In this document: one piece after another, positions 1-64,000 of the stretch
Position numbering within the stretch: the stretch's first letter is position 1
Layout: each line of letters opens with the position of its first letter
DNA from: Acidobacteriota bacterium
GTDB taxonomy: Bacteria; Acidobacteriota; Polarisedimenticolia; J045
Length of the DNA stretch: 64,000 bases
Assembly: GCA_030949985.1 (NCBI GenBank)
Contig: JAUZRX010000006.1
Coordinates: 1 to 64,000, forward strand
Direction: 5' to 3'
Position numbers and translations under genes: made by a program
Notes under the pieces: model-generated
Told to the model about the DNA's origin: nothing
The model's database searches: none
Seen by the model: only the letters and a program-made list of their open reading frames with translations

Positions 1-1640
1 TTGATCGAAGCGCAGGGCTGGGCCGGATCGAGACAGGTGTTGCCGGCGTCGTCGCCCCCGGGGGCCACGTAGCGTACGCCCTGGTCCTCGTCCACGCTGC
101 CGTCGCAGTCGTTGTCCAAACCGTCGCAGAGTTCGAGGGCCGGGGCCAGGGGAGAGCAGCTGTCCTGTTCGACGCCGCCACTGCAGGAGGTCGTTCCGCT
201 CGCCGCGCATAGCCCCGCACCGCAGGTGGTGGAGACCGGCGTGTAGTCCTCGTCGACGCTGCCGTCGCAGTCGTCGTCCACCCCGTCGCAGGTCGCGTCG
301 TCCGTCGCCGGAGCGCCCGGCGCGCAACTGTCTTCCTCGGTGCCGTCGACGCAGCTGAGCGTCCCGGTGGCGCTGCAGGCCCCCACGCCGCAACTGGTGG
401 AGCTTTGGGGGTAGTCCTCGTCGACGCTGCCGTCGCAGTCGTCGTCGATGGCATCACAGGTCGCGTCGTCCGCCGCCGGACTCGCCGCGCAGCCGCAATA
501 GGCGCTGCCGTCGGCCAGCACGCCGGCGGCGCCCCGCCCGCCCCAGAGCAGCATTTGCCTGCCGCTCCACACGGCGCTCATGGCGCTGCGCGCCGAGGGT
601 GCGCCGAGAGTCTCCACCGGTGACCAGGTGTCGGAGGCGGGTTCGTAGCGCGCGCCGCTGGCGGTGGGGCCGAGACCTTCGCGCCCACCCCAGACGATCA
701 TCTCCCATCCGCTCCAGACCTGGGCGTGGTGGTGGCGCTGGGACGGCTCACCCACCGCGGAGACCGGGGCCCAGGTCCCGGCCGGATCGTAGCGGCCGCC
801 GGAACCGAGAGGCCCCGCGTCGTCCTGTCCGCCCCAGACGATCATTTCCGTGCCGGTCCACACCGCTCCGTGGTCCGAGCGGGCCGAGGGGGAGCCGCTG
901 GAAGGCAGGGCGCTCCAGGTGTCCGCGGTCGCGTTCCAGGCCGCGCCGTCGCCCAGGCGGCCGGAGGCATCCCGTCCGCCCCAGACGATCATCTCGGTGC
1001 CGGTCCATACCGCGCTGTGATCGGCCCTGCCGCTGGGGGCGCCCACGCTGCCGAGCGGCGCCCAGGTGTCGGTGGACGGGTCGTAGCTGGCGCCATCGGC
1101 GAGGAAGGTCAGGCCGTCCTCTCCGCCCCAGACGATCATCTCGGTGCCGGTCCAGACGGCCCGGTGGCCGCGGCGTGGGGAGGGAGCGCCGGCGAGGCTG
1201 AGGGGGGACCATGTGTCGGTGCCGGGATTGTAACGGGCGCCGTCACCGAGGGGGCCCGATCCGCCCTCTCCGCCCCAGACGATCATCTCGGTGCCGGTCC
1301 ACACGGCCACGGCGTCACGGCGCGGCGCGGGAGCGCCGGTGGTGGTGATGGTGGTCCACGTGCCCAGGTCCGGATCGAAACGGGCGCCGTCGCCGAGCAG
1401 GGCAGCCGAGGCGTCCTCTCCGCCCCAGACGATCATCTCGGTGCCGGTCCATACGGCCACGTGGCCGTCCCGGGCCGTGAGAGGCGCGGGCGGCAGGGCG
1501 GACCACTGGTCGGTGCCGCATCCCGCGCCGGCCAGGGCCGCCGGGCTCCCCGCGGCGAGGACGGCGCTGAGAACCAGCGCCAGGATGGGGCTCCACGCCT
1601 GTCTCACGCGCGTTCCGTCGATCGTCGTTCTGCCTTGCAT
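1..1640 (-). CDS. Secreted Kelch-repeat / MopE-type repeat protein (3' end outside window)
   Basis: About 546 codons lie in the window and the frame runs off the left edge. It starts at ATG 1640 with GGGGAGAAG about 12 bases upstream. Residues 12-40 form a signal peptide (basic start, hydrophobic core, A-L-A-G-A cleavage zone). Seven Kelch-like units follow, each with W-x-G-x-E/Q-M-I/L-V/L-W-G-G and a period near 49 residues, enough for a beta-propeller. After them come three Cys-rich units ending C-D-G-S-V-D-E-D, the Asp-rich motif of MopE-type putative metal-binding proteins. The last visible residues (Y-V-A-P-G-G-D-D ... Q-P-C-A-S-I) resemble the start of a parallel beta-helix domain. It is probably an exported surface protein binding divalent metal; ligand unknown. 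It is divergent from the ECF sigma gene and could be one of its targets (inference). Confidence 0.85.
   Translation of the reverse strand, partial: MQGRTTIDGTRVRQAWSPILALVLSAVLAAGSPAALAGAGCGTDQWSALPPAPLTARDGHVAVWTGTEMIVWGGEDASAALLGDGARFDPDLGTWTTITTTGAPAPRRDAVAVWTGTEMIVWGGEGGSGPLGDGARYNPGTDTWSPLSLAGAPSPRRGHRAVWTGTEMIVWGGEDGLTFLADGASYDPSTDTWAPLGSVGAPSGRADHSAVWTGTEMIVWGGRDASGRLGDGAAWNATADTWSALPSSGSPSARSDHGAVWTGTEMIVWGGQDDAGPLGSGGRYDPAGTWAPVSAVGEPSQRHHHAQVWSGWEMIVWGGREGLGPTASGARYEPASDTWSPVETLGAPSARSAMSAVWSGRQMLLWGGRGAAGVLADGSAYCGCAASPAADDATCDAIDDDCDGSVDEDYPQSSTSCGVGACSATGTLSCVDGTEEDSCAPGAPATDDATCDGVDDDCDGSVDEDYTPVSTTCGAGLCAASGTTSCSGGVEQDSCSPLAPALELCDGLDNDCDGSVDEDQGVRYVAPGGDDAGNTCLDPAQPCASI
544..1460 (-). 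repeat. Tandem Kelch-coding repeats, about 147-bp period
   Basis: The block that reads CAGACGATCATCTC on the plus strand recurs at 691, 835, 982, 1129, 1276 and 1426, with a degenerate copy at 544. Spacings are 144-150 bp, always a multiple of three. The blocks encode the E-M-I-V-W-G-G strand of successive Kelch blades. Near-identity of the blocks suggests recent duplication or gene conversion. Confidence 0.85.
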
Positions 1641-1878
1641 GGTCACCGCGTACTTCTCCCCAAAAAGGATCTCCACCCGTCGGACAACATCGACACCGGT
1701 GGGTCCGGAGTCCAACCCCAGAGAACGGATCGAACGCTGGCAAAACTTCCGGGAGCACATTGGATCCGTCTTCACCGGCGCCCAGGGCCGTGGGCCCCGG
1801 CCGTCGTGGCGGCGGGGCGCGCGCGACCCGGGTTAGAATCCGGTCCATGAGGCCGCGGAAGACCATCGGGGAGGGGCA
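1641..1878. promoter_or_regulatory. Divergent intergenic region, Kelch gene / ECF sigma gene
   Basis: This 238-bp gap separates the leftward Kelch gene from the rightward sigma gene and must hold both promoters. A -10-like TAGAAT lies at 1834-1839 on the plus strand, 40 bp before the sigma start, but I see no matching -35. No ORF or convincing inverted repeat was found. Confidence 0.35.
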
Positions 1879-2439
1879 TTGTCCGGCGATGCGGCGCTGA
1901 TTCGGTCCTGTCTCGCGGGGGACGAGGAGGCCTGGCGCTCCCTGGTCCATCGCTACCGTCGGCTGATCTACTCGATTCCCGTGGCTCACCGCCTGCCGGC
2001 CGACCAGGCGGACGAGGTCTTTCAACGGGTCTGTCTCAAGCTGGTGGAGAACCTTTCCCGGTTGCGCAAGGTCGAATCCCTGGCTTCCTGGCTGGGCACC
2101 GTCACTCGGCGGGAGTGCACGGCGCTGCTGCGCCGGGCGGCCCGGGAGTTGCCGGACCCCGAGGAGTTCCTGCTCCAGCTCGAAGACGCATCCCTCGACG
2201 CCGAGCAGGGACTCGCCGCCATCGAGCAGGAACACGCGGTGCGGCTGGCTCTCGAAGAACTGGACGAGCCTTGCCGGAGTCTGCTGGAAGCGCTCTACGT
2301 CGAGCAGCCCCGGCCGAGCTACGAGGAGATCAGCCGCCGGCTCTCGCGGCCGGTCGGTAGCCTGGGGCCGACCCGCGCTCGCTGCCTGAAGAAACTGGCG
2401 GGGAAACTCCGCGGGGTCGGGCCCGGAGAACGGAAATGA
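1879..2439 (+). CDS. ECF-type RNA polymerase sigma factor
   Basis: A 186-residue sigma-70 family protein of ECF size and layout. Region 2 covers about residues 5-80 (D-E-V-F-Q-R-V ... L-A-S-W-L-G-T-V-T-R-R-E). Region 4 helix-turn-helix covers about 120-175 (L-L-E-A-L-Y-V-E ... S-Y-E-E-I-S-R-R-L). The start is TTG 1879, preceded by GGGAGGGG; no better start exists in frame. It should direct RNA polymerase to a specific promoter set, possibly the operon that follows and the divergent Kelch gene. No typical anti-sigma factor (zinc-binding or transmembrane) is adjacent; the next gene encodes a soluble beta-rich protein instead. Family assignment is firm; targets are inferred. Confidence 0.9.
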   Translation: MSGDAALIRSCLAGDEEAWRSLVHRYRRLIYSIPVAHRLPADQADEVFQRVCLKLVENLSRLRKVESLASWLGTVTRRECTALLRRAARELPDPEEFLLQLEDASLDAEQGLAAIEQEHAVRLALEELDEPCRSLLEALYVEQPRPSYEEISRRLSRPVGSLGPTRARCLKKLAGKLRGVGPGERK

Positions 2440-2542
2440 GCCGTCCGGGGCGTCCTGTCGGGGTATCAGATGGCCTGCTGAGCGCTCTACAGGGTTGGGC
2501 AAGGGACTTTCATCGTCTCGCAGCGGGCTGGAGGATGTGCTG

Positions 2543-3058
2543 ATGGGTCGTCGTCGCAACTGGGTCTCCGAAAAGAACCTCGAGGAACTGCTGGCCGGAA
2601 GGCACCTGCACGAGCCTCCGGCCTCGACCCTCCGCAAGGCCGAGGCCCTGGCGGCCCGGTTGCCGGATCCCGCGCGCTCCGGAGGGTGGCTGGTGGAACT
2701 GGTCTTCGACTCGTGGGAGTCGGCGGCCGAAGTGCGGGCGGGCGTGTTGCAGCTCGACCGGCGGTTGCTCTATCGCCTGACCTCCGGGAACGAGGAGCGT
2801 GAGGTGGACCTCCGTCTGCGGCGCGATGAACGCGGACGTCTCGAGGTGGCCGGCCAGGTGCTGCCTCCGGAGGGCGCCGAGCAGGTGGTGGTCGTGGCGG
2901 GGCGCGGACGGCGCAGGCAGGCCCTGGGCGGGACCGGAGATTTTCTCTTTCGCGGCCTGTCCGGCTCGGTTCCCGTGGGCCTGGAGGTGTGGCTGACCGG
3001 CGGGGGGAAGCTCGTCATCGAATCCCTGCCCCTGCCCGAAGATCCCGATCGCCCATGA
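2543..3058 (+). CDS. Hypothetical soluble protein between ECF sigma and TPR-CHAT genes
   Basis: 171 residues from ATG 2543, which has GGAGG eight bases upstream (an upstream TTG at 2495 has no such site). The N-terminal 70 residues are charged and helical. The rest is rich in alternating hydrophobic residues (R-R-L-L-Y-R-L ... E-V-D-L-R-L-R-R ... L-E-V-A-G-Q-V-L), consistent with a beta-sandwich. There is no signal peptide or membrane segment. From memory, similar domains with L-L-Y-R and V-D-L-R-L strands sit between ECF sigma and CHAT genes in Acidobacteria, but I cannot run a search. The stop overlaps the next start (ATGA at 3055-3058), so the two are translationally coupled. It may act as an anti-sigma-like or adaptor protein (inference). 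Confidence 0.7.
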   Translation: MGRRRNWVSEKNLEELLAGRHLHEPPASTLRKAEALAARLPDPARSGGWLVELVFDSWESAAEVRAGVLQLDRRLLYRLTSGNEEREVDLRLRRDERGRLEVAGQVLPPEGAEQVVVVAGRGRRRQALGGTGDFLFRGLSGSVPVGLEVWLTGGGKLVIESLPLPEDPDRP

Positions 3059-5961
3059 GCGCCGGGCGTCGCGGCGGCCGGGCGCTGGCGCGGGCCCTGC
3101 TGGGCTGTTCCGAACCTGCCGATTACGCCCGCACCCTGGCCGGCATCGACGCCCGGCAGGCCGAAGCGCTGGCCGAAGAACTGGCCCGGCTTTTTTCCCG
3201 GGCCTTGCGCAACCGCCTGGCCGAGGCGGCTCGAATCGTTCTCGCGGCGCGTGCTCTCGCGCGCCGCGTGCCGCTTCCCCTCTGCCGGGCCTGGGCCCAG
3301 CGCCTTGGCGGGGTCCTCGATCACCTCCAGGGCCGGCCGGGGGCGGCCGATCGTCGGCTGCGCCGGGCCGCCGAGGTCTTCTCCGCGGCCGCACGGCCGC
3401 TGGAAAGCGGTGACACCCAGCGTATCCGCGTGCAGGTGCTGGCCCTCGCCGGTCGTTTCGAGGAAGCCGAGCAGGCCGCCGGCCTGGCCCGCGCCGCCTG
3501 GCGGCGGGCCGGCGGGGGGGGCGACCCCCGCCGCCGCGCGGGGCTGGCGATGAACCTGGGCAACCTGCACCACGCCCGGGACGATCTCGCCGCGGCCCGC
3601 CGTCACTACCGCCGGGCCGCCCGCCTGTTCGAGCAGGCGGGGCAGCCGCCGCGGGCCGCCCAGGCCACCTACAACGAGGCGGTCATCCTCACCTCCCTCG
3701 ACCGTCTGGACACGGCTCGGGATCTCTACCAGGAGGCTCTCGAAGCCTTCGTCGCGGCGCGGCAGGGCGCGCTGGCGGCCCAGGCGGATTACGCCCTGGC
3801 GGCCCTGGACCTGCTCGAGGCCCTGCCCGATGCGGCCCTGGCCCGTCTGCGGCGGGTGCGGCGGCGCCAGCAGGTCCTGGGGGATACCCGAGGCCTGGCC
3901 CACACCGACCTGGAAATCGCCAGGGCCCTTTTGACCCTCAACCGCCTCGAGGGCGCCGTGCGGGCGATTCGCCAGGCCGAGGCCTTCTTTCGCCGGGCCC
4001 GGCACCCGCTCGAGGTGGCGGCCTGCTGGAGCCTGCGGGGTGCGGTGGCGCGGCGGGAAGGCCGGCCGGGAGCGGCGGCCCGGCTCTACGAGCGAGCCGC
4101 CAAGGCGCTGGCCGATTCGGGGAACTCCCCGGCCGGGGCCTGGGCCCGCCTGGGCTGGGCCGAGGCCCGACTGGCGGCGGGCGAGCCCCGCGAAGCGCTC
4201 GCCGCGGCTCGCGCCGCCGCCCGCGTTTTCGCCTCCCACCGCACCCCCTCGCGCCAGGCCCAGGCGGCCGTGGTGGTGGCCGAGTGCTGCCTGCGACTGG
4301 GGCGGCGGGCGGAGGCCCGGCGGGCTGCCCGCCAGGCCCGGGCCTTGGGGCGGCGGCTGGGCAGTCCGCGGGTGCTGCTGGCGGCCTGTCGTGCCCTGGC
4401 GCATATCGAAAGGCGATGGGGCACGAGAGCCGCCGAGTACCGCTGGCTGCGGCGCGCCGAAGAGTGCATCGCCCGCCTGCGGACCGGGGTCAGCAGCGAA
4501 GCGAGCGAGCTGGCCTTCCTGTTGGACAAGACGGATATCTACGAGGCCCTGGTGGCCAACCGCCTGGAAAAAGGGGATCGGCGTTCCCTGGCCCAGGCTC
4601 TCGAACACGCCGAGCAGGCCAAGGCGCGGGCCCTCGCCGAACGGTTGCGCAAGGAGTGCTGCCTGCCCCGGGCGGGGGGGCGTTCCGAGCGCCTGAGACT
4701 TCTCGGCCGCCTGCAGAGCATCGAGCGTCGGCTCGCCGTGGCCGAGCATCGTCTCGACAACCCGCCGGAAGGCGGCGGCACCCGGACTCGCTCGCTGCAG
4801 GTGGCGGCGTTGACCGAGTCTCGCTGGACCACCCTCGGGCGCCTCGAGAGTCGCGCCCCCGCGGTGGCCTCGATGGTGGGGGCCCCGGCGCCTCCACCGC
4901 GGGAGGTCCTCGCGGCCCTGGCGGCGGACGAGATGGTCCTCGAGTACACCATCGTCGGCGGGCGGTACCGGCTCTTTCTGGCCGATCGACGGGGCGTGCT
5001 CAGCCACCATGCCATGGGCCGGGTGCGAGCGGTCGACGACCTGATCGACCGCCTCTTCTTTCACCTGGGCAAAGACGTGCTGGGCCGTGACCACGCGGCC
5101 CGTCACGGCGATCTGCTCTCCCGCATCTGTCGCGGCTATTTGCGGCGACTCGAGCAGCTTCTGCTCGCCCCGGTGGCGAGCCGGCTCGCGGGACGACGCG
5201 TGCGGATCCTGCCCCACGGCCGCCTCCACGGAGTGCCGTTTCACGCCTTCGAGGACGCCGACGGGCGGGCGCTGATCGAGCGGGCGGTGGTGAGCTACGC
5301 GCCGAGCCTGGCCGTGCTCGGCCTGTTGGGCCGGCGACGGCGGCCGGCGACGGGAACGTCCCTGGTGATCGGCGCGGGTGATCAGGACACGCCCTCGATC
5401 GAAAAAGAAATCCGCGCCGTCGCGCGCTGCCTGGGCGGAGCGCGGGTGTTGCGCGGGTCGGCCGCCGGTGCGCGGGCCCTGGGGCTGGCCGAGGCGGGAT
5501 TGCCCGTGCTCCACGTGGCCAGCCATGGTTTTTTCTCCGAGGCGGGAGGAGGCATCGGCGCTCTGCGGTTGGGATCGGACCTGATCGAACCCGAACAGAT
5601 TCAGCAACTAACCGGTATGGCAGACCTTGTGGTTCTTTCCGGCTGCCAGACCGGTCGAGGGGCGGTACACTCTGGCGACGAACTCGTCGGGCTAGTGCGG
5701 GGATTTCTCCTCGCCGGGGCGCGCGCGGTCGTGGCTTCGCTTTGGGAAGTACACGATGCGAGTGCCTGCAGCATCATGACCGATTTCTACCAGCGACTCA
5801 GCGAGGGGCTGAGCGTCGAGGCGGCCCTTGTGTCCGCCCAGCGCCGCGCCCGCCGGCGGGATCCCAATCCCCTGCGCTGGGCGCCGTTCGTGGCGATCGG
5901 GGATGCGGGGCTCGAATGGTCCGATGAAGGGAGATTCCGCCGTCGCCAGGAGGCTTGCTGA
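3055..5961 (+). CDS. TPR-CHAT protein, caspase-like cysteine protease
   Basis: 968 residues from ATG 3055 (ATGA overlap with the gene before). Residues about 1-620 are Ala/Arg-rich helical repeats of TPR type (for example A-M-N-L-G-N-L-H-H-A-R-D-D-L-A-A-A-R). Residues about 690-950 form a CHAT domain, the bacterial relative of caspases and separase. The catalytic pair is visible: His824 in H-V-A-S-H-G and Cys864 in L-S-G-C-Q-T-G. No signal peptide or membrane segment, so it should be cytoplasmic. TPR repeats commonly bind the partner or substrate that controls CHAT activity, as in the TPR-CHAT subunit of type III-E CRISPR, but no CRISPR genes are present here. It is directly followed by a secreted subtilase gene. 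Confidence 0.93.
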   Translation: MSAGRRGGRALARALLGCSEPADYARTLAGIDARQAEALAEELARLFSRALRNRLAEAARIVLAARALARRVPLPLCRAWAQRLGGVLDHLQGRPGAADRRLRRAAEVFSAAARPLESGDTQRIRVQVLALAGRFEEAEQAAGLARAAWRRAGGGGDPRRRAGLAMNLGNLHHARDDLAAARRHYRRAARLFEQAGQPPRAAQATYNEAVILTSLDRLDTARDLYQEALEAFVAARQGALAAQADYALAALDLLEALPDAALARLRRVRRRQQVLGDTRGLAHTDLEIARALLTLNRLEGAVRAIRQAEAFFRRARHPLEVAACWSLRGAVARREGRPGAAARLYERAAKALADSGNSPAGAWARLGWAEARLAAGEPREALAAARAAARVFASHRTPSRQAQAAVVVAECCLRLGRRAEARRAARQARALGRRLGSPRVLLAACRALAHIERRWGTRAAEYRWLRRAEECIARLRTGVSSEASELAFLLDKTDIYEALVANRLEKGDRRSLAQALEHAEQAKARALAERLRKECCLPRAGGRSERLRLLGRLQSIERRLAVAEHRLDNPPEGGGTRTRSLQVAALTESRWTTLGRLESRAPAVASMVGAPAPPPREVLAALAADEMVLEYTIVGGRYRLFLADRRGVLSHHAMGRVRAVDDLIDRLFFHLGKDVLGRDHAARHGDLLSRICRGYLRRLEQLLLAPVASRLAGRRVRILPHGRLHGVPFHAFEDADGRALIERAVVSYAPSLAVLGLLGRRRRPATGTSLVIGAGDQDTPSIEKEIRAVARCLGGARVLRGSAAGARALGLAEAGLPVLHVASHGFFSEAGGGIGALRLGSDLIEPEQIQQLTGMADLVVLSGCQTGRGAVHSGDELVGLVRGFLLAGARAVVASLWEVHDASACSIMTDFYQRLSEGLSVEAALVSAQRRARRRDPNPLRWAPFVAIGDAGLEWSDEGRFRRRQEAC

Positions 5962-7527
5962 ATGAAGAAGTCTGATCTGGCCGCCAGGTGTGCCTGGCTG
6001 CTGGCCGGATGGCTGCTGCTGGTCCTGCCGGCGGGGGCCGACGACCGGGTGACCGACCAGTTGCTGGTGGAGTTGACGGCCGGGGCCTCGGCCGACCGTG
6101 TGGCCGCCCGTCACGGCCTGATCATCGAGGACGGCATCGGGCTCTGGCGGCTGTGGCTGATGGTGGCCGCCGAGGGTACCGACATCGACCGGCTCGTCGG
6201 CGAGATGAACGCCGATCCCGACGTGGTGGAGGCCGAGCCCCACCGAAGCCTGGAGAACCCGGAAGGCGTCCTGCGTACCATCGGCGACCTGGATCGCTCG
6301 GCCGGCATCGACCAGTTCCGGGGGCAGGCCTCGGCCCGGACGGTGAGGGCTGCCCAGGCTCACGGGATGGGGCAGGGGGCGGGGACCATCGTGGCGGTGC
6401 TCGACACGGGTATGTCCTACCATCACGATGCCACGGCGGGCCGGATCATGACCACCCGTGCGCGCAACGAGGTCGATGGCAACACCGATGCGCGGCCGCA
6501 GCCCAACGGCGTCGATGACGACGGAGACGGCTCGGTGGACGAGATGCTGCACCACGGCACGCTGGTGGCCGGCATGGTCAATCTGGCGGCTCCCGCGGCG
6601 CGCATTCTGCCGATCCGGGTTCTCGATGCGGAGGGGAGGGGCACGGCCTTCGGCGTGGCCAGGGGTATCCTTTATGCCCTGCAGCACGGTGCCGACGTGA
6701 TCAACCTCTCCCTTGGCATGATCGACGAATCCAACGTCATCGAGCATGCCCTCGAGGAGGCATGGAAGGCGGGTGTCGTGGTCGTGGCGGCCGCCGGCAA
6801 CCGGAATCTCGACGAAGTGGATTTTCCCGCCAGTGATAGTCATACGATCGCCGTGGCCTCGGTCGATGAACGAAAAATCAGGTCAGCGTTCAGCTCCTAC
6901 GGAAGCGATGTCGACCTGACGGCTCCCGGTGTTCGCGTGCTCTCCACCTACGGCGAGGTGGACTATGGGCGCTGGGACGGTTCTTCGTTCGCCGCGCCGC
7001 TGGTCGCCGGAGCCGCCGCGCTGGTGGTCGAACGCTATCCCGGGCTGAGCCCGGACGAGGTGCTCGACCTCCTGGAGGCCACGGCTCAACCGGACGCCAA
7101 CGGCTCCCAGTGGAAGGGTTTGCTCGGTGCCGGCACCCTGGACCTCGAAGCCGTCGTCGCCGCCCGCACCGACGATCGCACCAGCCTGAAGGTCTTCGAG
7201 CGGAATCTGGGGACGGAGGTGCGCTGGACCGCCGTCCTCGATGCGGCGAATTACGACCTGGCCCGGGGCGAGGTGGCCGCGCTTTCCACGGTCGACGAGT
7301 CCACCGTCGATCTCGGCCCCCTGGCCTGCCTTGCGGACGACACGCCGGCGACCGACAACGCGGACAGTCCGGATGCCGCCGCACCGGCGCCGGGTACGGC
7401 GTTCTTCTACGTCTTCCGCGATGCCGGGACGGCGCGCGATGGAGCCGCCTGGGGCGTGGACAGCGCGGGTCGGGATCGGCTGGCCGGAGCCGGTGACTGC
7501 CGGCTGCCGTCGGGAAGCGGCTCCTGA
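5962..7527 (+). CDS. Secreted S8 family serine peptidase (subtilase)
   Basis: 521 residues; ATG 5962 abuts the previous TGA and has GGAGG at 5949-5953. A signal peptide covers about residues 1-26. Then come an inhibitor-like prodomain (about 27-95) and the catalytic domain (about 130-385). The triad is Asp148 (V-L-D-T-G), His198 (H-H-G-T-L-V-A-G) and Ser342 (G-S-S-F-A-A-P), with oxyanion Asn280. An Asp-rich loop N-G-V-D-D-D-G-D-G between Asp and His probably binds calcium. The nucleophile motif has G-S-S-F where most subtilases have G-T-S-M. Residues about 390-521 resemble fibronectin-like tails of exported Acidobacteria proteins (Y-D-L-A-R-G-E ... C-L-A-D-D). Its stop overlaps the next gene. 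Confidence 0.93.
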   Translation: MKKSDLAARCAWLLAGWLLLVLPAGADDRVTDQLLVELTAGASADRVAARHGLIIEDGIGLWRLWLMVAAEGTDIDRLVGEMNADPDVVEAEPHRSLENPEGVLRTIGDLDRSAGIDQFRGQASARTVRAAQAHGMGQGAGTIVAVLDTGMSYHHDATAGRIMTTRARNEVDGNTDARPQPNGVDDDGDGSVDEMLHHGTLVAGMVNLAAPAARILPIRVLDAEGRGTAFGVARGILYALQHGADVINLSLGMIDESNVIEHALEEAWKAGVVVVAAAGNRNLDEVDFPASDSHTIAVASVDERKIRSAFSSYGSDVDLTAPGVRVLSTYGEVDYGRWDGSSFAAPLVAGAAALVVERYPGLSPDEVLDLLEATAQPDANGSQWKGLLGAGTLDLEAVVAARTDDRTSLKVFERNLGTEVRWTAVLDAANYDLARGEVAALSTVDESTVDLGPLACLADDTPATDNADSPDAAAPAPGTAFFYVFRDAGTARDGAAWGVDSAGRDRLAGAGDCRLPSGSGS

Positions 7528-9269
7528 TCGCCCGCTGGAGCCGGGGGCTGCTGCTGGCGCTGCTGGGCGCGGCGCTGGGCTGCGGGGGCGCCGAGGGTCG
7601 TTCCTCCGCACCCGCCGGGCCGGGAACCAAGCCTCGCCGCGGCGGCCGATTGGTCATCGCCCTGCGCGCGGACGTCGACAGCTGGAACCCCTATACAGCG
7701 GGCTCCACCACGGCGCTCAACGTGCTCGAGCTGCTTTATCCGCGGCTGGTGCGTGAGCGCTGGAGCCCGGGCACCGGCATCGTCATCGAACCCGCTCTGG
7801 CCGAGGCTTGGACCTTCTCGGCCGATCGCCGGGAACTGACCTTCCACCTGCGCGAGGCCCGCTGGTCCGATGGGCGATCCGTGGACTGCGCCGACGTGGA
7901 GTTCACCTGGCGCGCCCAGCACGCCGCGGCGCTGGGCTGGCCGGGAATCTACCTCAAGGAGGCGATCGAGGACTTCCACTGCGCCGACCGGCGGACGGCG
8001 GTGTTTCGCTTCTCCCGGCCGTCGGCCTACCAGTTGCTCGACGCCAACGACGACGCCCAGGTCAGCCGGGCCTACGGCGACCTGCCCTTCGGAAAGTGGC
8101 TGGAGACCGCCTGGGAAGAACGCATGGTCTCCGCGGGGCCCTTCCGTCTCGAGCGGGTGGTGCCGGGCCAGGAGGCGATCCTGGTGCGGGATCCGACCTG
8201 GTGGGAGGCCGGGCGGCCCTACCTGGAGCGGCTGGTCTTTCGGGTCTACGCGGGGGCCGACGAGGCTCTGCGGGCCCTGCTGGCCGGAGAGGTGGACCTG
8301 CTCGAGAAGGTGCCGCCGGCGCGGGCCGCCGAGGTGGCCGCGCGGGAGGATCTGGCCCTGCTGGATCTGCCGGGCCTGTCCTGGTCCTTCATCGCCTGGA
8401 ACCAGCTCGAGCCCGATGCCTACGGGGAAGACCGGCGTCGCCGCGGTTGCGAGACGGGCTGTTCCGAGGACGCCGGCACGATCCGCGCCCTGCTCGAGCG
8501 GCGTCCCCATCCGATCCTTTCCGATCCCCGGGTCCGACGTGCCCTGACCGCGGCCATCGATCGGCAGGACCTGGTGGACGGCCCCTGGCACGGTCACGCC
8601 CGGGTCGCGGTCAGTCCCCTGGTCTCTTTTCTCGGGCTTCCCGGACAGGCCGAGGCCCTGCCCTGGGATCCCGTCCGGGCGGCGGCCTGGCTCGAGGAGG
8701 CGGGCTGGAAACTGCCCGCCGGGGGCGGCGTCCGGCAAAAAGGCGGGCGGCGGCTGGAACTGGAGATCCTGGTCAACGCCGACAACACCCTCCGGCGGGA
8801 GGTGCTCGAGCGCGTCGTCACGAACCTGGACGCGGTGGGCGTCGCGGTGCGCCCGGTGGCTCTGCCACGCCGGGAATTCGTCGCCCGGGCCCGGGCGAAG
8901 GACTTCGACGGTCTGCTGGGAGGCTGGCGGGCGGGCACCCGCATCGAGCCCCAGTCGATCCTGCACTGTGACGCTGCTGCGGGTCGGGGCAACAACCTGG
9001 GAGCCTGGTGCGATGCCGAGGCCGACGCGCTGGCCGAGCAGGCCGCCGCCGCTTCCGACCTGGAGCACGCGTTGCCCGTGTGGCGCCGGTGGGAAGCGCG
9101 CTTCATCGAGCAGCAGCCCTACACCATGCTCTACGAGGAGAGGGTGTTGATCGGCTTGAGCCGCAGGGTGCACGATGCCACTCCCTCGCCGCTGCACCCC
9201 TACGCGGGGATCGAAAACTGGTGGGTCGATCCGCCCGTCCGGTCGGCGGCATCCGCAGCGGCCCGGTGA
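7524..9269 (+). CDS. Peptide ABC transporter substrate-binding lipoprotein
   Basis: Family 5 extracellular solute-binding protein of the DppA/OppA type (G-G-R-L-V-I-A-L-R-A-D ... W-N-P, then L-T-F-H-L-R near residue 110). The frame opens after an in-frame TGA at 7494-7496 and has no ATG, GTG or TTG before TTG 7650. Codons 7524-7583 encode a full lipoprotein signal (R-W-S-R, hydrophobic run, lipobox L-G-A-A-L-G-C). I therefore place the start at CTG 7524, which overlaps the previous TGA as CTGA and has GGGAAG six bases upstream. That gives 581 residues. A TTG 7650 start would remove the lipobox. It should bind oligopeptides outside the inner membrane for the two permeases that follow. Confidence 0.85.
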   Translation: MIARWSRGLLLALLGAALGCGGAEGRSSAPAGPGTKPRRGGRLVIALRADVDSWNPYTAGSTTALNVLELLYPRLVRERWSPGTGIVIEPALAEAWTFSADRRELTFHLREARWSDGRSVDCADVEFTWRAQHAAALGWPGIYLKEAIEDFHCADRRTAVFRFSRPSAYQLLDANDDAQVSRAYGDLPFGKWLETAWEERMVSAGPFRLERVVPGQEAILVRDPTWWEAGRPYLERLVFRVYAGADEALRALLAGEVDLLEKVPPARAAEVAAREDLALLDLPGLSWSFIAWNQLEPDAYGEDRRRRGCETGCSEDAGTIRALLERRPHPILSDPRVRRALTAAIDRQDLVDGPWHGHARVAVSPLVSFLGLPGQAEALPWDPVRAAAWLEEAGWKLPAGGGVRQKGGRRLELEILVNADNTLRREVLERVVTNLDAVGVAVRPVALPRREFVARARAKDFDGLLGGWRAGTRIEPQSILHCDAAAGRGNNLGAWCDAEADALAEQAAAASDLEHALPVWRRWEARFIEQQPYTMLYEERVLIGLSRRVHDATPSPLHPYAGIENWWVDPPVRSAASAAAR

Positions 9270-9297
9270 GGGGAAGCGGAGGCCTGCCCTGATCACG

Positions 9298-10248
9298 GTG
9301 TTCCTCGATCGCCTGCTGCGGGCCGTGGTGACGGTGATCGCCGCGGGTCTGCTCACCCTGCTGCTGCTCGAGGCCCTGCCCGGTGATCCCCTCGATCGTC
9401 TCTCCCAACCCGGCATCGGTGCCGGGCAGGCCGAGCGGACCCGGGTGGCCCTCGGCCTGGATCGCTCGGCCCCCGCCCGCTGGGCGGCCATCGTCCGCTC
9501 CTACCTGCGGGGCGAACTGGGCTATTCGTGGACCCGGCGGCGCAGCGTGGCCCGGGCGGTCCGTGAGGCGCTGCCCTATTCGCTGGTCCTGGGAACCCTT
9601 GCGCTCGGGCTGGCCTACGCGCTGGGCCTGGTGGTGGCGTGGAGCGGCTTGTTGTCGGGACCGCGGGTCCGGCGTGTCTTGCTGACCGCCCTGCTTCCGC
9701 TGGCCCTGGCGCCGGGCTTCTGGCTCGGCCTGCTGGGAATCGCGCTCTTCCATGGTTGGCTGGGGTGGCTGCCGGCCTCCCACGCGGCTCCGCCGGGAGG
9801 TGCGGGTCGCCTGCCGGACTGGCGGCACCTGCTGCTTCCGGCCCTGACCCTGGCCCTGCCTGCGGCGGCGATGGTGGCGCGCTACCAGCTCGCCGCCGCC
9901 GCCCAGGCCCTGGCCGCTCCCGGCGCCGCGGTGGCCCGGGCCCTGGGCCTGGGTCGTGCTCGCATCGCCTGGAATCACGGTCTGCGCCCCACGCTCGGCA
10001 CCACGGTGGTGCTCGTGGGCCTGGACCTGCCCCTGCTGGTCTCGGGGGCGCTGGTGGTGGAGACGGTGTTTTCCTGGCCCGGGGTGGGGCGGCTGGCGGC
10101 CGGCGCCGTGTTGGCCTCGGACTATCCGCTGGCCCTGGCCTTGGTGCTGCTGGGGGCGTCGACGGTGGTGCTGGGGAACCTGGGAGCCGACCTGGTCGCC
10201 GCGGCCCTCGACCCGCGCCGGAGCGGTCCGGACCGGGTGGTGGAATGA
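9298..10248 (+). CDS. Peptide ABC transporter permease, DppB/OppB type
   Basis: 316 residues from GTG 9298, with about six membrane segments. The family signs are visible: N-terminal E-A-L-P-G-D-P, the cytoplasmic EAA-like loop A-R-A-L-G-L-G-R-A-R-I near residue 225, and E-T-V-F-S-W-P-G-V-G near 265. GGAGG at 9278-9282 is 15 bases from this GTG but only six from an in-frame CTG at 9289, so CTG may be the true start (319 residues). It forms the membrane channel with the next gene. No ATPase subunit is encoded nearby. Confidence 0.88.
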   Translation: MFLDRLLRAVVTVIAAGLLTLLLLEALPGDPLDRLSQPGIGAGQAERTRVALGLDRSAPARWAAIVRSYLRGELGYSWTRRRSVARAVREALPYSLVLGTLALGLAYALGLVVAWSGLLSGPRVRRVLLTALLPLALAPGFWLGLLGIALFHGWLGWLPASHAAPPGGAGRLPDWRHLLLPALTLALPAAAMVARYQLAAAAQALAAPGAAVARALGLGRARIAWNHGLRPTLGTTVVLVGLDLPLLVSGALVVETVFSWPGVGRLAAGAVLASDYPLALALVLLGASTVVLGNLGADLVAAALDPRRSGPDRVVE

Positions 10249-11210
10249 AGCGTGGCCTGGCAGCGGCGGGCCTGGTCCTGGCGGCCCTGGGCGGCCCCTG
10301 GCTGGTGGGGGGCTCCCCCGAGCCCAGCGCGGCGGCTTCCGCGGCGGCGTTGCTGCCCCCCCTGGCGCGGGTCGAGGAGGCGCGATTGACGGGGGGCGGT
10401 TTCCTGCGCGCGGAGAGCCTGGAGCCCGTGTCCGCGGGAGTCCAGGTGCGCGGCGGGGGCTACAGTCGCCTTCTGCCCGGGGTGCGGCTGGCCGGGCCGC
10501 CGCGTCCGCGGCGGCTGTGGCTGGGGAGCGACGCCCAGGGGCGGGACCTGGCCGGGAGGGTGGCCCGGGGAGGGCGTCGTGCCGTCCTCGTGGGCCTGTC
10601 CGCGGCGGGGCTGGCGCTGCTGTTGGCCACCGCCGTCGGCCTGCTGCGGGCCTGGCGCCCGGGGCCGCTGGGTCACCTGGCGGGGCTGCTCACCGACGGC
10701 ACCCTGGCGCTGCCCGGCCTGCTGGTGATGCTGGTTTTCGCTTCCGCGCTGGCCGGTCGCCCGTGGGGGGTGACCCTGGCCATCGCCGCGGTGGGCTGGG
10801 CCGGACCGTCGCGGCTGGTCCACCATCGGGCCGAGCGGTGGCGCGCCTCGGAGCGGGCCTGGTCGGCCAGGGCGGCGGGAGCCGGCCCCGTGCGCACCCT
10901 GACCCGCCACCTGCTGCCCGGAATCGCCGATCTCTTCCTCGCCGCCTCCCCCCTGCTCTTCGCCCAGGCGGTGCTCGTGGAAGCGACCCTCTCCTTTCTG
11001 GGGGTGGGTGGCGGATCGGAGGACTCCTGGGGCCGCCTGATCGCCGAGGCCTCCCGCACCCTGCCTGCCGGCTGGTGGCAGGTCGCCGCCCCCGGCGCCC
11101 TGCTCCTGCTGCTGACCACGGTGCTCTGGGAAGTCGGCCCGCGACACCCCGCCCGGTGGGAGATCACGAAAGCCGATTCAAGGGGGAACTCGGCGGCGCC
11201 CGCCGACTGA
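10245..11210 (+). CDS. Peptide ABC transporter permease, DppC/OppC type
   Basis: 321 residues from ATG 10245, overlapping the previous stop as ATGA. An N-terminal membrane segment is followed by a long periplasmic part carrying L-G-S-D-A-Q-G-R-D, the DppC-type L-G-T-D-x-x-G-R-D motif. About five further membrane helices, L-V-E-A-T-L-S-F-L-G-V-G and a W-G-R-L-I tail follow. It pairs with the DppB-type protein. It ends the rightward run; the convergent neighbour begins 139 bp on. DppD/DppF-type ATPases are absent and must come from elsewhere if the importer works. Confidence 0.87.
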   Translation: MKRGLAAAGLVLAALGGPWLVGGSPEPSAAASAAALLPPLARVEEARLTGGGFLRAESLEPVSAGVQVRGGGYSRLLPGVRLAGPPRPRRLWLGSDAQGRDLAGRVARGGRRAVLVGLSAAGLALLLATAVGLLRAWRPGPLGHLAGLLTDGTLALPGLLVMLVFASALAGRPWGVTLAIAAVGWAGPSRLVHHRAERWRASERAWSARAAGAGPVRTLTRHLLPGIADLFLAASPLLFAQAVLVEATLSFLGVGGGSEDSWGRLIAEASRTLPAGWWQVAAPGALLLLLTTVLWEVGPRHPARWEITKADSRGNSAAPAD

Positions 11211-11349
11211 CCCTCCCGGCACGGGTCCGAGACGGCGTGAGATCGGCGTCCCTGTCGGCGGTCCATCGTCGACCCCCCACCCCATCCGCCCACGTCCTCC
11301 GGGTTTCCGCCGACCCCGCAGCCAGGGCGCCGATGGTGGGGCAGGCGCT

Positions 11350-12342
11350 TTAGGGAGCGAAGACCACACCCAGGAAAAGCCCTTCGAAAGCGACAGAGTC
11401 GGTCTCGATTACGGCGCTGTTCTGGCTGACGTCATCGACGAAGCGGTAGGCCCGCGCCATCTGGCCCCAGTGGGAAAAGCTCCAGCCGGCTCGCAGATCG
11501 AGGCGGGAGGTCAGGCGGCGCACGATTTGCAGGCGGCCGTCGACTTGCAGGCCGGTGACAGAGCGCCCCCGGCTTTCCACCAGCGTGGCCCGGTCGAAGG
11601 AGCCTGCCACGAAGGCGCTGTCCGCGGCGCGGATGTCGACGTCGCCGACGACCCAGGCCAGGGTCACGCCGCCTTCGAAGCTCCAGTGCCGACCGACGGG
11701 CAACTGGTAGGCGAGACGTGTCACCGGGCCCCAGGCGGATGCGTCAGTGCGCCGATTGATGATTTCTTCGAGCTGGGTACCGAAGGCTTCCATGCCGTAG
11801 GTCACCACCTCCTGCCGCTGGAGGCGCACGCCACGCACGCCTGCGGCGAGGGTCAGCCCCTCGTTGCCGGGTGGGGACCAGGAGAGAAAAGCCTCGAAAA
11901 AGCTGGCCCGCATCTCCAGGCGGGCCCGGGCCGTATCGACCTGGGAGCGGCCGATGGCGAAGTCCGGCGAGGCCAGCAGGGCGCCGACGGCGCGGTCCGT
12001 CGGTCCGGTTTCGCCGGAGGCGACGGCGTCGTACTGCCAGAACGCCCCGCCCACCTGCAGGCGGTGCCGGCCGCCGAATCGCCAGGCCAGGGAGAAGCGG
12101 GGCGTGGCCTGGCGCTCGGGGGCCAGGCTCAGCAGGGCGCCGCCCCCGGAAAGGCCGGAGGGCACCGTGAGGAAGGCGTAGTCGAGGTCCATGCCCGCCG
12201 GCGCGGCGGTCCACAAGTCGATCTGGGCCACCGCGCCGGTGGGCTCGCCCTGCTGGGCGAGCAGGGATCCCGGAGCCGCCGCGGCGAGCAGCGTCAGGCA
12301 TAGGGCGAGGTGAGTCGGGGGGGCGGGTCGGGAAAAAGCCAT
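11350..12342 (-). CDS. Outer-membrane beta-barrel protein
   Basis: 330 residues from ATG 12342. A signal peptide (A-L-C-L-T-L-L-A-A-A-A-P-G-S-L-L-A-Q) ends near residue 26. The mature part alternates hydrophobic and polar residues with aromatic strand ends (F-S-L-A-W-R-F-G-G ... L-Q-V-G-G-A-F-W-Q-Y), typical of a barrel. Residues 45-60 (D-L-D-Y-A-F-L-T-V-P) and the overall look recall Lpg1974-type pore proteins, but I cannot confirm that. It is the last gene of the glycan operon, 17 bp after the alginate-export-like gene, so it may be part of the export channel. Confidence 0.7.
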   Translation of the reverse strand: MAFSRPAPPTHLALCLTLLAAAAPGSLLAQQGEPTGAVAQIDLWTAAPAGMDLDYAFLTVPSGLSGGGALLSLAPERQATPRFSLAWRFGGRHRLQVGGAFWQYDAVASGETGPTDRAVGALLASPDFAIGRSQVDTARARLEMRASFFEAFLSWSPPGNEGLTLAAGVRGVRLQRQEVVTYGMEAFGTQLEEIINRRTDASAWGPVTRLAYQLPVGRHWSFEGGVTLAWVVGDVDIRAADSAFVAGSFDRATLVESRGRSVTGLQVDGRLQIVRRLTSRLDLRAGWSFSHWGQMARAYRFVDDVSQNSAVIETDSVAFEGLFLGVVFAP

Positions 12343-12359
12343 GGGTCTTCCTCTTGCCT

Positions 12360-14177
12360 TCAGAAGCGCATCTTGAACTGGGTGCGGAAGGTGGTCGCGG
12401 CCCGGACGCCGGGTTCGAAGGCGGGGCCGGGGAAGAAGCGCCCCAGCGTGGCCCGCACCTCGAAGCGGCGCGTGGGTTCGTAGCCGAAGACCAGGTCCCA
12501 TTCGTGGCCGATGCGGCCGTGGAGGCCCCGGGGGCGGGTGTCCAGGTCGGTGTTGAAGTCGACCCGGGCGGGCTGATCCTGGCGATAGCCATGGTAGACC
12601 AGATCGACGCTCAAACCCGTCGCCGGCCGCAGGCCGAGGGCCAGGGTGGAAATGCTCAGGTTCTGCAAGTCCGGGTCGAGAGCCTCGCCGTAGTAGCGGA
12701 ACGAGACGACCCCCCGCCAGTGTCCGCGGTTGCGGTGCAGACCGCTCTGGCGAAACGACTCGTCCACGTCGGCGGTGGAGGGATCGTCGCCGGTGGCCGA
12801 GGCCAGGCCCACCGTCAGCGTGGGATCCATCTTCCAGCGGCTGCGGAGGCTGACGCCGATGTCGAAGGCCCGGGCCCGGATCGGCCGCAGGGAGCGCTCT
12901 CCGTGGTCGACGCGGGCGTTGCGTTCGCCTCGTTCCACGGCGGCATCGAGCCAGAGTTCCAGGTGGCGCCCCGGCTCGCCGAGCAGGCGCAGGCCCAACA
13001 GGCGGGGAGAGTCGGGCTTTTCCCGCCGGTCCCGGCGTTCGACGAAGAAACCCTCCACGCGCCAGTCCTCGAAGGGCTCGAGGTGGGCCTGCACGATCAG
13101 GTTGGTCTTCGAACGTTCGTCCTCGTAGGCCACGTCGTTGAACACGTTGCGGCTGATCGAGGCCTCGACGCCCCAGTGCCGGCGGTTGTAGGCCACCCGC
13201 AGCGCGTCGACATGCTTGTTGTTGAAGTACCACTCCCGCGTCTCGTTGAACTTCTGTCGCCCGATGGCCACCGACAGGCTGCGGGAGGCCAGGGCCTGGT
13301 ACTCCACGTAGGCCTCGCCCAACTCCAGTCGCGTGCGATCCCGATGATCGGTGCCGAGAAAGGGGCCCTCGATCAGGTATTCGCGGGCGCCTTCCATCTC
13401 GATGTAGGAAAACCAGCGCCCCATGTCGACGGTCATGCCGAAGATGCCCGTGACCTCCGGGATCAACTGCCGCGGGGTGTCGTCGACCCCCAGGTCCATC
13501 CGCTCGAGGGTTTCGCTGCGCAGGCGGAACTCGCCGCCGAAGGCGATACGCCGTCCGAGTCGGAGCCGGCCGCTGATCTGGACGTCATCGTCATCGAGCA
13601 CCCCCAGCCGTCGTCGCACCGGGCTCTTGCCGGCCTCACCGAAGCCGGCGTAGTCCGTGCCGTCGCCCAGCCGCACCAGGACGCCGACCAGCCGCAGGGT
13701 GGCCATCCCGCCGCCGGCGGCCTCGAAGCTCTCGATCTGACCGACCAGCTTGGTCTCTCGGTACTGGTTTTCCCGGATGCGGATCTTGCGGGCGACGAAA
13801 CGGCCCCGCTCGTCCCGCATCCCGTCGACCTTGACCCGCAGGCCCGGACGCAGGTCCTCCAGGCGGGCCGGTCCCCGGCGATCGTCGACGACTGGAACCG
13901 TGTCCGGGACAAGGACCTCGAAGCCGAGCAGGCGGAGGGTCCTCCGGTCGGGATCGATGGCGCTGATGTTGCCCCGCAGCTCTTCGTCGCGGTCCTGTTC
14001 GTCGCGGCGTTCCACCTCGTCGGCCAGCAGGGAGCCGTCGGGCAGGAAGGTGCCCTTGACCTCGACGCGCAGGCCGGGCTCGAGGCGCGGACGTTCGACA
14101 CCGGGGGTCGTCGGTAGAAGGCCTCCGGCCAGCGCGGCGAGGAGGATCCCCCGGCCCAGGGCCGCCGGGCGCTTCAT
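12360..14177 (-). CDS. Alginate-export-like outer-membrane beta-barrel with N-terminal DUF5666-type domains
   Basis: 605 residues from ATG 14177, overlapping the previous stop (ATGA). A signal peptide covers about 1-27. Residues about 35-170 hold two small beta domains of DUF5666 type ([25 protein letters not shown]). From about 180 on, the sequence looks like an alginate-export family barrel (R-L-R-S-E-T, I-G-R-Q-K-F-N, long Tyr/Phe-rich strands), ending in Phe as barrels often do. It is likely the outer-membrane pore for the polysaccharide made by the upstream glycosyltransferases. Confidence 0.8.
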
Positions 14178-15955
14178 GGGCAGGTGCGCAGATTGCTCCG
14201 CTCTGCGCCGGAAGATGCCTGGCCCATCGAACCCTCGCCGCCGGCGGTCATCACCGTGACGACGTAGCAGAAGGCCTGCCCGGCGGGCACGGGGGTGATC
14301 TCCCGGTAGAGCGGCGCGGTGACCCGGCGTGCGCGGCAGGTGCCGTAGTTCAGGCTCGAGATGTCGCTGGCCGCCACCCGGTAGACGTTGTAGGACAGGG
14401 CGCCGGTTTCCGGCGACCAGGCCAGTTCACCGCCTTCCGGCCGCAGGCCGCCCACCAGGCCGTCGTCGTCGTCGCAGGCATCGCCGATCCCGTCGAGGTC
14501 CCGGTCCCTCTGGTCCGGGTTGGCGTTCGACGGACAGTTGTCCACGGTGTTGGCCCGGCCGTCGCCGTCACGGTCGTTGTCGGCGGCGTCGCCGATCCCG
14601 TCGTTGTCGTCGTCGTCGTCGCAGGCGTCACCCCGGCCATCGCCGTCGTTGTCCCGCTGAGCGGGGTCGGTCGCCGCCGGGCAGAGGTCGCAGGCGTCAC
14701 CCCGGCCGTCGCCGTCTCCATCCGCCTGGCCGGGGTTGGCGACGAAGGGACAGTTGTCGTCGATGTCGGCCACCGCGTCACCGTCCTGGTCATGGGCGGG
14801 CAGTACGGTGTCGCCCAGGTCGGTGTCGGCCAGCACAAGCACGTTGGGTCGGAGGGTTTCGTCGTAGAGCGGATCCCGGCGAGGTTGAAAGCGAATGTCG
14901 TAGGAGCCCGAGGCGAGGCGGATGTGGTGGCTCCCATCGGCCGCCGTACCGTTGCGGTTGACCGGCACGGGGTCTCCCAGCGTCGCGTCACTCACCTCGA
15001 GGCGCACGCCCCACAGGCCCTCGCCGGTCGGTGTGCGCGCAAAGCCCGTCACCCCGAAGCCCTCGGGCAGGGTCACGGTACCGATGTCCACCGGCGCACC
15101 GGCCACCACGACGTTCTCCACCATCGAGGCCGGAGAGGGATCGAGGGCGGCCGGTTTGATCTTGATGCGGTAGGTTCCCGAGGGGACGATGGTCTTGAAT
15201 CGCCCCTGGGCGTTGGTGTTGTCTCCCTTGGTGAAGATGGTCGTGCCGCCGGCCTGTTCGATGAAGTCCAGGTCGGCGTTGTTCACCGCGTCTCCCTTGA
15301 AGTCAAGCACGCTTCCGCTGACTTCATAACCCGGTTCGAGGGTTATCGTCGGCAGTGTCAGCTCTCCGTCGCCGGTGACGCTGATCTCGCCTTCGGCAAG
15401 GGCGGGGGCCAGCTGGGGCGGATCGGTGACCAGGTCGGGAGCGGGGCCCTCGTAGCTGATGACGTAGATGCCGACGGGTACCGGCACGGAGTATTCACCG
15501 AGAAGATCCGTGTTGTCCGCCGGCGTGAAGATCTTTTCGCCCGTGATCACGTTTTCGAAGTCGAGGTCGACGTTGACGGCGGGGCCTCCCGTATCCGCCC
15601 GGAGTACCTTGCCCCGTACGAAGTAGGCGTCGGCGAGCACCACGTCCACCGTCTGGGGCAGGTTCAGGTTCACGTTGCGTTCCACGTGGCCGGCGTAGGG
15701 GGTACCCGGGACGGGGGAGTAATAGACGTCGTAGACCTCGTCGGGGAGGATGGTGGTGTAGTAGCCCAGCGCATCGGTGGTGTCACCGCTGGGTTTTTCC
15801 TCCGCTCCGGTGGAGACGACGATGAAGTCGAGGTCGACTCCCGCCAGGCCCTCGCCGCGTTCGTTGGTGACTCGACCACTGATGGTGGCCGCGGTGGCGG
15901 CCGCGGGGAGCAGTGCGCCGAGCATGCAAAGGATGGTCAGGGTGCGATGGTTCAT
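14174..15955 (-). CDS. Secreted repeat protein: carboxypeptidase-regulatory-like and thrombospondin type-3 repeats
   Basis: 593 residues from ATG 15955 with GGAGGAG upstream. A signal peptide covers about 1-22. Residues about 24-360 contain four to five beta-sandwich repeats ([20 protein letters not shown]) of the carboxypeptidase-regulatory type, each with a conserved D-L-D-F strand. Residues about 395-500 are thrombospondin type-3 calcium-binding repeats ([10 protein letters not shown]). The C-terminal 80 residues form a fibronectin-like domain (Y-N-V-Y-R-V-A). It probably sits on the cell surface or in the periplasm and may hold or guide the exported glycan (inference). The gene overlaps both neighbours. 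Confidence 0.82.
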
Positions 15956-16938
15956 GACTCCTCCAACCGGGAAAGGCTCGTGGTGGCGGTGTCGAAAAGC
16001 ACGGGGGGAAGCCGCCGGGCCCACCGTGCCCTGCCGGCGTAGACGCCGCAGAGGCGGAAGAGAGTGGTGGTTTCGTAGAAGAGGACGCGGCGGGGGAGAT
16101 CGTCGCGGGCGTCCGGCACCTGTTCGAGGTAGGTCTCGAGGAACAGCGGGCGTGCTTCTTCGCACACGCGGGCGCTGGCAGGGAATTGCAGCCCGCGCAG
16201 GGTCAGGTGGGCGAGAAAGTTTCCCACGTCCAGGGCCCGGTCGCCTTCCCGCGCGTCGTCCAGGTCGAGCAGAGCGGTGGTCCCGTCCATGTCCCAGAGT
16301 TGCTCGAGGTAGAAGTCCCGGTGTACCGGTCCCGCGGGGCCCGGCGCCAATCGTGTCGCGACTCGCTGCAGGCGCCGCAGGGCCGTGACGAGCGCCTCGG
16401 CGTCGAGAGAGGCTTTTTCGGGGAGGTGGCTGAGCCAGGCGGCGGTGTTGTCGATTTCCTGTGCCAGGCTCCAGGAGCGAACGAAGCTCACCCCGGTGGC
16501 GTGGAAACGGGCCAGCGCCCGGGCCGCCCGGGCGGCGGGCTCGGAGCCCAGCCCGGCGTAGAGGGGCGTTCCCAGGGGACAGCCTTCGAGGAATTCGGTG
16601 AACAGGAGCTTGGGCTTGGGAAAGTAGGCCAGTGGACGGGGAACGATCAATTCCGGTCCGCGGGTGGCCTGCGCCAGGCGGGACATGGTCCCGTAGATGC
16701 GCGCGCCGCGCTCGGTACGGAAAGTCTTGGCGAAGAGGCGCTGGACGCCGCCGGGAGCCTCGACCCTGTAGGCCAGCGCACAGCGCTTGCCCGGCTTGTG
16801 CTTGATCACTTCGATGCTGTCCACCGTGCACGGCTTGCCGAACAGGGACTCGAGCAGCGTGGCGACCTGCTCCGGATCGAGAGCCACTTTCAGACCCTTG
16901 AGAGTCGGGTCGTCGATCACGGGGTGTGCCATCGCCAT
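15952..16938 (-). CDS. Aminoglycoside-phosphotransferase-like small-molecule kinase
   Basis: 328 residues from ATG 16938, sharing one base with the stop of the ABC exporter gene (TGATG). The fold is the APH/choline-kinase type: N-lobe Lys in R-L-F-A-K-T-F, Brenner motif H-R-D-F-Y-L-E-Q, and metal-binding L-D-L-D-D about 20 residues on. The usual Asn after H-x-D is replaced by Gln/Glu. Given its place among glycosyltransferases, an ABC exporter and barrels, phosphorylation of a sugar or choline-like group of the exported glycan is more likely than antibiotic resistance. The substrate cannot be read from the sequence. Confidence 0.78.
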
Positions 16939-18746
16939 CAGCCCGTCTCGCGGAACAGGTGCTTCATCGCACCGTCTTCGAAGAGCAGGTCCCGGGGTCG
17001 GCCCTGCTGGACGACCTTGCCGTTCCTGAGAACGATGATGCGGTCGCATCCGAGGATGTGGTCGAGGCGGTGGGCGATCCAGACGCTCGTGTGGCCACGG
17101 CTGAGCCGGCGCAGGGTGGCGAGGATCATCTTCTCGCTCTGGGCGTCAAGGCCGGTCATGGCTTCGTCGAGAACCAGGATCGGCGCTCGGCGCAGCACGG
17201 CCCGGGCAATGGCGACCCGTTGGGCTTGTCCGCGGGAGAGGGATCCACCCCGTTCGTCGAGCAGCGAGTCGTAACCCTCGGGCAGGCGCGAGAGAAAGGC
17301 GTCGGCGCCGGCCTGCCGGGCGGCCTCCCTGACCTCCTCGTCGCTCGCCTCGGGACGGCCGAAGAGGATGTTCTCCCGGGCCGAGATGCCGAAGAGAAAG
17401 GGCTCTTGGAGTACGATCGCGATCTGCCGCCGGTAGGACTCCACGGTGTAGTCCCGGATGTCCTTTCCGTCGATCAGAATGCGCCCCTGCTGGGGCTCGT
17501 AGAGGCGCAAGAGGAGGGCGAGGATCGTCGATTTGCCCTCGCCGGACGGACCGGCGATGCCGAAGCGGCTGCCCGCGGGAATGGTGAAGGAGACGTCTTC
17601 CAGCACGGGGCGATCGGGATCGTAGCCGAAGGTGACCGAGTCGAAGACGATCTCACCGCGGATGTGCCGGGCTTCCACGGCTCCCGGAGCGTCGGCCACC
17701 TCGTCGCTGGAGTCCAGCACCTCGAGCACGCGCTCGCCGCAGGCGATGGCCTTGTTGAAGCGGGCGACGAGTCGCGCGCTGCCCTGGATCGGCCGGTAGA
17801 GTCCCTTGAGGTAGGCGAGAAAGACGATCAGCTCACCCGGGGACATCATGCCGGCCAGGCACTGCCGGGCGCCGACGAAGAGCACGGAGGCCGAGCCCAG
17901 GGCCAGGCTGACCTCGACGATACGGGAGAGGGACTCCTGCAGGCGCAGGGTACGCAGGCCGGCGCGCAGCGAGCGCCGGTTCTGGGTGGCGAAACGGTCG
18001 GCCATGGCGCTCTCACCGGAGAAGGCCTGGACCATCGGAACCGCGCCGAGGGCCTCGCCGGCGACGGCGGCGAGGCGGCCCTCTTTCTTGCGCTGGGAAC
18101 GGGTGGCCGCGCGAATGCGGCGGCCGAAGCGGGAGGAGGCGAGGACGAGCAGGGGAATCAACGCCACGGCGATCAGGGTCAGCCGGGGATCCATCAGCGC
18201 CATCAGGGTCAACATGCCCACAACGATCAGCAGGCGGGACGCCAGGTCGAGCAGGGCCGGCAGCAGGACTTCCCGCAGCATCGACACGTCGCCGGTCAGG
18301 CGGACGAGCAGGTCTCCGGTGCGCTGGCGGGCATGGAAGGTCAGCGACAGGCGTTGCAGGCGGGCGAAGAGGTCGACCCGCAGATTCGAAACCACTCTGT
18401 GCCCGACGGTGTTGGCCTGGATCATCTGGACATAGCTCAGGGCTCCCCGCAGGGCGGCGAGGACGACGATCATCGCCGAACAGGTCAGCAGCATGGCCGT
18501 CGGAGAGTCCGGCAGAACCCTTCGCAGCAGGCCCACCAGTCCATCGGCCCGGCGGTTGAGCAGCACGCCGTCGATCACCGCCTGCAGGGGCCACGGGGCG
18601 GCGAGTCCCGCCGCGATGACCCCCAGCATGGCGACCCCGGCGGCCAGGATGCGCAGACGGTGCTGTCGGAGCAGGGGCGCGAAGCGCCGGTAGATCCGCA
18701 CCAAGCGGACGAGCTTCTCCGAAAGCCCGTTGCCCGTTGCCGGCAT
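16938..18746 (-). CDS. ABC exporter, fused membrane and ATPase domains
   Basis: 602 residues from ATG 18746 (TGATG overlap; a GTG at 18749 is also possible). Six membrane helices lie in residues about 30-330. The nucleotide-binding domain covers about 345-590: Walker [10 protein letters not shown], signature L-S-R-G-Q in place of the usual L-S-G-G-Q, Walker B I-L-V-L-D-E-A and switch His in I-A-H-R-L. It is of MsbA/lipid-exporter type and acts as a homodimer in the inner membrane. In this operon it probably flips the lipid-linked product of the glycosyltransferases. Confidence 0.92.
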
Positions 18747-19981
18747 CACGCGCTCCCGGCGCCGGAGTGTTTCCCGGCGGCCTGCTCGAAGAGGGCGGCG
18801 AGTTGGGCCACGTTGCGCCGGGCGTCGAAGAGCGCTTCGGCGCGTCGACGGGCGGCGGTGGCGAGGCGGGCTGCGATGGCGGGCTGATCGAAGATCCGGC
18901 CCAGCGCCCCGGCCAGGGCCTCGGCGTCACCGGGGGCGACGATCAGCCCGGCTTCTCCATGACCCAGGATTTCGGGAATACCGGTGACGGCGGTGGAGAC
19001 CATGGGCACGCCGCACGCCGCGGCTTCGAGCAGGGTGGTGGGCAGCCCATCCCGATCGCCGTCGGCGGCGATGACGGCGGGCATGGCGAAGACCGCGGAC
19101 TCGGGGAAATGGCGGCCGATCACCTCTTCCTGGGAGGCCGGGCCGACGAATTCCACCACCTCTAACAGGTCCAGCGCGGCGGCGCGGCGGCGCAGTTCTT
19201 CCTCGAGGGGGCCCTCGCCCACCAGTCGCAACCTCAACTCCCGCCCTTCGGCTTTCAGCGCGGCCGCCGCATCGAGCAGGACGGGCAGGCCCTTCTTCTC
19301 GACGAAGCGTCCGACGAAGAGGATCCGCGGTGATCGCGGAAGGGGCGGTGGAGGAAGTTCGGGCAGCCGCTGGAGATCGACACCGTTGTAGATCCGGCGG
19401 ATGTGGGCGCCGGGGGCGATCTGCTGGAGGTAGGCCACGTTGGCGTCGCTGACCGTGACCACCGCGGCGGCCTGCAGGCACAGGTTCCGCAAGCGGGGGA
19501 TGGAAACCGTCTCGGCGTAGATGTCCTTGGCGTGGGCCGTGAAGGTGTAGGGCAGCGCGGCCAGTCCCGCCGCGTAGCGGGCCATCGAGGCGCTGCCGGT
19601 GGCGAAGTGCCCGTGGATCAGGTCGACCCGGCGGTCACGCAGCTGCCGGGCCAGGGCCGCGGCCACGATCCAGTAGCGCATCTCGTTCCGCGAGCGCAGG
19701 GAGATGGCCTGCTCCATCATCCGGTCGTAGCTCTCTCCCAGTTTGCGCGAGGCCGCCAGGTGACTTTCGAACGACTCCCAGAGGCGATCCCGCAGCAGCG
19801 GCTGAAGCTGGACCACTTCCGCGCGGAGTCGGGACAGGCCCTCGTGGGGCACCTCGGCCGATCCTTCGTGGCGACTGAAGACGACCACCTCGTGTCCCAG
19901 GGCCTCGAGCTGCAGCAGTTCGGTGAGGATGAAGGTCTCCGACAGGCGGGGAAACTCCTTGACGATGTAGGCGATCTTCAT
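18746..19981 (-). CDS. Glycosyltransferase family 4 protein (WcaL-like)
   Basis: 411 residues, GT-B fold. N-terminal I-V-K-E-F-P-R-L-S-E-T-F-I resembles colanic-acid transferase WcaL. The C-terminal donor domain has V-G-R-F-V-E-K-K-G and G-L-P-T-T-L-L-E-A-A-A-C-G-V-P, the E-x7-E region. It should add a sugar from an activated donor to the growing lipid-linked glycan at the inner membrane. The start overlaps the previous stop by four bases (19978-19981). Confidence 0.9.
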   Translation of the reverse strand: MKIAYIVKEFPRLSETFILTELLQLEALGHEVVVFSRHEGSAEVPHEGLSRLRAEVVQLQPLLRDRLWESFESHLAASRKLGESYDRMMEQAISLRSRNEMRYWIVAAALARQLRDRRVDLIHGHFATGSASMARYAAGLAALPYTFTAHAKDIYAETVSIPRLRNLCLQAAAVVTVSDANVAYLQQIAPGAHIRRIYNGVDLQRLPELPPPPLPRSPRILFVGRFVEKKGLPVLLDAAAALKAEGRELRLRLVGEGPLEEELRRRAAALDLLEVVEFVGPASQEEVIGRHFPESAVFAMPAVIAADGDRDGLPTTLLEAAACGVPMVSTAVTGIPEILGHGEAGLIVAPGDAEALAGALGRIFDQPAIAARLATAARRRAEALFDARRNVAQLAALFEQAAGKHSGAGSA

Positions 19982-21174
19982 CCGGCCAGTTCCTCGCGCA
20001 GGGGGCCCCGCCGGGCGATCAGGGTGTGCAGGGCGGCCACCAGTCGCTCCCGGGCGCTGTCCAGGCTCAGGTGCCGCTCGGCCGCCTCCCGGGCGTTGCG
20101 GGCCAGGCGCCGCCGGAGGGCGGGGTTGGTGGCCAGGTGTTCGAGGGCCGCGGCGAGCTGGGCGGTGGCACCCGGGGGGACCTCGAGCAGATGCTCGTCG
20201 GCGTGCAGGTGACGCCTGTAGTCACCGGTCTCGGTGGCGACGATGGCCAGGCCGGCGGCGGCGTACTCCACCAGCTTGATCGGCGAAAAGTAGAAATTGT
20301 CGAGCTTCGGGTAGGGGGCGACACCGATCTGGGCCTCGGCCAGCAGCGCGGGGATCTCGTCGTGGGCCACCCCCCCGGTGACCTCCACCCGGGCGCCCAG
20401 GTCGCGGGCCGCGATTTCTTCCTCGAGGCGCGAGCGCAGCGGGCCATCGCCGATGAAGCGCAGTCGGGGACCGGCCAGGCGCCGGGAAAGACGGTGGAAG
20501 GCCTCGAGCAGATCGAGTACGCCATGCCAGGGTTTGAGGCTGCCGAGGAAGACGATCAGAGGAGCGTCTCCGGCCGGGTCCTCGGTGGCGGGGCTGAAGG
20601 CGTCGAGATCGACCACGTTGGGGAAGAGTTCGATCTTCTCGGGTCGGCTGGACAGGCGCGCCGCGTGGCGACACAGGGTCGAGGACACGCAGAACACCCG
20701 CTCGGCTCCGGCGATGTTGGTCTCTTCGATGGCCGCCGCCAGCGAGCCCAGGCGCAGTCCGCGGTAGCGTCGGGCCTCGTCCACCAGGGGCGCGTTGATC
20801 TCCAGTACCAGCGGGATGTCCATCCGTTCGGCCACCGCCAGCCCGACGGTGGACCACAGGGAGTAGCGCTCGTAGACCGCGTCGTAACCACCGGCTTCGG
20901 CTCCCTCCACGGCTGCGCGCACCATCTGGGGCACCCGCGCCAGGGCCGCCTGCTCGGTTTCCATGGCGGTGGGGTGGAGCGCGGTCTTCTGCCGCGGTTC
21001 CACGGCCAGCGACTCGCAGCGGGGGTCGTGCCACTGGCCCGGCCGGGCCGCGACCACGCTGATTTCGAGGCCTGCATCGGCCAGGGCGCCGATCGTCTGC
21101 CGCACGTGGACACTGGCTCCCTTGAAGCCGTCGAGGGCGATGCCCGGATCGGCACAGACGTAGAGCAGCTTCAT
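19978..21174 (-). CDS. Glycosyltransferase family 4 protein
   Basis: 398 residues from ATG 21174 (ATGA overlap). An N-terminal Rossmann half carries the G-A-S-V-H-V-R acceptor loop. The donor half has V-F-L-G-S-L-K-P-W-H-G and S-P-I-K-L-V-E-Y-A-A-A-G-L, in which the E-x7-E motif is partly kept. This is the second of three family-4 enzymes in the operon, and it is clearly different in sequence from the WcaL-like pair flanking it. Confidence 0.9.
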   Translation of the reverse strand: MKLLYVCADPGIALDGFKGASVHVRQTIGALADAGLEISVVAARPGQWHDPRCESLAVEPRQKTALHPTAMETEQAALARVPQMVRAAVEGAEAGGYDAVYERYSLWSTVGLAVAERMDIPLVLEINAPLVDEARRYRGLRLGSLAAAIEETNIAGAERVFCVSSTLCRHAARLSSRPEKIELFPNVVDLDAFSPATEDPAGDAPLIVFLGSLKPWHGVLDLLEAFHRLSRRLAGPRLRFIGDGPLRSRLEEEIAARDLGARVEVTGGVAHDEIPALLAEAQIGVAPYPKLDNFYFSPIKLVEYAAAGLAIVATETGDYRRHLHADEHLLEVPPGATAQLAAALEHLATNPALRRRLARNAREAAERHLSLDSARERLVAALHTLIARRGPLREELAG

Positions 21175-22421
21175 CGCAGGGCCTCGCTTTCCTTCAATCG
21201 GCCGGGGGAGAGGGGAGGGGGCGGGTCCTGGGACTCGCCGAGCAGGCGGGCCAGTTGGCGGACGTTCTTGCGGGTGTCGAAGTGTTCGATCACGCGCTCC
21301 CGGGCCGCCCGTCCCAGGCGCCGGCGGAGCGGGGCGTCGGCCAGCAGGCGCCAGATGGCGTCGGCCAGGGCCCCGGGGTCGCCTTCGGGAACCAGCAGTC
21401 CCGTCTGCCCGTCCTGAACGGCTTCCGGGATGCCGGTCACCGGGGTGGAGACGACGGCCACGCCGCAGGCCATGGCCTCGAGGATCACCGTGGGGAGTCC
21501 GTCCCGGTTGCGGTCGGCGCCGATCACGCAGGGGGCGGCGAGGACCCAGGCCCGGGGCAGCAGATCCTGGAGCTGGGCGCGGGAGCGGGGGCCTTCGAGG
21601 CTGACCCGGTCGGCCACGTCGAGACGCTCGATCTGCTCACGCAGGGCGCCGGCCAGCGGCCCCTTGCCGATGATGCGGCAGTGGAATTCGATACCGCGCC
21701 GGCGCAGCAGGGCGCAGGCCTCGACCAGGTGTTCAAAGCCCTTCTTCTCCACCAGCCGGCCCACCGCGAGGATGACCGGCGTGGCGGCCGGGGTCGAGGG
21801 CGCGAAGCGCCGGGTGTCCACGTGGTTGTAGATCCGCGTGATCGGGGCGGCCTGCCCGTCACCCAGCTTCTCGAGCACCTGCCGGTTGTAATCGGTGACG
21901 GTGATCGTTCTTTCCGCGTGGCGCAGCAGGGCGGCGATCATGCGCCGGGAACGGGAGCGGTGATAGATGTCCTTGGCGTGGGCGGTGAAGGTGAAGGGCA
22001 CTCCCATCAGGTGGGCGGCGAAGAGCGTGCTGATCGCCGGCAGGCTGGCGAAATGGGCGTGCAGGCGCTCGCAGCCCGCGGCCGCAGCCTGCTCGGCGAT
22101 CAGCGGAGCCCGCAGAAAACCCTTCCATGAGGCAGGCAGCCAGCGCAGGGCACGGCCCAGGGCGGAGAGGTAGCGCAGGGGGGAGCGCCGGAAGGCCCGA
22201 CCGTGGGAGGAGAGAAAACGCCAGGGATGCCCGGTGGCCCGCTCGGGTAGGTAGCGGACTTCCGCCCGCACCCGGGCCAGGTCCTCATGGAAGCGGCCGT
22301 CGTTGGGTTTTTTGAGGGAAATGACGGTAATCTCGCGGTCCGCAGCCTCCATCTCGAGGATTTCCGCGAGGATGAAGGTCTCCGAAAAACGGGGGTACAT
22401 CTTGAGCACGTAGCCGATCAC
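21171..22421 (-). CDS. Glycosyltransferase family 4 protein (WcaL-like)
   Basis: 416 residues from GTG 22421, overlapping the previous stop as GTGA. The N-terminus (V-L-K-M-Y-P-R-F-S-E-T-F-I-L-A-E-I-L-E-M-E) and donor motif (N-R-D-G-L-P-T-V-I-L-E-A-M-A-C-G-V) closely match the gene at 18746-19981, so the two are paralogues. T-F-T-A-H-A-K-D-I-Y is shared exactly by both. They probably add two different residues of one repeat unit. Confidence 0.9.
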   Translation of the reverse strand: MIGYVLKMYPRFSETFILAEILEMEAADREITVISLKKPNDGRFHEDLARVRAEVRYLPERATGHPWRFLSSHGRAFRRSPLRYLSALGRALRWLPASWKGFLRAPLIAEQAAAAGCERLHAHFASLPAISTLFAAHLMGVPFTFTAHAKDIYHRSRSRRMIAALLRHAERTITVTDYNRQVLEKLGDGQAAPITRIYNHVDTRRFAPSTPAATPVILAVGRLVEKKGFEHLVEACALLRRRGIEFHCRIIGKGPLAGALREQIERLDVADRVSLEGPRSRAQLQDLLPRAWVLAAPCVIGADRNRDGLPTVILEAMACGVAVVSTPVTGIPEAVQDGQTGLLVPEGDPGALADAIWRLLADAPLRRRLGRAARERVIEHFDTRKNVRQLARLLGESQDPPPPLSPGRLKESEALR

Positions 22422-23638
22422 AGGGCGGCTCCTTGGTCGTCCCAGGCCGCCGTGGGGCGGCGGGTTCGCAGCAGGCCGGCGAGGTAGGGGCCGATGCGAT
22501 CGAGGCCCTGGAGGTCCAGCTGCCAGTTCCGGGGAGGGCGGGGGCGGTCGAGGGCCTCGAGCAGGATCCTCGCCAGCCGGGAGGGATCGTCGATTCCCGG
22601 GGGCAGAACATCGACGACGCCCCGGCGCGCGAGGCGGTCGGCCCTGACCTGCTGTTCGAGACGGGGGTGGATGCGGGGGGCGATCAGGGCGCGGGCACCG
22701 ACGGCGGCCAGCTCGCAGACCGTGTTGTACCCGCCCATGGTGACGGCCAGGGCGGAGATGGCGTAGAGCCGGGGCAGATCCGGCGAGAACTCCAGGAGGC
22801 TCACGCCCTCGAGGTTGCGGACCTGTTCGGCCAGGCGTTTCCGCTTGCGCGGGCTGAGCAGGGGGCCGCTGACCAGGAGCAATTCGAACGGGGGTTGCGG
22901 GCCCAGGGCGCGGTAGGCCCTGAGCATGCTGCGCATCAGCGGCAGTCCGTCGCCGCCGCCGCCCGCGGTCACTGTCACCAGGCGCCCGGTGCGCGGGGCG
23001 TGGGTCGCCAGCAGGGCCTCTCCCTTGTCGGGAGCCGTCTCCAGCGGGGTGGTGACGAAGCCGGTGTAGACGATCTTGCGCTCCACCTCGGGGGGCAGCT
23101 CGTATTCCTGTGCCACGTCGAAGATGTCCTGCTGGCCGTAGACCAGGATCCGGTCGTAGGCCGAGCGCAGCACTTCGACCACGCCCGTCGCCTGCCAGCT
23201 CTTCCGCACCCGCCCGGGATCGTCGATCACGTCCCGCAGGCCGAGTACCCGGATCGGTTGCCGGTTTCCCGTGCGCTGCGGCTGGAGCAGCGGGAGCACC
23301 TCCCCGCACAGCCCCCTCGGCGTGTGGTCCACCAGCACCAGGTCGGGAACGAAGGATCGGGCCACCGAGCTGATCACCCCCCGGCGCAGGGAGACGGTGT
23401 CGTCCAGGCTCAGCTCCAGGTCGAGGGAGACGTAGTCTCCACGGTCGTTCTTGGTCACCGACGGGAGCTTGATGTAGTCGCAGCCCGGCGGATAGGTGAA
23501 GTAGTGGGCCCGCGGCGCACCGGTGAGCACCAGTCCCGAGACCTGGGGAAACTCGCGCAGCAGTCGTCCGGCCACGTTCACCGTGCGCCGGATATGGCCC
23601 ATGCCATACGAGTCGTGGCTGTAGAAGAGGATTCGCAT
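22418..23638 (-). CDS. MurG-like (family 28 type) predicted glycosyltransferase
   Basis: 406 residues from ATG 23638. The start M-R-I-L-F-Y-S-H-D-S-Y-G-M-G-H-I-R-R and the C-terminal T-M-G-G-Y-N-T-V-C-E-L plus R-I-H-P-R-L-E-Q motifs identify the predicted glycosyltransferase family related to MurG. It is the first gene of the nine-gene leftward operon ending at 11350. The 96-bp gap upstream must carry the operon promoter, but I see no clear -35/-10 pair. Confidence 0.85.
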   Translation of the reverse strand: MRILFYSHDSYGMGHIRRTVNVAGRLLREFPQVSGLVLTGAPRAHYFTYPPGCDYIKLPSVTKNDRGDYVSLDLELSLDDTVSLRRGVISSVARSFVPDLVLVDHTPRGLCGEVLPLLQPQRTGNRQPIRVLGLRDVIDDPGRVRKSWQATGVVEVLRSAYDRILVYGQQDIFDVAQEYELPPEVERKIVYTGFVTTPLETAPDKGEALLATHAPRTGRLVTVTAGGGGDGLPLMRSMLRAYRALGPQPPFELLLVSGPLLSPRKRKRLAEQVRNLEGVSLLEFSPDLPRLYAISALAVTMGGYNTVCELAAVGARALIAPRIHPRLEQQVRADRLARRGVVDVLPPGIDDPSRLARILLEALDRPRPPRNWQLDLQGLDRIGPYLAGLLRTRRPTAAWDDQGAAL

Positions 23639-23734
23639 CGGCAGCTCGCGGACCAGTAGAGCGAGGTCGCCGCCCCGTGATACCTCCGTCCCGGTACTTT
23701 CGCGGTGATCGGGCGGCCGGGAAGACCCCGGTCG

Positions 23735-26662
23735 CTAGTCGAGCAGGGCCAGCAGGTCGTCCCGGCTCAGGCCGGCGGTCGAACCGGTGCCGTCGAGGAT
23801 CGCGTCGGCCAGTCGCCGCTTGGCTCGCTGGAGGGCGAGGATCCGCTCTTCCACCGTGTCCTCGGCGATCAGCCGGTGGATCAGCACCGGCCGCTGCTGG
23901 CCGATGCGGTGGGTGCGATCCGCGGCCTGGTCTTCCACCGCAGGATTCCACCAGGGATCGAGCAGGAACACATGGTCGGCGGCGGTGAGGTTGAGGCCGG
24001 TCCCTCCGGCCTTGAGGGAGACCAGCATCACCGGCGGCCCCTGCTCGTGCTGGAAAGCGGCGACCACCGCCGCCCGGTCCCGGGTCGAGCCGTCGAGACG
24101 CACGAAGTCGAGGCCGGCCTGCCGGAGTGGCGCTTCGACCAGGTCGAGCAGGCCGGTCCACTGGGAGAAGACCAGGCTGCGGTGCCCGTCCTCGGCGGCG
24201 ACGGCCAGGCGGCCGATCAAAAGCTCGACCTTGGCCGAACGGCGAACGCGGGAGCCCGGCACGAGGGCCGGGTGGCAGGCCGCCTGGCGCAGGCGCAGCA
24301 GGGCCTCGAGGGCGGCCATCACGCTGCCTCCCCGGCGCAGGCGGGCGACCACTTCGCGGCGCGTGGCCAGTTCCAGGGCGCTGTAGAGTTCCCGCTCCTC
24401 TTCGCCCAGGGTGCAATAGAGCTCGATTTCGCTGCGGGTGGGCAGCTCGGGGGCCACCTGGGCCTTGACCCGGCGCAGGATGAAGGGGCGGACCCGGCGG
24501 CGCAGCCGCTCGGCGACCTGCTCGTCGCCGGAGGTGATGGGACGGGCATAGCGTTCGAGAAAATCCCGGCGCGAGCCGAGCATGCGGGGATTGGCGAAGT
24601 GGAGCTGGCTCCACAGTTCCTCGAGGCGGTTTTCCACCGGTGTGCCGGTCAGGGCGAGCCGGAATTCGGCGCTGAGCGAGCAGACCGCGCGGGCGGCCTG
24701 GCTTTCGGGATTCTTGATCGCCTGGGCCTCGTCGAGGATCAGTGTCTTCCACTCCACCCGGGCCAGCGTGTCGGTGTCCAGGCGGGCGACGGCGTAGGAG
24801 GTGAGGGTCAGGTCGGCGTCCGGGTCGAGCTTGCGTCGGGGGCCGTGGTAGACGTTCACCCGCAGCGCCGGCCGGAAACGCGCAGTTTCGTGGGACCAGT
24901 TGTGCAGCAGACTGGTCGGGCAGACCACCAGGGCCGGGGCCTCCACCACGCAGAGGGCCTGGAGGGTCTTGCCCAGGCCCATGTCGTCGGCCAGCAGGCC
25001 GCCCACCCCCGCCCGACGCAGCCGCTGGAGCCAGCGCACACCTTCGAGCTGGTATGCCCGCAGGGTGGCTTCCAGGTCCTCCGGCAGGGATTCCGGCGGC
25101 GCGTCGGTTGGGGCGGCCAGCCGGTCCACCACCGGCGAACGCAGTTCCACGGCGGCATCGTCGTCATCGGCCTGGCGCGCCAGGCGGGCCAGGGTGCCGG
25201 CGCAGGCAGCGGGCAGACGACCGTCGGCGTCCCGGGCCGCCATCAGGTCGGCGAGAGTCTCGCCGTGGCGCGCGAGCCAGGCCGCGGGCAGGGGGGACCA
25301 GCCGCCTTCCCTCAGGGGAACCAGCGACTCCCCCCGGCGCCAGGCTCCCAGCACATCTTCGGCCGAGGCACGGCTCCCTCGAGGGGCTCCCGGCACGTCT
25401 TCCGTACACCGGAAGTCCACGTCGAGGCGCGTGCCGTCGATGGTCAGATGGGGGGCCAGGGGCGCGGCGAGGAAGAAGCGGTCGAGGGCTTCTCCCTTGA
25501 TGGTGAAGGGCAGTCGCGCGAGTTGCCGGGCCAGGGTCACCGCCTGCTCGCCCTCGACGCGCAGATCCTCGCCGGGCCTGAGGCCGAGCCGGCCGAGGCG
25601 GGCGCGCAGCACCCCCTCCCGCTCCCGGTCCCTCCGGGGCACTTCACCCCGCCCGAGGTAGATCAGCCGGCCCTGCTCGATTTTTCCCGTGGGGGGATCG
25701 CCGTAGACGATCTCGGGCCGCAGGCGCAGCACGCTGCCTTCCCGCCGGGTTTCGATCTCCACCCGGGGAGGCACGGAGGCGGTGGCGGGCAGCCGCCGGG
25801 TGACGACCTCCACCTGCAGGCGGCGGCGCAGGTCGGGCAGGATTTCGGTCACCAACTCGCCCACCCGGTGCCGGGGAAGGATCCGGCCGCGACCGAGTTC
25901 TTCGACTTCCCGGCGTGTCAGCCCCGGCTCGCCCCGCAGCCGGAGCTTGCCCCCGGCGACCACCAGTCCGCGGCCCAGATCCCGCTCCACCCGCGCCGGC
26001 CGCAGGCGGAGGACGAAGCCTCCCGAGTCATGGTCTTCCACCACCACGATCGGCATCAATGCCGTCTTGTCGGCCGCGATGGGCCGGCCGTCGAGGCGCA
26101 GATCCCGGCAGCGCTCGAGCAGTGGAAGCAGGCGTTCCCAGGGCAGCAGGGTCTTCTCGCTTCCCGCCGGGGTGGCCAGGCAACGTTCGATTTCCAGGTC
26201 GACCGGGGTCGCCGCGATGCGGGGGCCCTCCGCCCGGCCCCGGGCGAGAGCCGCGATCGGCGCGCGCAGCGGCTCTTCGCCATCGGGTCCCACGGCGACC
26301 CTTTCGACGTGTATCGAGCCGCCTGGCCTCGAGAGCAGGCGGTAGCCGAGGGGGAGCGGCCCGCCGGTTTCCGGCCCTGGGGAGTCGCCTTCCCGGTGCA
26401 GGGCGATGACGGCGGCGGCCACGTGTTCGCAGGCCTCCTGCCGGGAAGGGCAGGTGCATTCCCAGTCCTCGTCCCCGGGGAAGAGAGAGACCGCTTCGGC
26501 CAGCAGGCCGCCCCGCGGTGCGATGCGAAAGACGAAGCTCCCTTCCTGGTGTTCTTGAAGGAGAACCGCACCTTCCCTGTGCAGCGCCACTCCCCGGGAC
26601 CAGAGGCCACGGGGCAGCACATCCCGCACGGCGGCCATGAGTCTTTCGACCTCCGAGGTCAT
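23735..26662 (-). CDS. SWIM zinc-finger and SNF2-family DEAD/DEAH helicase
   Basis: 975 residues from ATG 26662 (GAGGAG about ten bases upstream; GTG 26668 is an alternative). A SWIM zinc-binding motif C-T-C-x8-C-E-H lies near residue 70. The SNF2 ATPase core covers about 500-960: motif I G-L-G-K-T (Lys565), motif II L-D-E-A-Q (Asp644), and C-terminal S-Q-W-T-G and H-R-I-G-Q-Q. It resembles RapA/HepA-like bacterial SNF2 proteins acting on DNA or RNA polymerase. It is not in the glycan operon: a 96-bp gap separates it from the gene at 23638. Confidence 0.92.
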   Translation of the reverse strand: MTSEVERLMAAVRDVLPRGLWSRGVALHREGAVLLQEHQEGSFVFRIAPRGGLLAEAVSLFPGDEDWECTCPSRQEACEHVAAAVIALHREGDSPGPETGGPLPLGYRLLSRPGGSIHVERVAVGPDGEEPLRAPIAALARGRAEGPRIAATPVDLEIERCLATPAGSEKTLLPWERLLPLLERCRDLRLDGRPIAADKTALMPIVVVEDHDSGGFVLRLRPARVERDLGRGLVVAGGKLRLRGEPGLTRREVEELGRGRILPRHRVGELVTEILPDLRRRLQVEVVTRRLPATASVPPRVEIETRREGSVLRLRPEIVYGDPPTGKIEQGRLIYLGRGEVPRRDREREGVLRARLGRLGLRPGEDLRVEGEQAVTLARQLARLPFTIKGEALDRFFLAAPLAPHLTIDGTRLDVDFRCTEDVPGAPRGSRASAEDVLGAWRRGESLVPLREGGWSPLPAAWLARHGETLADLMAARDADGRLPAACAGTLARLARQADDDDAAVELRSPVVDRLAAPTDAPPESLPEDLEATLRAYQLEGVRWLQRLRRAGVGGLLADDMGLGKTLQALCVVEAPALVVCPTSLLHNWSHETARFRPALRVNVYHGPRRKLDPDADLTLTSYAVARLDTDTLARVEWKTLILDEAQAIKNPESQAARAVCSLSAEFRLALTGTPVENRLEELWSQLHFANPRMLGSRRDFLERYARPITSGDEQVAERLRRRVRPFILRRVKAQVAPELPTRSEIELYCTLGEEERELYSALELATRREVVARLRRGGSVMAALEALLRLRQAACHPALVPGSRVRRSAKVELLIGRLAVAAEDGHRSLVFSQWTGLLDLVEAPLRQAGLDFVRLDGSTRDRAAVVAAFQHEQGPPVMLVSLKAGGTGLNLTAADHVFLLDPWWNPAVEDQAADRTHRIGQQRPVLIHRLIAEDTVEERILALQRAKRRLADAILDGTGSTAGLSRDDLLALLD

Positions 26663-26794
26663 CCCCACCGTTCTCCTCAGCGTCTGCTCTCGGCGACGAG
26701 GATAACCCCTTCCCGGCCACCGGGGAGAGGACCGCCGGGGGGCTCGGCTTGGGGGAGAGCGGGGCGAGACGACGAGGCGTTTTCACCGCCGGCG

Positions 26795-26847
26795 AAAAAA
26801 AGCTCCCCGCGGCGGCGAAGCGGTTGGAGGTGGGTCGCCGCGGGGAG
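26795..26847 (-). terminator. Rho-independent terminator of the small secreted-protein gene
   Basis: On the minus strand CTCCCCGCGGCG (26847-26836) pairs perfectly with CGCCGCGGGGAG (26814-26803), a 12-bp stem with a 21-nt loop, followed by CTTTTTTT. It lies about 60 bp after the stop of the gene ending at 26908, so that gene is probably transcribed alone. Confidence 0.8.
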
Positions 26848-26907
26848 GTGGCTTGCTCCCGGGGAGCCGAAAACGCTTCGGCCTGCCGGAATGTCGTGCC
26901 GCCGGAG

Positions 26908-27357
26908 TCAGCGTTGGGCGAGCGCGGTCGCCGTTTCGCTGCGGGGATAGCCCTCGCGCAGGGTCACCAGGCCGGGCAACAGGGCCGTGGGGCGAAGCTC
27001 GACCCGTGTCGTGTGGCGCGACGAGGGGAAGCGGGGATCGCGGAAGCGCAGGCTGCGCAGGTGGAGCAGTCCGGCGGCGCCCCTTTCGAGCACCAGCAGG
27101 GCCTGTTGATCGACCCGCACGAGACCCCATCCGCCGTCGAGCAGGCCCACGCGCCGACCGTTGATCTCGACGATCAGCACCGAGCGAATCCCCGCGTGAC
27201 GCAAGACGAGTTCGCCGGCGGGATAGACCTGGTCACCGATGACGATGGGTTCATCGAGCTGGAAGGTGATCGTCTTGCCCAAGGTCGAACCGGTGGAGAT
27301 CAGGACCACGACGAAGACCAGGGCGGCGATCGGGGTGATGGAGCGGAAGTTCCTCAT
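26908..27357 (-). CDS. Small secreted protein of unknown function
   Basis: 149 residues. ATG 27357 is chosen because GAGGAGG sits nine bases upstream; ATG 27366 would abut that site. A signal peptide (A-A-L-V-F-V-V-V-L-I-S-T-G-S-T-L-G-K) covers about 1-27. The mature part is beta-rich (I-T-F-Q-L-D-E-P-I-V-I-G; L-V-L-R-H-A-G-I-R-S-V-L-I-V-E-I-N-G) and Arg-rich near the end. There are no cysteines and no known motif. A sigma-54-type promoter and a palindrome lie upstream and a terminator downstream, so it looks like a separately controlled unit. I do not recognise a family. Confidence 0.8.
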   Translation of the reverse strand: MRNFRSITPIAALVFVVVLISTGSTLGKTITFQLDEPIVIGDQVYPAGELVLRHAGIRSVLIVEINGRRVGLLDGGWGLVRVDQQALLVLERGAAGLLHLRSLRFRDPRFPSSRHTTRVELRPTALLPGLVTLREGYPRSETATALAQR

Positions 27358-27507
27358 GGTCGGCATCCTCCTCGCAGAGCGGGAGCAAGGCTGCGGCCGC
27401 CGTGAGAATCGGGCATGCCTCGTGAAGGCGGCGGCCCGTGGCCCTCATCCCGGTGTCTGCCTCCCGGGATGATCTGTCTCGACCCAACTCAGCTTCCGTC
27501 CCGGTAT

Positions 27508-27528
27508 TTAGCAATTGTCATGCCTGAC
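27508..27528 (-). promoter_or_regulatory. Sigma-54-type (-24/-12) promoter of the small secreted-protein gene
   Basis: Minus strand reads CAGGCATGACAATTGCTAA. GG (plus 27523-27524) and GC (27511-27512) are exactly ten bases apart, and the -12 half TTGCT fits the TTGCW consensus. The predicted start would leave a leader of about 140 nt before ATG 27357. Confidence 0.65.
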
Positions 27529-27613
27529 GTCCCGGTTTTTGGGGAGGGTTAGTAACGCGCTGAAAATATTGAGGATAGGTTTTCTGCCCCTGCCGCGAAG
27601 TCCGGGCCCGGAT

Positions 27614-27628
27614 GTCTCAGGCTGAGAC
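27614..27628. promoter_or_regulatory. Perfect 15-bp palindrome, candidate activator-binding site
   Basis: GTCTCAG-G-CTGAGAC is a perfect 7+1+7 inverted repeat, about 90 bp upstream of the -24 element at 27523, the usual place for a sigma-54 enhancer site. The same half-site GTCTCA/TGAGAC is clustered upstream of the subtilase gene at 48247-49782. Confidence 0.65.
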
Positions 27629-27798
27629 CCCGGTGGCCTGTTTCCAGGGGTTCGGCGGCGGGCGGGAGCGGCTGGATTCCTTTCCGGCATGGCTGCGAGA
27701 ACGCCGGCTGTCCCGGCTTGACGCCGGGTGGGGCAGCACGGAAACTGCCGCCCCGGAGTCCGGCGGCCGTCCGCCGCCGGGGGAGGAGGGACGCGAGC

Positions 27799-28755
27799 AT
27801 GCGAGCCGGAATGCGCGGGCGGCGGGCCGTCGTCGCCCTGGGAGGCAACGCGATCACCCGCCCCGGTGAGGAAGGCTCGGTCGCGCAGGACTACAAGAAC
27901 CTCGAGGAGAGTCTCGACGGGGTGGTGGATCTGCTGGAAGCGGGTTACGAGTTGCTGCTGACCCATGGCAACGGGCCCCAGGTGGGCAACCAGATGATTC
28001 GCGTCGAGCTTTCCGAGGGCGAGGCGCCTGACCTGCCCCTGGACGTGATGGTGGCCGACATCCAGGGGGGGCTGGGCTACATGATCGAGCGGGTGCTGCG
28101 CGCCAAGCTCCGTCGCCGGGGTCTGGCCCACAGGGTTTGCTGCATGTTGACCATGACCGAGGTGCGGGCCGACGATCCGGCCTTCGACAATCCCACCAAG
28201 TTCGTCGGCATCGCCTACCGGGAAGAAGACGTCGAACAGCTCACCCGTGTGCGGGGTTGGGTCCTGCGCGAAGACGAGGGCCGCGGTTGGCGCCGGGTGG
28301 TTCCCTCTCCCGAGCCGGTGGACATCGTCGAGCGCCAGGAGCTGATCACGCTGATGGACGCCGGCGTGGTGGTGATCAGCGGGGGAGGCGGAGGGATTCC
28401 CGTCCGCCGTAACCGCCGCGGCGAGCCGGTGGGGGTCGAGGGGGTGGTGGACAAGGACCTGGCGTCCGCGGTGATCGCCCAGGTGGTGGGGGCCCCGGAG
28501 CTGTTCATCCTCACCGCCGTCGAGCAGGTGATGCTGGACTTCGGCAAGTCGACCCAGCGGGGTATCGACGAGATGAGCGTGGAACAGGCCCGGGCCCATC
28601 TCGCCGCGGGGCAGTTCCCCCCGGGGAGCATGGGGCCCAAGGTGGAGGCCGCCTGCCGCTTCATCGAGGGCGGCGGCGGCCGGGTGCTGATCACCGACAC
28701 CGCCCATCTCTCCCGGGCGCTGGAAGGGCGTACCGGGACCTGGATCACGGCGTGA
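27799..28755 (+). CDS. arcC: Carbamate kinase
   Basis: 318 residues from ATG 27799, with GGGAGGAGGG upstream. Amino-acid-kinase fold: N-terminal V-V-A-L-G-G-N-A-I, T-H-G-N-G-P-Q-V-G-N-Q near residue 60, I-S-G-G-G-G-G-I-P-V near 195 and V-V-D-K-D-L-A near 215. It transfers phosphate from carbamoyl phosphate to ADP, giving ATP and carbamate. The usual arginine-deiminase partners arcA and arcB are not here. The amidase gene that follows, 19 bp on, suggests a role in amide or ureido nitrogen breakdown (inference). Confidence 0.95.
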   Translation: MRAGMRGRRAVVALGGNAITRPGEEGSVAQDYKNLEESLDGVVDLLEAGYELLLTHGNGPQVGNQMIRVELSEGEAPDLPLDVMVADIQGGLGYMIERVLRAKLRRRGLAHRVCCMLTMTEVRADDPAFDNPTKFVGIAYREEDVEQLTRVRGWVLREDEGRGWRRVVPSPEPVDIVERQELITLMDAGVVVISGGGGGIPVRRNRRGEPVGVEGVVDKDLASAVIAQVVGAPELFILTAVEQVMLDFGKSTQRGIDEMSVEQARAHLAAGQFPPGSMGPKVEAACRFIEGGGGRVLITDTAHLSRALEGRTGTWITA

Positions 28756-28774
28756 CGAGCCTGTGGAAGCGGCC

Positions 28775-29593
28775 ATGGACAGCTTGAACATCGCCCTGCT
28801 CCAGATGAGGGTGGGCCCGGACAAGGAGGCCAACCTCGAGCGGGCCGAGACGATGGCGCGGCGGGCGGTCGCCCGGGGGGCCGATCTGCTGGTCCTGCCG
28901 GAGATGTTCAACTGCCCTTACAGGTACGATTTTTTCGCTCCCTTCGCCGAGCCGATTCCCACGGGAGCGACCTGCCGCAGGTTGTCGGCCCTGGCCGCGG
29001 AACTGGGCCGGCTGGTGGTGGGCGGGTCGATTCCCGAGCGGGAGGGGGAGACGCTCTACAACACCGCCACCGTCTGGAGCTCTTCGGGCGAATGTCTCGG
29101 TCGGCACCGCAAGGCCCACCTGTTCGACGTGGATATTCCCGGCGGGATCACCTTCACCGAGTCGCGTGTCTTCAGCCCCGGTACCGGCCCCACCGTCATC
29201 GCCACCGACAGGGCGACTCTCGGGCTGGGTATCTGTTTCGACCTGCGCTTCGCCGACCTGTTTCGGGAGGAGGTCGACCAGGGGGCGGAAGTGCTCGTGC
29301 TCCCCGGCGCCTTCAACACCACCACCGGTCCGGCTCACTGGGAGCCGTTGCTCCGGGCGAGGGCCATCGAGAACACCGTCTTCGTGGCGGCCTGTTCCCC
29401 GGCACCGGCGGCCGACGCTTCCTACCCGGCCTGGGGTCACTCGATGATCGTCGACCCGTGGGGCGAGGTGCTGGCGGCCGCCGGACGGGAAGAGGCGATC
29501 GTCAGCGCGCGGCTGGAGGCTTCCCGCCTGGCGGCGGTGCGCCGGGCGCTGCCGGTGCTCGGCCGTCGGTCCCCTGGGCGACGAAATCGGTGA
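28775..29593 (+). CDS. Nitrilase-family carbon-nitrogen hydrolase (omega-amidase-like)
   Basis: 272 residues from ATG 28775; GTG 28763 is an alternative. The catalytic triad is visible: Glu43 (L-V-L-P-E-M-F), Lys113 (H-R-K-A-H-L-F-D-V-D) and Cys154 (G-L-G-I-C-F-D-L-R-F). The sequence around these residues is closest to the omega-amidase/NIT2 and YafV group, which hydrolyses alpha-ketoglutaramate and related amides. It follows arcC and probably shares its transcript. The last 92 bases overlap, on the opposite strand, the end of the convergent glycosyltransferase gene. Confidence 0.9.
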   Translation: MDSLNIALLQMRVGPDKEANLERAETMARRAVARGADLLVLPEMFNCPYRYDFFAPFAEPIPTGATCRRLSALAAELGRLVVGGSIPEREGETLYNTATVWSSSGECLGRHRKAHLFDVDIPGGITFTESRVFSPGTGPTVIATDRATLGLGICFDLRFADLFREEVDQGAEVLVLPGAFNTTTGPAHWEPLLRARAIENTVFVAACSPAPAADASYPAWGHSMIVDPWGEVLAAAGREEAIVSARLEASRLAAVRRALPVLGRRSPGRRNR

Positions 29594-30503
29594 CGTAGAG
29601 GGGGCGTCCCTTGACCTCCTCGTAGACCCGGCCCAGGTACTCGCCGATGACGCCCAGGCTCAGCAGTTGGACCGCGCCGAGAAAGAGCACCGCGACCATC
29701 AGGGAGGTCCAGCCCGAGACGGTCACGCCGGCGAAGAGCCGGGCCCATACGGCGTAGCCCGCGTAGATCAGGCAAGCCGCCGCCACCAGGAAACCCAGGG
29801 CCGTCGCCGCCCGCAGGGGCAGGAACGAGAACGAGACGGTCGCATCGGCGGCGAAGCGGAGCATCTTGCGCAGCGGGTACTTGGTTTCTCCGGCGAAGCG
29901 TGGCGCCCGCTCGTACTGCAGCGCCACCTGGCGGAAACCGAGCCAGGCGATCATGCCCCGTAGAAAACGGTGATGCTCACCCAGCCGGCTCATGGCGTCG
30001 ACGACCCGTCGGCTGAGCAGGCGGAAATCGCCGGTGTCCACGGGAATGTCCACGGAGGTCATGCGGCGCAGAAAGCGGTAGAAGGCGGCTGCCGTGAGTT
30101 TCTTGAACAGGCTCTCGCCTGCGCGGGCGACACGCTGGCCGTAGACCACGTCGTAGCCCTCACGCCAGCGCTCGAGCATGGCCGGGATCACCTCCGGAGG
30201 GTCCTGCAAATCCGCGTCGATGATCACCACCGCCTGCCCCCGGGCGTGGTCCAGCCCGGCGGTGACGGCGAGCTGGTGACCGAAGTTGCGGGCCAGGTTG
30301 ACCAGGGTGACCCGCGGGTCCCGCTCCCGCAGTTCGACCATGATTTCCAGCGAGCGGTCCCGGCTGCCGTCGTTGACCAGCAGGATCTCGTAGCTCTCGT
30401 CCAGTTTCTCGAGAACCTCGGTCAGGCGTGCGTACATGTGAGGCAGGACTTCCTCCTCGTTGTAGACCGGGATCACCACGCTCAGCAGGGGAGCCTTGCT
30501 CAT
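29502..30503 (-). CDS. Glycosyltransferase family 2, dolichyl/undecaprenyl-phosphate sugar synthase type (GtrB/DPM-like)
   Basis: 333 residues from ATG 30503 (ATGA overlap with the previous gene). GT-A domain in about 1-235: V-V-I-P-V-Y-N-E-E-E, D-A-D-L-Q-D-P-P metal-binding motif near 97 and a W-L-G-F-R-Q region. Two membrane helices follow (about 240-305), as in GtrB. It should load a sugar onto a polyprenyl phosphate. The Pro/Ala-rich tail (about 310-333) is antisense to the amidase gene and may be poorly conserved. Confidence 0.9.
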   Translation of the reverse strand: MSKAPLLSVVIPVYNEEEVLPHMYARLTEVLEKLDESYEILLVNDGSRDRSLEIMVELRERDPRVTLVNLARNFGHQLAVTAGLDHARGQAVVIIDADLQDPPEVIPAMLERWREGYDVVYGQRVARAGESLFKKLTAAAFYRFLRRMTSVDIPVDTGDFRLLSRRVVDAMSRLGEHHRFLRGMIAWLGFRQVALQYERAPRFAGETKYPLRKMLRFAADATVSFSFLPLRAATALGFLVAAACLIYAGYAVWARLFAGVTVSGWTSLMVAVLFLGAVQLLSLGVIGEYLGRVYEEVKGRPLYVTDFVAQGTDGRAPAAPGAPPPGGKPPAAR

Positions 30504-31987
30504 CGGGACACCTTTTCGAGCAGCCACCAGCGACCGCTGTGGACCGTCTCGCGGATCTGGCCTTCGGAACCGCGGAACAGGCGGCGCCAGCGTTCGGAGT
30601 TCGCGCGCACCACGAAGGCATCGTAGAGGTGCCGTTCGCGGACCCAGGAGAATTTTTCGGGAGACGTCTCGTAACCGATGGGTACGGCGGCCGAGGGCTG
30701 GCGGCGGTAGCGCAGCAGCTCGGGATAGTGCTGGGCGAAGGAAAAACTGACAAAGCCGCCCCGCATCACCTGGTACCACACCGGGTGATGCATGAAGACC
30801 GGAAACTCCGCGGCGATGCCGGGCGAGCGCAGGTCGAAGATCAGCATGCGCAGGCTGCGCCCCGGTTCCAGCGTCTCGATGATCGGGTCGATGTTCCGGG
30901 CTTGCCGGTCGAAGATTCGATGTCGGGCCGTCAGCACTCCCATCCAGCCCACCACCAGCAGAACGATCAGCCCCGCCGCGACCTGCCGCCGTCTGCCGGC
31001 GGCGGGCATCCGCAGGGTGAGGATCAGCAGCAGGGCGAGGAAGATCGCGAAGCGCTGGTAGAGCATCGCCACGCCGAAACCGAAGACGGGGAAGAGCAGG
31101 TAGACCGCCGTGGCCAGGACCAGGGACGGTCCCAGGCGTCCTCCCCGCCGGGGCCGCACCCCCGCCGCCGGCAGCAGCAGGACGCCGAGCAGCAGGGCGC
31201 CGGCGGCCAGGGGATCCCGGGCGCCGCCGAGCAGGGTGCCGGGCCACTCGGGCAGCCGGCGGAGCAGCGGGCCCCAGGTGGTGCCCAGGTGCACCTGGCT
31301 TTCTGCTCCCAGGGCGCGGAGGATCCAGGCCAGGGCCAGGGGCAGGGGGGTCAGCAGGGGGCCGAGACGGCGCAGCAGGGCCCCGGGCCGCGGCGAGCCC
31401 GGCAGGAGCAGGGACAGGGCCAGCAGCCCGACCACCCCCAGCGCCAGCACGTGGCCGAAGAAAAGCAGGATACCGGCCCCCCCCAGCCACAAGGCCCGGA
31501 TCCCCGTGGGGCGTCGGCGGTAATGCAGCACCTCGGCCAGGTAGAGCAGGCCGAGGGGAACCGCGATCAGGTAGTTGAGAAAGCCCCAGTAGAAGGAGAA
31601 GCCGAAGGCCAGGGGAAGGGTCAGCAGGGCCGGCCAGGGCTCCGCGTCGACCGCACGCAGGGCGCGCCAGGCGGCCAGGGGCAGGCCGAGCACCGCCAGG
31701 GTGACCACGGCCTTGATGGCCAGGAAAGGACCCATCACCGCCGCCAGGGCCCGCGCGATGGAATAGCCGAGCAGGTAGGGTGTGAAAAAGTTGAACTCGT
31801 AGAGCTTGGCGTAGCCGAGGGCCGGATCGTCCCACGCCTGCCAGATCGCGACCTGGGCCGCATGCTGGGGTAAATCCACCATGGGCAGGTAGCGCACGGC
31901 CCACAGGGGGAAGAGCGCGGCCGCCAGGCAGGCGAGCAGCGCGAGGCGGAAACCGCGGTCCGCGGCCGTGGGACGGGGGTGCTTCAT
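30500..31987 (-). CDS. Polytopic membrane protein, possible GT-C type glycosyltransferase
   Basis: 495 residues from ATG 31987. About ten hydrophobic helices lie in 15-385, followed by a soluble C-terminal domain of about 110 residues. D-L-P-Q-H near residue 39 sits just after the first helix, where GT-C enzymes often carry an acidic catalytic residue. Its overlap with a polyprenyl-phosphate sugar synthase gene supports a role in transferring that sugar outside the membrane. I do not recognise a named family, so function is inferred from context. Confidence 0.75.
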   Translation of the reverse strand: MKHPRPTAADRGFRLALLACLAAALFPLWAVRYLPMVDLPQHAAQVAIWQAWDDPALGYAKLYEFNFFTPYLLGYSIARALAAVMGPFLAIKAVVTLAVLGLPLAAWRALRAVDAEPWPALLTLPLAFGFSFYWGFLNYLIAVPLGLLYLAEVLHYRRRPTGIRALWLGGAGILLFFGHVLALGVVGLLALSLLLPGSPRPGALLRRLGPLLTPLPLALAWILRALGAESQVHLGTTWGPLLRRLPEWPGTLLGGARDPLAAGALLLGVLLLPAAGVRPRRGGRLGPSLVLATAVYLLFPVFGFGVAMLYQRFAIFLALLLILTLRMPAAGRRRQVAAGLIVLLVVGWMGVLTARHRIFDRQARNIDPIIETLEPGRSLRMLIFDLRSPGIAAEFPVFMHHPVWYQVMRGGFVSFSFAQHYPELLRYRRQPSAAVPIGYETSPEKFSWVRERHLYDAFVVRANSERWRRLFRGSEGQIRETVHSGRWWLLEKVSR

Positions 31988-32018
31988 CGCGCCCGTATAC
32001 GCAGATGCCCGGGGACTG

Positions 32019-32708
32019 TCAACATCGGCGGGCGGCGACCATGTGCTGGGCGCCGAGGGGAAGGGCGCCGAGACGGGCCTCGATCCGCCGCCAGCGATCG
32101 CCCCGCCAGGGGAAGAAGAGGATGTAGCGCGATTCGACGCACTCGAGTCCCGCCCGCTGCAGGCGGCGGCGGGACTCGCGGCGCCGGAGCAGGATCGCAT
32201 CCTCGTCGAAGGGGCAGCGGGAGACCGCACGGCGGGTGAGGGGGTTCCACGGGTTGTGCTCGAGGATCGCGGCCAGTCCCCCCGGACGCAGGGTGCGGGC
32301 CATCTCCGCGATCAGGGGGTCACGCTCCGCGGGCTGCACGTGGTGCATGACATTGATCGCGAAGACGAGGTCGAAGCGCTGGTCCTCGAAGGGCAGGTGC
32401 CGGCCGTCGAAGGCCTTGAAGAAGGCGCGCGGGTGATTCTCCCGGGCGCGGCGGATGGAGTCGGCCGAGACGTCCACGCCGTGGACCTCGCCGCAATGTT
32501 CCACCAGGAAGCTCTCGGTCAGGCCCACCCCGCAGCCCACGTCCAGCAGGGCGAGTTCCGCGCACGATCCGAGATGCCGGCGTGCGGCCTGCAGCAGGAC
32601 CCGCGCCTTGACCTCCGTGAAGAAGGCCACGTCCTGGCCGGCGAAGTCGATGGACTGTTGCACCACCTCCGCGTAGTCTTCGCTGTAGCGGTCGAAGTCC
32701 CCGCCCAC
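32019..32708 (-). CDS. SAM-dependent methyltransferase, class I
   Basis: 229 residues from GTG 32708 (AGGAG five bases upstream; GTG 32714 overlaps the previous stop as GTGA but has no spacing from that site). Motif I L-L-D-V-G-C-G-V-G near residue 58, the acidic residue in V-H-G-V-D-V near 79 and F-D-L-V-F-A-I-N-V-M-H-H mark a Methyltransf_11-like fold. A UbiE/glycan-modifying type is plausible. Substrate unknown; the neighbours suggest a surface glycan or its lipid carrier. Confidence 0.85.
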   Translation of the reverse strand: MGGDFDRYSEDYAEVVQQSIDFAGQDVAFFTEVKARVLLQAARRHLGSCAELALLDVGCGVGLTESFLVEHCGEVHGVDVSADSIRRARENHPRAFFKAFDGRHLPFEDQRFDLVFAINVMHHVQPAERDPLIAEMARTLRPGGLAAILEHNPWNPLTRRAVSRCPFDEDAILLRRRESRRRLQRAGLECVESRYILFFPWRGDRWRRIEARLGALPLGAQHMVAARRC

Positions 32709-32710
32709 CG

Positions 32711-34522
32711 TCACTCCTCTCCCAGCAGGGCCACGATGGCCAGGGCCGCCTGGCGTCGGCGCCGGTCGAATGCCCCGGTGGTCCAGTCGCGGCTTCCCGC
32801 CTCCCATCGGCCACTGACCGAGTCCACGCGTCCGATGGCGCGCACGCTGGTGGGAGTGGCCCGGCGGATCTCTGCGAGGACCTGCCGACCCCGCTGGAGG
32901 GCCGCGGCGGGACCCCGCCCCTGCTCGACCAGGGTGCTGAGTAACTGCAAGTACTTCAGATCGTCGATGCCCTCCCGCGCCGCTTCCCAGTCCCGCAGGT
33001 AGCTGCGGCCGCCCTCGTACTCGGTGCTGACGTTCTTCCACTGCCAGAGCATCACGTGGTCGAGCTGCAGGCGATGCGCCAGGTAGCCGGCGAGAAAGCG
33101 CGTACCGGCCGGCTGGTTGCCGTAGATGTTGATGTAGGTGCCGTAGTGATCACCGGCGGCGCGAGTCCGCTCGAGGGTCTCGGGGCCGAGGTACTTGTTG
33201 TGGTAGGAGCGGGTGCGCAGGAAGGGCTCGAGGAGCAGGGCCGGTTCGGGGCCCACGGGGCGGAACCAGAGTTTGGCGGGGTCGGGCTCGGAGACCGTGG
33301 GTTCGTTGCAGGTGATCATGCCGTCGGCGCCCGCCTCGTCCGCGGCCCGGGCGAGGAGGATGGCCAGCCGCATGGCGCCCCGGGAGTGATGGGGTTCGTC
33401 GATCAGGTAGTACCACAGGCCCGGCCAGCCGTGGGCCCGTCCCACTTCTTCCAGGGTGCGGAAGGCCGCCAGCCAGCCCTGGTAGACCTTCCGCCCCCAG
33501 AAGGTGTTCGGCGGCGCTGAAGGATCCGGCGTGGGGTAGTAGGGTCCCCGCTGGCGTTCCACCTCGCTGACCGCCCGGCCCGGGGTGTGGAGCAGGGTGT
33601 AGCCGGTCGGATCTTCCAGACGGTCGATTTTCTCTCCGCCCGGTCCGGTGAGCCCCGCCTGGGCCAGGGCGGCGGGAATCGAACCCGTCAGGTGGGAGTG
33701 AAGCATCACTCCCACGGGATGTTCGATCCCCAGCCCGTGGCGCCGCGCCATCTCCACCACCTCGACGACCTTCGAAAAGCGGTCGGTGTACTCGAAACGG
33801 CCGCCGGCGTAGTAACGGGGGACGACCCGCTTGGGCCAGCCGTGGTTGACCACCACCGTGTTCATCCCATGCCGGCGGGCGTCGATGAAGTTCTGTTCGG
33901 AGAGGGGATAGTTGTTGCCGTAGAGAAAAAACGAGGGGCGCGCTTCGGGGAGGGTGAAAGGCAGCACCTCCACTTCCAGCGACAGCCCGGGCAGGTCCCT
34001 GCGCGAGGGAGCCTCGAGTCGCAGGTGGCCGAGGTAGGTCCCGGCCGGGGCGTCGGAGGGGACGTGGACGGTCACCCAGAATTGCCGGCTGCCCCGGGCC
34101 GGCACGTCCGCCGCCGGGGCGGCGTCGAGGTAGCCCGGGAGAAGTTCGTGGTGGCGGGGCCGGACCCAGCGGGGCATGGGTTTCATGTAGCGTGTGATCA
34201 GGATCTCGATCGCGGAGGCGTCGATCCGCGCCCCGCCGGGCCCCTCGAGGTCGGACGCCACCAGCCGGGCGCCGGGCAGGGCCCGGTGCGAAAAGACCCC
34301 CACGCTGGCGGGCTCGTACTCGTCCCGGGCGGCGAAAAGACGGACGGGGCGGGCGATTTCCCCGGGTTCCGGCACGGTTTCGAGGTAGATCGGTTCCAGG
34401 TAGTGCCGGGAGTAGAGCACCACGTCCTGCTCGGGCAGGGGAGGGGCGCCGCAGGCGGTCAGCAGCACCGCCGCGGCCAGGCCCGCCGCCAGGGCCGGGA
34501 ATGCGTTTCGCGCGGTCTTCAT
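32711..34522 (-). CDS. Lipoprotein with DUF4091 / GH123-like glycosidase domain
   Basis: 603 residues from ATG 34522. The lipoprotein signal ends in L-L-T-A-C-G (Cys24). A beta-sandwich of about 200 residues precedes a TIM-barrel-like domain (about 215-560) with Y-L-I-D-E-P-H near residue 370, where the D-E pair is the likely acid/base site. W-Q-W-K-N and Y-E-G-G-R follow near 515-525. This matches DUF4091 proteins, related to family 123 N-acetylgalactosaminidases. It is probably an envelope glycosidase acting on an amino-sugar glycan. Confidence 0.78.
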   Translation of the reverse strand: MKTARNAFPALAAGLAAAVLLTACGAPPLPEQDVVLYSRHYLEPIYLETVPEPGEIARPVRLFAARDEYEPASVGVFSHRALPGARLVASDLEGPGGARIDASAIEILITRYMKPMPRWVRPRHHELLPGYLDAAPAADVPARGSRQFWVTVHVPSDAPAGTYLGHLRLEAPSRRDLPGLSLEVEVLPFTLPEARPSFFLYGNNYPLSEQNFIDARRHGMNTVVVNHGWPKRVVPRYYAGGRFEYTDRFSKVVEVVEMARRHGLGIEHPVGVMLHSHLTGSIPAALAQAGLTGPGGEKIDRLEDPTGYTLLHTPGRAVSEVERQRGPYYPTPDPSAPPNTFWGRKVYQGWLAAFRTLEEVGRAHGWPGLWYYLIDEPHHSRGAMRLAILLARAADEAGADGMITCNEPTVSEPDPAKLWFRPVGPEPALLLEPFLRTRSYHNKYLGPETLERTRAAGDHYGTYINIYGNQPAGTRFLAGYLAHRLQLDHVMLWQWKNVSTEYEGGRSYLRDWEAAREGIDDLKYLQLLSTLVEQGRGPAAALQRGRQVLAEIRRATPTSVRAIGRVDSVSGRWEAGSRDWTTGAFDRRRRQAALAIVALLGEE

Positions 34523-34734
34523 CGTCGTCTCCCTTCCGCGGGGGCCTTCCTCCCGGGTGACGCCGTCTTCCGGGGTGACGGGATTATACGGGGGCTGGAA
34601 CGGGCTTTTTCGCCGAAGCGCCGGGGCGGGTATTCTGGGCCCGGCGCGGCGGGGCTGGCTTCCGGCCCCCGGCGGGACCCATATTAGAATCCGATTTGGC
34701 ACCGATGACGCCCTGGAGGCGAGGAGAGCAGAGT

Positions 34735-36201
<1,467 letters not shown>

Positions 36202-36224
36202 GTCCCTCTCCGGGCGGCGGGACG

Positions 36225-36259
36225 GGGCCGAAGCCGACAGGCGGCTTCGGCCCTTTCTT
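36225..36259 (+). terminator. Rho-independent terminator after ahcY
   Basis: GGGCCGAAGCCG (36225-36236) pairs with CGGCTTCGGCCC (36242-36253), a 12-bp stem with a five-base loop, followed by TTTCTT. It lies 23 bp after the ahcY stop. Confidence 0.85.
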
Positions 36260-36276
36260 GCATGGCGAGGCAGGGT

Positions 36277-36762
36277 TCAGGTTTTCATCCGTTCCACCCG
36301 GCGGAGCACGGCCTCCAGGGTGCGCCGGGGAATGCGCAGATGGACGCTCTGCTCGTGGTCGACGATCTGGATCACGAGGCAGGAGCCTTCCTGGGCGACG
36401 CGGACCTTGTGCCGGGGAGCGTCGACGGAGACCAGGACGACTTCCGGCAGCCGCGGGAGGCTGTCGGCCAGCAGGCCGGCCAGCGCGCCGTAGGGCGCGA
36501 ACGTCTCGCGGGCCTGGTCGGGCATGAGCCGGCCGGGGAGCATGGCGAGAGCCACGTCCACGATGCCCGCGGGCAGGACCAGCCGCACACGGCCGCCATG
36601 GGGCCCCGGTGCGCTGATTTCCACGGAAAGGGTGCCGGCTCGAGCCACGGTCGCCCCGGCCCAGGCCAGGCTCGCCGCCAGCAGCAGGACCATCACCGCC
36701 AGCAGCAGGACCATCACCGCCGGCAGCAGGATCGGCCGCATCCGGGGCGGGCGCTGCATCAT
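36277..36762 (-). CDS. Hypothetical membrane-anchored or secreted protein, paralogue of the upstream gene
   Basis: 161 residues from ATG 36762 (ATGA overlap). The N-terminus has an unusually long hydrophobic run, about residues 10-37, made by two exact copies of V-M-V-L-L-L-A. The rest shares a layout with the 36759-37307 product: a V-R-V-A-x-E core strand, then V-I-Q-I-V-D-H-E-Q-S-V-H-L-R-I-P. No known family recognised. The pair are probably exported proteins acting together. Confidence 0.72.
   Translation of the reverse strand: MMQRPPRMRPILLPAVMVLLLAVMVLLLAASLAWAGATVARAGTLSVEISAPGPHGGRVRLVLPAGIVDVALAMLPGRLMPDQARETFAPYGALAGLLADSLPRLPEVVLVSVDAPRHKVRVAQEGSCLVIQIVDHEQSVHLRIPRRTLEAVLRRVERMKT
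36676..36717 (-). repeat. Exact 21-bp tandem duplication in a signal-peptide region
   Basis: Two identical 21-bp units (36676-36696, 36697-36717) encode the heptapeptide V-M-V-L-L-L-A twice; a partial third copy begins at 36718. The copies are perfect, so the duplication is recent. Confidence 0.85.
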
Positions 36763-37307
36763 TCGGTCCGGGCCTTCGCGTCGATCCAGATGCGGACGTG
36801 GGAGCCGTCCTCCTCCACCGTCACCAGGTCGCCGCGGTAGCGGCCCAACTCACGCAGAGCGGCGAGGAGGTCCAACTCCTCACCCTCGCCGGAGGCCAGG
36901 GCGCCGAACACCGCCATCGGCAGCGTGAGCCGGATGCGGTTCGTGTCTCCCTCGTCCACGTGGACCAGGAGCCGCTCGTTCTCCTTGGCCACCCGCACCT
37001 TTTGCTCGGTGTCATCGAGGGTGACGAACTCGCCGTCCGGGGTGCGGGTGAGCACGTCGAGCAGGCCCCGGAGGTCGATCTTCCCCAGTTCGGGGATCGG
37101 GTCGAGTCGAAGGCGGCCTTCCTCGAGGAACTCGTGGTCGACCAGGGGCAGAATCTGTTCGATCCATGGGAACGGGATGTTGAACTCGGCGGTCTCGCCG
37201 CGTTCGCCCCCTTCGTCGACGCGGACATGGATCCAGAGGTCTTCGGCCGCGGCCAGGGGTATCGCGGCCAGGGCGATCATGGTGACGATGGCGGTCCACT
37301 TGCGCAT
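36759..37307 (-). CDS. Hypothetical exported protein
   Basis: 182 residues from ATG 37307. A clear signal peptide (A-I-V-T-M-I-A-L-A-A-I-P-L-A-A-A) covers 1-21. The mature part is acidic, with P-F-P-W-I-E-Q-I-L-P-L-V near 46 and V-R-V-A-K-E-N-E-R-L-L-V-H-V near 104. The second segment aligns with the downstream gene product. No cysteines and no recognised domain. A 145-bp gap upstream holds an imperfect inverted repeat (37359-37381, GGCGTTT / AAACGCC) of unknown role. Confidence 0.75.
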   Translation of the reverse strand: MRKWTAIVTMIALAAIPLAAAEDLWIHVRVDEGGERGETAEFNIPFPWIEQILPLVDHEFLEEGRLRLDPIPELGKIDLRGLLDVLTRTPDGEFVTLDDTEQKVRVAKENERLLVHVDEGDTNRIRLTLPMAVFGALASGEGEELDLLAALRELGRYRGDLVTVEEDGSHVRIWIDAKARTE

Positions 37308-37452
37308 GCCTGTCTCCTTGGCCCGGGTCCTTCGAAAGAGGCTCGGTGGGCTCTCGTTGGCGTTTTCACCCCTGAAACGCCGGGGACCGGCCGGGAGTTA
37401 CAGGAAATCCCGCCGCTGAGCAGGCGGATCCGACCGCTCGGCCCCGGGAGGC

Positions 37453-38670
37453 TCAACGCAGGCGGCAGCGGGACCGATGGGCGGCGGCGGCCCGTGAGAT
37501 TTCCATGCGCTGGAGGTGGCGTCGGAAGGCTTCGAGTTCGGCGCCGGCCAGGCGGCGGCCGGCGGGCAGCTCCACGCGCAGGGGATGGACTTGCCGGCGG
37601 TCGACCAACACCTCGTAGTGCAGATGGGGTCCGGTGACCCGACCGGTGGATCCCACGAAGCCGATCACCTGGCCTTGCCGGACCCGGGCACCGACGCGAA
37701 CCCCCCGCGCGATGGCCCGCAAGTGCGCGTAGGCGGTTTCATAGACCGAATTGTGTCGCAGGCGGATGTAACGTCCGTAGCTGCCATTCCAACCCGCCGC
37801 GACCACCCGTCCGTCACCGGCGGCGTAGATCGGGGTTCCCGGGGGGGCGGCGAAGTCCAGCCCCCGGTGCATGCGGGAGTAGCCCAGCACCGGGTGACGG
37901 CGGCGTCCGAAGCTGCTGCTCAGGCGGGCACCGTCGATGGGCGTGCGCATCAGTGTGCGCCGTGCCGAGCGTCCTTCGGCGTCGAAGAACTCGTCGCGTC
38001 CGCCCTCCCCGCCGGTGAAGCGATAGAGGCGATGTTCGCGATCTGAAAGCATCAGGCCGGCGGCGAGCAGGGCGCCGGGGCGTCGCCGGCCGGTGGCCAG
38101 GTCGGTGACTTCTTCCCAGAGCACCGTGAAGCGGTCGCCCCGGCGGATCTCGCGCTGGAAGTCGACGTCGAAACTCAGGGCCCGGATCATCCGGGAGAGT
38201 GTCGCCGGCGGTACTCCGGCGGCGCGGGCCGAAGCGTAGAGGCTCACCCCGATGCGCCCTGCGGCCCAGCGCGGTGCGGAGACCAGCGGGTGTTCGACCT
38301 GCCGGGCGGCGAAGATCCCTTCACCGCGGGCCAGGACTTCGATGTGACGGCCGAAGCCGGTGGCCACCGCCAGCCGAGCCAGCCGCGGGGGGGATCCCGG
38401 GGACCACTCGAAACTCAGCCGCTGGCCGGGACGCAGTTCGGAGGGCGACAGCCAGGGGCGGATGGCGCGCACCACTTCCGCGCTGGCCCGCGGGTCGAGG
38501 CCGGCTCGACCCAGCAGGACGGCGAGCGTGTCGCCGCGCCGTACCTCGAGTTCGAGCTGTTCGCGGCTCTCGGCGGGAGGCGGGCTTTCCCGTCCCAGGA
38601 CAGGGACAGCCGGCGGCAGGAGAACCATGGCGGTCAAGGCGGCCAGGGCCAGGCTCCGACAGGCGTGCAA
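37453..38670 (-). CDS. M23 family metallopeptidase (murein endopeptidase)
   Basis: 405 residues from TTG 38670, chosen for GGGAG eight bases upstream; GTG 38697 is an alternative start but its GGAG is only a base away. A signal peptide covers about 1-25. A LysM-like or OapA-like N-terminal domain (E-V-R-R-G-D-T-L-A-V-L-L) spans about 40-180. The LytM/M23 domain spans about 265-365: H-R-G-L-D-F (first zinc His and Asp) and G-P-H-L-H-Y-E (His pair). The layout is that of MepM/Csd3 enzymes that cut peptidoglycan cross-links. Confidence 0.92.
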   Translation of the reverse strand: MHACRSLALAALTAMVLLPPAVPVLGRESPPPAESREQLELEVRRGDTLAVLLGRAGLDPRASAEVVRAIRPWLSPSELRPGQRLSFEWSPGSPPRLARLAVATGFGRHIEVLARGEGIFAARQVEHPLVSAPRWAAGRIGVSLYASARAAGVPPATLSRMIRALSFDVDFQREIRRGDRFTVLWEEVTDLATGRRRPGALLAAGLMLSDREHRLYRFTGGEGGRDEFFDAEGRSARRTLMRTPIDGARLSSSFGRRRHPVLGYSRMHRGLDFAAPPGTPIYAAGDGRVVAAGWNGSYGRYIRLRHNSVYETAYAHLRAIARGVRVGARVRQGQVIGFVGSTGRVTGPHLHYEVLVDRRQVHPLRVELPAGRRLAGAELEAFRRHLQRMEISRAAAAHRSRCRLR

Positions 38671-39099
38671 GCGTGTTTCTCCCGGTGGCGCCCACACTCC
38701 GCGGGCGGGACAGAAGATGTCGGAAGACGGAGCCGCTGTCCACCGGGTTTTTTCAGGGATGCAAGAAATTCATGGCTCCGCAGAAATCCAAAGCGATGCG
38801 CCCGGGTTGTAGGCCCCGATCGTTCGCAGAACCCTTGGGCCATGAAGAAACGGGTTCGAGGCGCTGGGCCGAGGTGGAAGGCGATCGCCCGACAGGGTGC
38901 CGGGTCGATACCGCCCCGGGCACCTCGGCGGCGGGGTCACGGCTTGTCGACATCAACAGGGAAATTTTCAGCGGCAACCTAGGACGTCCGTGGCAAGAGG
39001 TCCATGGTGTCCTGGTGCAGGACGAGGGTCTGTGTCTTCCGTTTCGTGGTCCGGTGGCCGGTGCCTTGCGTACCCGAACTACGCGAGGGAGGAGCACCG
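38671..39099. other. 429-bp divergent intergenic region, no gene seen
   Basis: This gap lies between the leftward M23 gene and the rightward XRE-TPR gene. It has no ORF with coding character and no clear RNA gene. A slightly AT-richer stretch around 38750-38790 and another at 38955-38985 are the best places for promoters, but I could not match consensus boxes. Confidence 0.5.
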
Positions 39100-40269
39100 A
39101 TGGCGGTCAACGGGAGAGAGCGTTTCGGCACTTATCTGCGGGCCCTGAGGGAAGCCCGGCACCTGACCCTGGAAGAAGTGGAGCGTTTGACGAGCAACGA
39201 AGTCGAACCGGTCACACGCAGTCTGCTCTCGCGGCTCGAGAACGGCAAGGCCAGGGTTTCGACCCTCAAGTTGCTGGCGCTCGCCCGGGTCTATCGAGTG
39301 GGCCTCGGCCAACTGGCCGAACGCCTCGAGATCGACTGCGAGCTGGCTCTCGACGATCTGGAGGAGACGGCTTGCGTCGCGCCCCAGGAGTTGCTTCGTC
39401 GCGCCCGCCAGGCCGTACAGCACGGCCAGGCTTACCGGGCGTTGTTTCTCTACGAACAAGCCGAGATCGCCACCCTGGCCGATCCCCGCGGCGAGCGCGC
39501 ACAGATGTGCGCTCGCCTCGGTGTGGCGGGGGCGATGCTTGCCGCGGCGCGGTATCGCAACGCTCGCAGCGTTCTCGAAGCGTTGGTGGCCGAGCCTCTC
39601 TGCGGGGAGGATCGCGGCCGGGTGCTCTTCCTGCTGTCCCGCTGCTACCTGGGTCTCGAGCAGCACCTGCTGGCGGGGGCGATGATCGACTCCCTGCATC
39701 GCCTCGGTGGCGAGGTGCCTGCCGACATCGCGGCCCAGGTCGTCGCCGTGGAAGCCGAGATTCGGGAGTGGGAAGGCAGCCTGGAACCGGCGAAGGAATC
39801 CTGGTTGCTCTTCCTCGATCACGCCCGGTGCGGCGGAGACTATGAAGGCGGTGTGCGGGCGATGGTGGCGCTGGCCGGCATCGAACGTCGCCTGGGGCGG
39901 GAGTCCGACGCTTCCCGCTGGCTCCGGCAGGCTCGCTCCCGGGCCGAGGACCTGGGCTTCGCTCCCCTGCTGGTCAAGGTCTGCATCGAACGCGCGCGCC
40001 TCGACCTGGTTCGCGGACAGGAACAGCGGGCGCGGCGGGAACTGGCGGAAGGGCGCCGGATCGCCCGCCCCCTGCGTTTGCACCGGGACCTCTTCGAGAT
40101 CTACCTCGAACTCTGGCGCCTGGCCGAGCGCGAGGGGCAAGCCGGCCAGGCCCGGGCCTGCCTGGGCAGCCTCCGGCAGCTCTCGCGCCTGCTCGAACGC
40201 ATCCCCTCCCATGCCCGCGACCTGGTCGAGCGGCTCGGGTGGGGCTCCAGCGTCTCCGCCGCCTGCTGA
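39100..40269 (+). CDS. XRE-type HTH protein with TPR-like repeats
   Basis: 389 residues from ATG 39100 with GGGAGGAG upstream. The HTH covers about 8-75 (L-R-A-L-R-E-A-R-H-L-T-L-E-E-V; S-L-L-S-R-L-E-N-G-K). The remaining 300 residues are helical repeats of TPR type. The layout recalls peptide-sensing RRNPP regulators, though those are mainly Firmicutes, so ligand control is only a guess. It is divergent from the M23 gene and convergent with the MATE gene (8-bp gap). Confidence 0.82.
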   Translation: MAVNGRERFGTYLRALREARHLTLEEVERLTSNEVEPVTRSLLSRLENGKARVSTLKLLALARVYRVGLGQLAERLEIDCELALDDLEETACVAPQELLRRARQAVQHGQAYRALFLYEQAEIATLADPRGERAQMCARLGVAGAMLAAARYRNARSVLEALVAEPLCGEDRGRVLFLLSRCYLGLEQHLLAGAMIDSLHRLGGEVPADIAAQVVAVEAEIREWEGSLEPAKESWLLFLDHARCGGDYEGGVRAMVALAGIERRLGRESDASRWLRQARSRAEDLGFAPLLVKVCIERARLDLVRGQEQRARRELAEGRRIARPLRLHRDLFEIYLELWRLAEREGQAGQARACLGSLRQLSRLLERIPSHARDLVERLGWGSSVSAAC

Positions 40270-40277
40270 CGCGACCG

Positions 40278-41660
40278 TCAGACGGGTCGTGGCGGCAGGC
40301 TCGAGGGGCCGCGCAGACGCAGCCAGAATGCCAGCAGGGCCGCCACCGCAGCGAGTCCCAGGGCCAGTCCGAGCCAGATGCCACGCAGCCCCAGGCCCAG
40401 TCCCTCGATGCCGCCGGGGAGGCGCTCGAAGGCCAGCCAGAGGGCGCAGGGCAGGGCGAGAGCGTAGTAGCCGAGGAAGTTGATCACTGCGGAGGGGCGC
40501 GTGGTGCCCATGCCGCGGAGGACGCCGCTGGCCACCGCCTGGAAACCGTCGAAGACCTGGAAGGCGGCGGCGATGGGCAGAATGCCGGCGCCCAGAACAA
40601 TCACCTCCATCGCCGCCGGAGTGCCCCGGGGGACGAAGATCGCGGGCAGGCTCCGGCGAAAGATCACGAAGGTCAGGGCGAATCCGGTCATCATGGCGGT
40701 GGCCAGGGCCAGGCCCGTCCACGCCGCCTTCTCGGCGCGGGACCGTTGGCCGGCGCCGATCAGGTTGCCGACCCGGGTGGTGCAGGCGATGGAAATACCC
40801 ATGGCCGCCATGAACGAGAAGGAGGTGATCTTGAGCACGATGGTGTGGGCCGCCAGGGCCCGGGTACCGAGCCAGCCGGCGAAGAGGGTCGTCAGCGTGA
40901 AAGCCCAGATCTCGAGGCCGATCTGCAGCCCCACGGGGAGGCCGTGGCGGAGCACTTCCACCAGGGCGCGGGGCGAGACGGCCTGCCGGCTCCAGCCCTC
41001 CCAGGCCCCCTCGTAGAGTCGGAGGCCGACGATGGCCAGCACCAGGGAGAGCATCATGAACGCCCGCGTCAGCCCCGAGGCGATGGCGGCGCCCCGGACA
41101 CCCAGGGCGGGAAAGCCGAGCTCGCCGAAGATCAGAACCCAGTTGAGGGCGACGTTGACCAGGTTGGCCGCCAGGATGATGACCAGGGGGGGGAGCATCA
41201 TGCCGCGGCCCTGGAGGTACTGGCGCAGGGCGATGTAGACCAGGAACGGGGCGATGGAGAAGGCCTGGGCCCGGATGTAGGAGTCGGCCGATTCCACGAG
41301 GATCGGGTCCTGGCCGGCGGCGAGCAGGGCGGGGCCCGCGAGCCACCAGGCGGCCGTGATGCCGGGAGTCAGCAGCAGGGCGATGACCACGCCGTGCTGC
41401 AAGGCGGCACCCGCGCGCGGGCCGAGACCGGCGCCATGGGCCTGACTGACGATGGGATCGATGCCCATCACCACTCCCATGGCGACGACCAGGGTGGCCA
41501 CGATCCACAGGTCGCCGAGGGAGACCGCCGCCAGGGCGTCGGAGCCGAGCCGTCCCACCATCCACAGATCCACCAGCCCGATCAGCATCCACCCGAGCTG
41601 AGCGGCGGCGACGGGCAGCGCCAAGTGAACGATGGGCCGGACCTCACCCGGCACCGACAT
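40278..41660 (-). CDS. MATE family efflux transporter
   Basis: 460 residues from ATG 41660 with GGAGGATT upstream. Twelve membrane helices in two halves. MATE signatures are visible: L-V-D-L-W-M-V-G-R-L-G near residue 33 and L-G-F-P-A-L-G-V-R-G-A-A-I-A near 165. It exports cationic compounds by Na+ or H+ antiport. It is of NorM/DinF type; the substrate is unknown. Confidence 0.93.
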   Translation of the reverse strand: MSVPGEVRPIVHLALPVAAAQLGWMLIGLVDLWMVGRLGSDALAAVSLGDLWIVATLVVAMGVVMGIDPIVSQAHGAGLGPRAGAALQHGVVIALLLTPGITAAWWLAGPALLAAGQDPILVESADSYIRAQAFSIAPFLVYIALRQYLQGRGMMLPPLVIILAANLVNVALNWVLIFGELGFPALGVRGAAIASGLTRAFMMLSLVLAIVGLRLYEGAWEGWSRQAVSPRALVEVLRHGLPVGLQIGLEIWAFTLTTLFAGWLGTRALAAHTIVLKITSFSFMAAMGISIACTTRVGNLIGAGQRSRAEKAAWTGLALATAMMTGFALTFVIFRRSLPAIFVPRGTPAAMEVIVLGAGILPIAAAFQVFDGFQAVASGVLRGMGTTRPSAVINFLGYYALALPCALWLAFERLPGGIEGLGLGLRGIWLGLALGLAAVAALLAFWLRLRGPSSLPPRPV

Positions 41661-41741
41661 GGGAATCCTCCGGTCGGCCCGGTCGCCGTTCACCACGCCT
41701 CGGCCGTGGCGCAGGTCCGGGGATGACAGGCAGTCTGACCG

Positions 41742-41768
41742 GTGAACCCCTTCGCCGAAGGGGTTCAC
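41742..41768. repeat. Perfect hairpin, 12-bp stem
   Basis: GTGAACCCCTTC, a three-base loop GCC, then GAAGGGGTTCAC. It lies 12 bp after the thioredoxin-like gene stop (minus strand). No T-run follows on either strand, so it may be an RNA stabiliser or an atypical terminator. Confidence 0.6.
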
Positions 41769-41780
41769 GACGGTCGCGGG

Positions 41781-42587
41781 TTACAGCAGGCTCGCGAGGA
41801 ACTTGTCGCTCAGGGCGGCGGGATGGCCGCGCCAGACCACCCTGCCGTCCTTGATGATGGCGGCGGCGGGGATGCCCTGCACGCCGAAGTAACGGCTCAG
41901 GCCGCCCTTCTCCTTGGCGATCGGGTAGGTCAGTTTCTGCTGCTCGATGAAGTCGGTGACCTTCTGCTCGGTGGCGCTCCTGGTGATCTTGGTCAGGCCG
42001 ACGATCTGCAGTCCCTTGGGGTGGAGGGTCTCCCACAGGCGCTGCACCTTGGGCACTTCCCGGCGGCAGTGGGGACACCAGACTTCCCAAAAGATCAGCA
42101 GCGTGGGCTTGGAAGATGTGAGATCGACTTCTTTCTCGCCCTGGTACCATTTTTCGATATCCCAGGCCTGCGGGCTCTTTTTGCCCACCACGGCCAGTTC
42201 GGCACTGGCGCGGGCGGCCCGGGTACCGGCGTATTTCTTCCTGAATTCCTCGAGTCGCGCCTGAACCTGGTCGATTTTGCCTTCTTCGACCAGTTTGCGG
42301 ATGGCGGAGATCTCGGCGCCGGCGGCCTTCTCCCGCGCGGGATCGCCGGAGGGCTTCTTCGCGCGGACCTGCCGTTCGAGCTGGGCGACACGCTGCTCGA
42401 GCTTGCGCAACTTCTCACCCTTGCCCGCCGTGGGGGCGATCTTTTTCTCGAGCGCGGCGAGCTGCTGCTGGAGCTGCGCGACCTGCTTTTCGAGGGCCTC
42501 GATTCTCTCCGTCTTGCTGTCGGCCGGCGCCGGCGCCACAAGGATCGCCGCGACGGCGGCCACGGACAGGATTCTCCAACGCTTCAT
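41781..42587 (-). CDS. TlpA-like exported thioredoxin-fold protein with N-terminal coiled coil
   Basis: 268 residues; ATG 42587 is chosen for GGAGG six bases upstream (ATG 42602 is earlier but has no such site). A signal peptide covers about 1-23. Heptads of Leu/Gln in about 27-75 predict a coiled coil, so it is probably oligomeric. The thioredoxin domain covers about 150-268 with active site W-C-P-H-C (Cys171, Cys174) and cis-Pro in G-I-P-A-A. The C-P-H-C pair usually gives an oxidising or isomerase-like potential. It works in the periplasm on disulfides of exported proteins. Confidence 0.88.
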   Translation of the reverse strand: MKRWRILSVAAVAAILVAPAPADSKTERIEALEKQVAQLQQQLAALEKKIAPTAGKGEKLRKLEQRVAQLERQVRAKKPSGDPAREKAAGAEISAIRKLVEEGKIDQVQARLEEFRKKYAGTRAARASAELAVVGKKSPQAWDIEKWYQGEKEVDLTSSKPTLLIFWEVWCPHCRREVPKVQRLWETLHPKGLQIVGLTKITRSATEQKVTDFIEQQKLTYPIAKEKGGLSRYFGVQGIPAAAIIKDGRVVWRGHPAALSDKFLASLL

Positions 42588-42662
42588 GCTCTTCCTCCGC
42601 ATCTCCGGGCGTCGTCCTCCGGCGCGACGCCAGCCGTGTTTTTTTCCACCAGGCGCTGAAGT

Positions 42663-43352
42663 CTAGCTGATTTCCCCGGTCGGGGCTTCCAGCCGGCCTC
42701 CGCGGAGCCGGGGCACCCGGTCGATGCGATCGGCGACAAGGCAGGCGTCGAGGTCTTCCGGGCGGTAGTTGGGTTGGGCGGGATCGAGGAATTTGCGGCC
42801 TTCGGGGTGGGCGCGGATTTCGGTGAATGCGGCCTCCAGGTCGAAAGGGCGGTCTTCGAGCAGGGCCTCGATGTAGGCGGCGGCGGCCTCGTCCTCCGGA
42901 GCCGGGCGGGTGCCTTCGACGCCCAGCGGGAGGAGGCTCACATCGTCCGGCTGGATCCGGCGCAGATGATCGGCCACCGCCCGCGCATTGAGAAAGCAGC
43001 CGACGATCACCCGGGCGCCGGCTTCGGCGGCCGCCACCATGCCCCGGCTGCCGGCGGAGGTGGTGAGGATCACGGTGCGCCCGGTAAAGGTCCGCGCCGC
43101 GGCCTCGAACGGAGAGTTGCCCATCTCGAAACCCCCGGGGGGCAGACCCCGCCGCTCGCCGGCGAGAATCCAATCGGGGTTCTTGCGCTTGAACTCCCGG
43201 GCCCGCTCCAGGGTTTCGGCGGGAACCACGGCGCGGGCGCCGCGATCGAAGAGGGTGACGATGTGGGACGAGGCCCGCAGGACGTCGATGGCCACCGCGA
43301 CGCCCCGTGCCTGGCGGGCACCGGCGAGCAGGGACAGGCGCTGGATACGCAT
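42663..43352 (-). CDS. comB: ComB family 2-phosphosulfolactate phosphatase
   Basis: 229 residues from ATG 43352, sharing a base with the previous stop (TGATG; GTG 43355 is an alternative). Family marks: A-I-D-V-L-R-A-S-S near residue 22, G-E-R-R-G-L-P-P-G-G-F-E-M-G-N-S-P near 65 and L-T-T-S-A-G-S-R-G near 96. ComB removes phosphate from 2-phosphosulfolactate in the coenzyme M route. In bacteria without ComA/ComC the substrate is uncertain, and no such genes are seen here. Confidence 0.85.
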   Translation of the reverse strand: MRIQRLSLLAGARQARGVAVAIDVLRASSHIVTLFDRGARAVVPAETLERAREFKRKNPDWILAGERRGLPPGGFEMGNSPFEAAARTFTGRTVILTTSAGSRGMVAAAEAGARVIVGCFLNARAVADHLRRIQPDDVSLLPLGVEGTRPAPEDEAAAAYIEALLEDRPFDLEAAFTEIRAHPEGRKFLDPAQPNYRPEDLDACLVADRIDRVPRLRGGRLEAPTGEIS

Positions 43353-44161
43353 CACAGGCCCGCGGTGGCGAGAAAGCCCGCCACGGCTTCGGCGAATGCC
43401 GCCTGCTGGTCGACGAAGGGCCAGTGACCGGCGGGACCGATCTTCACCCGGCGGATCCGGGCCCGTGCCAGCAGCTCGAGGGATTCTTCGCTGGCGCCAC
43501 CCGGGGAGCCCGCGATGTAGATCACCGGTGTTTCGAGACGCGCCAGCCGGTCGGCCAGGTTTCCCGGCGCGGAGATTTCGACCAGCTCCCGGGCGTTGAG
43601 GTGATAGGCCGCGGGCATGGCGAGTCGCAGGCTCGCGTAGTAGCCCCGCAGCGCAGGCTGCCGGCGACCATCTTCGTAGACCTGCTCGAGCAGACGGCGG
43701 AAATCATGGTCGACGAAAAGTTCGAAGGATGTGGCCGCGGCTGGAGACGAGAAGGTGCAGTCCCCGCCGGAGAGGTTGCCGTCGACGTCGATCAGGGCGG
43801 CCAGGGCGCCGGGCCGGGCCTCGGCGAGGAGCTGGGCGACCACGCCGCCCATGGAGTGCCCGACGAGTACGGGGGGCCGGGAGCAGGACTCGGCGATCCA
43901 GGCCGCCAGCCACCGGGCCTGCTCGGCCAGGGGGAGAGGGCGCTCGGGCCACGGGCTGCGTCCGTAGCCCGGTAGATCGGGGACCAGGCGCCGGCGCGCG
44001 GCCAGCAGGGGATGCATCGCGATCTCTTCGAAACAGAGGCCGGACTCTCCCAGGCCGTGGACGAAGACCAGCGGCGCCAGGTCGTCGTCGCCCGGGTAGT
44101 CGCGCACGAAGATGTCGTATCCATGGGACTTCCGGAGCCGGTGTTGGACGGTGGCGCTCAT
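43352..44161 (-). CDS. Alpha/beta hydrolase
   Basis: 269 residues from ATG 44161. Oxyanion motif H-G-L-G-E-S near residue 35, nucleophile elbow G-H-S-M-G-G (Ser103) and C-terminal catalytic His in G-P-A-G-H-W-P-F. It resembles esterase/lipase and haloalkane-dehalogenase-like proteins. The Ser nucleophile points to ester or thioester cleavage rather than dehalogenation. It overlaps the comB start, so the two are coupled. No signal peptide, so it is cytoplasmic. Confidence 0.88.
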   Translation of the reverse strand: MSATVQHRLRKSHGYDIFVRDYPGDDDLAPLVFVHGLGESGLCFEEIAMHPLLAARRRLVPDLPGYGRSPWPERPLPLAEQARWLAAWIAESCSRPPVLVGHSMGGVVAQLLAEARPGALAALIDVDGNLSGGDCTFSSPAAATSFELFVDHDFRRLLEQVYEDGRRQPALRGYYASLRLAMPAAYHLNARELVEISAPGNLADRLARLETPVIYIAGSPGGASEESLELLARARIRRVKIGPAGHWPFVDQQAAFAEAVAGFLATAGL

Positions 44162-44258
44162 GGGTCGTCTCCCGGTGCGTGTCGCCGCGCCGCGGGGCAT
44201 TATCGCGGGACCCACCGCGGGCGGCAAAACCCCGCTCCGCCGGGTCGGAGGCCTGTCG

Positions 44259-45347
44259 ATGGAACCGAAGGGTGTGTCCCGGCCGCTTCTCGCGGCCCTG
44301 TGCCTGCTGGTCGGGTTGACCGGCGTGGCCTTGTGGAAGACCGCGACTCCGGGCCCGGCGTCGATGGTGCTGAGTTCCGCTCCGGAAGGGATCATGGGCA
44401 CCACCTGCCGGATCTCGGTGGTGGTTCCGGTGGGCCGGCAGGCGACGGCCCGCGAGGCCCTGGCCGCCGCCGAGGCCGAGTTGCGACGGGTCGAGGCCCT
44501 GATGAGCACCTGGATCGACGATTCGGAGGTTTCCCGCCTCAACCGTCTGCGGGCAGGGGACACCATGGAAGTTTCTCGCGAGACCGCGGAGGTGCTCGCC
44601 GCCGCCCGACGCCTGGGGCGCGAGACCGGAGGCGGCTTCGACGTGACCTGTCGTCCGCTGGTGGAACTCTGGCGCCGGGCGGGCCGGGAAAACCGTCTCC
44701 CCTCCCGCCAGGCGATCGACGCGGCCCTGGCCCTGGTGGGATGGAAGGGGCTTCGGGTCGAGGGGCGAAAGGTGCTGAAGGTGCTCGGTGGAGCACGGGT
44801 CGATCTCGGCGGCATCGCCAAGGGCTACGGCATCGATCGTGCCGTGGGAGCCCTCGAGAGCGCGGGGATCGGAGGCGGGCTGGTCGACGTGGGGGGCGAC
44901 CTGCGGCTGACCGGGGAGCCTCCCGGGGGTGGGCCGTGGCGGGTCGAGATTCTCGACCCGGCGGGCGAGAAGGTCTGGGCCCGGTTGAGCGTGCCTTTCG
45001 GCCGCGCGGTCTGCACCTCGGGGCACGGTCTGCGCTTCGTCACCATCGCCGGCCGCCGCCTGAGTCATATCGTCGATCCTCGCCGGGGGTGGCCGGCGGA
45101 GGCCAGCGTCTCGGTGACGGTGATCGCGCCCAGCGCCATGGAAGCCGACGCCTGGGCCACCGCCCTGGCCGTGGAGGGCGCACCGGGGCTGGCACGCCTG
45201 GACGCCGTCGAGGGGGTCGAGGCCATGGTGATCGAGAAGGGGCCTGAGGGGCTTCGGGCCCGGTTGAGCGCGGGCTTTCCCGCCCCGGAGCCCGGGCCGG
45301 GCTTTCCCCCCTGGCGGCGGGTGGCTGGTGGCTCGGTTCGACCCTGA
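44259..45347 (+). CDS. apbE: FAD:protein FMN transferase (ApbE)
   Basis: 362 residues from ATG 44259 with GGAGG eight bases upstream. An N-terminal signal or anchor (L-L-A-A-L-C-L-L-V-G-L-T-G-V-A-L) is followed by the ApbE fold: I-M-G-T-T near residue 45, V-D-L-G-G-I-A-K-G-Y near 185, G-G-G-L-V-D-V-G-G-D and S-H-I-V-D-P-R. The enzyme attaches FMN to Thr or Ser of exported flavoproteins such as Rnf and Nqr subunits. No target gene is nearby. Confidence 0.94.
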   Translation: MEPKGVSRPLLAALCLLVGLTGVALWKTATPGPASMVLSSAPEGIMGTTCRISVVVPVGRQATAREALAAAEAELRRVEALMSTWIDDSEVSRLNRLRAGDTMEVSRETAEVLAAARRLGRETGGGFDVTCRPLVELWRRAGRENRLPSRQAIDAALALVGWKGLRVEGRKVLKVLGGARVDLGGIAKGYGIDRAVGALESAGIGGGLVDVGGDLRLTGEPPGGGPWRVEILDPAGEKVWARLSVPFGRAVCTSGHGLRFVTIAGRRLSHIVDPRRGWPAEASVSVTVIAPSAMEADAWATALAVEGAPGLARLDAVEGVEAMVIEKGPEGLRARLSAGFPAPEPGPGFPPWRRVAGGSVRP

Positions 45348-45423
45348 TCATTCCCCTGTGGTTTCGTTCCCCCTGTTCGGCCTATATTCACCGGGAATCC
45401 TGCGGGGTTCCGGAGGGAGCGGT

Positions 45424-46521
45424 ATGCAGACCTGGATCGTCACCGGCGGGGCCGGCTTCATCGGCAGCAACTTCGTGCGCCTGGCCCTGGACCGGACCTC
45501 GGCGCGGATCGTGGTCTACGACAAGCTGACCTATGCGGGCAGCCTCGAGAGCCTGGCCGATGTGCGGGAGGATCCGCGCTTCCTCTTCGTCCACGGTGAT
45601 ATCGCCGACCGCCAGGCGGTGGGCCGGTTGCTCGATGAACACCGGCCGGATGTGCTGGTGAACTTCGCGGCGGAGAGCCATGTGGATCGTTCGATCGATG
45701 ATCCCGGCACCTTTATCGAGACCAATATCCGCGGTACCTGGACCCTGCTCGAGGAGAGCCGCAGGATGCTCGCGGCGCGGGAGGCAAAGGCGCGGGAGGC
45801 GTTCCGCTTCCTCCAGGTCTCCACCGACGAGGTCTATGGCAGCCTGGGCGAGGAGGGGGCCTTCAGCGAGACCACACCGTACGCGCCGAATTCCCCCTAC
45901 GCCGCGTCGAAGGCGGCGGCGGACCACATCGCCCGTTCCTACCAGCGTACGTTCGGCATGGGGGTCGTGATCACCAACTGCTCGAACAACTACGGCCCGT
46001 TCCAGTTTCCCGAGAAGCTGATTCCCCTGATGATCCTCAACGCCCTCGAGGGTCGGCCGCTGCCGATCTACGGTGATGGCGGGAACGTGCGGGACTGGCT
46101 CTACGTGGAGGATCACTGCGAGGGACTGCTCCGTGTGATCGAGGGGGGGCGGCCGGGGGAAAAGTACAACCTGGGAGGAGGTTGCGAGTTGACCAACCTG
46201 GAACTGGTCGACCGGCTCTGCGCGATTCTCGACGAGTTGCGGCCGCCTGCGGACAATCCCCGGATGCGGGACCGGGGATCGAACTCCTACGCCGACCTGA
46301 AGACTTTCGTCGCCGATCGGCCGGGGCATGACCGGCGCTACGCGATCGACGCGACCAAGATCCGCCGCGAGCTGGGCTGGACACCTCGTCATGACTTCGA
46401 GGCGGGGCTTCGGCGTACGGTGGAGTGGTATCTCGAGCATCGTTCCTGGTGCCAGGCCGTTCAGGAGAACAATTACGACCGGCAGCGGCTGGGGCTCGAC
46501 CATGGCGCTGTCCGACACTGA
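45424..46521 (+). CDS. rfbB: dTDP-glucose 4,6-dehydratase
   Basis: 365 residues from ATG 45424 with GGAGGGAG upstream. Extended SDR: NAD site G-G-A-G-F-I-G near residue 8, S-T-D-E-V-Y-G and catalytic Y-A-A-S-K, then N-N-Y-G-P-F-Q-F-P-E-K, which are typical of RmlB. It makes dTDP-4-keto-6-deoxyglucose, precursor of rhamnose and other deoxysugars. The other rml genes are not beside it. It overlaps the next gene by 20 bp. Confidence 0.95.
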   Translation: MQTWIVTGGAGFIGSNFVRLALDRTSARIVVYDKLTYAGSLESLADVREDPRFLFVHGDIADRQAVGRLLDEHRPDVLVNFAAESHVDRSIDDPGTFIETNIRGTWTLLEESRRMLAAREAKAREAFRFLQVSTDEVYGSLGEEGAFSETTPYAPNSPYAASKAAADHIARSYQRTFGMGVVITNCSNNYGPFQFPEKLIPLMILNALEGRPLPIYGDGGNVRDWLYVEDHCEGLLRVIEGGRPGEKYNLGGGCELTNLELVDRLCAILDELRPPADNPRMRDRGSNSYADLKTFVADRPGHDRRYAIDATKIRRELGWTPRHDFEAGLRRTVEWYLEHRSWCQAVQENNYDRQRLGLDHGAVRH

Positions 46522-47998
46522 AAGGAGGGGCCGCCGGGTGGACGCTGTTCCCCTCTGTGTCGACCTCGACGGCACCCTGGTCGCTACCGACACACTCTGG
46601 GAATCGGTGCGGAGGATCGTCGGTCGCCGGCCCTGGCGCCTGCCGGGATTGGGCCTCGCCCTGCTGCGGGGGCGGGTGGCGTTCAAGGCGGTGACGGCCG
46701 CGGCGGATGACTTCGAGGCCGACGCCTTGCCCTACCGGGAGGAGGTCCTCGACCTGGTGCGGCGCGCCCGCAGCGAGGGACGTCCGGTGCTGCTGGTCAC
46801 CGCGGCCCACGAGAGTGTCGCCCTCGAGGTGGCCGCGCACCTGGGACTCTTCGACGAGGTGCTGGCCACGGGGGACGAGGAGAACCTCAAGGGTGCCGCC
46901 AAGGCTGCGGTGCTGGAGGGACGTTTCGGGCGGGGGGGCTTCGACTATGTCGGAGATTCCACCGCCGACCTGGCTGTCTTCGCCGTGGCTCGCAGGGCCT
47001 TTCTCGTCGCACCTTCCGGCTCGATGGCGAGGCGCGCTCGAGCGCTGACGGAGGGCAGGGGTGAGACGATCTGTCGCCGGCCTGCGCGCCTGAAGGCTCT
47101 GGTGGCCGCCTTGCGCCCCCACCAATGGTCGAAAAACGCCCTGATCCTGGCGCCGGCTTTGATGGGGCACGATCTGCCGGCTGCGTCCCAGGCGCTGGCG
47201 GGGATCTTCGCTTTTGTCGCCTTCAGCCTCTGCGCGTCCGCCGGTTACGTGCTCAACGACCTGGTGGACCTCGACGCGGATCGGCGTCATCGCAGCAAGC
47301 GCCGCCGGCCTTTCGCCCGGGGCGACCTGCCCCTCTACTGGGGGCCGTTTCTGGTCGTGGCGCTGCTCGCTGTTTCGGCGGGTCTGGCCTGGATCGCCAC
47401 GCCGCCGATCTTCGTGGGCCTGCTCGGCTTCTATTTTCTGCTCAGCCTGGGCTACTCCTACGCCTTCAAGCGCCGTCCGGTGATCGACGTGCTGGTCCTG
47501 GCCGGGCTCTACACCTTGCGGCTGCTCTCGGGTGGGGTGGCGATGGGCATCGAGATTTCCGCGTGGCTGTTGGCTTTTTCGACCTTTCTCTTCTTTTCCC
47601 TGGCCATGGCCAAGCGGTATACGGAACTGCTGGCTCTCGAAGGGGGACGTGACGAGAAGATCGGGCGCCGGGGTTACCTCCGCCGCGACCTGGAGATGGT
47701 GGCCAGCATGGGGCCGGCCGCGGGCTACATCGCCGTGCTGGTCTTCGCCCTCTACCTGAACAGTGACCGCGTGCGGATGAACTACGAGGAGCCTTTCGTG
47801 CTCTGGCTGGCGGCGCCGTTGCTGCTGTACTGGATCACCAGGATCTGGTTCCTGGCGCACCGCGGGGAGCTCGATGACGATCCGGTGAAGTTCGCCCTGG
47901 TGGATCCCGAGAGCTGGGTTTGTGCCGGGCTGGTTCTGTTGATCGCGGCCCTGGCTCGATACTTGCCGAACATCGACCTGATCCAGCTCGTTCCCTAG
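46502..47998 (+). CDS. HAD hydrolase - UbiA prenyltransferase fusion
   Basis: 498 residues from ATG 46502, inside the end of rfbB. Residues about 15-200 are a HAD phosphatase: D-L-D-G-T-L (Asp21, Asp23) and Y-V-G-D-S-T-A-D. Residues about 205-498 are an intramembrane UbiA prenyltransferase with N-D-L-V-D-L-D-A-D (Asn252, Asp253) and about eight helices. The UbiA part resembles decaprenyl-phosphate phosphoribose synthase of arabinogalactan assembly. A fused HAD could then remove the 5-phosphate, giving polyprenyl-phosphate ribose in one protein (inference). Confidence 0.88.
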   Translation: MALSDTERRGRRVDAVPLCVDLDGTLVATDTLWESVRRIVGRRPWRLPGLGLALLRGRVAFKAVTAAADDFEADALPYREEVLDLVRRARSEGRPVLLVTAAHESVALEVAAHLGLFDEVLATGDEENLKGAAKAAVLEGRFGRGGFDYVGDSTADLAVFAVARRAFLVAPSGSMARRARALTEGRGETICRRPARLKALVAALRPHQWSKNALILAPALMGHDLPAASQALAGIFAFVAFSLCASAGYVLNDLVDLDADRRHRSKRRRPFARGDLPLYWGPFLVVALLAVSAGLAWIATPPIFVGLLGFYFLLSLGYSYAFKRRPVIDVLVLAGLYTLRLLSGGVAMGIEISAWLLAFSTFLFFSLAMAKRYTELLALEGGRDEKIGRRGYLRRDLEMVASMGPAAGYIAVLVFALYLNSDRVRMNYEEPFVLWLAAPLLLYWITRIWFLAHRGELDDDPVKFALVDPESWVCAGLVLLIAALARYLPNIDLIQLVP

Positions 47999-48092
47999 CA
48001 GCCCGCTTCGCAAGCCTCTTCCGCCGTTCGAAAAGACCGGTTCCGCCGACGGGTGTCTTCTGGGGGGGCTTTTCGCCGGTGGGGGCGACGGA

Positions 48093-48125
48093 ACGAAAGA
48101 AAGGGGCCCGGCTTGGCCGGGCCCC
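48093..48125 (-). terminator. Rho-independent terminator of the repeat-tailed subtilase gene
   Basis: GGGGCCCGGC and GCCGGGCCCC (48103-48112, 48116-48125) form a 10-bp stem with a three-base loop. On the minus strand it is followed by TTTCTTTCGTT. It lies about 120 bp past the subtilase stop. The other direction, after the UbiA gene, lacks a T-run. Confidence 0.75.
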
Positions 48126-48246
48126 TGTTGTCGATGACGCCGGGAGCGATGACTGGGGGTGAGTTCGAGGGGTTAGGAGTGGGTCTCAGGTCGGCGAGAG
48201 GGGTTGGAAGCCCGCCGGTGCCCTCGGAATGGCCCCCGGCGTCGGT

Positions 48247-49782
48247 CTAGTCCTCGATCGTGCCCGGAGCCGTATCGGCCCAGAGGATACCGTCGCCCCA
48301 GAGGATGCCGTCGGCCCAGGCGGCCATGTCACCCCAGAGGATGCCGTCGCCCCAGAGGATACCGTCGCCCCAAACCGCGCCGTCACCGTAGACCTTGTCG
48401 AAGCCGGTGAGCAGAGCCGGGCGGCCGTCACGGGGGGTGATCAGGTAGAGGCTGACGCCGGCAGGGTGCCGTGCCACCAGGGGGGAGCTGGAGTTGAAGT
48501 GACCGATACCGGCCACTTCGTCGGAGAGTTCCATGGCCGCTTCCACGTCCATGTAGCCGGCGCCGCGGGCGAAGACGTCCACGCCCTCGAGCTTCTCGGC
48601 AGAACGCATCAGTACGGCCTTGACCGCGTCGTTGGTCATGTTCGGATGGCGCTCGAGGAGCAGGGCCGCGGCACCGCTGACGACGCCGGCCGCCATGCTG
48701 GTTCCGGAAAGCTCGATGCCTTCGTCGGTGAGCTTTTCCGGGTGCTCGGTGGCCAGGGTCGAACCGGGAGCCACCGGGCCGACGATGCGGTTGCCCGGAG
48801 CGACCAGGTCAGGCTTGACCACGAAGTCACCCCAGGAAGGACCACGGCTGCTGTAGGTCGTCACTTCGTCGTCGCCGCGGGCGATGGTGTTGAAGTCGTT
48901 CATCGCGCCGGCGGTGATCACCAGGGGATCGTTGCCCGGAGCGTTGATCGTCATGCTGCCGTCACGGCCGCGGTTACCGGCGGAGGCCACCACGGTCAGG
49001 CCGGCGGCCCAGGCGCGACGGACCGCGATGTTGACCGGGTCGTAGCGGAAGGACATGCGCGGCGCGTAACCCAGAGAGAGGTTGACCACCTGGATGCCGT
49101 ACTCTTCGCGGTGGGTGATGACCCAGTCCATGGCCGCCAGGACGTCGGAGAGCCGGCCGCGCCCCTCGGCGTCGAGCACCCGCAGGACCACCAGGTTGGC
49201 TTCCGGTGCCAGGCCCTTGTCACCGGCGACGATGCCGGCGATGTGGGTGCCGTGGCCGAAACCATCGACAGCCTGTCCGCCGTCTTCGACGAAGTCGACC
49301 CGGGCCAGCACGCGCTCTTCGGGGAGGGCGGCTTCAGGGGTCAGGCCGGAGTCGATCAGCGCCACCGTCACGCCGCGGCCGGTGTGGCCGTAGCGCTGCC
49401 AGGCGATGTCTGCGTTGGTGGCGGCGCGGGCGACGTCCAGGTTGGCCCGCAAGACGCGGTCCTCGGTGATGGTCAGGACATCGGCGGCCTGGCTCAGGCG
49501 CTCGAGAGTCTGGCGGTCGAGGCGACCGGTGATGGCTCCGAGCCGCGTCGAGCGGAAGTCTTCACTCAGGCCCTCGAGGGCGGCGGGAAGCGTGGCTCCC
49601 TCGCGGAGCTGAATCACCACCGGGACCGTGGCGTCGCCGGTCGTGTCGGTCGCCGCGTTCTCGAAGAGCTGGACCAGCTCTGCCGAGACCTTGACCCGCT
49701 CGGGAACGGCGCCGAATACCATTCCGGCAGCGATAGCGACCAGGGCGAGGGTTGAAATCAGGATTCCGAGTCTACGTTGCAT
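48247..49782 (-). CDS. Secreted S8 subtilase with hexapeptide W-G-D repeat tail
   Basis: 511 residues; ATG 49782 is chosen for GGAG seven bases upstream (ATG 49797 is earlier in frame). A signal peptide covers 1-25 and an I9-like prodomain about 30-120. The triad is Asp144 (L-I-D-S-G), His177 (G-H-G-T-H) and Ser362 (G-T-S-M-A), with oxyanion Asn270 (S-A-G-N). The serine is followed by A-A-G-V-V-S-G, not the common A-A-P-H-V-A-G. Residues 466-501 are six hexapeptides of type G-D-G-I-L-W. It has its own sigma-54-type promoter, a GTCTCA site cluster and a terminator. It lies downstream of the giant regulator gene on the same strand. Confidence 0.93.
   Translation of the reverse strand: MQRRLGILISTLALVAIAAGMVFGAVPERVKVSAELVQLFENAATDTTGDATVPVVIQLREGATLPAALEGLSEDFRSTRLGAITGRLDRQTLERLSQAADVLTITEDRVLRANLDVARAATNADIAWQRYGHTGRGVTVALIDSGLTPEAALPEERVLARVDFVEDGGQAVDGFGHGTHIAGIVAGDKGLAPEANLVVLRVLDAEGRGRLSDVLAAMDWVITHREEYGIQVVNLSLGYAPRMSFRYDPVNIAVRRAWAAGLTVVASAGNRGRDGSMTINAPGNDPLVITAGAMNDFNTIARGDDEVTTYSSRGPSWGDFVVKPDLVAPGNRIVGPVAPGSTLATEHPEKLTDEGIELSGTSMAAGVVSGAAALLLERHPNMTNDAVKAVLMRSAEKLEGVDVFARGAGYMDVEAAMELSDEVAGIGHFNSSSPLVARHPAGVSLYLITPRDGRPALLTGFDKVYGDGAVWGDGILWGDGILWGDMAAWADGILWGDGILWADTAPGTIED
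48280..48387 (-). repeat. Six 18-bp tandem repeats encoding the W-G-D tail
   Basis: Exactly 108 bp encodes GDGAVW, GDGILW, GDGILW, GDMAAW, ADGILW, GDGILW. The 18-bp DNA units are nearly identical, differing mostly at third positions. Similar Trp-Gly-Asp tails occur on subtilases of Acidobacteria and Chloroflexi (from memory); their function is unknown to me. Confidence 0.9.
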
Positions 49783-49875
49783 GGTCCTTCTCCCCATGGA
49801 TGCCTGTGAAGGCTGGTTTCTGCTGCGGGGCTCAGGGGCTCATGGTGCGATGCCTTCCGAACCCACCCTCCTCTA

Positions 49876-49895
49876 TATCAAGTTCCTTGCCAAGT
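49876..49895 (-). promoter_or_regulatory. Sigma-54-type promoter of the repeat-tailed subtilase gene
   Basis: The minus strand reads CTTGGCAAGGAACTTGATAT. GG (plus 49890-49891) and GA (49878-49879) are ten bases apart. TTGGCAAG matches the -24 consensus TTGGCACG at seven of eight positions. The -12 half is TTGAT, so the normally invariant GC is GA. The predicted start leaves a leader of about 85 nt. Confidence 0.6.
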
Positions 49896-49903
49896 CTGAA
49901 TCA

Positions 49904-50118
49904 GTCTCAAGTTGTTGCTATAAAAAGACTTGATGCCTTTGCGACAAGGGGGGCGATTCTGTCTCTCCATGGCGGGTGTCTCATGCCGCGCGAGACCTGT
50001 AACCCCCTGCAAAAAAGCGTTTTGGGTCTGTCTCACGGGCCCTGTGTCAGCGAGACAGGGAGCCTCTGAGACTGAGACGGTCGCATCGGTTCCGGTAAGG
50101 GTCGCGGGGGTGTCTCAG
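49904..50118. promoter_or_regulatory. Cluster of GTCTCA / TGAGAC half-sites upstream of the subtilase promoter
   Basis: Six exact half-sites: GTCTCA at 49904, 49978, 50030 and 50112, and tandem TGAGAC at 50067 and 50073. Two further partial GAGAC sites lie at 49991 and 50052, making imperfect inverted pairs (49978-49995; 50029-50057). The cluster runs from about 12 to 230 bp upstream of the -24 box. The half-site is the one forming the palindrome at 27614-27628. The likely binder is the Fis-type regulator encoded next door. Confidence 0.65.
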
Positions 50119-50224
50119 GGCGGGTTCGGCCGAGCCTCGTCACCCGGGGCATCCCGGGGGGACGGCCCATGGGCCGGGGTGCGGGGAGGACGAGAGCCGT
50201 CTCCGCCGGCCCGGGCCGGCGCCC

Positions 50225-53200
50225 TCAGTGGCGGCCGATGCGGTGGCGGCGCAGGCGGCGATAGAGCGTGGCGCGGCTGATACCCAGCAGTGCCGCGGCC
50301 TGCTCCCTGTTGCCGCCGGCCTGTTCGAGGGCTTCTTCGAGCCGGCGCGCCTCCTCGATGTCGGATGCGGCCGCCGGGGCCCCCGCCGCTTTTTCGGGTG
50401 CGGAGGTGGAGGGGGCTGGCGAGGAACGGGCGAAGTGCGGGTCGGTGGCCAGGGCGTCGATACCGATCGGGTCGCCCTCGCTGACCAGCAGCAGGCGCCG
50501 GACGGTGTTTTCGAGTTCGCGAATGTTGCCCGGCCAGTCGTGGGAGCAGAGCTGGCGCATCACCGCTGCGGTCATCCGGGGCACCGGTCGGCGCGCGGCG
50601 GCCGCCTCCCGCTCGAGGAAGTGACGCACGAGGAGGGGGATGTCTTCCCGCCTCTCGCGCAAGGGCGGGAGCTGAATCGTCACTCCGTTGAGCCGGAAGT
50701 AGAGATCCTGGCGAAAAGTCCCTTCCGCCACGCGGGCTCCGAGGTCCTGGTGGGTCGCGGCGATGATTCTCACGTCCGTGGAGACGACCTGGTCGCTACC
50801 GAGGGGGCGGAATTCCTTTTCCTGGAGTACACGCAGCAGCTTGGCCTGCAGGCCGGGGCTCATTTCCCCGACTTCGTCGAGCAGCAGGGTCCCGCCGTTG
50901 GCCAGTTCGAAGAGGCCGGGGCGGTCCCGGTCCGCGCCGGTGAAGGCTCCGCGCCGGTGACCGAAGAGAATGCTCTCGAGCAGGGTCTCGGGAATGGCGG
51001 CGCAGTTTTCACTGAGGAAGACGTTCTCGCTTCTCCTCGAGGAGAAGTGCATGGCGCGGGAGATGACCTCCTTGCCTGTACCCGATTCGCCGAGAACGAT
51101 CACGGGAACGTCCGTGTCCGCCACCTTCTCGAGCAGCTCGAAGACCCGGCGCATGCTCTTGGAACGACTCACCAGGTCGCCGAAGCGGTAGGTGCGGGCG
51201 GCGGCCTTGTAGTGCGCGTCGCGCTGCCGGGTCACCTTGCCCACCAGCCGGCCGTAGGCCAGGGCGACGGCGGCCTGGTCGGCCAGGGCCCTGAGCAGAC
51301 GCAGATCCTCGGCGCTGAAGAGCGTGCGGTTGGCCCGGGAGTCGACGTAGAGCGTGCCCAGGTCGCGGCCTTCCATGCGCAGGGCCACACCCATCAGGGA
51401 GCGGATGCCCAGGGCGCTGACCGAAGGCACCCTCGCCAGGTCGGGATCGCTGCGCACGTCCGCGATGAGTACGGCGCCTTCTTTCGCCACACGGTCCTGC
51501 ACCGCCTGGGAGAACTCGAGCCCTTCCCCGCGGCCTCCGCCCCGGTCGGTTCCGGCGGCGAGCAGCCATTCGCCGCCTCCCTCGTCACGCAGCAGCAGCA
51601 GGCCACGCTCCGCTCCGCAGGATTCAACGGCCAGGGCCACCACGCGCTCGAGCAGATCTTCGAGTCGGCCGCCCTCGGTGATCGCTTCACAGACTTCGTA
51701 GAGACGGGCCAGGGTGCCCGCGGCATCCACGCCGGGGCCCGTGCTGCTCAGCCGGTCGGCCCGCGAGAGGATCGCGGAGCGTTCCGGATCGGAGAGGAAA
51801 AGGGTGCGCCGGGATTCGTCGCTGATCGCCCCGGCCACTTCCCGCAGGGTTTGGGCCGCGCGTGTCAGTCGCAGGGCGGCACGGGCGGTCTCCCCCCGGG
51901 ACTCGTAGGTTTCCGCCGCCAGGGTCAGCAGGCGGACTTCGGTGGCCACCGGTCCGTGACGGGCGGCGAGTCCGGCACCTTCCTCCGCACAGGCCAGCAG
52001 CAACCCCTCCTGGCCCAGCTCTTTCCAACTCGAGGCGCGTTCACAGAGCAGTTGAACCCGCAGCGCCGGGCCGTCCTCTCCGGTCTCGCCGAGCTGGGTG
52101 TCTGCCTCGTCGAGCAGGGTCAGCGACCGGGCGGGGTCGCCGGCGAGCCGGGCCAGCCGGGCCAGTTCGACCGTGGCGAGGAAGAGCTGTCGGTGGGCGT
52201 CGGCGGGCAGGGCCTGCTGCCGTACCTGCTCGGCGCACCGGCGGGCCTGTTCGAGGCGGCGGGCCCGGCGCAGATCAGCCGCCACCGCGAGCTCGGCGAA
52301 GAGTCGTTGCCGCTCTTCGCCGAGGGCTTCGGCCAGGTCTCGCGCCAGGCGGTTGTGCTCGCGGGCGGCGCGGGTGTCGCCCAGGTGGGTCAGCGCTTCT
52401 CCCATGGCCAGGAGGGCGGCGATGCGAGGACCGTGGCGTCCGACGATGGCCGAGTGTTCGATCAGCCTCTGCCCGACTTCCAGCGTTCGTTCGTACAGGC
52501 CCATGCGGTTGAAGAGGAAAACCAGGTTTTCCATCGCCAGTTCGACGGGAATTCCGGGAACCTCTGAAAGCTCTTCGATCAGCGATTCGCTCAGTCGCCG
52601 GGCGGCCTGCAAGTCGCCGAGGCGGGTGAAGACCAGCGTCTCGTTGGTGCGGGCCAGCAGGGCCCAGATCCTGTCCCCCAGCTCGTGGAAGATCTTCTGG
52701 GCCTTGCGCGTGGCCTCGATGGCGGCGGCGCTGCGGCCGGTGATGGCGTAGGGCAGGGCCACGTCCTGCAGGCCGTAGGCCAGTTCCCGGCGGTTTCCGG
52801 TCTGCTCGGCGAGTTGCAGGGCGCGCTCGAAAGGTTCGAGGGCGAGGGTATGGTCCCAGCGGGCCCAGAGGATCGAGGCCAGGACCTTGTTGGCCAGGGC
52901 CGCGGCCCGCGGATCGTCGGCCTTTTCCGCCAGTTCGATCGCGGCGCGGGCCGTGCGCTCGGCCTGCTCGCCCCGGCCCCTCTCGCGCAGTGCGGAGGCC
53001 AGCTTGCTCAGGGCCGTGGAGCGAGCGGCGAGATCATCGAGACGTTCGGCGGTCTCCACCCAGTCCCGGCAGACCTTTTCGAGAGCCGCGGCGTCGTGGG
53101 CTTCCCGCCAGGCCCGCGCCAGGCGCGGATAGACCTCGAGACGGGCCGGATCTTCGGGGGCCATCCGGTCGAGGGCGGCCTGGAAGAAGCGGGCGGCCCC

Positions 53201-55405
53201 CGCATACTGCCAGCGTTCGAAGAGCTGCTCGGCGGCGGCCAGCAGGTCGCCCTGCGCGCCCGCTCCCTCCGCGGCGGCCAGGCTCTGCTCGGCCAGGAGC
53301 ACGGCGTCCTCGTCGTGACCGCGGAGATGCTCGGCCCAGCGTTGGTGCCAGCGGCGCCGCTGGGCGGCGTCGAGGCCCTCGAGCAACGCTTCCCGCAGAA
53401 AGGCGTGGGCCAGGTCCAGGCGACCGTCGCCGGTATGGCGGAGCAGGCCCCGCTGCGCCAGGTCCAGCACGCGGGCCCGGGAGAGATGGCCCGCCACGGC
53501 CTCGAGTTCCGCCTCGTCGACCTCCCGGCCGGCGGCGGCCAGGGCGGAGAGGATGTCGCGGTCCTGCTCGTCGAGTCTCTCGAGCCGGGCCCGGATGGCC
53601 TCCTCCAGCGTCCGGGGCAGGCCGCTGGGTTCGACCCCCTCGCGCTCGATCGTGCGTTCGGCGAGTTCCTCGAGGAGCTGATGGACGAAGAGCGGGTGTC
53701 CGCCGCTGGCCGACCAGAGCTGCCGCGCGATGAAGCTCGCGCGGGCGGGGCCGAGGCGCTGGGCCGCCAGCTCGTGCACACTCGCCGCATCGAGGGGTGT
53801 CAGGCGCATCTCGTCCACCAGTCCCTCGACGGCCAGGCCCTTCTTCCAGGGCCGTGTGTCGTCGCCCAGCGGGCGGGCGGCGGCGAGCAGGCGGAGCGGC
53901 AGCCGGCGGGCGCGCCGGGCCAGGTGCCAGAGGAAGTCCAGCAGTAGCGGGTCGGCAAGATGCAGGTCGTCGAAGACCAGGACCAGGGGGCGTGCCGCGG
54001 CCAACTCGCAGAGCAGCGAGATCAGGCCGTCGACCAGGTGAAAACGGCTGACCGCGATCTGCTGTTCACTCGTGCGGGGGCCGAGTACCGCGGGGCGGGG
54101 GAAGAGACCTTCGAGGCAGGAACTGTGCCGATCGAGAAGCTCCCGGGCGAGAGCGTCCCCGGCGTCGGCCGAGGCGAAGAGCCGATCGATGATGTCGCCG
54201 ATGGGGGCCAGGGCCGAGCGGATCGGCGCGTGGCAGGCCGTGTGGGCGATCGCCACGCCCCGGACGCGCAGTTCCGCGATGAGGGCTTCGATGAAACGGG
54301 ATTTTCCGATGCCGCCCTCGCCTTCGAGGAGAAGCAGCGGCGGCCGGCCCTCCTCGACTTCGGAGGGCGAGGCGTGAAGCGCGGTCAGCGCCCGGGTGAG
54401 TTCCTCCTCGCGTCCCACCAGGGAGGCTTCGTGGGTCGCCAGGAGCAGGGGCTGCGATCCCGTCCAGGGGGCCAGGGCATCGATCACCTCGCCTGCGTCG
54501 GCGAAGCGCCGGGCGGGGTCGATCTCGAGCAGCCGCAGCGCCAGGACGCTGAACTCCTCGGGGACGTCGGGGCGCACGCGGGAAGGCGGGAGGGGCCGGG
54601 CGGCGCTTCCCGTCGCAGGATCCGCCAGCGGCAGGTCACCGGTGAGGGTCTGGTAGAGGACGACTCCCAGGGAAAAGAGATCGCTGGCCCGGGTGGGCGG
54701 TTGCCCGAGCAAGACCTCGGGGGCGATATGGCCGACACTGCCGGCCGGCGGCGGCGCCGTGCCGCTGTGTCGTCGGGCGAGGGTCAGGTCCATCACCGTC
54801 ACGGCCGCGGGAGCCGCCGCTTCGGCTTCGGCCTCGACGAGAATGTTGCTGCTCTTGAGATCCCGATGGAGCAGACCATGGCGGTGAAGCTGGTCGATGC
54901 CTTCGAGGGCGTACACCAGGGCCGCGGCGATGAACGACAGGGGACGACCCCGACAGGCCTCGGCGAAGGGCCGGCCCTCCACCAGGTCCATGACCAGGTA
55001 GGGACGGCCCGCCGCGGCGGGGTCGGTGCCGAAATCGTGGACGCCCACCAGCGAGGGATGGCGGAGCAGGGAGAGCACCCTGTATTCCTCGGCGAGAGCC
55101 TCGAACGCGCCGGTTTCCCGGGATTCTGCCCGGAGCAGCTTGAGGGCCTTGCGGCCCAGTTCTCCGCGGCCGTCCTTGACCCGGAGCACCGTGCCCTGGC
55201 TGCCCCGGCCCAGCAGGTCGATGACCTCCCAGCGTCCCGCGACCACCCGCAGGAAATCGGTGTCGATCGCCCAGCGTTCCATCCAGCGATAGATGGTGGC
55301 GCGGGAGATCCCGAGCAGACGACCGGCTTGCAGCCGGTTGCCGCCGGTCTGCTCGAGCGCTTCGACAAGCTCCTCGCGGCGGATCTCTGCCCCTCGACTC
55401 ACCAT
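50225..55405 (-). CDS. Giant regulator: Fis HTH - Ser/Thr kinase - AAA ATPase - TPR - GAF - sigma-54 activator - Fis HTH
   Basis: 1,726 residues from ATG 55405 (GTG 55402 also possible). Domains: N-terminal Fis-type HTH (about 11-46); protein kinase (about 60-305) with G-R-G-S-Q-G loop, Lys89, H-R-D-L-K-S-S-N (Asp182) and D-L-T in place of D-F-G (Asp206); AAA_16-type ATPase (about 328-560, Walker A G-G-I-G-K-S, Lys368); helical/TPR region (about 700-1190); GAF (about 1246-1385); sigma-54 AAA+ core with G-E-S-G-T-G-K-E (1439), G-A-F-T-G-A loop (1486-1491) and L-L-D-E (1508-1511); second Fis HTH (about 1688-1722). The two HTHs share L-G-I-S-R-A-T-x-Y-R. The intact GAFTGA loop means it can activate sigma-54 polymerase. 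The likely target is the subtilase gene downstream. Confidence 0.93.
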   Translation of the reverse strand: MVSRGAEIRREELVEALEQTGGNRLQAGRLLGISRATIYRWMERWAIDTDFLRVVAGRWEVIDLLGRGSQGTVLRVKDGRGELGRKALKLLRAESRETGAFEALAEEYRVLSLLRHPSLVGVHDFGTDPAAAGRPYLVMDLVEGRPFAEACRGRPLSFIAAALVYALEGIDQLHRHGLLHRDLKSSNILVEAEAEAAAPAAVTVMDLTLARRHSGTAPPPAGSVGHIAPEVLLGQPPTRASDLFSLGVVLYQTLTGDLPLADPATGSAARPLPPSRVRPDVPEEFSVLALRLLEIDPARRFADAGEVIDALAPWTGSQPLLLATHEASLVGREEELTRALTALHASPSEVEEGRPPLLLLEGEGGIGKSRFIEALIAELRVRGVAIAHTACHAPIRSALAPIGDIIDRLFASADAGDALARELLDRHSSCLEGLFPRPAVLGPRTSEQQIAVSRFHLVDGLISLLCELAAARPLVLVFDDLHLADPLLLDFLWHLARRARRLPLRLLAAARPLGDDTRPWKKGLAVEGLVDEMRLTPLDAASVHELAAQRLGPARASFIARQLWSASGGHPLFVHQLLEELAERTIEREGVEPSGLPRTLEEAIRARLERLDEQDRDILSALAAAGREVDEAELEAVAGHLSRARVLDLAQRGLLRHTGDGRLDLAHAFLREALLEGLDAAQRRRWHQRWAEHLRGHDEDAVLLAEQSLAAAEGAGAQGDLLAAAEQLFERWQYAGAARFFQAALDRMAPEDPARLEVYPRLARAWREAHDAAALEKVCRDWVETAERLDDLAARSTALSKLASALRERGRGEQAERTARAAIELAEKADDPRAAALANKVLASILWARWDHTLALEPFERALQLAEQTGNRRELAYGLQDVALPYAITGRSAAAIEATRKAQKIFHELGDRIWALLARTNETLVFTRLGDLQAARRLSESLIEELSEVPGIPVELAMENLVFLFNRMGLYERTLEVGQRLIEHSAIVGRHGPRIAALLAMGEALTHLGDTRAAREHNRLARDLAEALGEERQRLFAELAVAADLRRARRLEQARRCAEQVRQQALPADAHRQLFLATVELARLARLAGDPARSLTLLDEADTQLGETGEDGPALRVQLLCERASSWKELGQEGLLLACAEEGAGLAARHGPVATEVRLLTLAAETYESRGETARAALRLTRAAQTLREVAGAISDESRRTLFLSDPERSAILSRADRLSSTGPGVDAAGTLARLYEVCEAITEGGRLEDLLERVVALAVESCGAERGLLLLRDEGGGEWLLAAGTDRGGGRGEGLEFSQAVQDRVAKEGAVLIADVRSDPDLARVPSVSALGIRSLMGVALRMEGRDLGTLYVDSRANRTLFSAEDLRLLRALADQAAVALAYGRLVGKVTRQRDAHYKAAARTYRFGDLVSRSKSMRRVFELLEKVADTDVPVIVLGESGTGKEVISRAMHFSSRRSENVFLSENCAAIPETLLESILFGHRRGAFTGADRDRPGLFELANGGTLLLDEVGEMSPGLQAKLLRVLQEKEFRPLGSDQVVSTDVRIIAATHQDLGARVAEGTFRQDLYFRLNGVTIQLPPLRERREDIPLLVRHFLEREAAAARRPVPRMTAAVMRQLCSHDWPGNIRELENTVRRLLLVSEGDPIGIDALATDPHFARSSPAPSTSAPEKAAGAPAAASDIEEARRLEEALEQAGGNREQAAALLGISRATLYRRLRRHRIGRH

Positions 55406-55606
55406 TTCTTCCGCGTTCTTCCGGCGTGCCTTCGCCGGGAACTCCCCTCGTGTGATGTACGGTGACAGAGGTTTCCAAGCCACGTCAAGAGTGCAGTTTG
55501 AGCGGCGACGAGTGCGGCCCGGCTCGGCGGTGTCCGGGCTTGTTCCGGATGCGGTCTCGGGGGTAGAGTCCGGTTCGCGCATGGGGCGCGACGAGGAGGC
55601 CGGCGG

Positions 55607-57022
55607 GTGAGCGAAAAGCGGCGCGAGCAGGGCTTTCACATGACGTCCGAGGAGTTCCGGCGCTGGGGCCGGGAGTTGATCGACTGGATTGCGGACTACC
55701 ACGAGCGGGTCGAGGCCCTGCCCGTGCTCTCCCGTGTCGAGCCCGGCGCCGTCCGGGCCGCCCTGCCCGAACACCCGCCCCTGCGGGGGGAGGATTTCGG
55801 ACAGGTGCTGGGGGATCTCGAAGAGAAGGTCCTGGCGGGTATCACCCACTGGCAGTCGCCGACGTTTTTCGCGTTTTTCCCCGCCAATGTCTCTTTTCCG
55901 TCGATTCTCGGAGAACTCCTTTCCGCCGGCCTGGGCGTCCAGGGCATGCTCTGGACCACCAGCCCCGCCTGCACCGAGATCGAGACCCTGGTGCTGGACT
56001 GGATCGTGGAGATGCTCGACTTGCCCCGGGCGTTCCACTCCAGCGGCGAGGGGGGCGGCGTGATCCAGGACTCGGCTTCCAGCGCGACCCTTTGCGCCCT
56101 GCTGGCAGCCCGCCATCGCGCGACGGCGTCCGCCGAGGGGCCCCTGGTGGCCTACGCCTCGACCCAGGCCCATTCTTCGGTGGACAAGGCGATGGAGATC
56201 GCCGGGCTGGGCCGGCAGGCCCTGCGGCGCATTCCCGTGGACGAGAACTTCGCCATGCGACCCGCGGCCCTGGCCGAGGCGATGGCGGCGGACCGGGCGG
56301 CCGGGCGCGTTCCCTTCTTCGTCGTGGCGACCGTCGGCACCACTTCCTCGCTGGCCTTCGATCCCCTCGACGCGATCGGCGCCCTGGCCCGGCGGGAGGA
56401 CGCGTGGCTTCACGTGGACGCGGCGATGGCGGGCACCGCGGCCCTCTGCCCCGAGTTCCGCTGGATCCACCACGGGCTCGAGGCTGCCGCGAGCTACTGT
56501 TTCAATCCTCACAAGTGGATGTTCACCAACTTCGACTGCGACTGTTTTTACGTGGCCGACCGTCGGGCCCTGGTCGAGGCCCTGAGCGTGGTGCCCGAGT
56601 ACCTGCGCAACCGGGCTTCCGAGTCGGGGCGGGTGATCGACTATCGTGACTGGCAAATACCCCTCGGGCGTCGCTTTCGGGCCCTGAAGTTGTGGTTCGT
56701 GATCCGGCACTACGGCGTCGAAGGTTTGCGGCATCACGTCCGCCGCCACGTGGAACTGGCCCGGGACTTCGCCGAATGGATCGAGGCCCATCCCGACCTG
56801 GAACTCGCCGCTCCCTGTCGACTCAACCTGGTGTGCTTCCGGCATCGCGAGGGTGACGCGGCCTCCGAGCGGCTGTTGGATCGGCTCAATGCCAGCGACC
56901 AGCTCTACCTGACCCACACCCGGCTGAACGATCGCTTCGTCTTGCGCATGAGCATCGGCCAGACTCATACCGAAGAGCGCCACGTCGACGTGGCCCGGGA
57001 AGCGATCCAGCGGCTCCTGTAG
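55607..57022 (+). CDS. PLP-dependent aromatic amino-acid decarboxylase family protein
   Basis: 471 residues from GTG 55607 with GAGGAGG upstream (ATG 55640 is an alternative). Group II decarboxylase: PLP Lys303 in F-N-P-H-K-W, H-V-D-A-A-M-A-G near 273, and the substrate-side T-S-P-A-C-T-E-I-E. These match aromatic-L-amino-acid decarboxylases (Dopa/Trp/Tyr). It makes an aromatic amine and CO2. It stands alone between the divergent regulator gene and a convergent flippase (5-bp gap). Confidence 0.93.
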   Translation: MSEKRREQGFHMTSEEFRRWGRELIDWIADYHERVEALPVLSRVEPGAVRAALPEHPPLRGEDFGQVLGDLEEKVLAGITHWQSPTFFAFFPANVSFPSILGELLSAGLGVQGMLWTTSPACTEIETLVLDWIVEMLDLPRAFHSSGEGGGVIQDSASSATLCALLAARHRATASAEGPLVAYASTQAHSSVDKAMEIAGLGRQALRRIPVDENFAMRPAALAEAMAADRAAGRVPFFVVATVGTTSSLAFDPLDAIGALARREDAWLHVDAAMAGTAALCPEFRWIHHGLEAAASYCFNPHKWMFTNFDCDCFYVADRRALVEALSVVPEYLRNRASESGRVIDYRDWQIPLGRRFRALKLWFVIRHYGVEGLRHHVRRHVELARDFAEWIEAHPDLELAAPCRLNLVCFRHREGDAASERLLDRLNASDQLYLTHTRLNDRFVLRMSIGQTHTEERHVDVAREAIQRLL

Positions 57023-57027
57023 CGGCC

Positions 57028-58563
57028 CTATGCCGCCCGCCTGGGCCACCACCAGGCGCTCAGGGCGAGCCACCCGCTGAAAATCGCCCCCGACAGGGCC
57101 CCCTGGACCAGCAGGGAGAGCAGGCCCCCGGGGGCGGGCAGCAGGCGGCGCAGGAAGAGCACCATCCCCGCGGCCACGAAGCCCGCCGGATAGACGCGCA
57201 GCACGACCTCTCGCAGAAACCTGCCGGCTTCGATGCCCAGGGGGGGGAAGACAAGGCGGAATTGCAGAGGCAAGGCCAGGGCGTAGCCGGCCAGCGTGCC
57301 CGCCACGACCCCGGCCACGCCGAAACGGGGAGCGAGGGCCACGGACAGGGCCAGGTTCAGCGTGGCGGCGACCATGGCGATGGCCGACAGGCGGCGGACC
57401 TGGGCCTGGGCGATGGCGCTCTGGCCGGGAAAGTTGGTCAATCCGGCGAAAGCCCAGTAGCTGACGAAGACGGCCGAGGGCAGCGCCCATCGCTCCCACT
57501 CGGCGCCGAGCCAGATCCGCAGGAAATCGCCCGAGAAGATCATCGCCGTGCCGACCACGGGCAGGACCAGGGCCAGGTGGTAGCGCGTGCCGCGGTAGAG
57601 TACCTGCTCGATGGCCGAGCGATTGCCCCGGGCGGCTTCCCGGGCGACCAGAGGCATCAGGGCCGACCCCAGGGTGCCCTGGAACTCGCGCACCAGGTTG
57701 TGCAGGCGAGCGGTGACGTGATAGCAGGTGACCGCTTCGGCCGAGACCAGGACGCCGAGGATGACGTGGTCGGTCTGGTAGAAAATCAGCGAGGCGAGCT
57801 GCATCAGGGCCAGGGGGGCGCCCACCCGCCACAGGGCGCGCAGCCACTCCCGGGAAGGCGGTGGGGGGGGACCCGCGGGGCGTGGCAGGCGGGATCCGGC
57901 CACCAGGGCCAGGGCCAGGGCCTCCGCCGCGCGAACGCCGGCCAGGGCGGCGAGGACCAGCCACAGGGGGCCGGCGGCCCGGGCGACCAGGAGCGTGGCC
58001 ACCGAACCCGCGATGGCGGCCAGGCCTCGCACCAGGGCCAGGCGCGGGTATTCCTGGAGCCCGGCCAGGGTGTCGCCGAAGACGTTGCCCACGAAGCGCA
58101 GGGCGAGCAGCAGGCCCGCCAGGGCGAAGATCAGCCGCCCTTCCGCGAGGAGGGACGGGGGAAGACGGAACAGGCCCACGCCGCCGGCCCAGGCGAAGAG
58201 GGCCAGGGCGCCGCCGAGGAACAGTCCGAGGGCTCCCAGCCACCGGGTGGCCAGGCGTACCAGGGCCCGCAAGGCCGCCGTCTGTCCGCGCCCGGCGAGG
58301 GCGGCGATCTCCCGTGTATAGGCGCCGGCCAGTCCGGGGGCCAGGGCGCCCACCAGGCCGGAGAGCTGCAACGCGAGGGCGAAGAGGCCGAAGCGCTCGT
58401 TGCCGTAGACCCGGATCACCCAGGCCGTGGCCCACAGGCCCATGGCCGCCGCGATCACGCGCAGAGCCAGGTTGGCGCCGGTATTGCGCAGGAAGAGGCG
58501 GGTCAGCACACCCCGGGGAAGGGAGCGCGCGGGGTCGGAGCCGGCCGTCGGGGAGTCAGACAC
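57028..58563 (-). CDS. Polysaccharide flippase-type membrane protein (MOP superfamily)
   Basis: 511 residues from GTG 58563; TTG 58572 is in frame and also possible, and no strong ribosome site is visible. About 12-14 membrane helices. The N-terminal helix with N-T-G-A-N-L-A-L-R and the F-G-L-F-A-L-A-L-Q-L motif fit Wzx-like oligosaccharide flippases. It would move a lipid-linked glycan across the inner membrane. A -10-like TATATT lies ten bases before the GTG. No glycosyltransferases are adjacent. Confidence 0.85.
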   Translation of the reverse strand: MSDSPTAGSDPARSLPRGVLTRLFLRNTGANLALRVIAAAMGLWATAWVIRVYGNERFGLFALALQLSGLVGALAPGLAGAYTREIAALAGRGQTAALRALVRLATRWLGALGLFLGGALALFAWAGGVGLFRLPPSLLAEGRLIFALAGLLLALRFVGNVFGDTLAGLQEYPRLALVRGLAAIAGSVATLLVARAAGPLWLVLAALAGVRAAEALALALVAGSRLPRPAGPPPPPSREWLRALWRVGAPLALMQLASLIFYQTDHVILGVLVSAEAVTCYHVTARLHNLVREFQGTLGSALMPLVAREAARGNRSAIEQVLYRGTRYHLALVLPVVGTAMIFSGDFLRIWLGAEWERWALPSAVFVSYWAFAGLTNFPGQSAIAQAQVRRLSAIAMVAATLNLALSVALAPRFGVAGVVAGTLAGYALALPLQFRLVFPPLGIEAGRFLREVVLRVYPAGFVAAGMVLFLRRLLPAPGGLLSLLVQGALSGAIFSGWLALSAWWWPRRAA

Positions 58564-58667
58564 GAGGCGCAATATAGCGGCCCCGGGTGGTCCCCGTCAG
58601 CCGGAAGGTCGGTGGTGGTAGAGTGTGCCGTCCGCCGCCCGGAGAGGCGGCGCGGGAAGGAGAGCCG

Positions 58668-60725
58668 ATGAGTCACGCTGCCGGGGACGAGATCAAGGGC
58701 CTGCCGGACAACGCGAGGAGGGAACTGGCTCCCGGTGAGCACTACGTGCCGGTGATTCCCGACGAGTCCGGTGTGGCGGAGGTGACGCTTCGCTCGGTGA
58801 CCCTGGGGCTGATCTTCTGCGCGGTGTTTTCCATGGCGGCCGCTTACCTGGCGTTGAAGGTGGGGCAGGGGATCGAGGCGGCGATTCCCATCTCGATCCT
58901 GGCCATCGGCCTCTCGCCGCTGTTCGCCCGCAAGAGCACCCTGCTCGAAAACGTGATCATTCAGTCCATCGGCGCCAACTCGTCCCACGTGGTCTCCGGT
59001 GCGGTGTTCACCATTCCCGCCCTCTACATGCTCTCGGCGGTGCCCGGATCCGGAGTCCCGCAGCCCACCATGCTGCAGGTGATCGTCGTTTCCTTCCTCG
59101 GGGGGTGCCTGGGCATTCTCTTCCTGATCCCCTTGCGCTATCACTTCATGGTGGAAATGCACGGCCGTTTCCCCTGGCCCGAAGGGACCGCCACCACCGA
59201 AATCCTGCTTTCCGGCGAGCGAGTCGGAGGCCAGGCGAAGATCCTGGCCATGGCCGCCGGCCTGGGCGCGCTCTATGACGGACTGGTCACGACCTTCCAC
59301 GCCATGGCCGAGGAGATCTCTTTCCATGCCGTGGGGCTCGGCAACCTGCTCTCCCGCCACTTTCTCCAGCTCCGGGTGCTGAACAATGCGGCGATCGTGG
59401 GCATCGGCTATATCGTCGGTCTGCGTTACGCCGCGGTGATCTGCGCCGGATCGTTCCTTTCTTACTTCGTGCTGGTGCCGGTGGTGCATGCCATCGGGCA
59501 GCACGTGAGCATCGTCCTGCCCCCCGGCGCGGTGCCCATCGGCCGGATGAGCCCTGACGAGGTCTTCACCGGATACGTGCGCATCATCGGTGTGGGTGGC
59601 ATCGCCGGCGCCGGGATCCTGGGGATCGTCTCTTCGCTGCCCTCGATGATCCGCTCGATCGTGGCCAACATCGCGGGTATGCGTCACCAGGACACCCGCG
59701 CGGCGACGGAGGTGCCTCGCGTCGACCGCTCCCTCGGCGGTCGAACCACCATCGTGGGCCTGGTGATCTTCGCCCTGGCGGCGCTTCTCTTCTTCTCTTT
59801 CGGGATCGGCGCGGCCAGCTCCCTGGGCTACGCGGTGGTGGGCACCCTGCTGGTGATGGTCATCGCCTTCCTCTTCGCGCCGGTCGCGGCCCGGGCGATC
59901 GCCATCGTGGGTACCAACCCGGTGTCGGGGATGACCATGTTGACGCTGATCATCACCGGCGTGGTGATGCTCAAGATGGGTCTGAGCGGCGGCATGGGGA
60001 TGTTCGTCACGATGATGATCGGGGGCGTGGTCTGCACGGCTCTCGCCGCTTCCGGCGCCCTGGCCTCCGATCTGAAGATCGGCCACTGGATCGGGGCCAC
60101 GCCCTCGCGGCAACTCGCGCTGAAGTTCCTCGGCACCCTGGTCGCGGCGGTGTTCTGCGGATTGGCCCTGTGGGTCATGGCCCAGGCGGATCCTTCCCAG
60201 GGTTTCGGGACGCGAGCGATTCCGGCGCCCCAGGCCTCGGCGATGAAGGAGATCCTGGTCGGCATCTTCGGTGCCGTCTCGCAGCCCCTGCAATGGTACC
60301 TGTTCGGCATCGGCGTGCTGTTGGCGATGATCCTGCGCATGGCGGGGGTACCCGCCCTGGCCTTCGCCCTGGGCATGTACTTGCCGATGGAGCTCAACAC
60401 GCCGGTGCTTCTCGGCGGCATCCTCTCCTGGCTGGTGGCTCGGCGGGGCGCGGGAGAAAGTGAAGAGGTCTCCCGCCTGCGCAGCGATCGCGGCGTGTTG
60501 ATCGCGTCGGGGCTGATGGCCGGCGGGGCGATCATCGGTGTGGTGGATGCCATCGCCAACGCCGTGATCAAGGGATCGACGGGAAGCACCCGGGCCAAGG
60601 CCGTGGTGCACCTGCTCGACGACGCCAGCTTCCGCGGTGCGACGGGCGAGATCGCCGGCATCTTGACCCTCGTCGCGCTCTGCGTGTTCATCGTCGCTTT
60701 CTCCCGTCGGGCGGCCGCCGACTGA
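58668..60725 (+). CDS. OPT family oligopeptide transporter
   Basis: 685 residues from ATG 58668 with GGAAGGAGAG upstream. About 16 membrane helices; the motif N-V-I-I-Q-S-I-G-A-N-S-S and F-P-W-P-E-G-T-A-T-T-E-I-L mark the bacterial OPT branch (EspB/YSL-like). These proton-coupled carriers import oligopeptides or metal chelates. It is 7 bp ahead of the YigZ gene, so they are likely co-transcribed. Confidence 0.93.
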   Translation: MSHAAGDEIKGLPDNARRELAPGEHYVPVIPDESGVAEVTLRSVTLGLIFCAVFSMAAAYLALKVGQGIEAAIPISILAIGLSPLFARKSTLLENVIIQSIGANSSHVVSGAVFTIPALYMLSAVPGSGVPQPTMLQVIVVSFLGGCLGILFLIPLRYHFMVEMHGRFPWPEGTATTEILLSGERVGGQAKILAMAAGLGALYDGLVTTFHAMAEEISFHAVGLGNLLSRHFLQLRVLNNAAIVGIGYIVGLRYAAVICAGSFLSYFVLVPVVHAIGQHVSIVLPPGAVPIGRMSPDEVFTGYVRIIGVGGIAGAGILGIVSSLPSMIRSIVANIAGMRHQDTRAATEVPRVDRSLGGRTTIVGLVIFALAALLFFSFGIGAASSLGYAVVGTLLVMVIAFLFAPVAARAIAIVGTNPVSGMTMLTLIITGVVMLKMGLSGGMGMFVTMMIGGVVCTALAASGALASDLKIGHWIGATPSRQLALKFLGTLVAAVFCGLALWVMAQADPSQGFGTRAIPAPQASAMKEILVGIFGAVSQPLQWYLFGIGVLLAMILRMAGVPALAFALGMYLPMELNTPVLLGGILSWLVARRGAGESEEVSRLRSDRGVLIASGLMAGGAIIGVVDAIANAVIKGSTGSTRAKAVVHLLDDASFRGATGEIAGILTLVALCVFIVAFSRRAAAD

Positions 60726-60732
60726 GGGTCGC

Positions 60733-61362
60733 ATGGGCCGCGAGGAGGACCGCTACCTGGCCGTGGAGCGCGGACCCGAGATCGAGATCAAGGTCAAGGG
60801 GTCGCGGTTCATCGGCCAGGTCCTTCCGGCTTCGGACCGGGAGCAGGCGGCCGCCGGACTCCTGCAGGTACGGCGCCGATACCACGATGCGACCCACCAC
60901 TGCTGGGCCCGGCGGGTGGGAGCGCCGGGTCGCGACAGCACACGTTACGACGATGACGGCGAGCCCCCCGGCACCGCCGGCCCGCCGATTCTGGGAGCCA
61001 TCGAAGGGGCGGGGGTGTACCAGGCGCTGGTGGTGGTCACGCGCTACTTCGGCGGCACCAAGCTGGGCAGCGGCGGGCTGGTGCGGGCCTATGGTGAAGC
61101 GGCTCGGGATGCCCTGGCCGCCGCGCCCCGGCGCGCGGTGTGGCTCGAGCAGGCTCTGGAGTTGCGTTGCCGGTGGGAGGACCTGGGGACGGTCGAGGCG
61201 GTGCTGGCGCGGGAAGGCGCGTGGCTGCGCGGCGTGGAGCGGGAGTTCGGAGACTGCCCGCGGCTGGAAGTGCGGGCCCTGCGTTCGAAGGCGGGCGCGC
61301 TGATCGCCGCGCTGACGGAGGCCACGGGCGGGCGGGTCCGGGTTCAGGCCGTCGAGGAGTGA
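60733..61362 (+). CDS. YigZ / IMPACT family protein
   Basis: 209 residues from ATG 60733. The N-terminal UPF0029 domain (about 10-125) has G-S-R-F-I near 24, H-H-C-W-A near 55, D-D-D-G-E-P-P-G-T-A-G near 73 and T-R-Y-F-G-G-T-K-L-G-S-G-G-L near 103, all hallmarks of the family. A small ferredoxin-like C-terminal domain follows. Relatives bind ribosomes or GCN1-like partners; the bacterial role is not settled. After it, 61363-61563 holds no gene or clear hairpin. Confidence 0.93.
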   Translation: MGREEDRYLAVERGPEIEIKVKGSRFIGQVLPASDREQAAAGLLQVRRRYHDATHHCWARRVGAPGRDSTRYDDDGEPPGTAGPPILGAIEGAGVYQALVVVTRYFGGTKLGSGGLVRAYGEAARDALAAAPRRAVWLEQALELRCRWEDLGTVEAVLAREGAWLRGVEREFGDCPRLEVRALRSKAGALIAALTEATGGRVRVQAVEE

Positions 61363-61563
61363 TCCGCGGGGAGCGTGTCAGCAGGTTCGGGGCGGTGGGC
61401 GAGGGCTCGTCGCACGCCCCGCGGAAGCGAGCGGCTCCATGCCCTCCAACCCCGCTTCTCGAAGGCGATTGACGCCCCCCAGGCGCTGGCCTCCGACGAG
61501 ACCTCCTTCATCCAGGGATGAGAGCCGGCGGTGGAGGGCGGTCCTGTCGGGGCGTGCCGTTCC

Positions 61564-62259
61564 TTACGGCTTTCCCCGGTGGCGGTCGGCGAGCTGGGCC
61601 AGGGCCTCCGGGTCGAGCAGGCGCAGGCGGCGGGCGGAGAGGGGTTCGAGCAGACCTTCGCGGGCCAGGCGGCTGAAGATGCGCGAGAGAGTCTCGGGAA
61701 TCGTGCCCAGCAGGCTGGCGAGCTGGCCGCGGGAAATCTCCAGCTCCACCACCGGCTGCGCGCCTTTTTCCACTGCGTGCAGGTCGAGCAGGTAGGCCGC
61801 CAGGCGGGAGGGGACTTCCCGCAGGGAGAGGTCTTCGATCACCCCGGCGAAGTGGTGCAGCCGCCGGGCCAGGGCCGCCAGCAGCTTGAGGGCCAGTTCC
61901 GGGCGCTGGCGGAGGAAGGTCAGCAGGCCGTCCCGAGGCAGGAAGAAGGTGCGCACCGCGTCGAGGGCCAGGGCGGAGGCCGGGTAGGAGCCGCCGGCAA
62001 ACACCGGCACCTCGCCGAAGATCTCCCCGGCAGTCCAGATGTGCAGGATCTGCTCGCGTCCCTCGGCGCTGGACTTGAAGACCTTGACCCGGCCTCCGAG
62101 CACCACGTGGAAGCCGACTCCCGGCTCGCCCTCGTTGAAGATCACCTGGTTCTTTTCGTAGCGCTGGACCCCTCCCAGGGCGGCGAGCCGGCCGAGTTCG
62201 TCGGGGCTCAGGCGGGAAAAGAGGGGCAGGGCGCCGAGCACCTGCACGAGGGTCTTCAT
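61564..62259 (-). CDS. Crp/Fnr family transcription regulator lacking cysteine
   Basis: 231 residues from ATG 62259 (ATGA overlap with nifS). Cyclic-nucleotide-binding fold (about 10-125) with G-E-I-F-G-E near 79, and winged HTH (about 165-205: I-S-R-G-Q-L-A-S-L-L-G-T-I-P-E-T-L-S-R). It has no cysteine at all, so it cannot carry the iron-sulfur cluster of Fnr. A small effector such as a cyclic nucleotide, or heme, remains possible. It probably controls the nif/isc-like genes with which it is co-transcribed. Confidence 0.9.
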   Translation of the reverse strand: MKTLVQVLGALPLFSRLSPDELGRLAALGGVQRYEKNQVIFNEGEPGVGFHVVLGGRVKVFKSSAEGREQILHIWTAGEIFGEVPVFAGGSYPASALALDAVRTFFLPRDGLLTFLRQRPELALKLLAALARRLHHFAGVIEDLSLREVPSRLAAYLLDLHAVEKGAQPVVELEISRGQLASLLGTIPETLSRIFSRLAREGLLEPLSARRLRLLDPEALAQLADRHRGKP

Positions 62260-63494
62260 GGGGCGCTCGCCGCGCCGCCCGGCTCGAGCATCGCCATGGC
62301 GTCGGGCCGGGGGCGGTCGGCCTGCTGGTCCCAGTAGGGCGACAGGCGGCGCAGGCTGGCCACGATGCCCGGAAAGACCTCGACGATGCGTTCGACGTCC
62401 CGCTCGCTGTTGTAGCGTGAAAAGCTGAATCGCACCGATCCGTGCATCGCGGTGAAGGGGACGTCCATCGCCCGGAGCACGTGGGAGGGCTCGAGGGAGC
62501 CGGAGGTGCAGGCCGAGCCGCTGGACGCGCAGATGCCGTGGGCGCTGAGCTGGTAGAGCATCCCCTCGCCCTCGATGAAGTGGCAGGAGAGGTTCGAGGT
62601 GTTGCCCAGGCGCTCGGCGCCGGCGCCGTTGACGCGGGCGAAGGGAATGCGCGCGAGCAGGGCCGACTCCAGCCGATCGCGCAGGGCGGTGATCCGGCCG
62701 TCGTCCTCGGCATGACCGGCCACGGCCACTTCCAGGGCGCGAGCCAGGCCCACCACGAAAGCCACGTTCTCGGTGCCGCCCCGGCGACCCTCCTCCTGGT
62801 GCCCGCCGAGCAGCAGGGCGCGGCAGGGAGTGCCACGACGGATGAAAAGGGCTCCGACCCCCTTGGGGGCGTGGATCTTGTGTCCTGAAAAGGAGAGCAG
62901 GTCCACGTGGGGCAGGGCGCGCTTGAGATCCAGCGGCAATTTGCCCGCGGTCTGGGTCGCGTCGGTATGGAAGAGGATCTCCGGGTCGGTCTCCTTGGCC
63001 AGCCGGGAGAGCCGCTCGATGGGAAAGATCACGCCGGTTTCGTTGTTGGCGTGCATCACACTGACCAGCAGGGTGTCGGGACGCAGGGCCCGCACGTACG
63101 CGTCCAGGTCGATCCTGCCGTCCCGGTCGACGCCGATCCAGCTCAGCTCGTAGCCTTCGCGTTCGAGAGCCTGGCAGACGGTGAGCACGGCGGGGTGCTC
63201 GACCCGCGTGGTGATGATGTGTCGCCGTTCGGGCCGGGCCTTGGCGCAGCCGAGGATCGCCGTGTTGTTGGACTCGGTGGCGCAGGAAGTGAAGAGGATC
63301 TCGCGGGGCGCCACGCCTCCCAGGCTGCGGGCCACGCTGCGACGGGCCGCGTCCACCGCGGCGGCGGCGGAGCGCGCCGCCTCGTACATCGACGAAGGAT
63401 TGAAGTAATCGTCCCGCAGGTAGGGCAGCAGGGCCTCGAGCACTTCCGGGGCGACCCGGGTGGTGGCGTTGTTGTCGGCGTAGATGATCTCCAT
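62256..63494 (-). CDS. nifS: Cysteine desulfurase (NifS type)
   Basis: 412 residues from ATG 63494. Class V aminotransferase fold: Y-A-D-N-N-A-T-T at the start, PLP Lys206 in S-F-S-G-H-K-I-H-A-P-K-G and catalytic Cys329 in S-G-S-A-C-T-S-G. It takes sulfur from cysteine to build iron-sulfur clusters. It follows nifU by 18 bp; the pair is the NIF-type minimal cluster-assembly set. No nitrogenase gene is in view. Confidence 0.96.
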   Translation of the reverse strand: MEIIYADNNATTRVAPEVLEALLPYLRDDYFNPSSMYEAARSAAAAVDAARRSVARSLGGVAPREILFTSCATESNNTAILGCAKARPERRHIITTRVEHPAVLTVCQALEREGYELSWIGVDRDGRIDLDAYVRALRPDTLLVSVMHANNETGVIFPIERLSRLAKETDPEILFHTDATQTAGKLPLDLKRALPHVDLLSFSGHKIHAPKGVGALFIRRGTPCRALLLGGHQEEGRRGGTENVAFVVGLARALEVAVAGHAEDDGRITALRDRLESALLARIPFARVNGAGAERLGNTSNLSCHFIEGEGMLYQLSAHGICASSGSACTSGSLEPSHVLRAMDVPFTAMHGSVRFSFSRYNSERDVERIVEVFPGIVASLRRLSPYWDQQADRPRPDAMAMLEPGGAASAP

Positions 63495-63512
63495 CGCGTT
63501 CCCTTGCCGGGC

Positions 63513-64000
63513 TCAGACTTCGATCACCCGGATCCGTTCGTCGACCCGGTCCTTGAGGGCCTGTTCGACGAGCATCTTCATCGTACGGCCGGCACTCATG
63601 CAACTCGCACAGGCACCGGAGAGCCGGCAATAGACGAGCTTGCCCTTGATGTCGACGATTTCGATGTCGCCGCCGTCCCGGGCCAGGGTGGGACGCACCG
63701 CCTGCTCGATGGCTTGTTCGATCCGCTTGGCGAAACGGTAGGGCGAGTCGCTCGGGTCGGGCGCCGCCTCTCGCGGCCGGGCGGCCGCGTGGCCGCCGGG
63801 GAGCAGCGGCAGTTCCTTGAGCCGTGTCGGCCGCGGCCCCCACACCTCGTCGAGCAGATCCTGCAGTCCACCCGGGGCGTGGTGGCAGGACATGCAGGCT
63901 CCGCCGGCCTTCACGGCGCCGGTGATGTCGGCGATGGTCTTGAGCTGCAACTCTTCGATCTTGCGCTTGAGGTAGGGTTCGGTCAGTCCGAAGCACTTGC
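63513..64000 (-). CDS. nifU: NifU iron-sulfur scaffold protein (5' end outside window)
   Basis: The last 162 codons are in the window; the start lies beyond 64000. The visible part holds C-F-G-L-T-E and, 36 residues on, C-M-S-C-H-H, the four-Cys set of the central [2Fe-2S] ferredoxin-like domain. The C-terminal Nfu domain has G-G-D-I-E-I-V-D and C-A-S-C, which holds a transient cluster. This is the scaffold supplied with sulfur by the NifS encoded next. Confidence 0.93.
   Translation of the reverse strand, partial: KCFGLTEPYLKRKIEELQLKTIADITGAVKAGGACMSCHHAPGGLQDLLDEVWGPRPTRLKELPLLPGGHAAARPREAAPDPSDSPYRFAKRIEQAIEQAVRPTLARDGGDIEIVDIKGKLVYCRLSGACASCMSAGRTMKMLVEQALKDRVDERIRVIEV

Follow-up and report, generated by a model that had tools for sequence, protein, structure and literature searches.

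A gap of 442 bp (49783 to 50224) in the window, which is the whole 64,000-nucleotide stretch of Acidobacteriota DNA analysed here, very probably contains a real and undescribed gene switch made up of an array of GTCTCA half-sites and a sigma-54 promoter. In our preferred reading, to which we assign a probability of about 0.8, the array is a two-site sigma-54 enhancer that would be bound by the adjacent kinase-ATPase-TPR-GAF regulator and would drive a predicted secreted subtilase with W(G/S/A/T)D repeats. The sites, their geometry and conservation, the co-occurrence of the regulator and the domain content were all determined by computation; binding, looping, activation and export are what we infer from them.

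The gap extends from the ATG of the subtilase gene (49782) to the stop codon of the regulator gene (50225), and both genes are on the minus strand with the regulator first. A preliminary description of this DNA had reported six exact copies of GTCTCA or its complement, TGAGAC, in the gap. All six were found, with a span of 214 bp, and two GTCTCG variants were present besides. The chance expectation of ∼0.1 copies given in that description assumed even base use and was not upheld, as 2000 dinucleotide shuffles of the gap gave a mean of 0.21 and a maximum of 3, but the excess itself held. The placement of the six copies upstream of the -24/-12 box was also confirmed, yet the site at 49904 is only 12 bp from the box. 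With the variants and two further copies of GTCTC, the total for this 5-mer was 10 in the gap, compared to an expectation of 1.4 and a maximum of 6 in the shuffles. The remaining 63.5 kb had 7 copies of GTCTCA, and the entire window thus had 13 versus 26.7 expected, indicating depletion of the 6-mer elsewhere in the window. Since 6.6% of the gap shuffles had at least one 6-mer with a copy number of 6 or higher, the GTCTCA count by itself is suggestive and the comparative evidence is decisive. A chance origin of the array was ruled out by the shuffles in combination with conservation.

Table. Features of the gap, its flanking genes and related loci. Coordinates are those of the window unless a locus (L number) is named; negative numbers are counted from the GG of the -24 element.
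Feature	Location	Strand	Basis
Predicted secreted Peptidase_S8 subtilase with C-terminal WGDGILWGD repeat tail	48247..49782	-	PF00082, E 1.5e-48; repeats; ATG with ribosome-binding site
Candidate -24/-12 sigma-54 box TGGCAAGGAACTTGAT, GG-N10-GA	49877..49892	-	Position and conservation
GTCTCA beside box, -16	49904..49909	+	12 bp upstream of box
GTCTCA, predicted proximal enhancer site, -90	49978..49983	+	Identical position in sister species
GTCTCG variant	49991..49996	-	Sequence
GTCTCA, -142	50030..50035	+	Sequence
GTCTCG variant	50051..50056	-	Sequence
Two abutting GTCTCA (from 50067 and 50073), predicted distal enhancer site, -179/-185	50067..50078	-	Identical position in sister species
GTCTCA, -224	50112..50117	+	Near -223 in sister species
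Regulator, ∼1726 aa	50225..55405	-	Pfam; start by homologue coverage and sequence
Small peptide ORFs with IWGD-like or NIGGAGPR repeats, behind regulator, GTCTCA and sigma-54 box	L163 ∼10570-10830; L164 3' end; L165 ∼10446-10655; L177 ∼6130-6520		

A -24/-12 box had been proposed on the minus strand of the gap, and a candidate was located there, though with GG-N10-GA. Its -12 element is weak, lacking the C of the usual GC and having TTGAT rather than TTGC. The box at the equivalent position of the sister species, TGGCAAGGGAATTGAT, likewise has GG-N10-GA and TTGAT. All 16 promoters of other genera had GG-N10-GC with TTGC; these boxes were picked by eye, and hence the invariance of TTGC is partly due to selection. 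When a matrix of the relatives' boxes, built without the window and the sister species, was applied, the window box was the top match within the gap, and equally good scores were obtained at 44 positions of the 64 kb. The call therefore depends on position and on conservation, and the box was the best-conserved part of the gap between the window and the sister species. From its position, the start of the subtilase transcript is predicted to be near 49866. The source genome (3.7 Mb in 133 contigs) encodes RpoN (PF04552, E 1.1e-62, G000:C49).

Subtilase homologues were detected in 41 of the 41 genomes searched, and many genera of the class have kept an array with a -24/-12 box in front of a subtilase homologue. 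Clusters of GTCTCA were present upstream of the homologues at L031 and L035 (7 copies each), L032, L033 and L034 (5 each), L038 (3), L039 (8), L041 (4) and L116 (7), and two or three copies were found at L036 and L042. No array was present upstream of the W-repeat subtilases of L037 and L040, and L043 had a box with no GTCTCA. Array-bearing subtilases were few per genome; in G020, the best match had no copies and another had 7. The sites formed two groups ∼89 bp apart, one proximal (about -90 to -118) and one distal (about -179 to -208). A pair of sites separated by 88 to 91 bp occurred in 11 of 18 promoters, compared to a maximum of 8 for any 4-bp distance window in 401 randomisations. The window and the sister species, whose genome is listed as that of an Acidobacteria MAG, both keep the sites at -90 and -179/-185, and the DNA between has diverged. 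The regulator and the array remained together at L031, L036 and L042, and at L154 the regulator gene and a subtilase fragment are divergent with shared sites in between. The retention of array and box, the two-group geometry, the co-occurrence of the regulator and the presence of RpoN supported the sigma-54 enhancer reading put forward in the preliminary description. A conserved protein of ∼159 aa (MYRTN...) with no Pfam match is encoded divergently from the subtilase at the same GTCTCA array in three loci (L033, 7727-8206; L041, 9644-10231; L116, 11062-11538).

The regulator ORF of 2736 aa was over-extended into unrelated sequence, and ATG 55405, giving 1726 aa, is the likely start. Pfam analysis detected HTH_8, a Ser/Thr kinase, an AAA_16 ATPase, TPR, GAF, a sigma-54 AAA+ domain (PF00158, E 9.4e-68) with its lid and a further HTH_8, the Fis-type HTH match having an E value of 6.5e-21 (PF02954). 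These domains and a GAFTGA loop in the translation agreed with the earlier identification of this gene as a sigma-54 activator with Fis-type HTHs. In homologues from outside the window's family, the kinase was the first part matched, and the N-terminal HTH is apparently missing.

In total, 56 copies of GTCTCA were counted in 14.6 kb flanking regulator orthologues, a set including regulators with and without an adjacent subtilase; 36 of them lay in the 9.5 kb examined 3' of the genes and 20 in the 5.1 kb examined 5' of them. The same length of DNA (14.6 kb) surrounding 20 other sigma-54 activators from the class had none. The P values for this excess, 5e-11 (3') and 3e-7 (5'), are uncorrected for relatedness and, because the sequences are related, are optimistic. 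Four orthologues (L124, L125, L128 and L160) had no flanking GTCTCA. A recognition helix of the form (S/G/P)RAT-x-(Y/F)-R was present in the regulators with a C terminus readable in frame, and RAT was absent from 19 of the 20 controls. Two sites 55 bp apart precede the regulator gene in family f10, and at L114, L115 and L117 a palindrome with an N3 spacer lies 36 to 57 bp ahead of the homologous kinase-type activator gene, which suggests that these activators are autoregulated. The tie between GTCTCA and the regulator, drawn as it is from sequence, is an association.

The main rival to the adjacent regulator is another member of the superfamily acting on the same sigma-54 enhancer, for example the paralogue G000:C51, or a sharing of the sites by both proteins. 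The recognition helix of the C51 paralogue (GRATLFRKI) is likewise of the RAT type, and the array is not adjacent to a regulator gene at L033, L034, L035, L039 and L041, implying that a distant activator can act. However, no GTCTCA was found in the 105 bp read upstream of the paralogue, the palindrome at its 3' end resembles a terminator hairpin, and at three loci the array and the adjacent regulator have stayed together, so that we regard this alternative as unlikely. Alternatively, GTCTCA could serve an unrelated repressor or nucleoid-type protein as its operator, with the sigma-54 box being fortuitous or used from other sites. The -16 site has a repressor-like placement, and in families f9 and f10 there are sites within the 5' region of the gene for the regulator, from which repression would be possible. 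This second alternative is nevertheless very unlikely, as the tag is tied to sigma-54 and to the regulator by the arrangement of the sites in two groups with respect to the -24/-12 box, by the invariant TTGC of the relatives and by the absence of tags around the 20 control activators.

Tags in the relatives were often paired as GTCTCA-N3-TGAGAC, whereas arrays in the window's family consisted mostly of unpaired half-sites. The palindrome was detected at 27 sites in the 41 genomes of the class (0 for the reversed control) and was near background in ∼355 genomes outside the class, and the idea that it extends beyond the class was rejected. Some isolated palindromes are contained in terminator-like hairpins (L107, L108, L109 and L121), and hence the 15-mer alone is no proof of an operator. 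Terminator hairpins were rejected as an explanation of the arrays and apply only to some isolated palindromes at these four loci. The hairpins contain GTCTCA-N3/N6-TGAGAC at L107 (5094), L109 (3358) and L121 (5901), and those of L107 and L109 are at the 3' end of a paralogous kinase-type activator gene. In genome G182, outside the class, 48 copies of GTCTCA in 14 kb formed dense clusters (L218 = G182:C25 3215-6799; L219) with no regulator or subtilase match in the regions examined, and these look like a separate repeat family. Despite such hairpins and clusters, it is extremely unlikely that the tags belong to a family of repeats or hairpins, such as terminators or mobile palindromes, with no regulatory role, as those of the window are separate half-sites with no N3 palindrome and no T-runs, their number and position were kept while the intervening DNA diverged, and there was no cluster at the 20 control activator loci.

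A genome-wide search for paired GTCTCA sites, which had been proposed as a check, recovered the window array in the source genome and otherwise only isolated pairs; a broad regulon was accordingly not seen in this genome. Within the window, the palindrome GTCTCAGGCTGAGAC occurs at 27614-27628 upstream of the start (about 27800) of a carbamate-kinase-like gene. The same 15-mer precedes the corresponding gene of the sister species (L110, 5923), with diverged flanking DNA.

The start of the subtilase gene has a good ribosome-binding site and is consistent with the gap boundary that had been drawn, and the N terminus of the protein is hydrophobic. The gene past the subtilase (UbiA/HAD, 46328-47998) is convergent, and the subtilase is therefore probably transcribed alone as a monocistronic transcript. 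The length of the W-repeat tail was highly variable among close relatives, with 6 repeat matches in the window (48250-49782) and 29 in the sister species (L031, 5530-7536). AlphaFold2 models of the tail from two sequences had a mean pLDDT of 34 and were uninformative as to its structure.

Other loci had a small peptide gene in place of the protease. At L163 (genome G030), 6 copies of GTCTCA and a consensus box follow the regulator, together with a small ORF that has a signal-peptide-like start and the repeats GAIWGERGAIWGDHGAIWGGHGAIWSND and does not encode a protease. Similar small, predicted secreted peptides were found at L164 and L165, and L177 had one with repeated NIGGAGPR; signal peptides were assessed by eye. 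These replacements suggest that the constant output is a secreted protein, which seems usually to carry short repeats, and that the protease is optional. Small secreted-looking proteins with a DxNPF/DPW-like tail also adjoin kinase-type sigma-54 activators (L114, 5345-5749; L115, 4455-5204; L117, just upstream of 6148; L157, 3' of the regulator) and could be another peptide family paired with kinase-type regulators.

The small secreted repeat peptides suggest a peptide-signalling role. RRNPP-type peptide pheromone systems have a gene for a TPR-containing regulator beside a gene for a small secreted peptide. By analogy, at L163, L165 and L177 a TPR regulator gene adjoins the gene of a small secreted peptide, its probable target, but the regulator is of a different class, there are several repeats per precursor and the likeness is one of adjacency only. 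A full peptide-signalling or autoinduction circuit is quite unlikely; in it, the activator would induce the IWGD-type (L163) or NIGGAGPR-type (L177) peptide or the subtilase with a W(G/S/A/T)D tail, and the processed repeats or the resulting surface state would be sensed via the TPR or kinase parts.

In the preferred reading of a two-site enhancer served by the adjacent regulator, the kinase, TPR and GAF parts would sense a signal and the C-terminal HTH would bind GTCTCA. The operator in much of the class would be the palindrome GTCTCA-N3-TGAGAC, and in the window's family mostly looser half-sites, perhaps because the window's regulator carries an additional HTH at its N terminus. The idea that nonpalindromic arrays strictly accompany an N-terminal HTH was weakened by families f6 and f9, in which the promoters have half-sites and the regulator matches begin at the kinase. 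The AAA+ hexamer would be assembled by dimers at two sites with a spacing of ∼89 bp, one roughly 90 bp and the other roughly 180 bp upstream of the -24 element. Through looping, it would then engage RNA polymerase-sigma54 and cause the promoter to open. The resulting transcript, from about 49866, would encode the secreted W(G/S/A/T)D-repeat subtilase.

In open-licence PMC papers, a limited set, no description was found of the motif, the W-repeat or the regulon, or of the kinase-ATPase-TPR activator and its targets. The present analysis would link the class of very large kinase-ATPase-sigma54 regulators, in a host group known mostly from metagenomes, to a DNA motif, an arrangement of enhancer sites and a target. 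It also provides a search tag for further targets, GTCTCA-N3-TGAGAC upstream of GG-N10-GC, and marks a set of W-repeat proteins and small peptides, predicted to be secreted, as the putative controlled output. A comparative study views sigma-54 as a controller of the bacterial exterior (PMC3162934), and the predicted export of the target found here is in keeping with that view; the terms Acidobacteria and protein kinase are absent from its main text, and this regulator, motif and target set did not appear in the study. Enhancer sites of the NtrC type lie roughly 100 to 150 bp upstream (PMC7057263). The putative switch resembles sigma-54 enhancers of the NtrC/NifA type, as reviewed in the same article, in its candidate -24/-12 box, its predicted paired upstream sites ∼100 to 200 bp away and its AAA+ activator with a Fis-type HTH. 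It differs from them in its putative new operator, GTCTCA(-N3-TGAGAC), in the very large kinase-ATPase-TPR-GAF activator and in having predicted secreted repeat proteins as targets.
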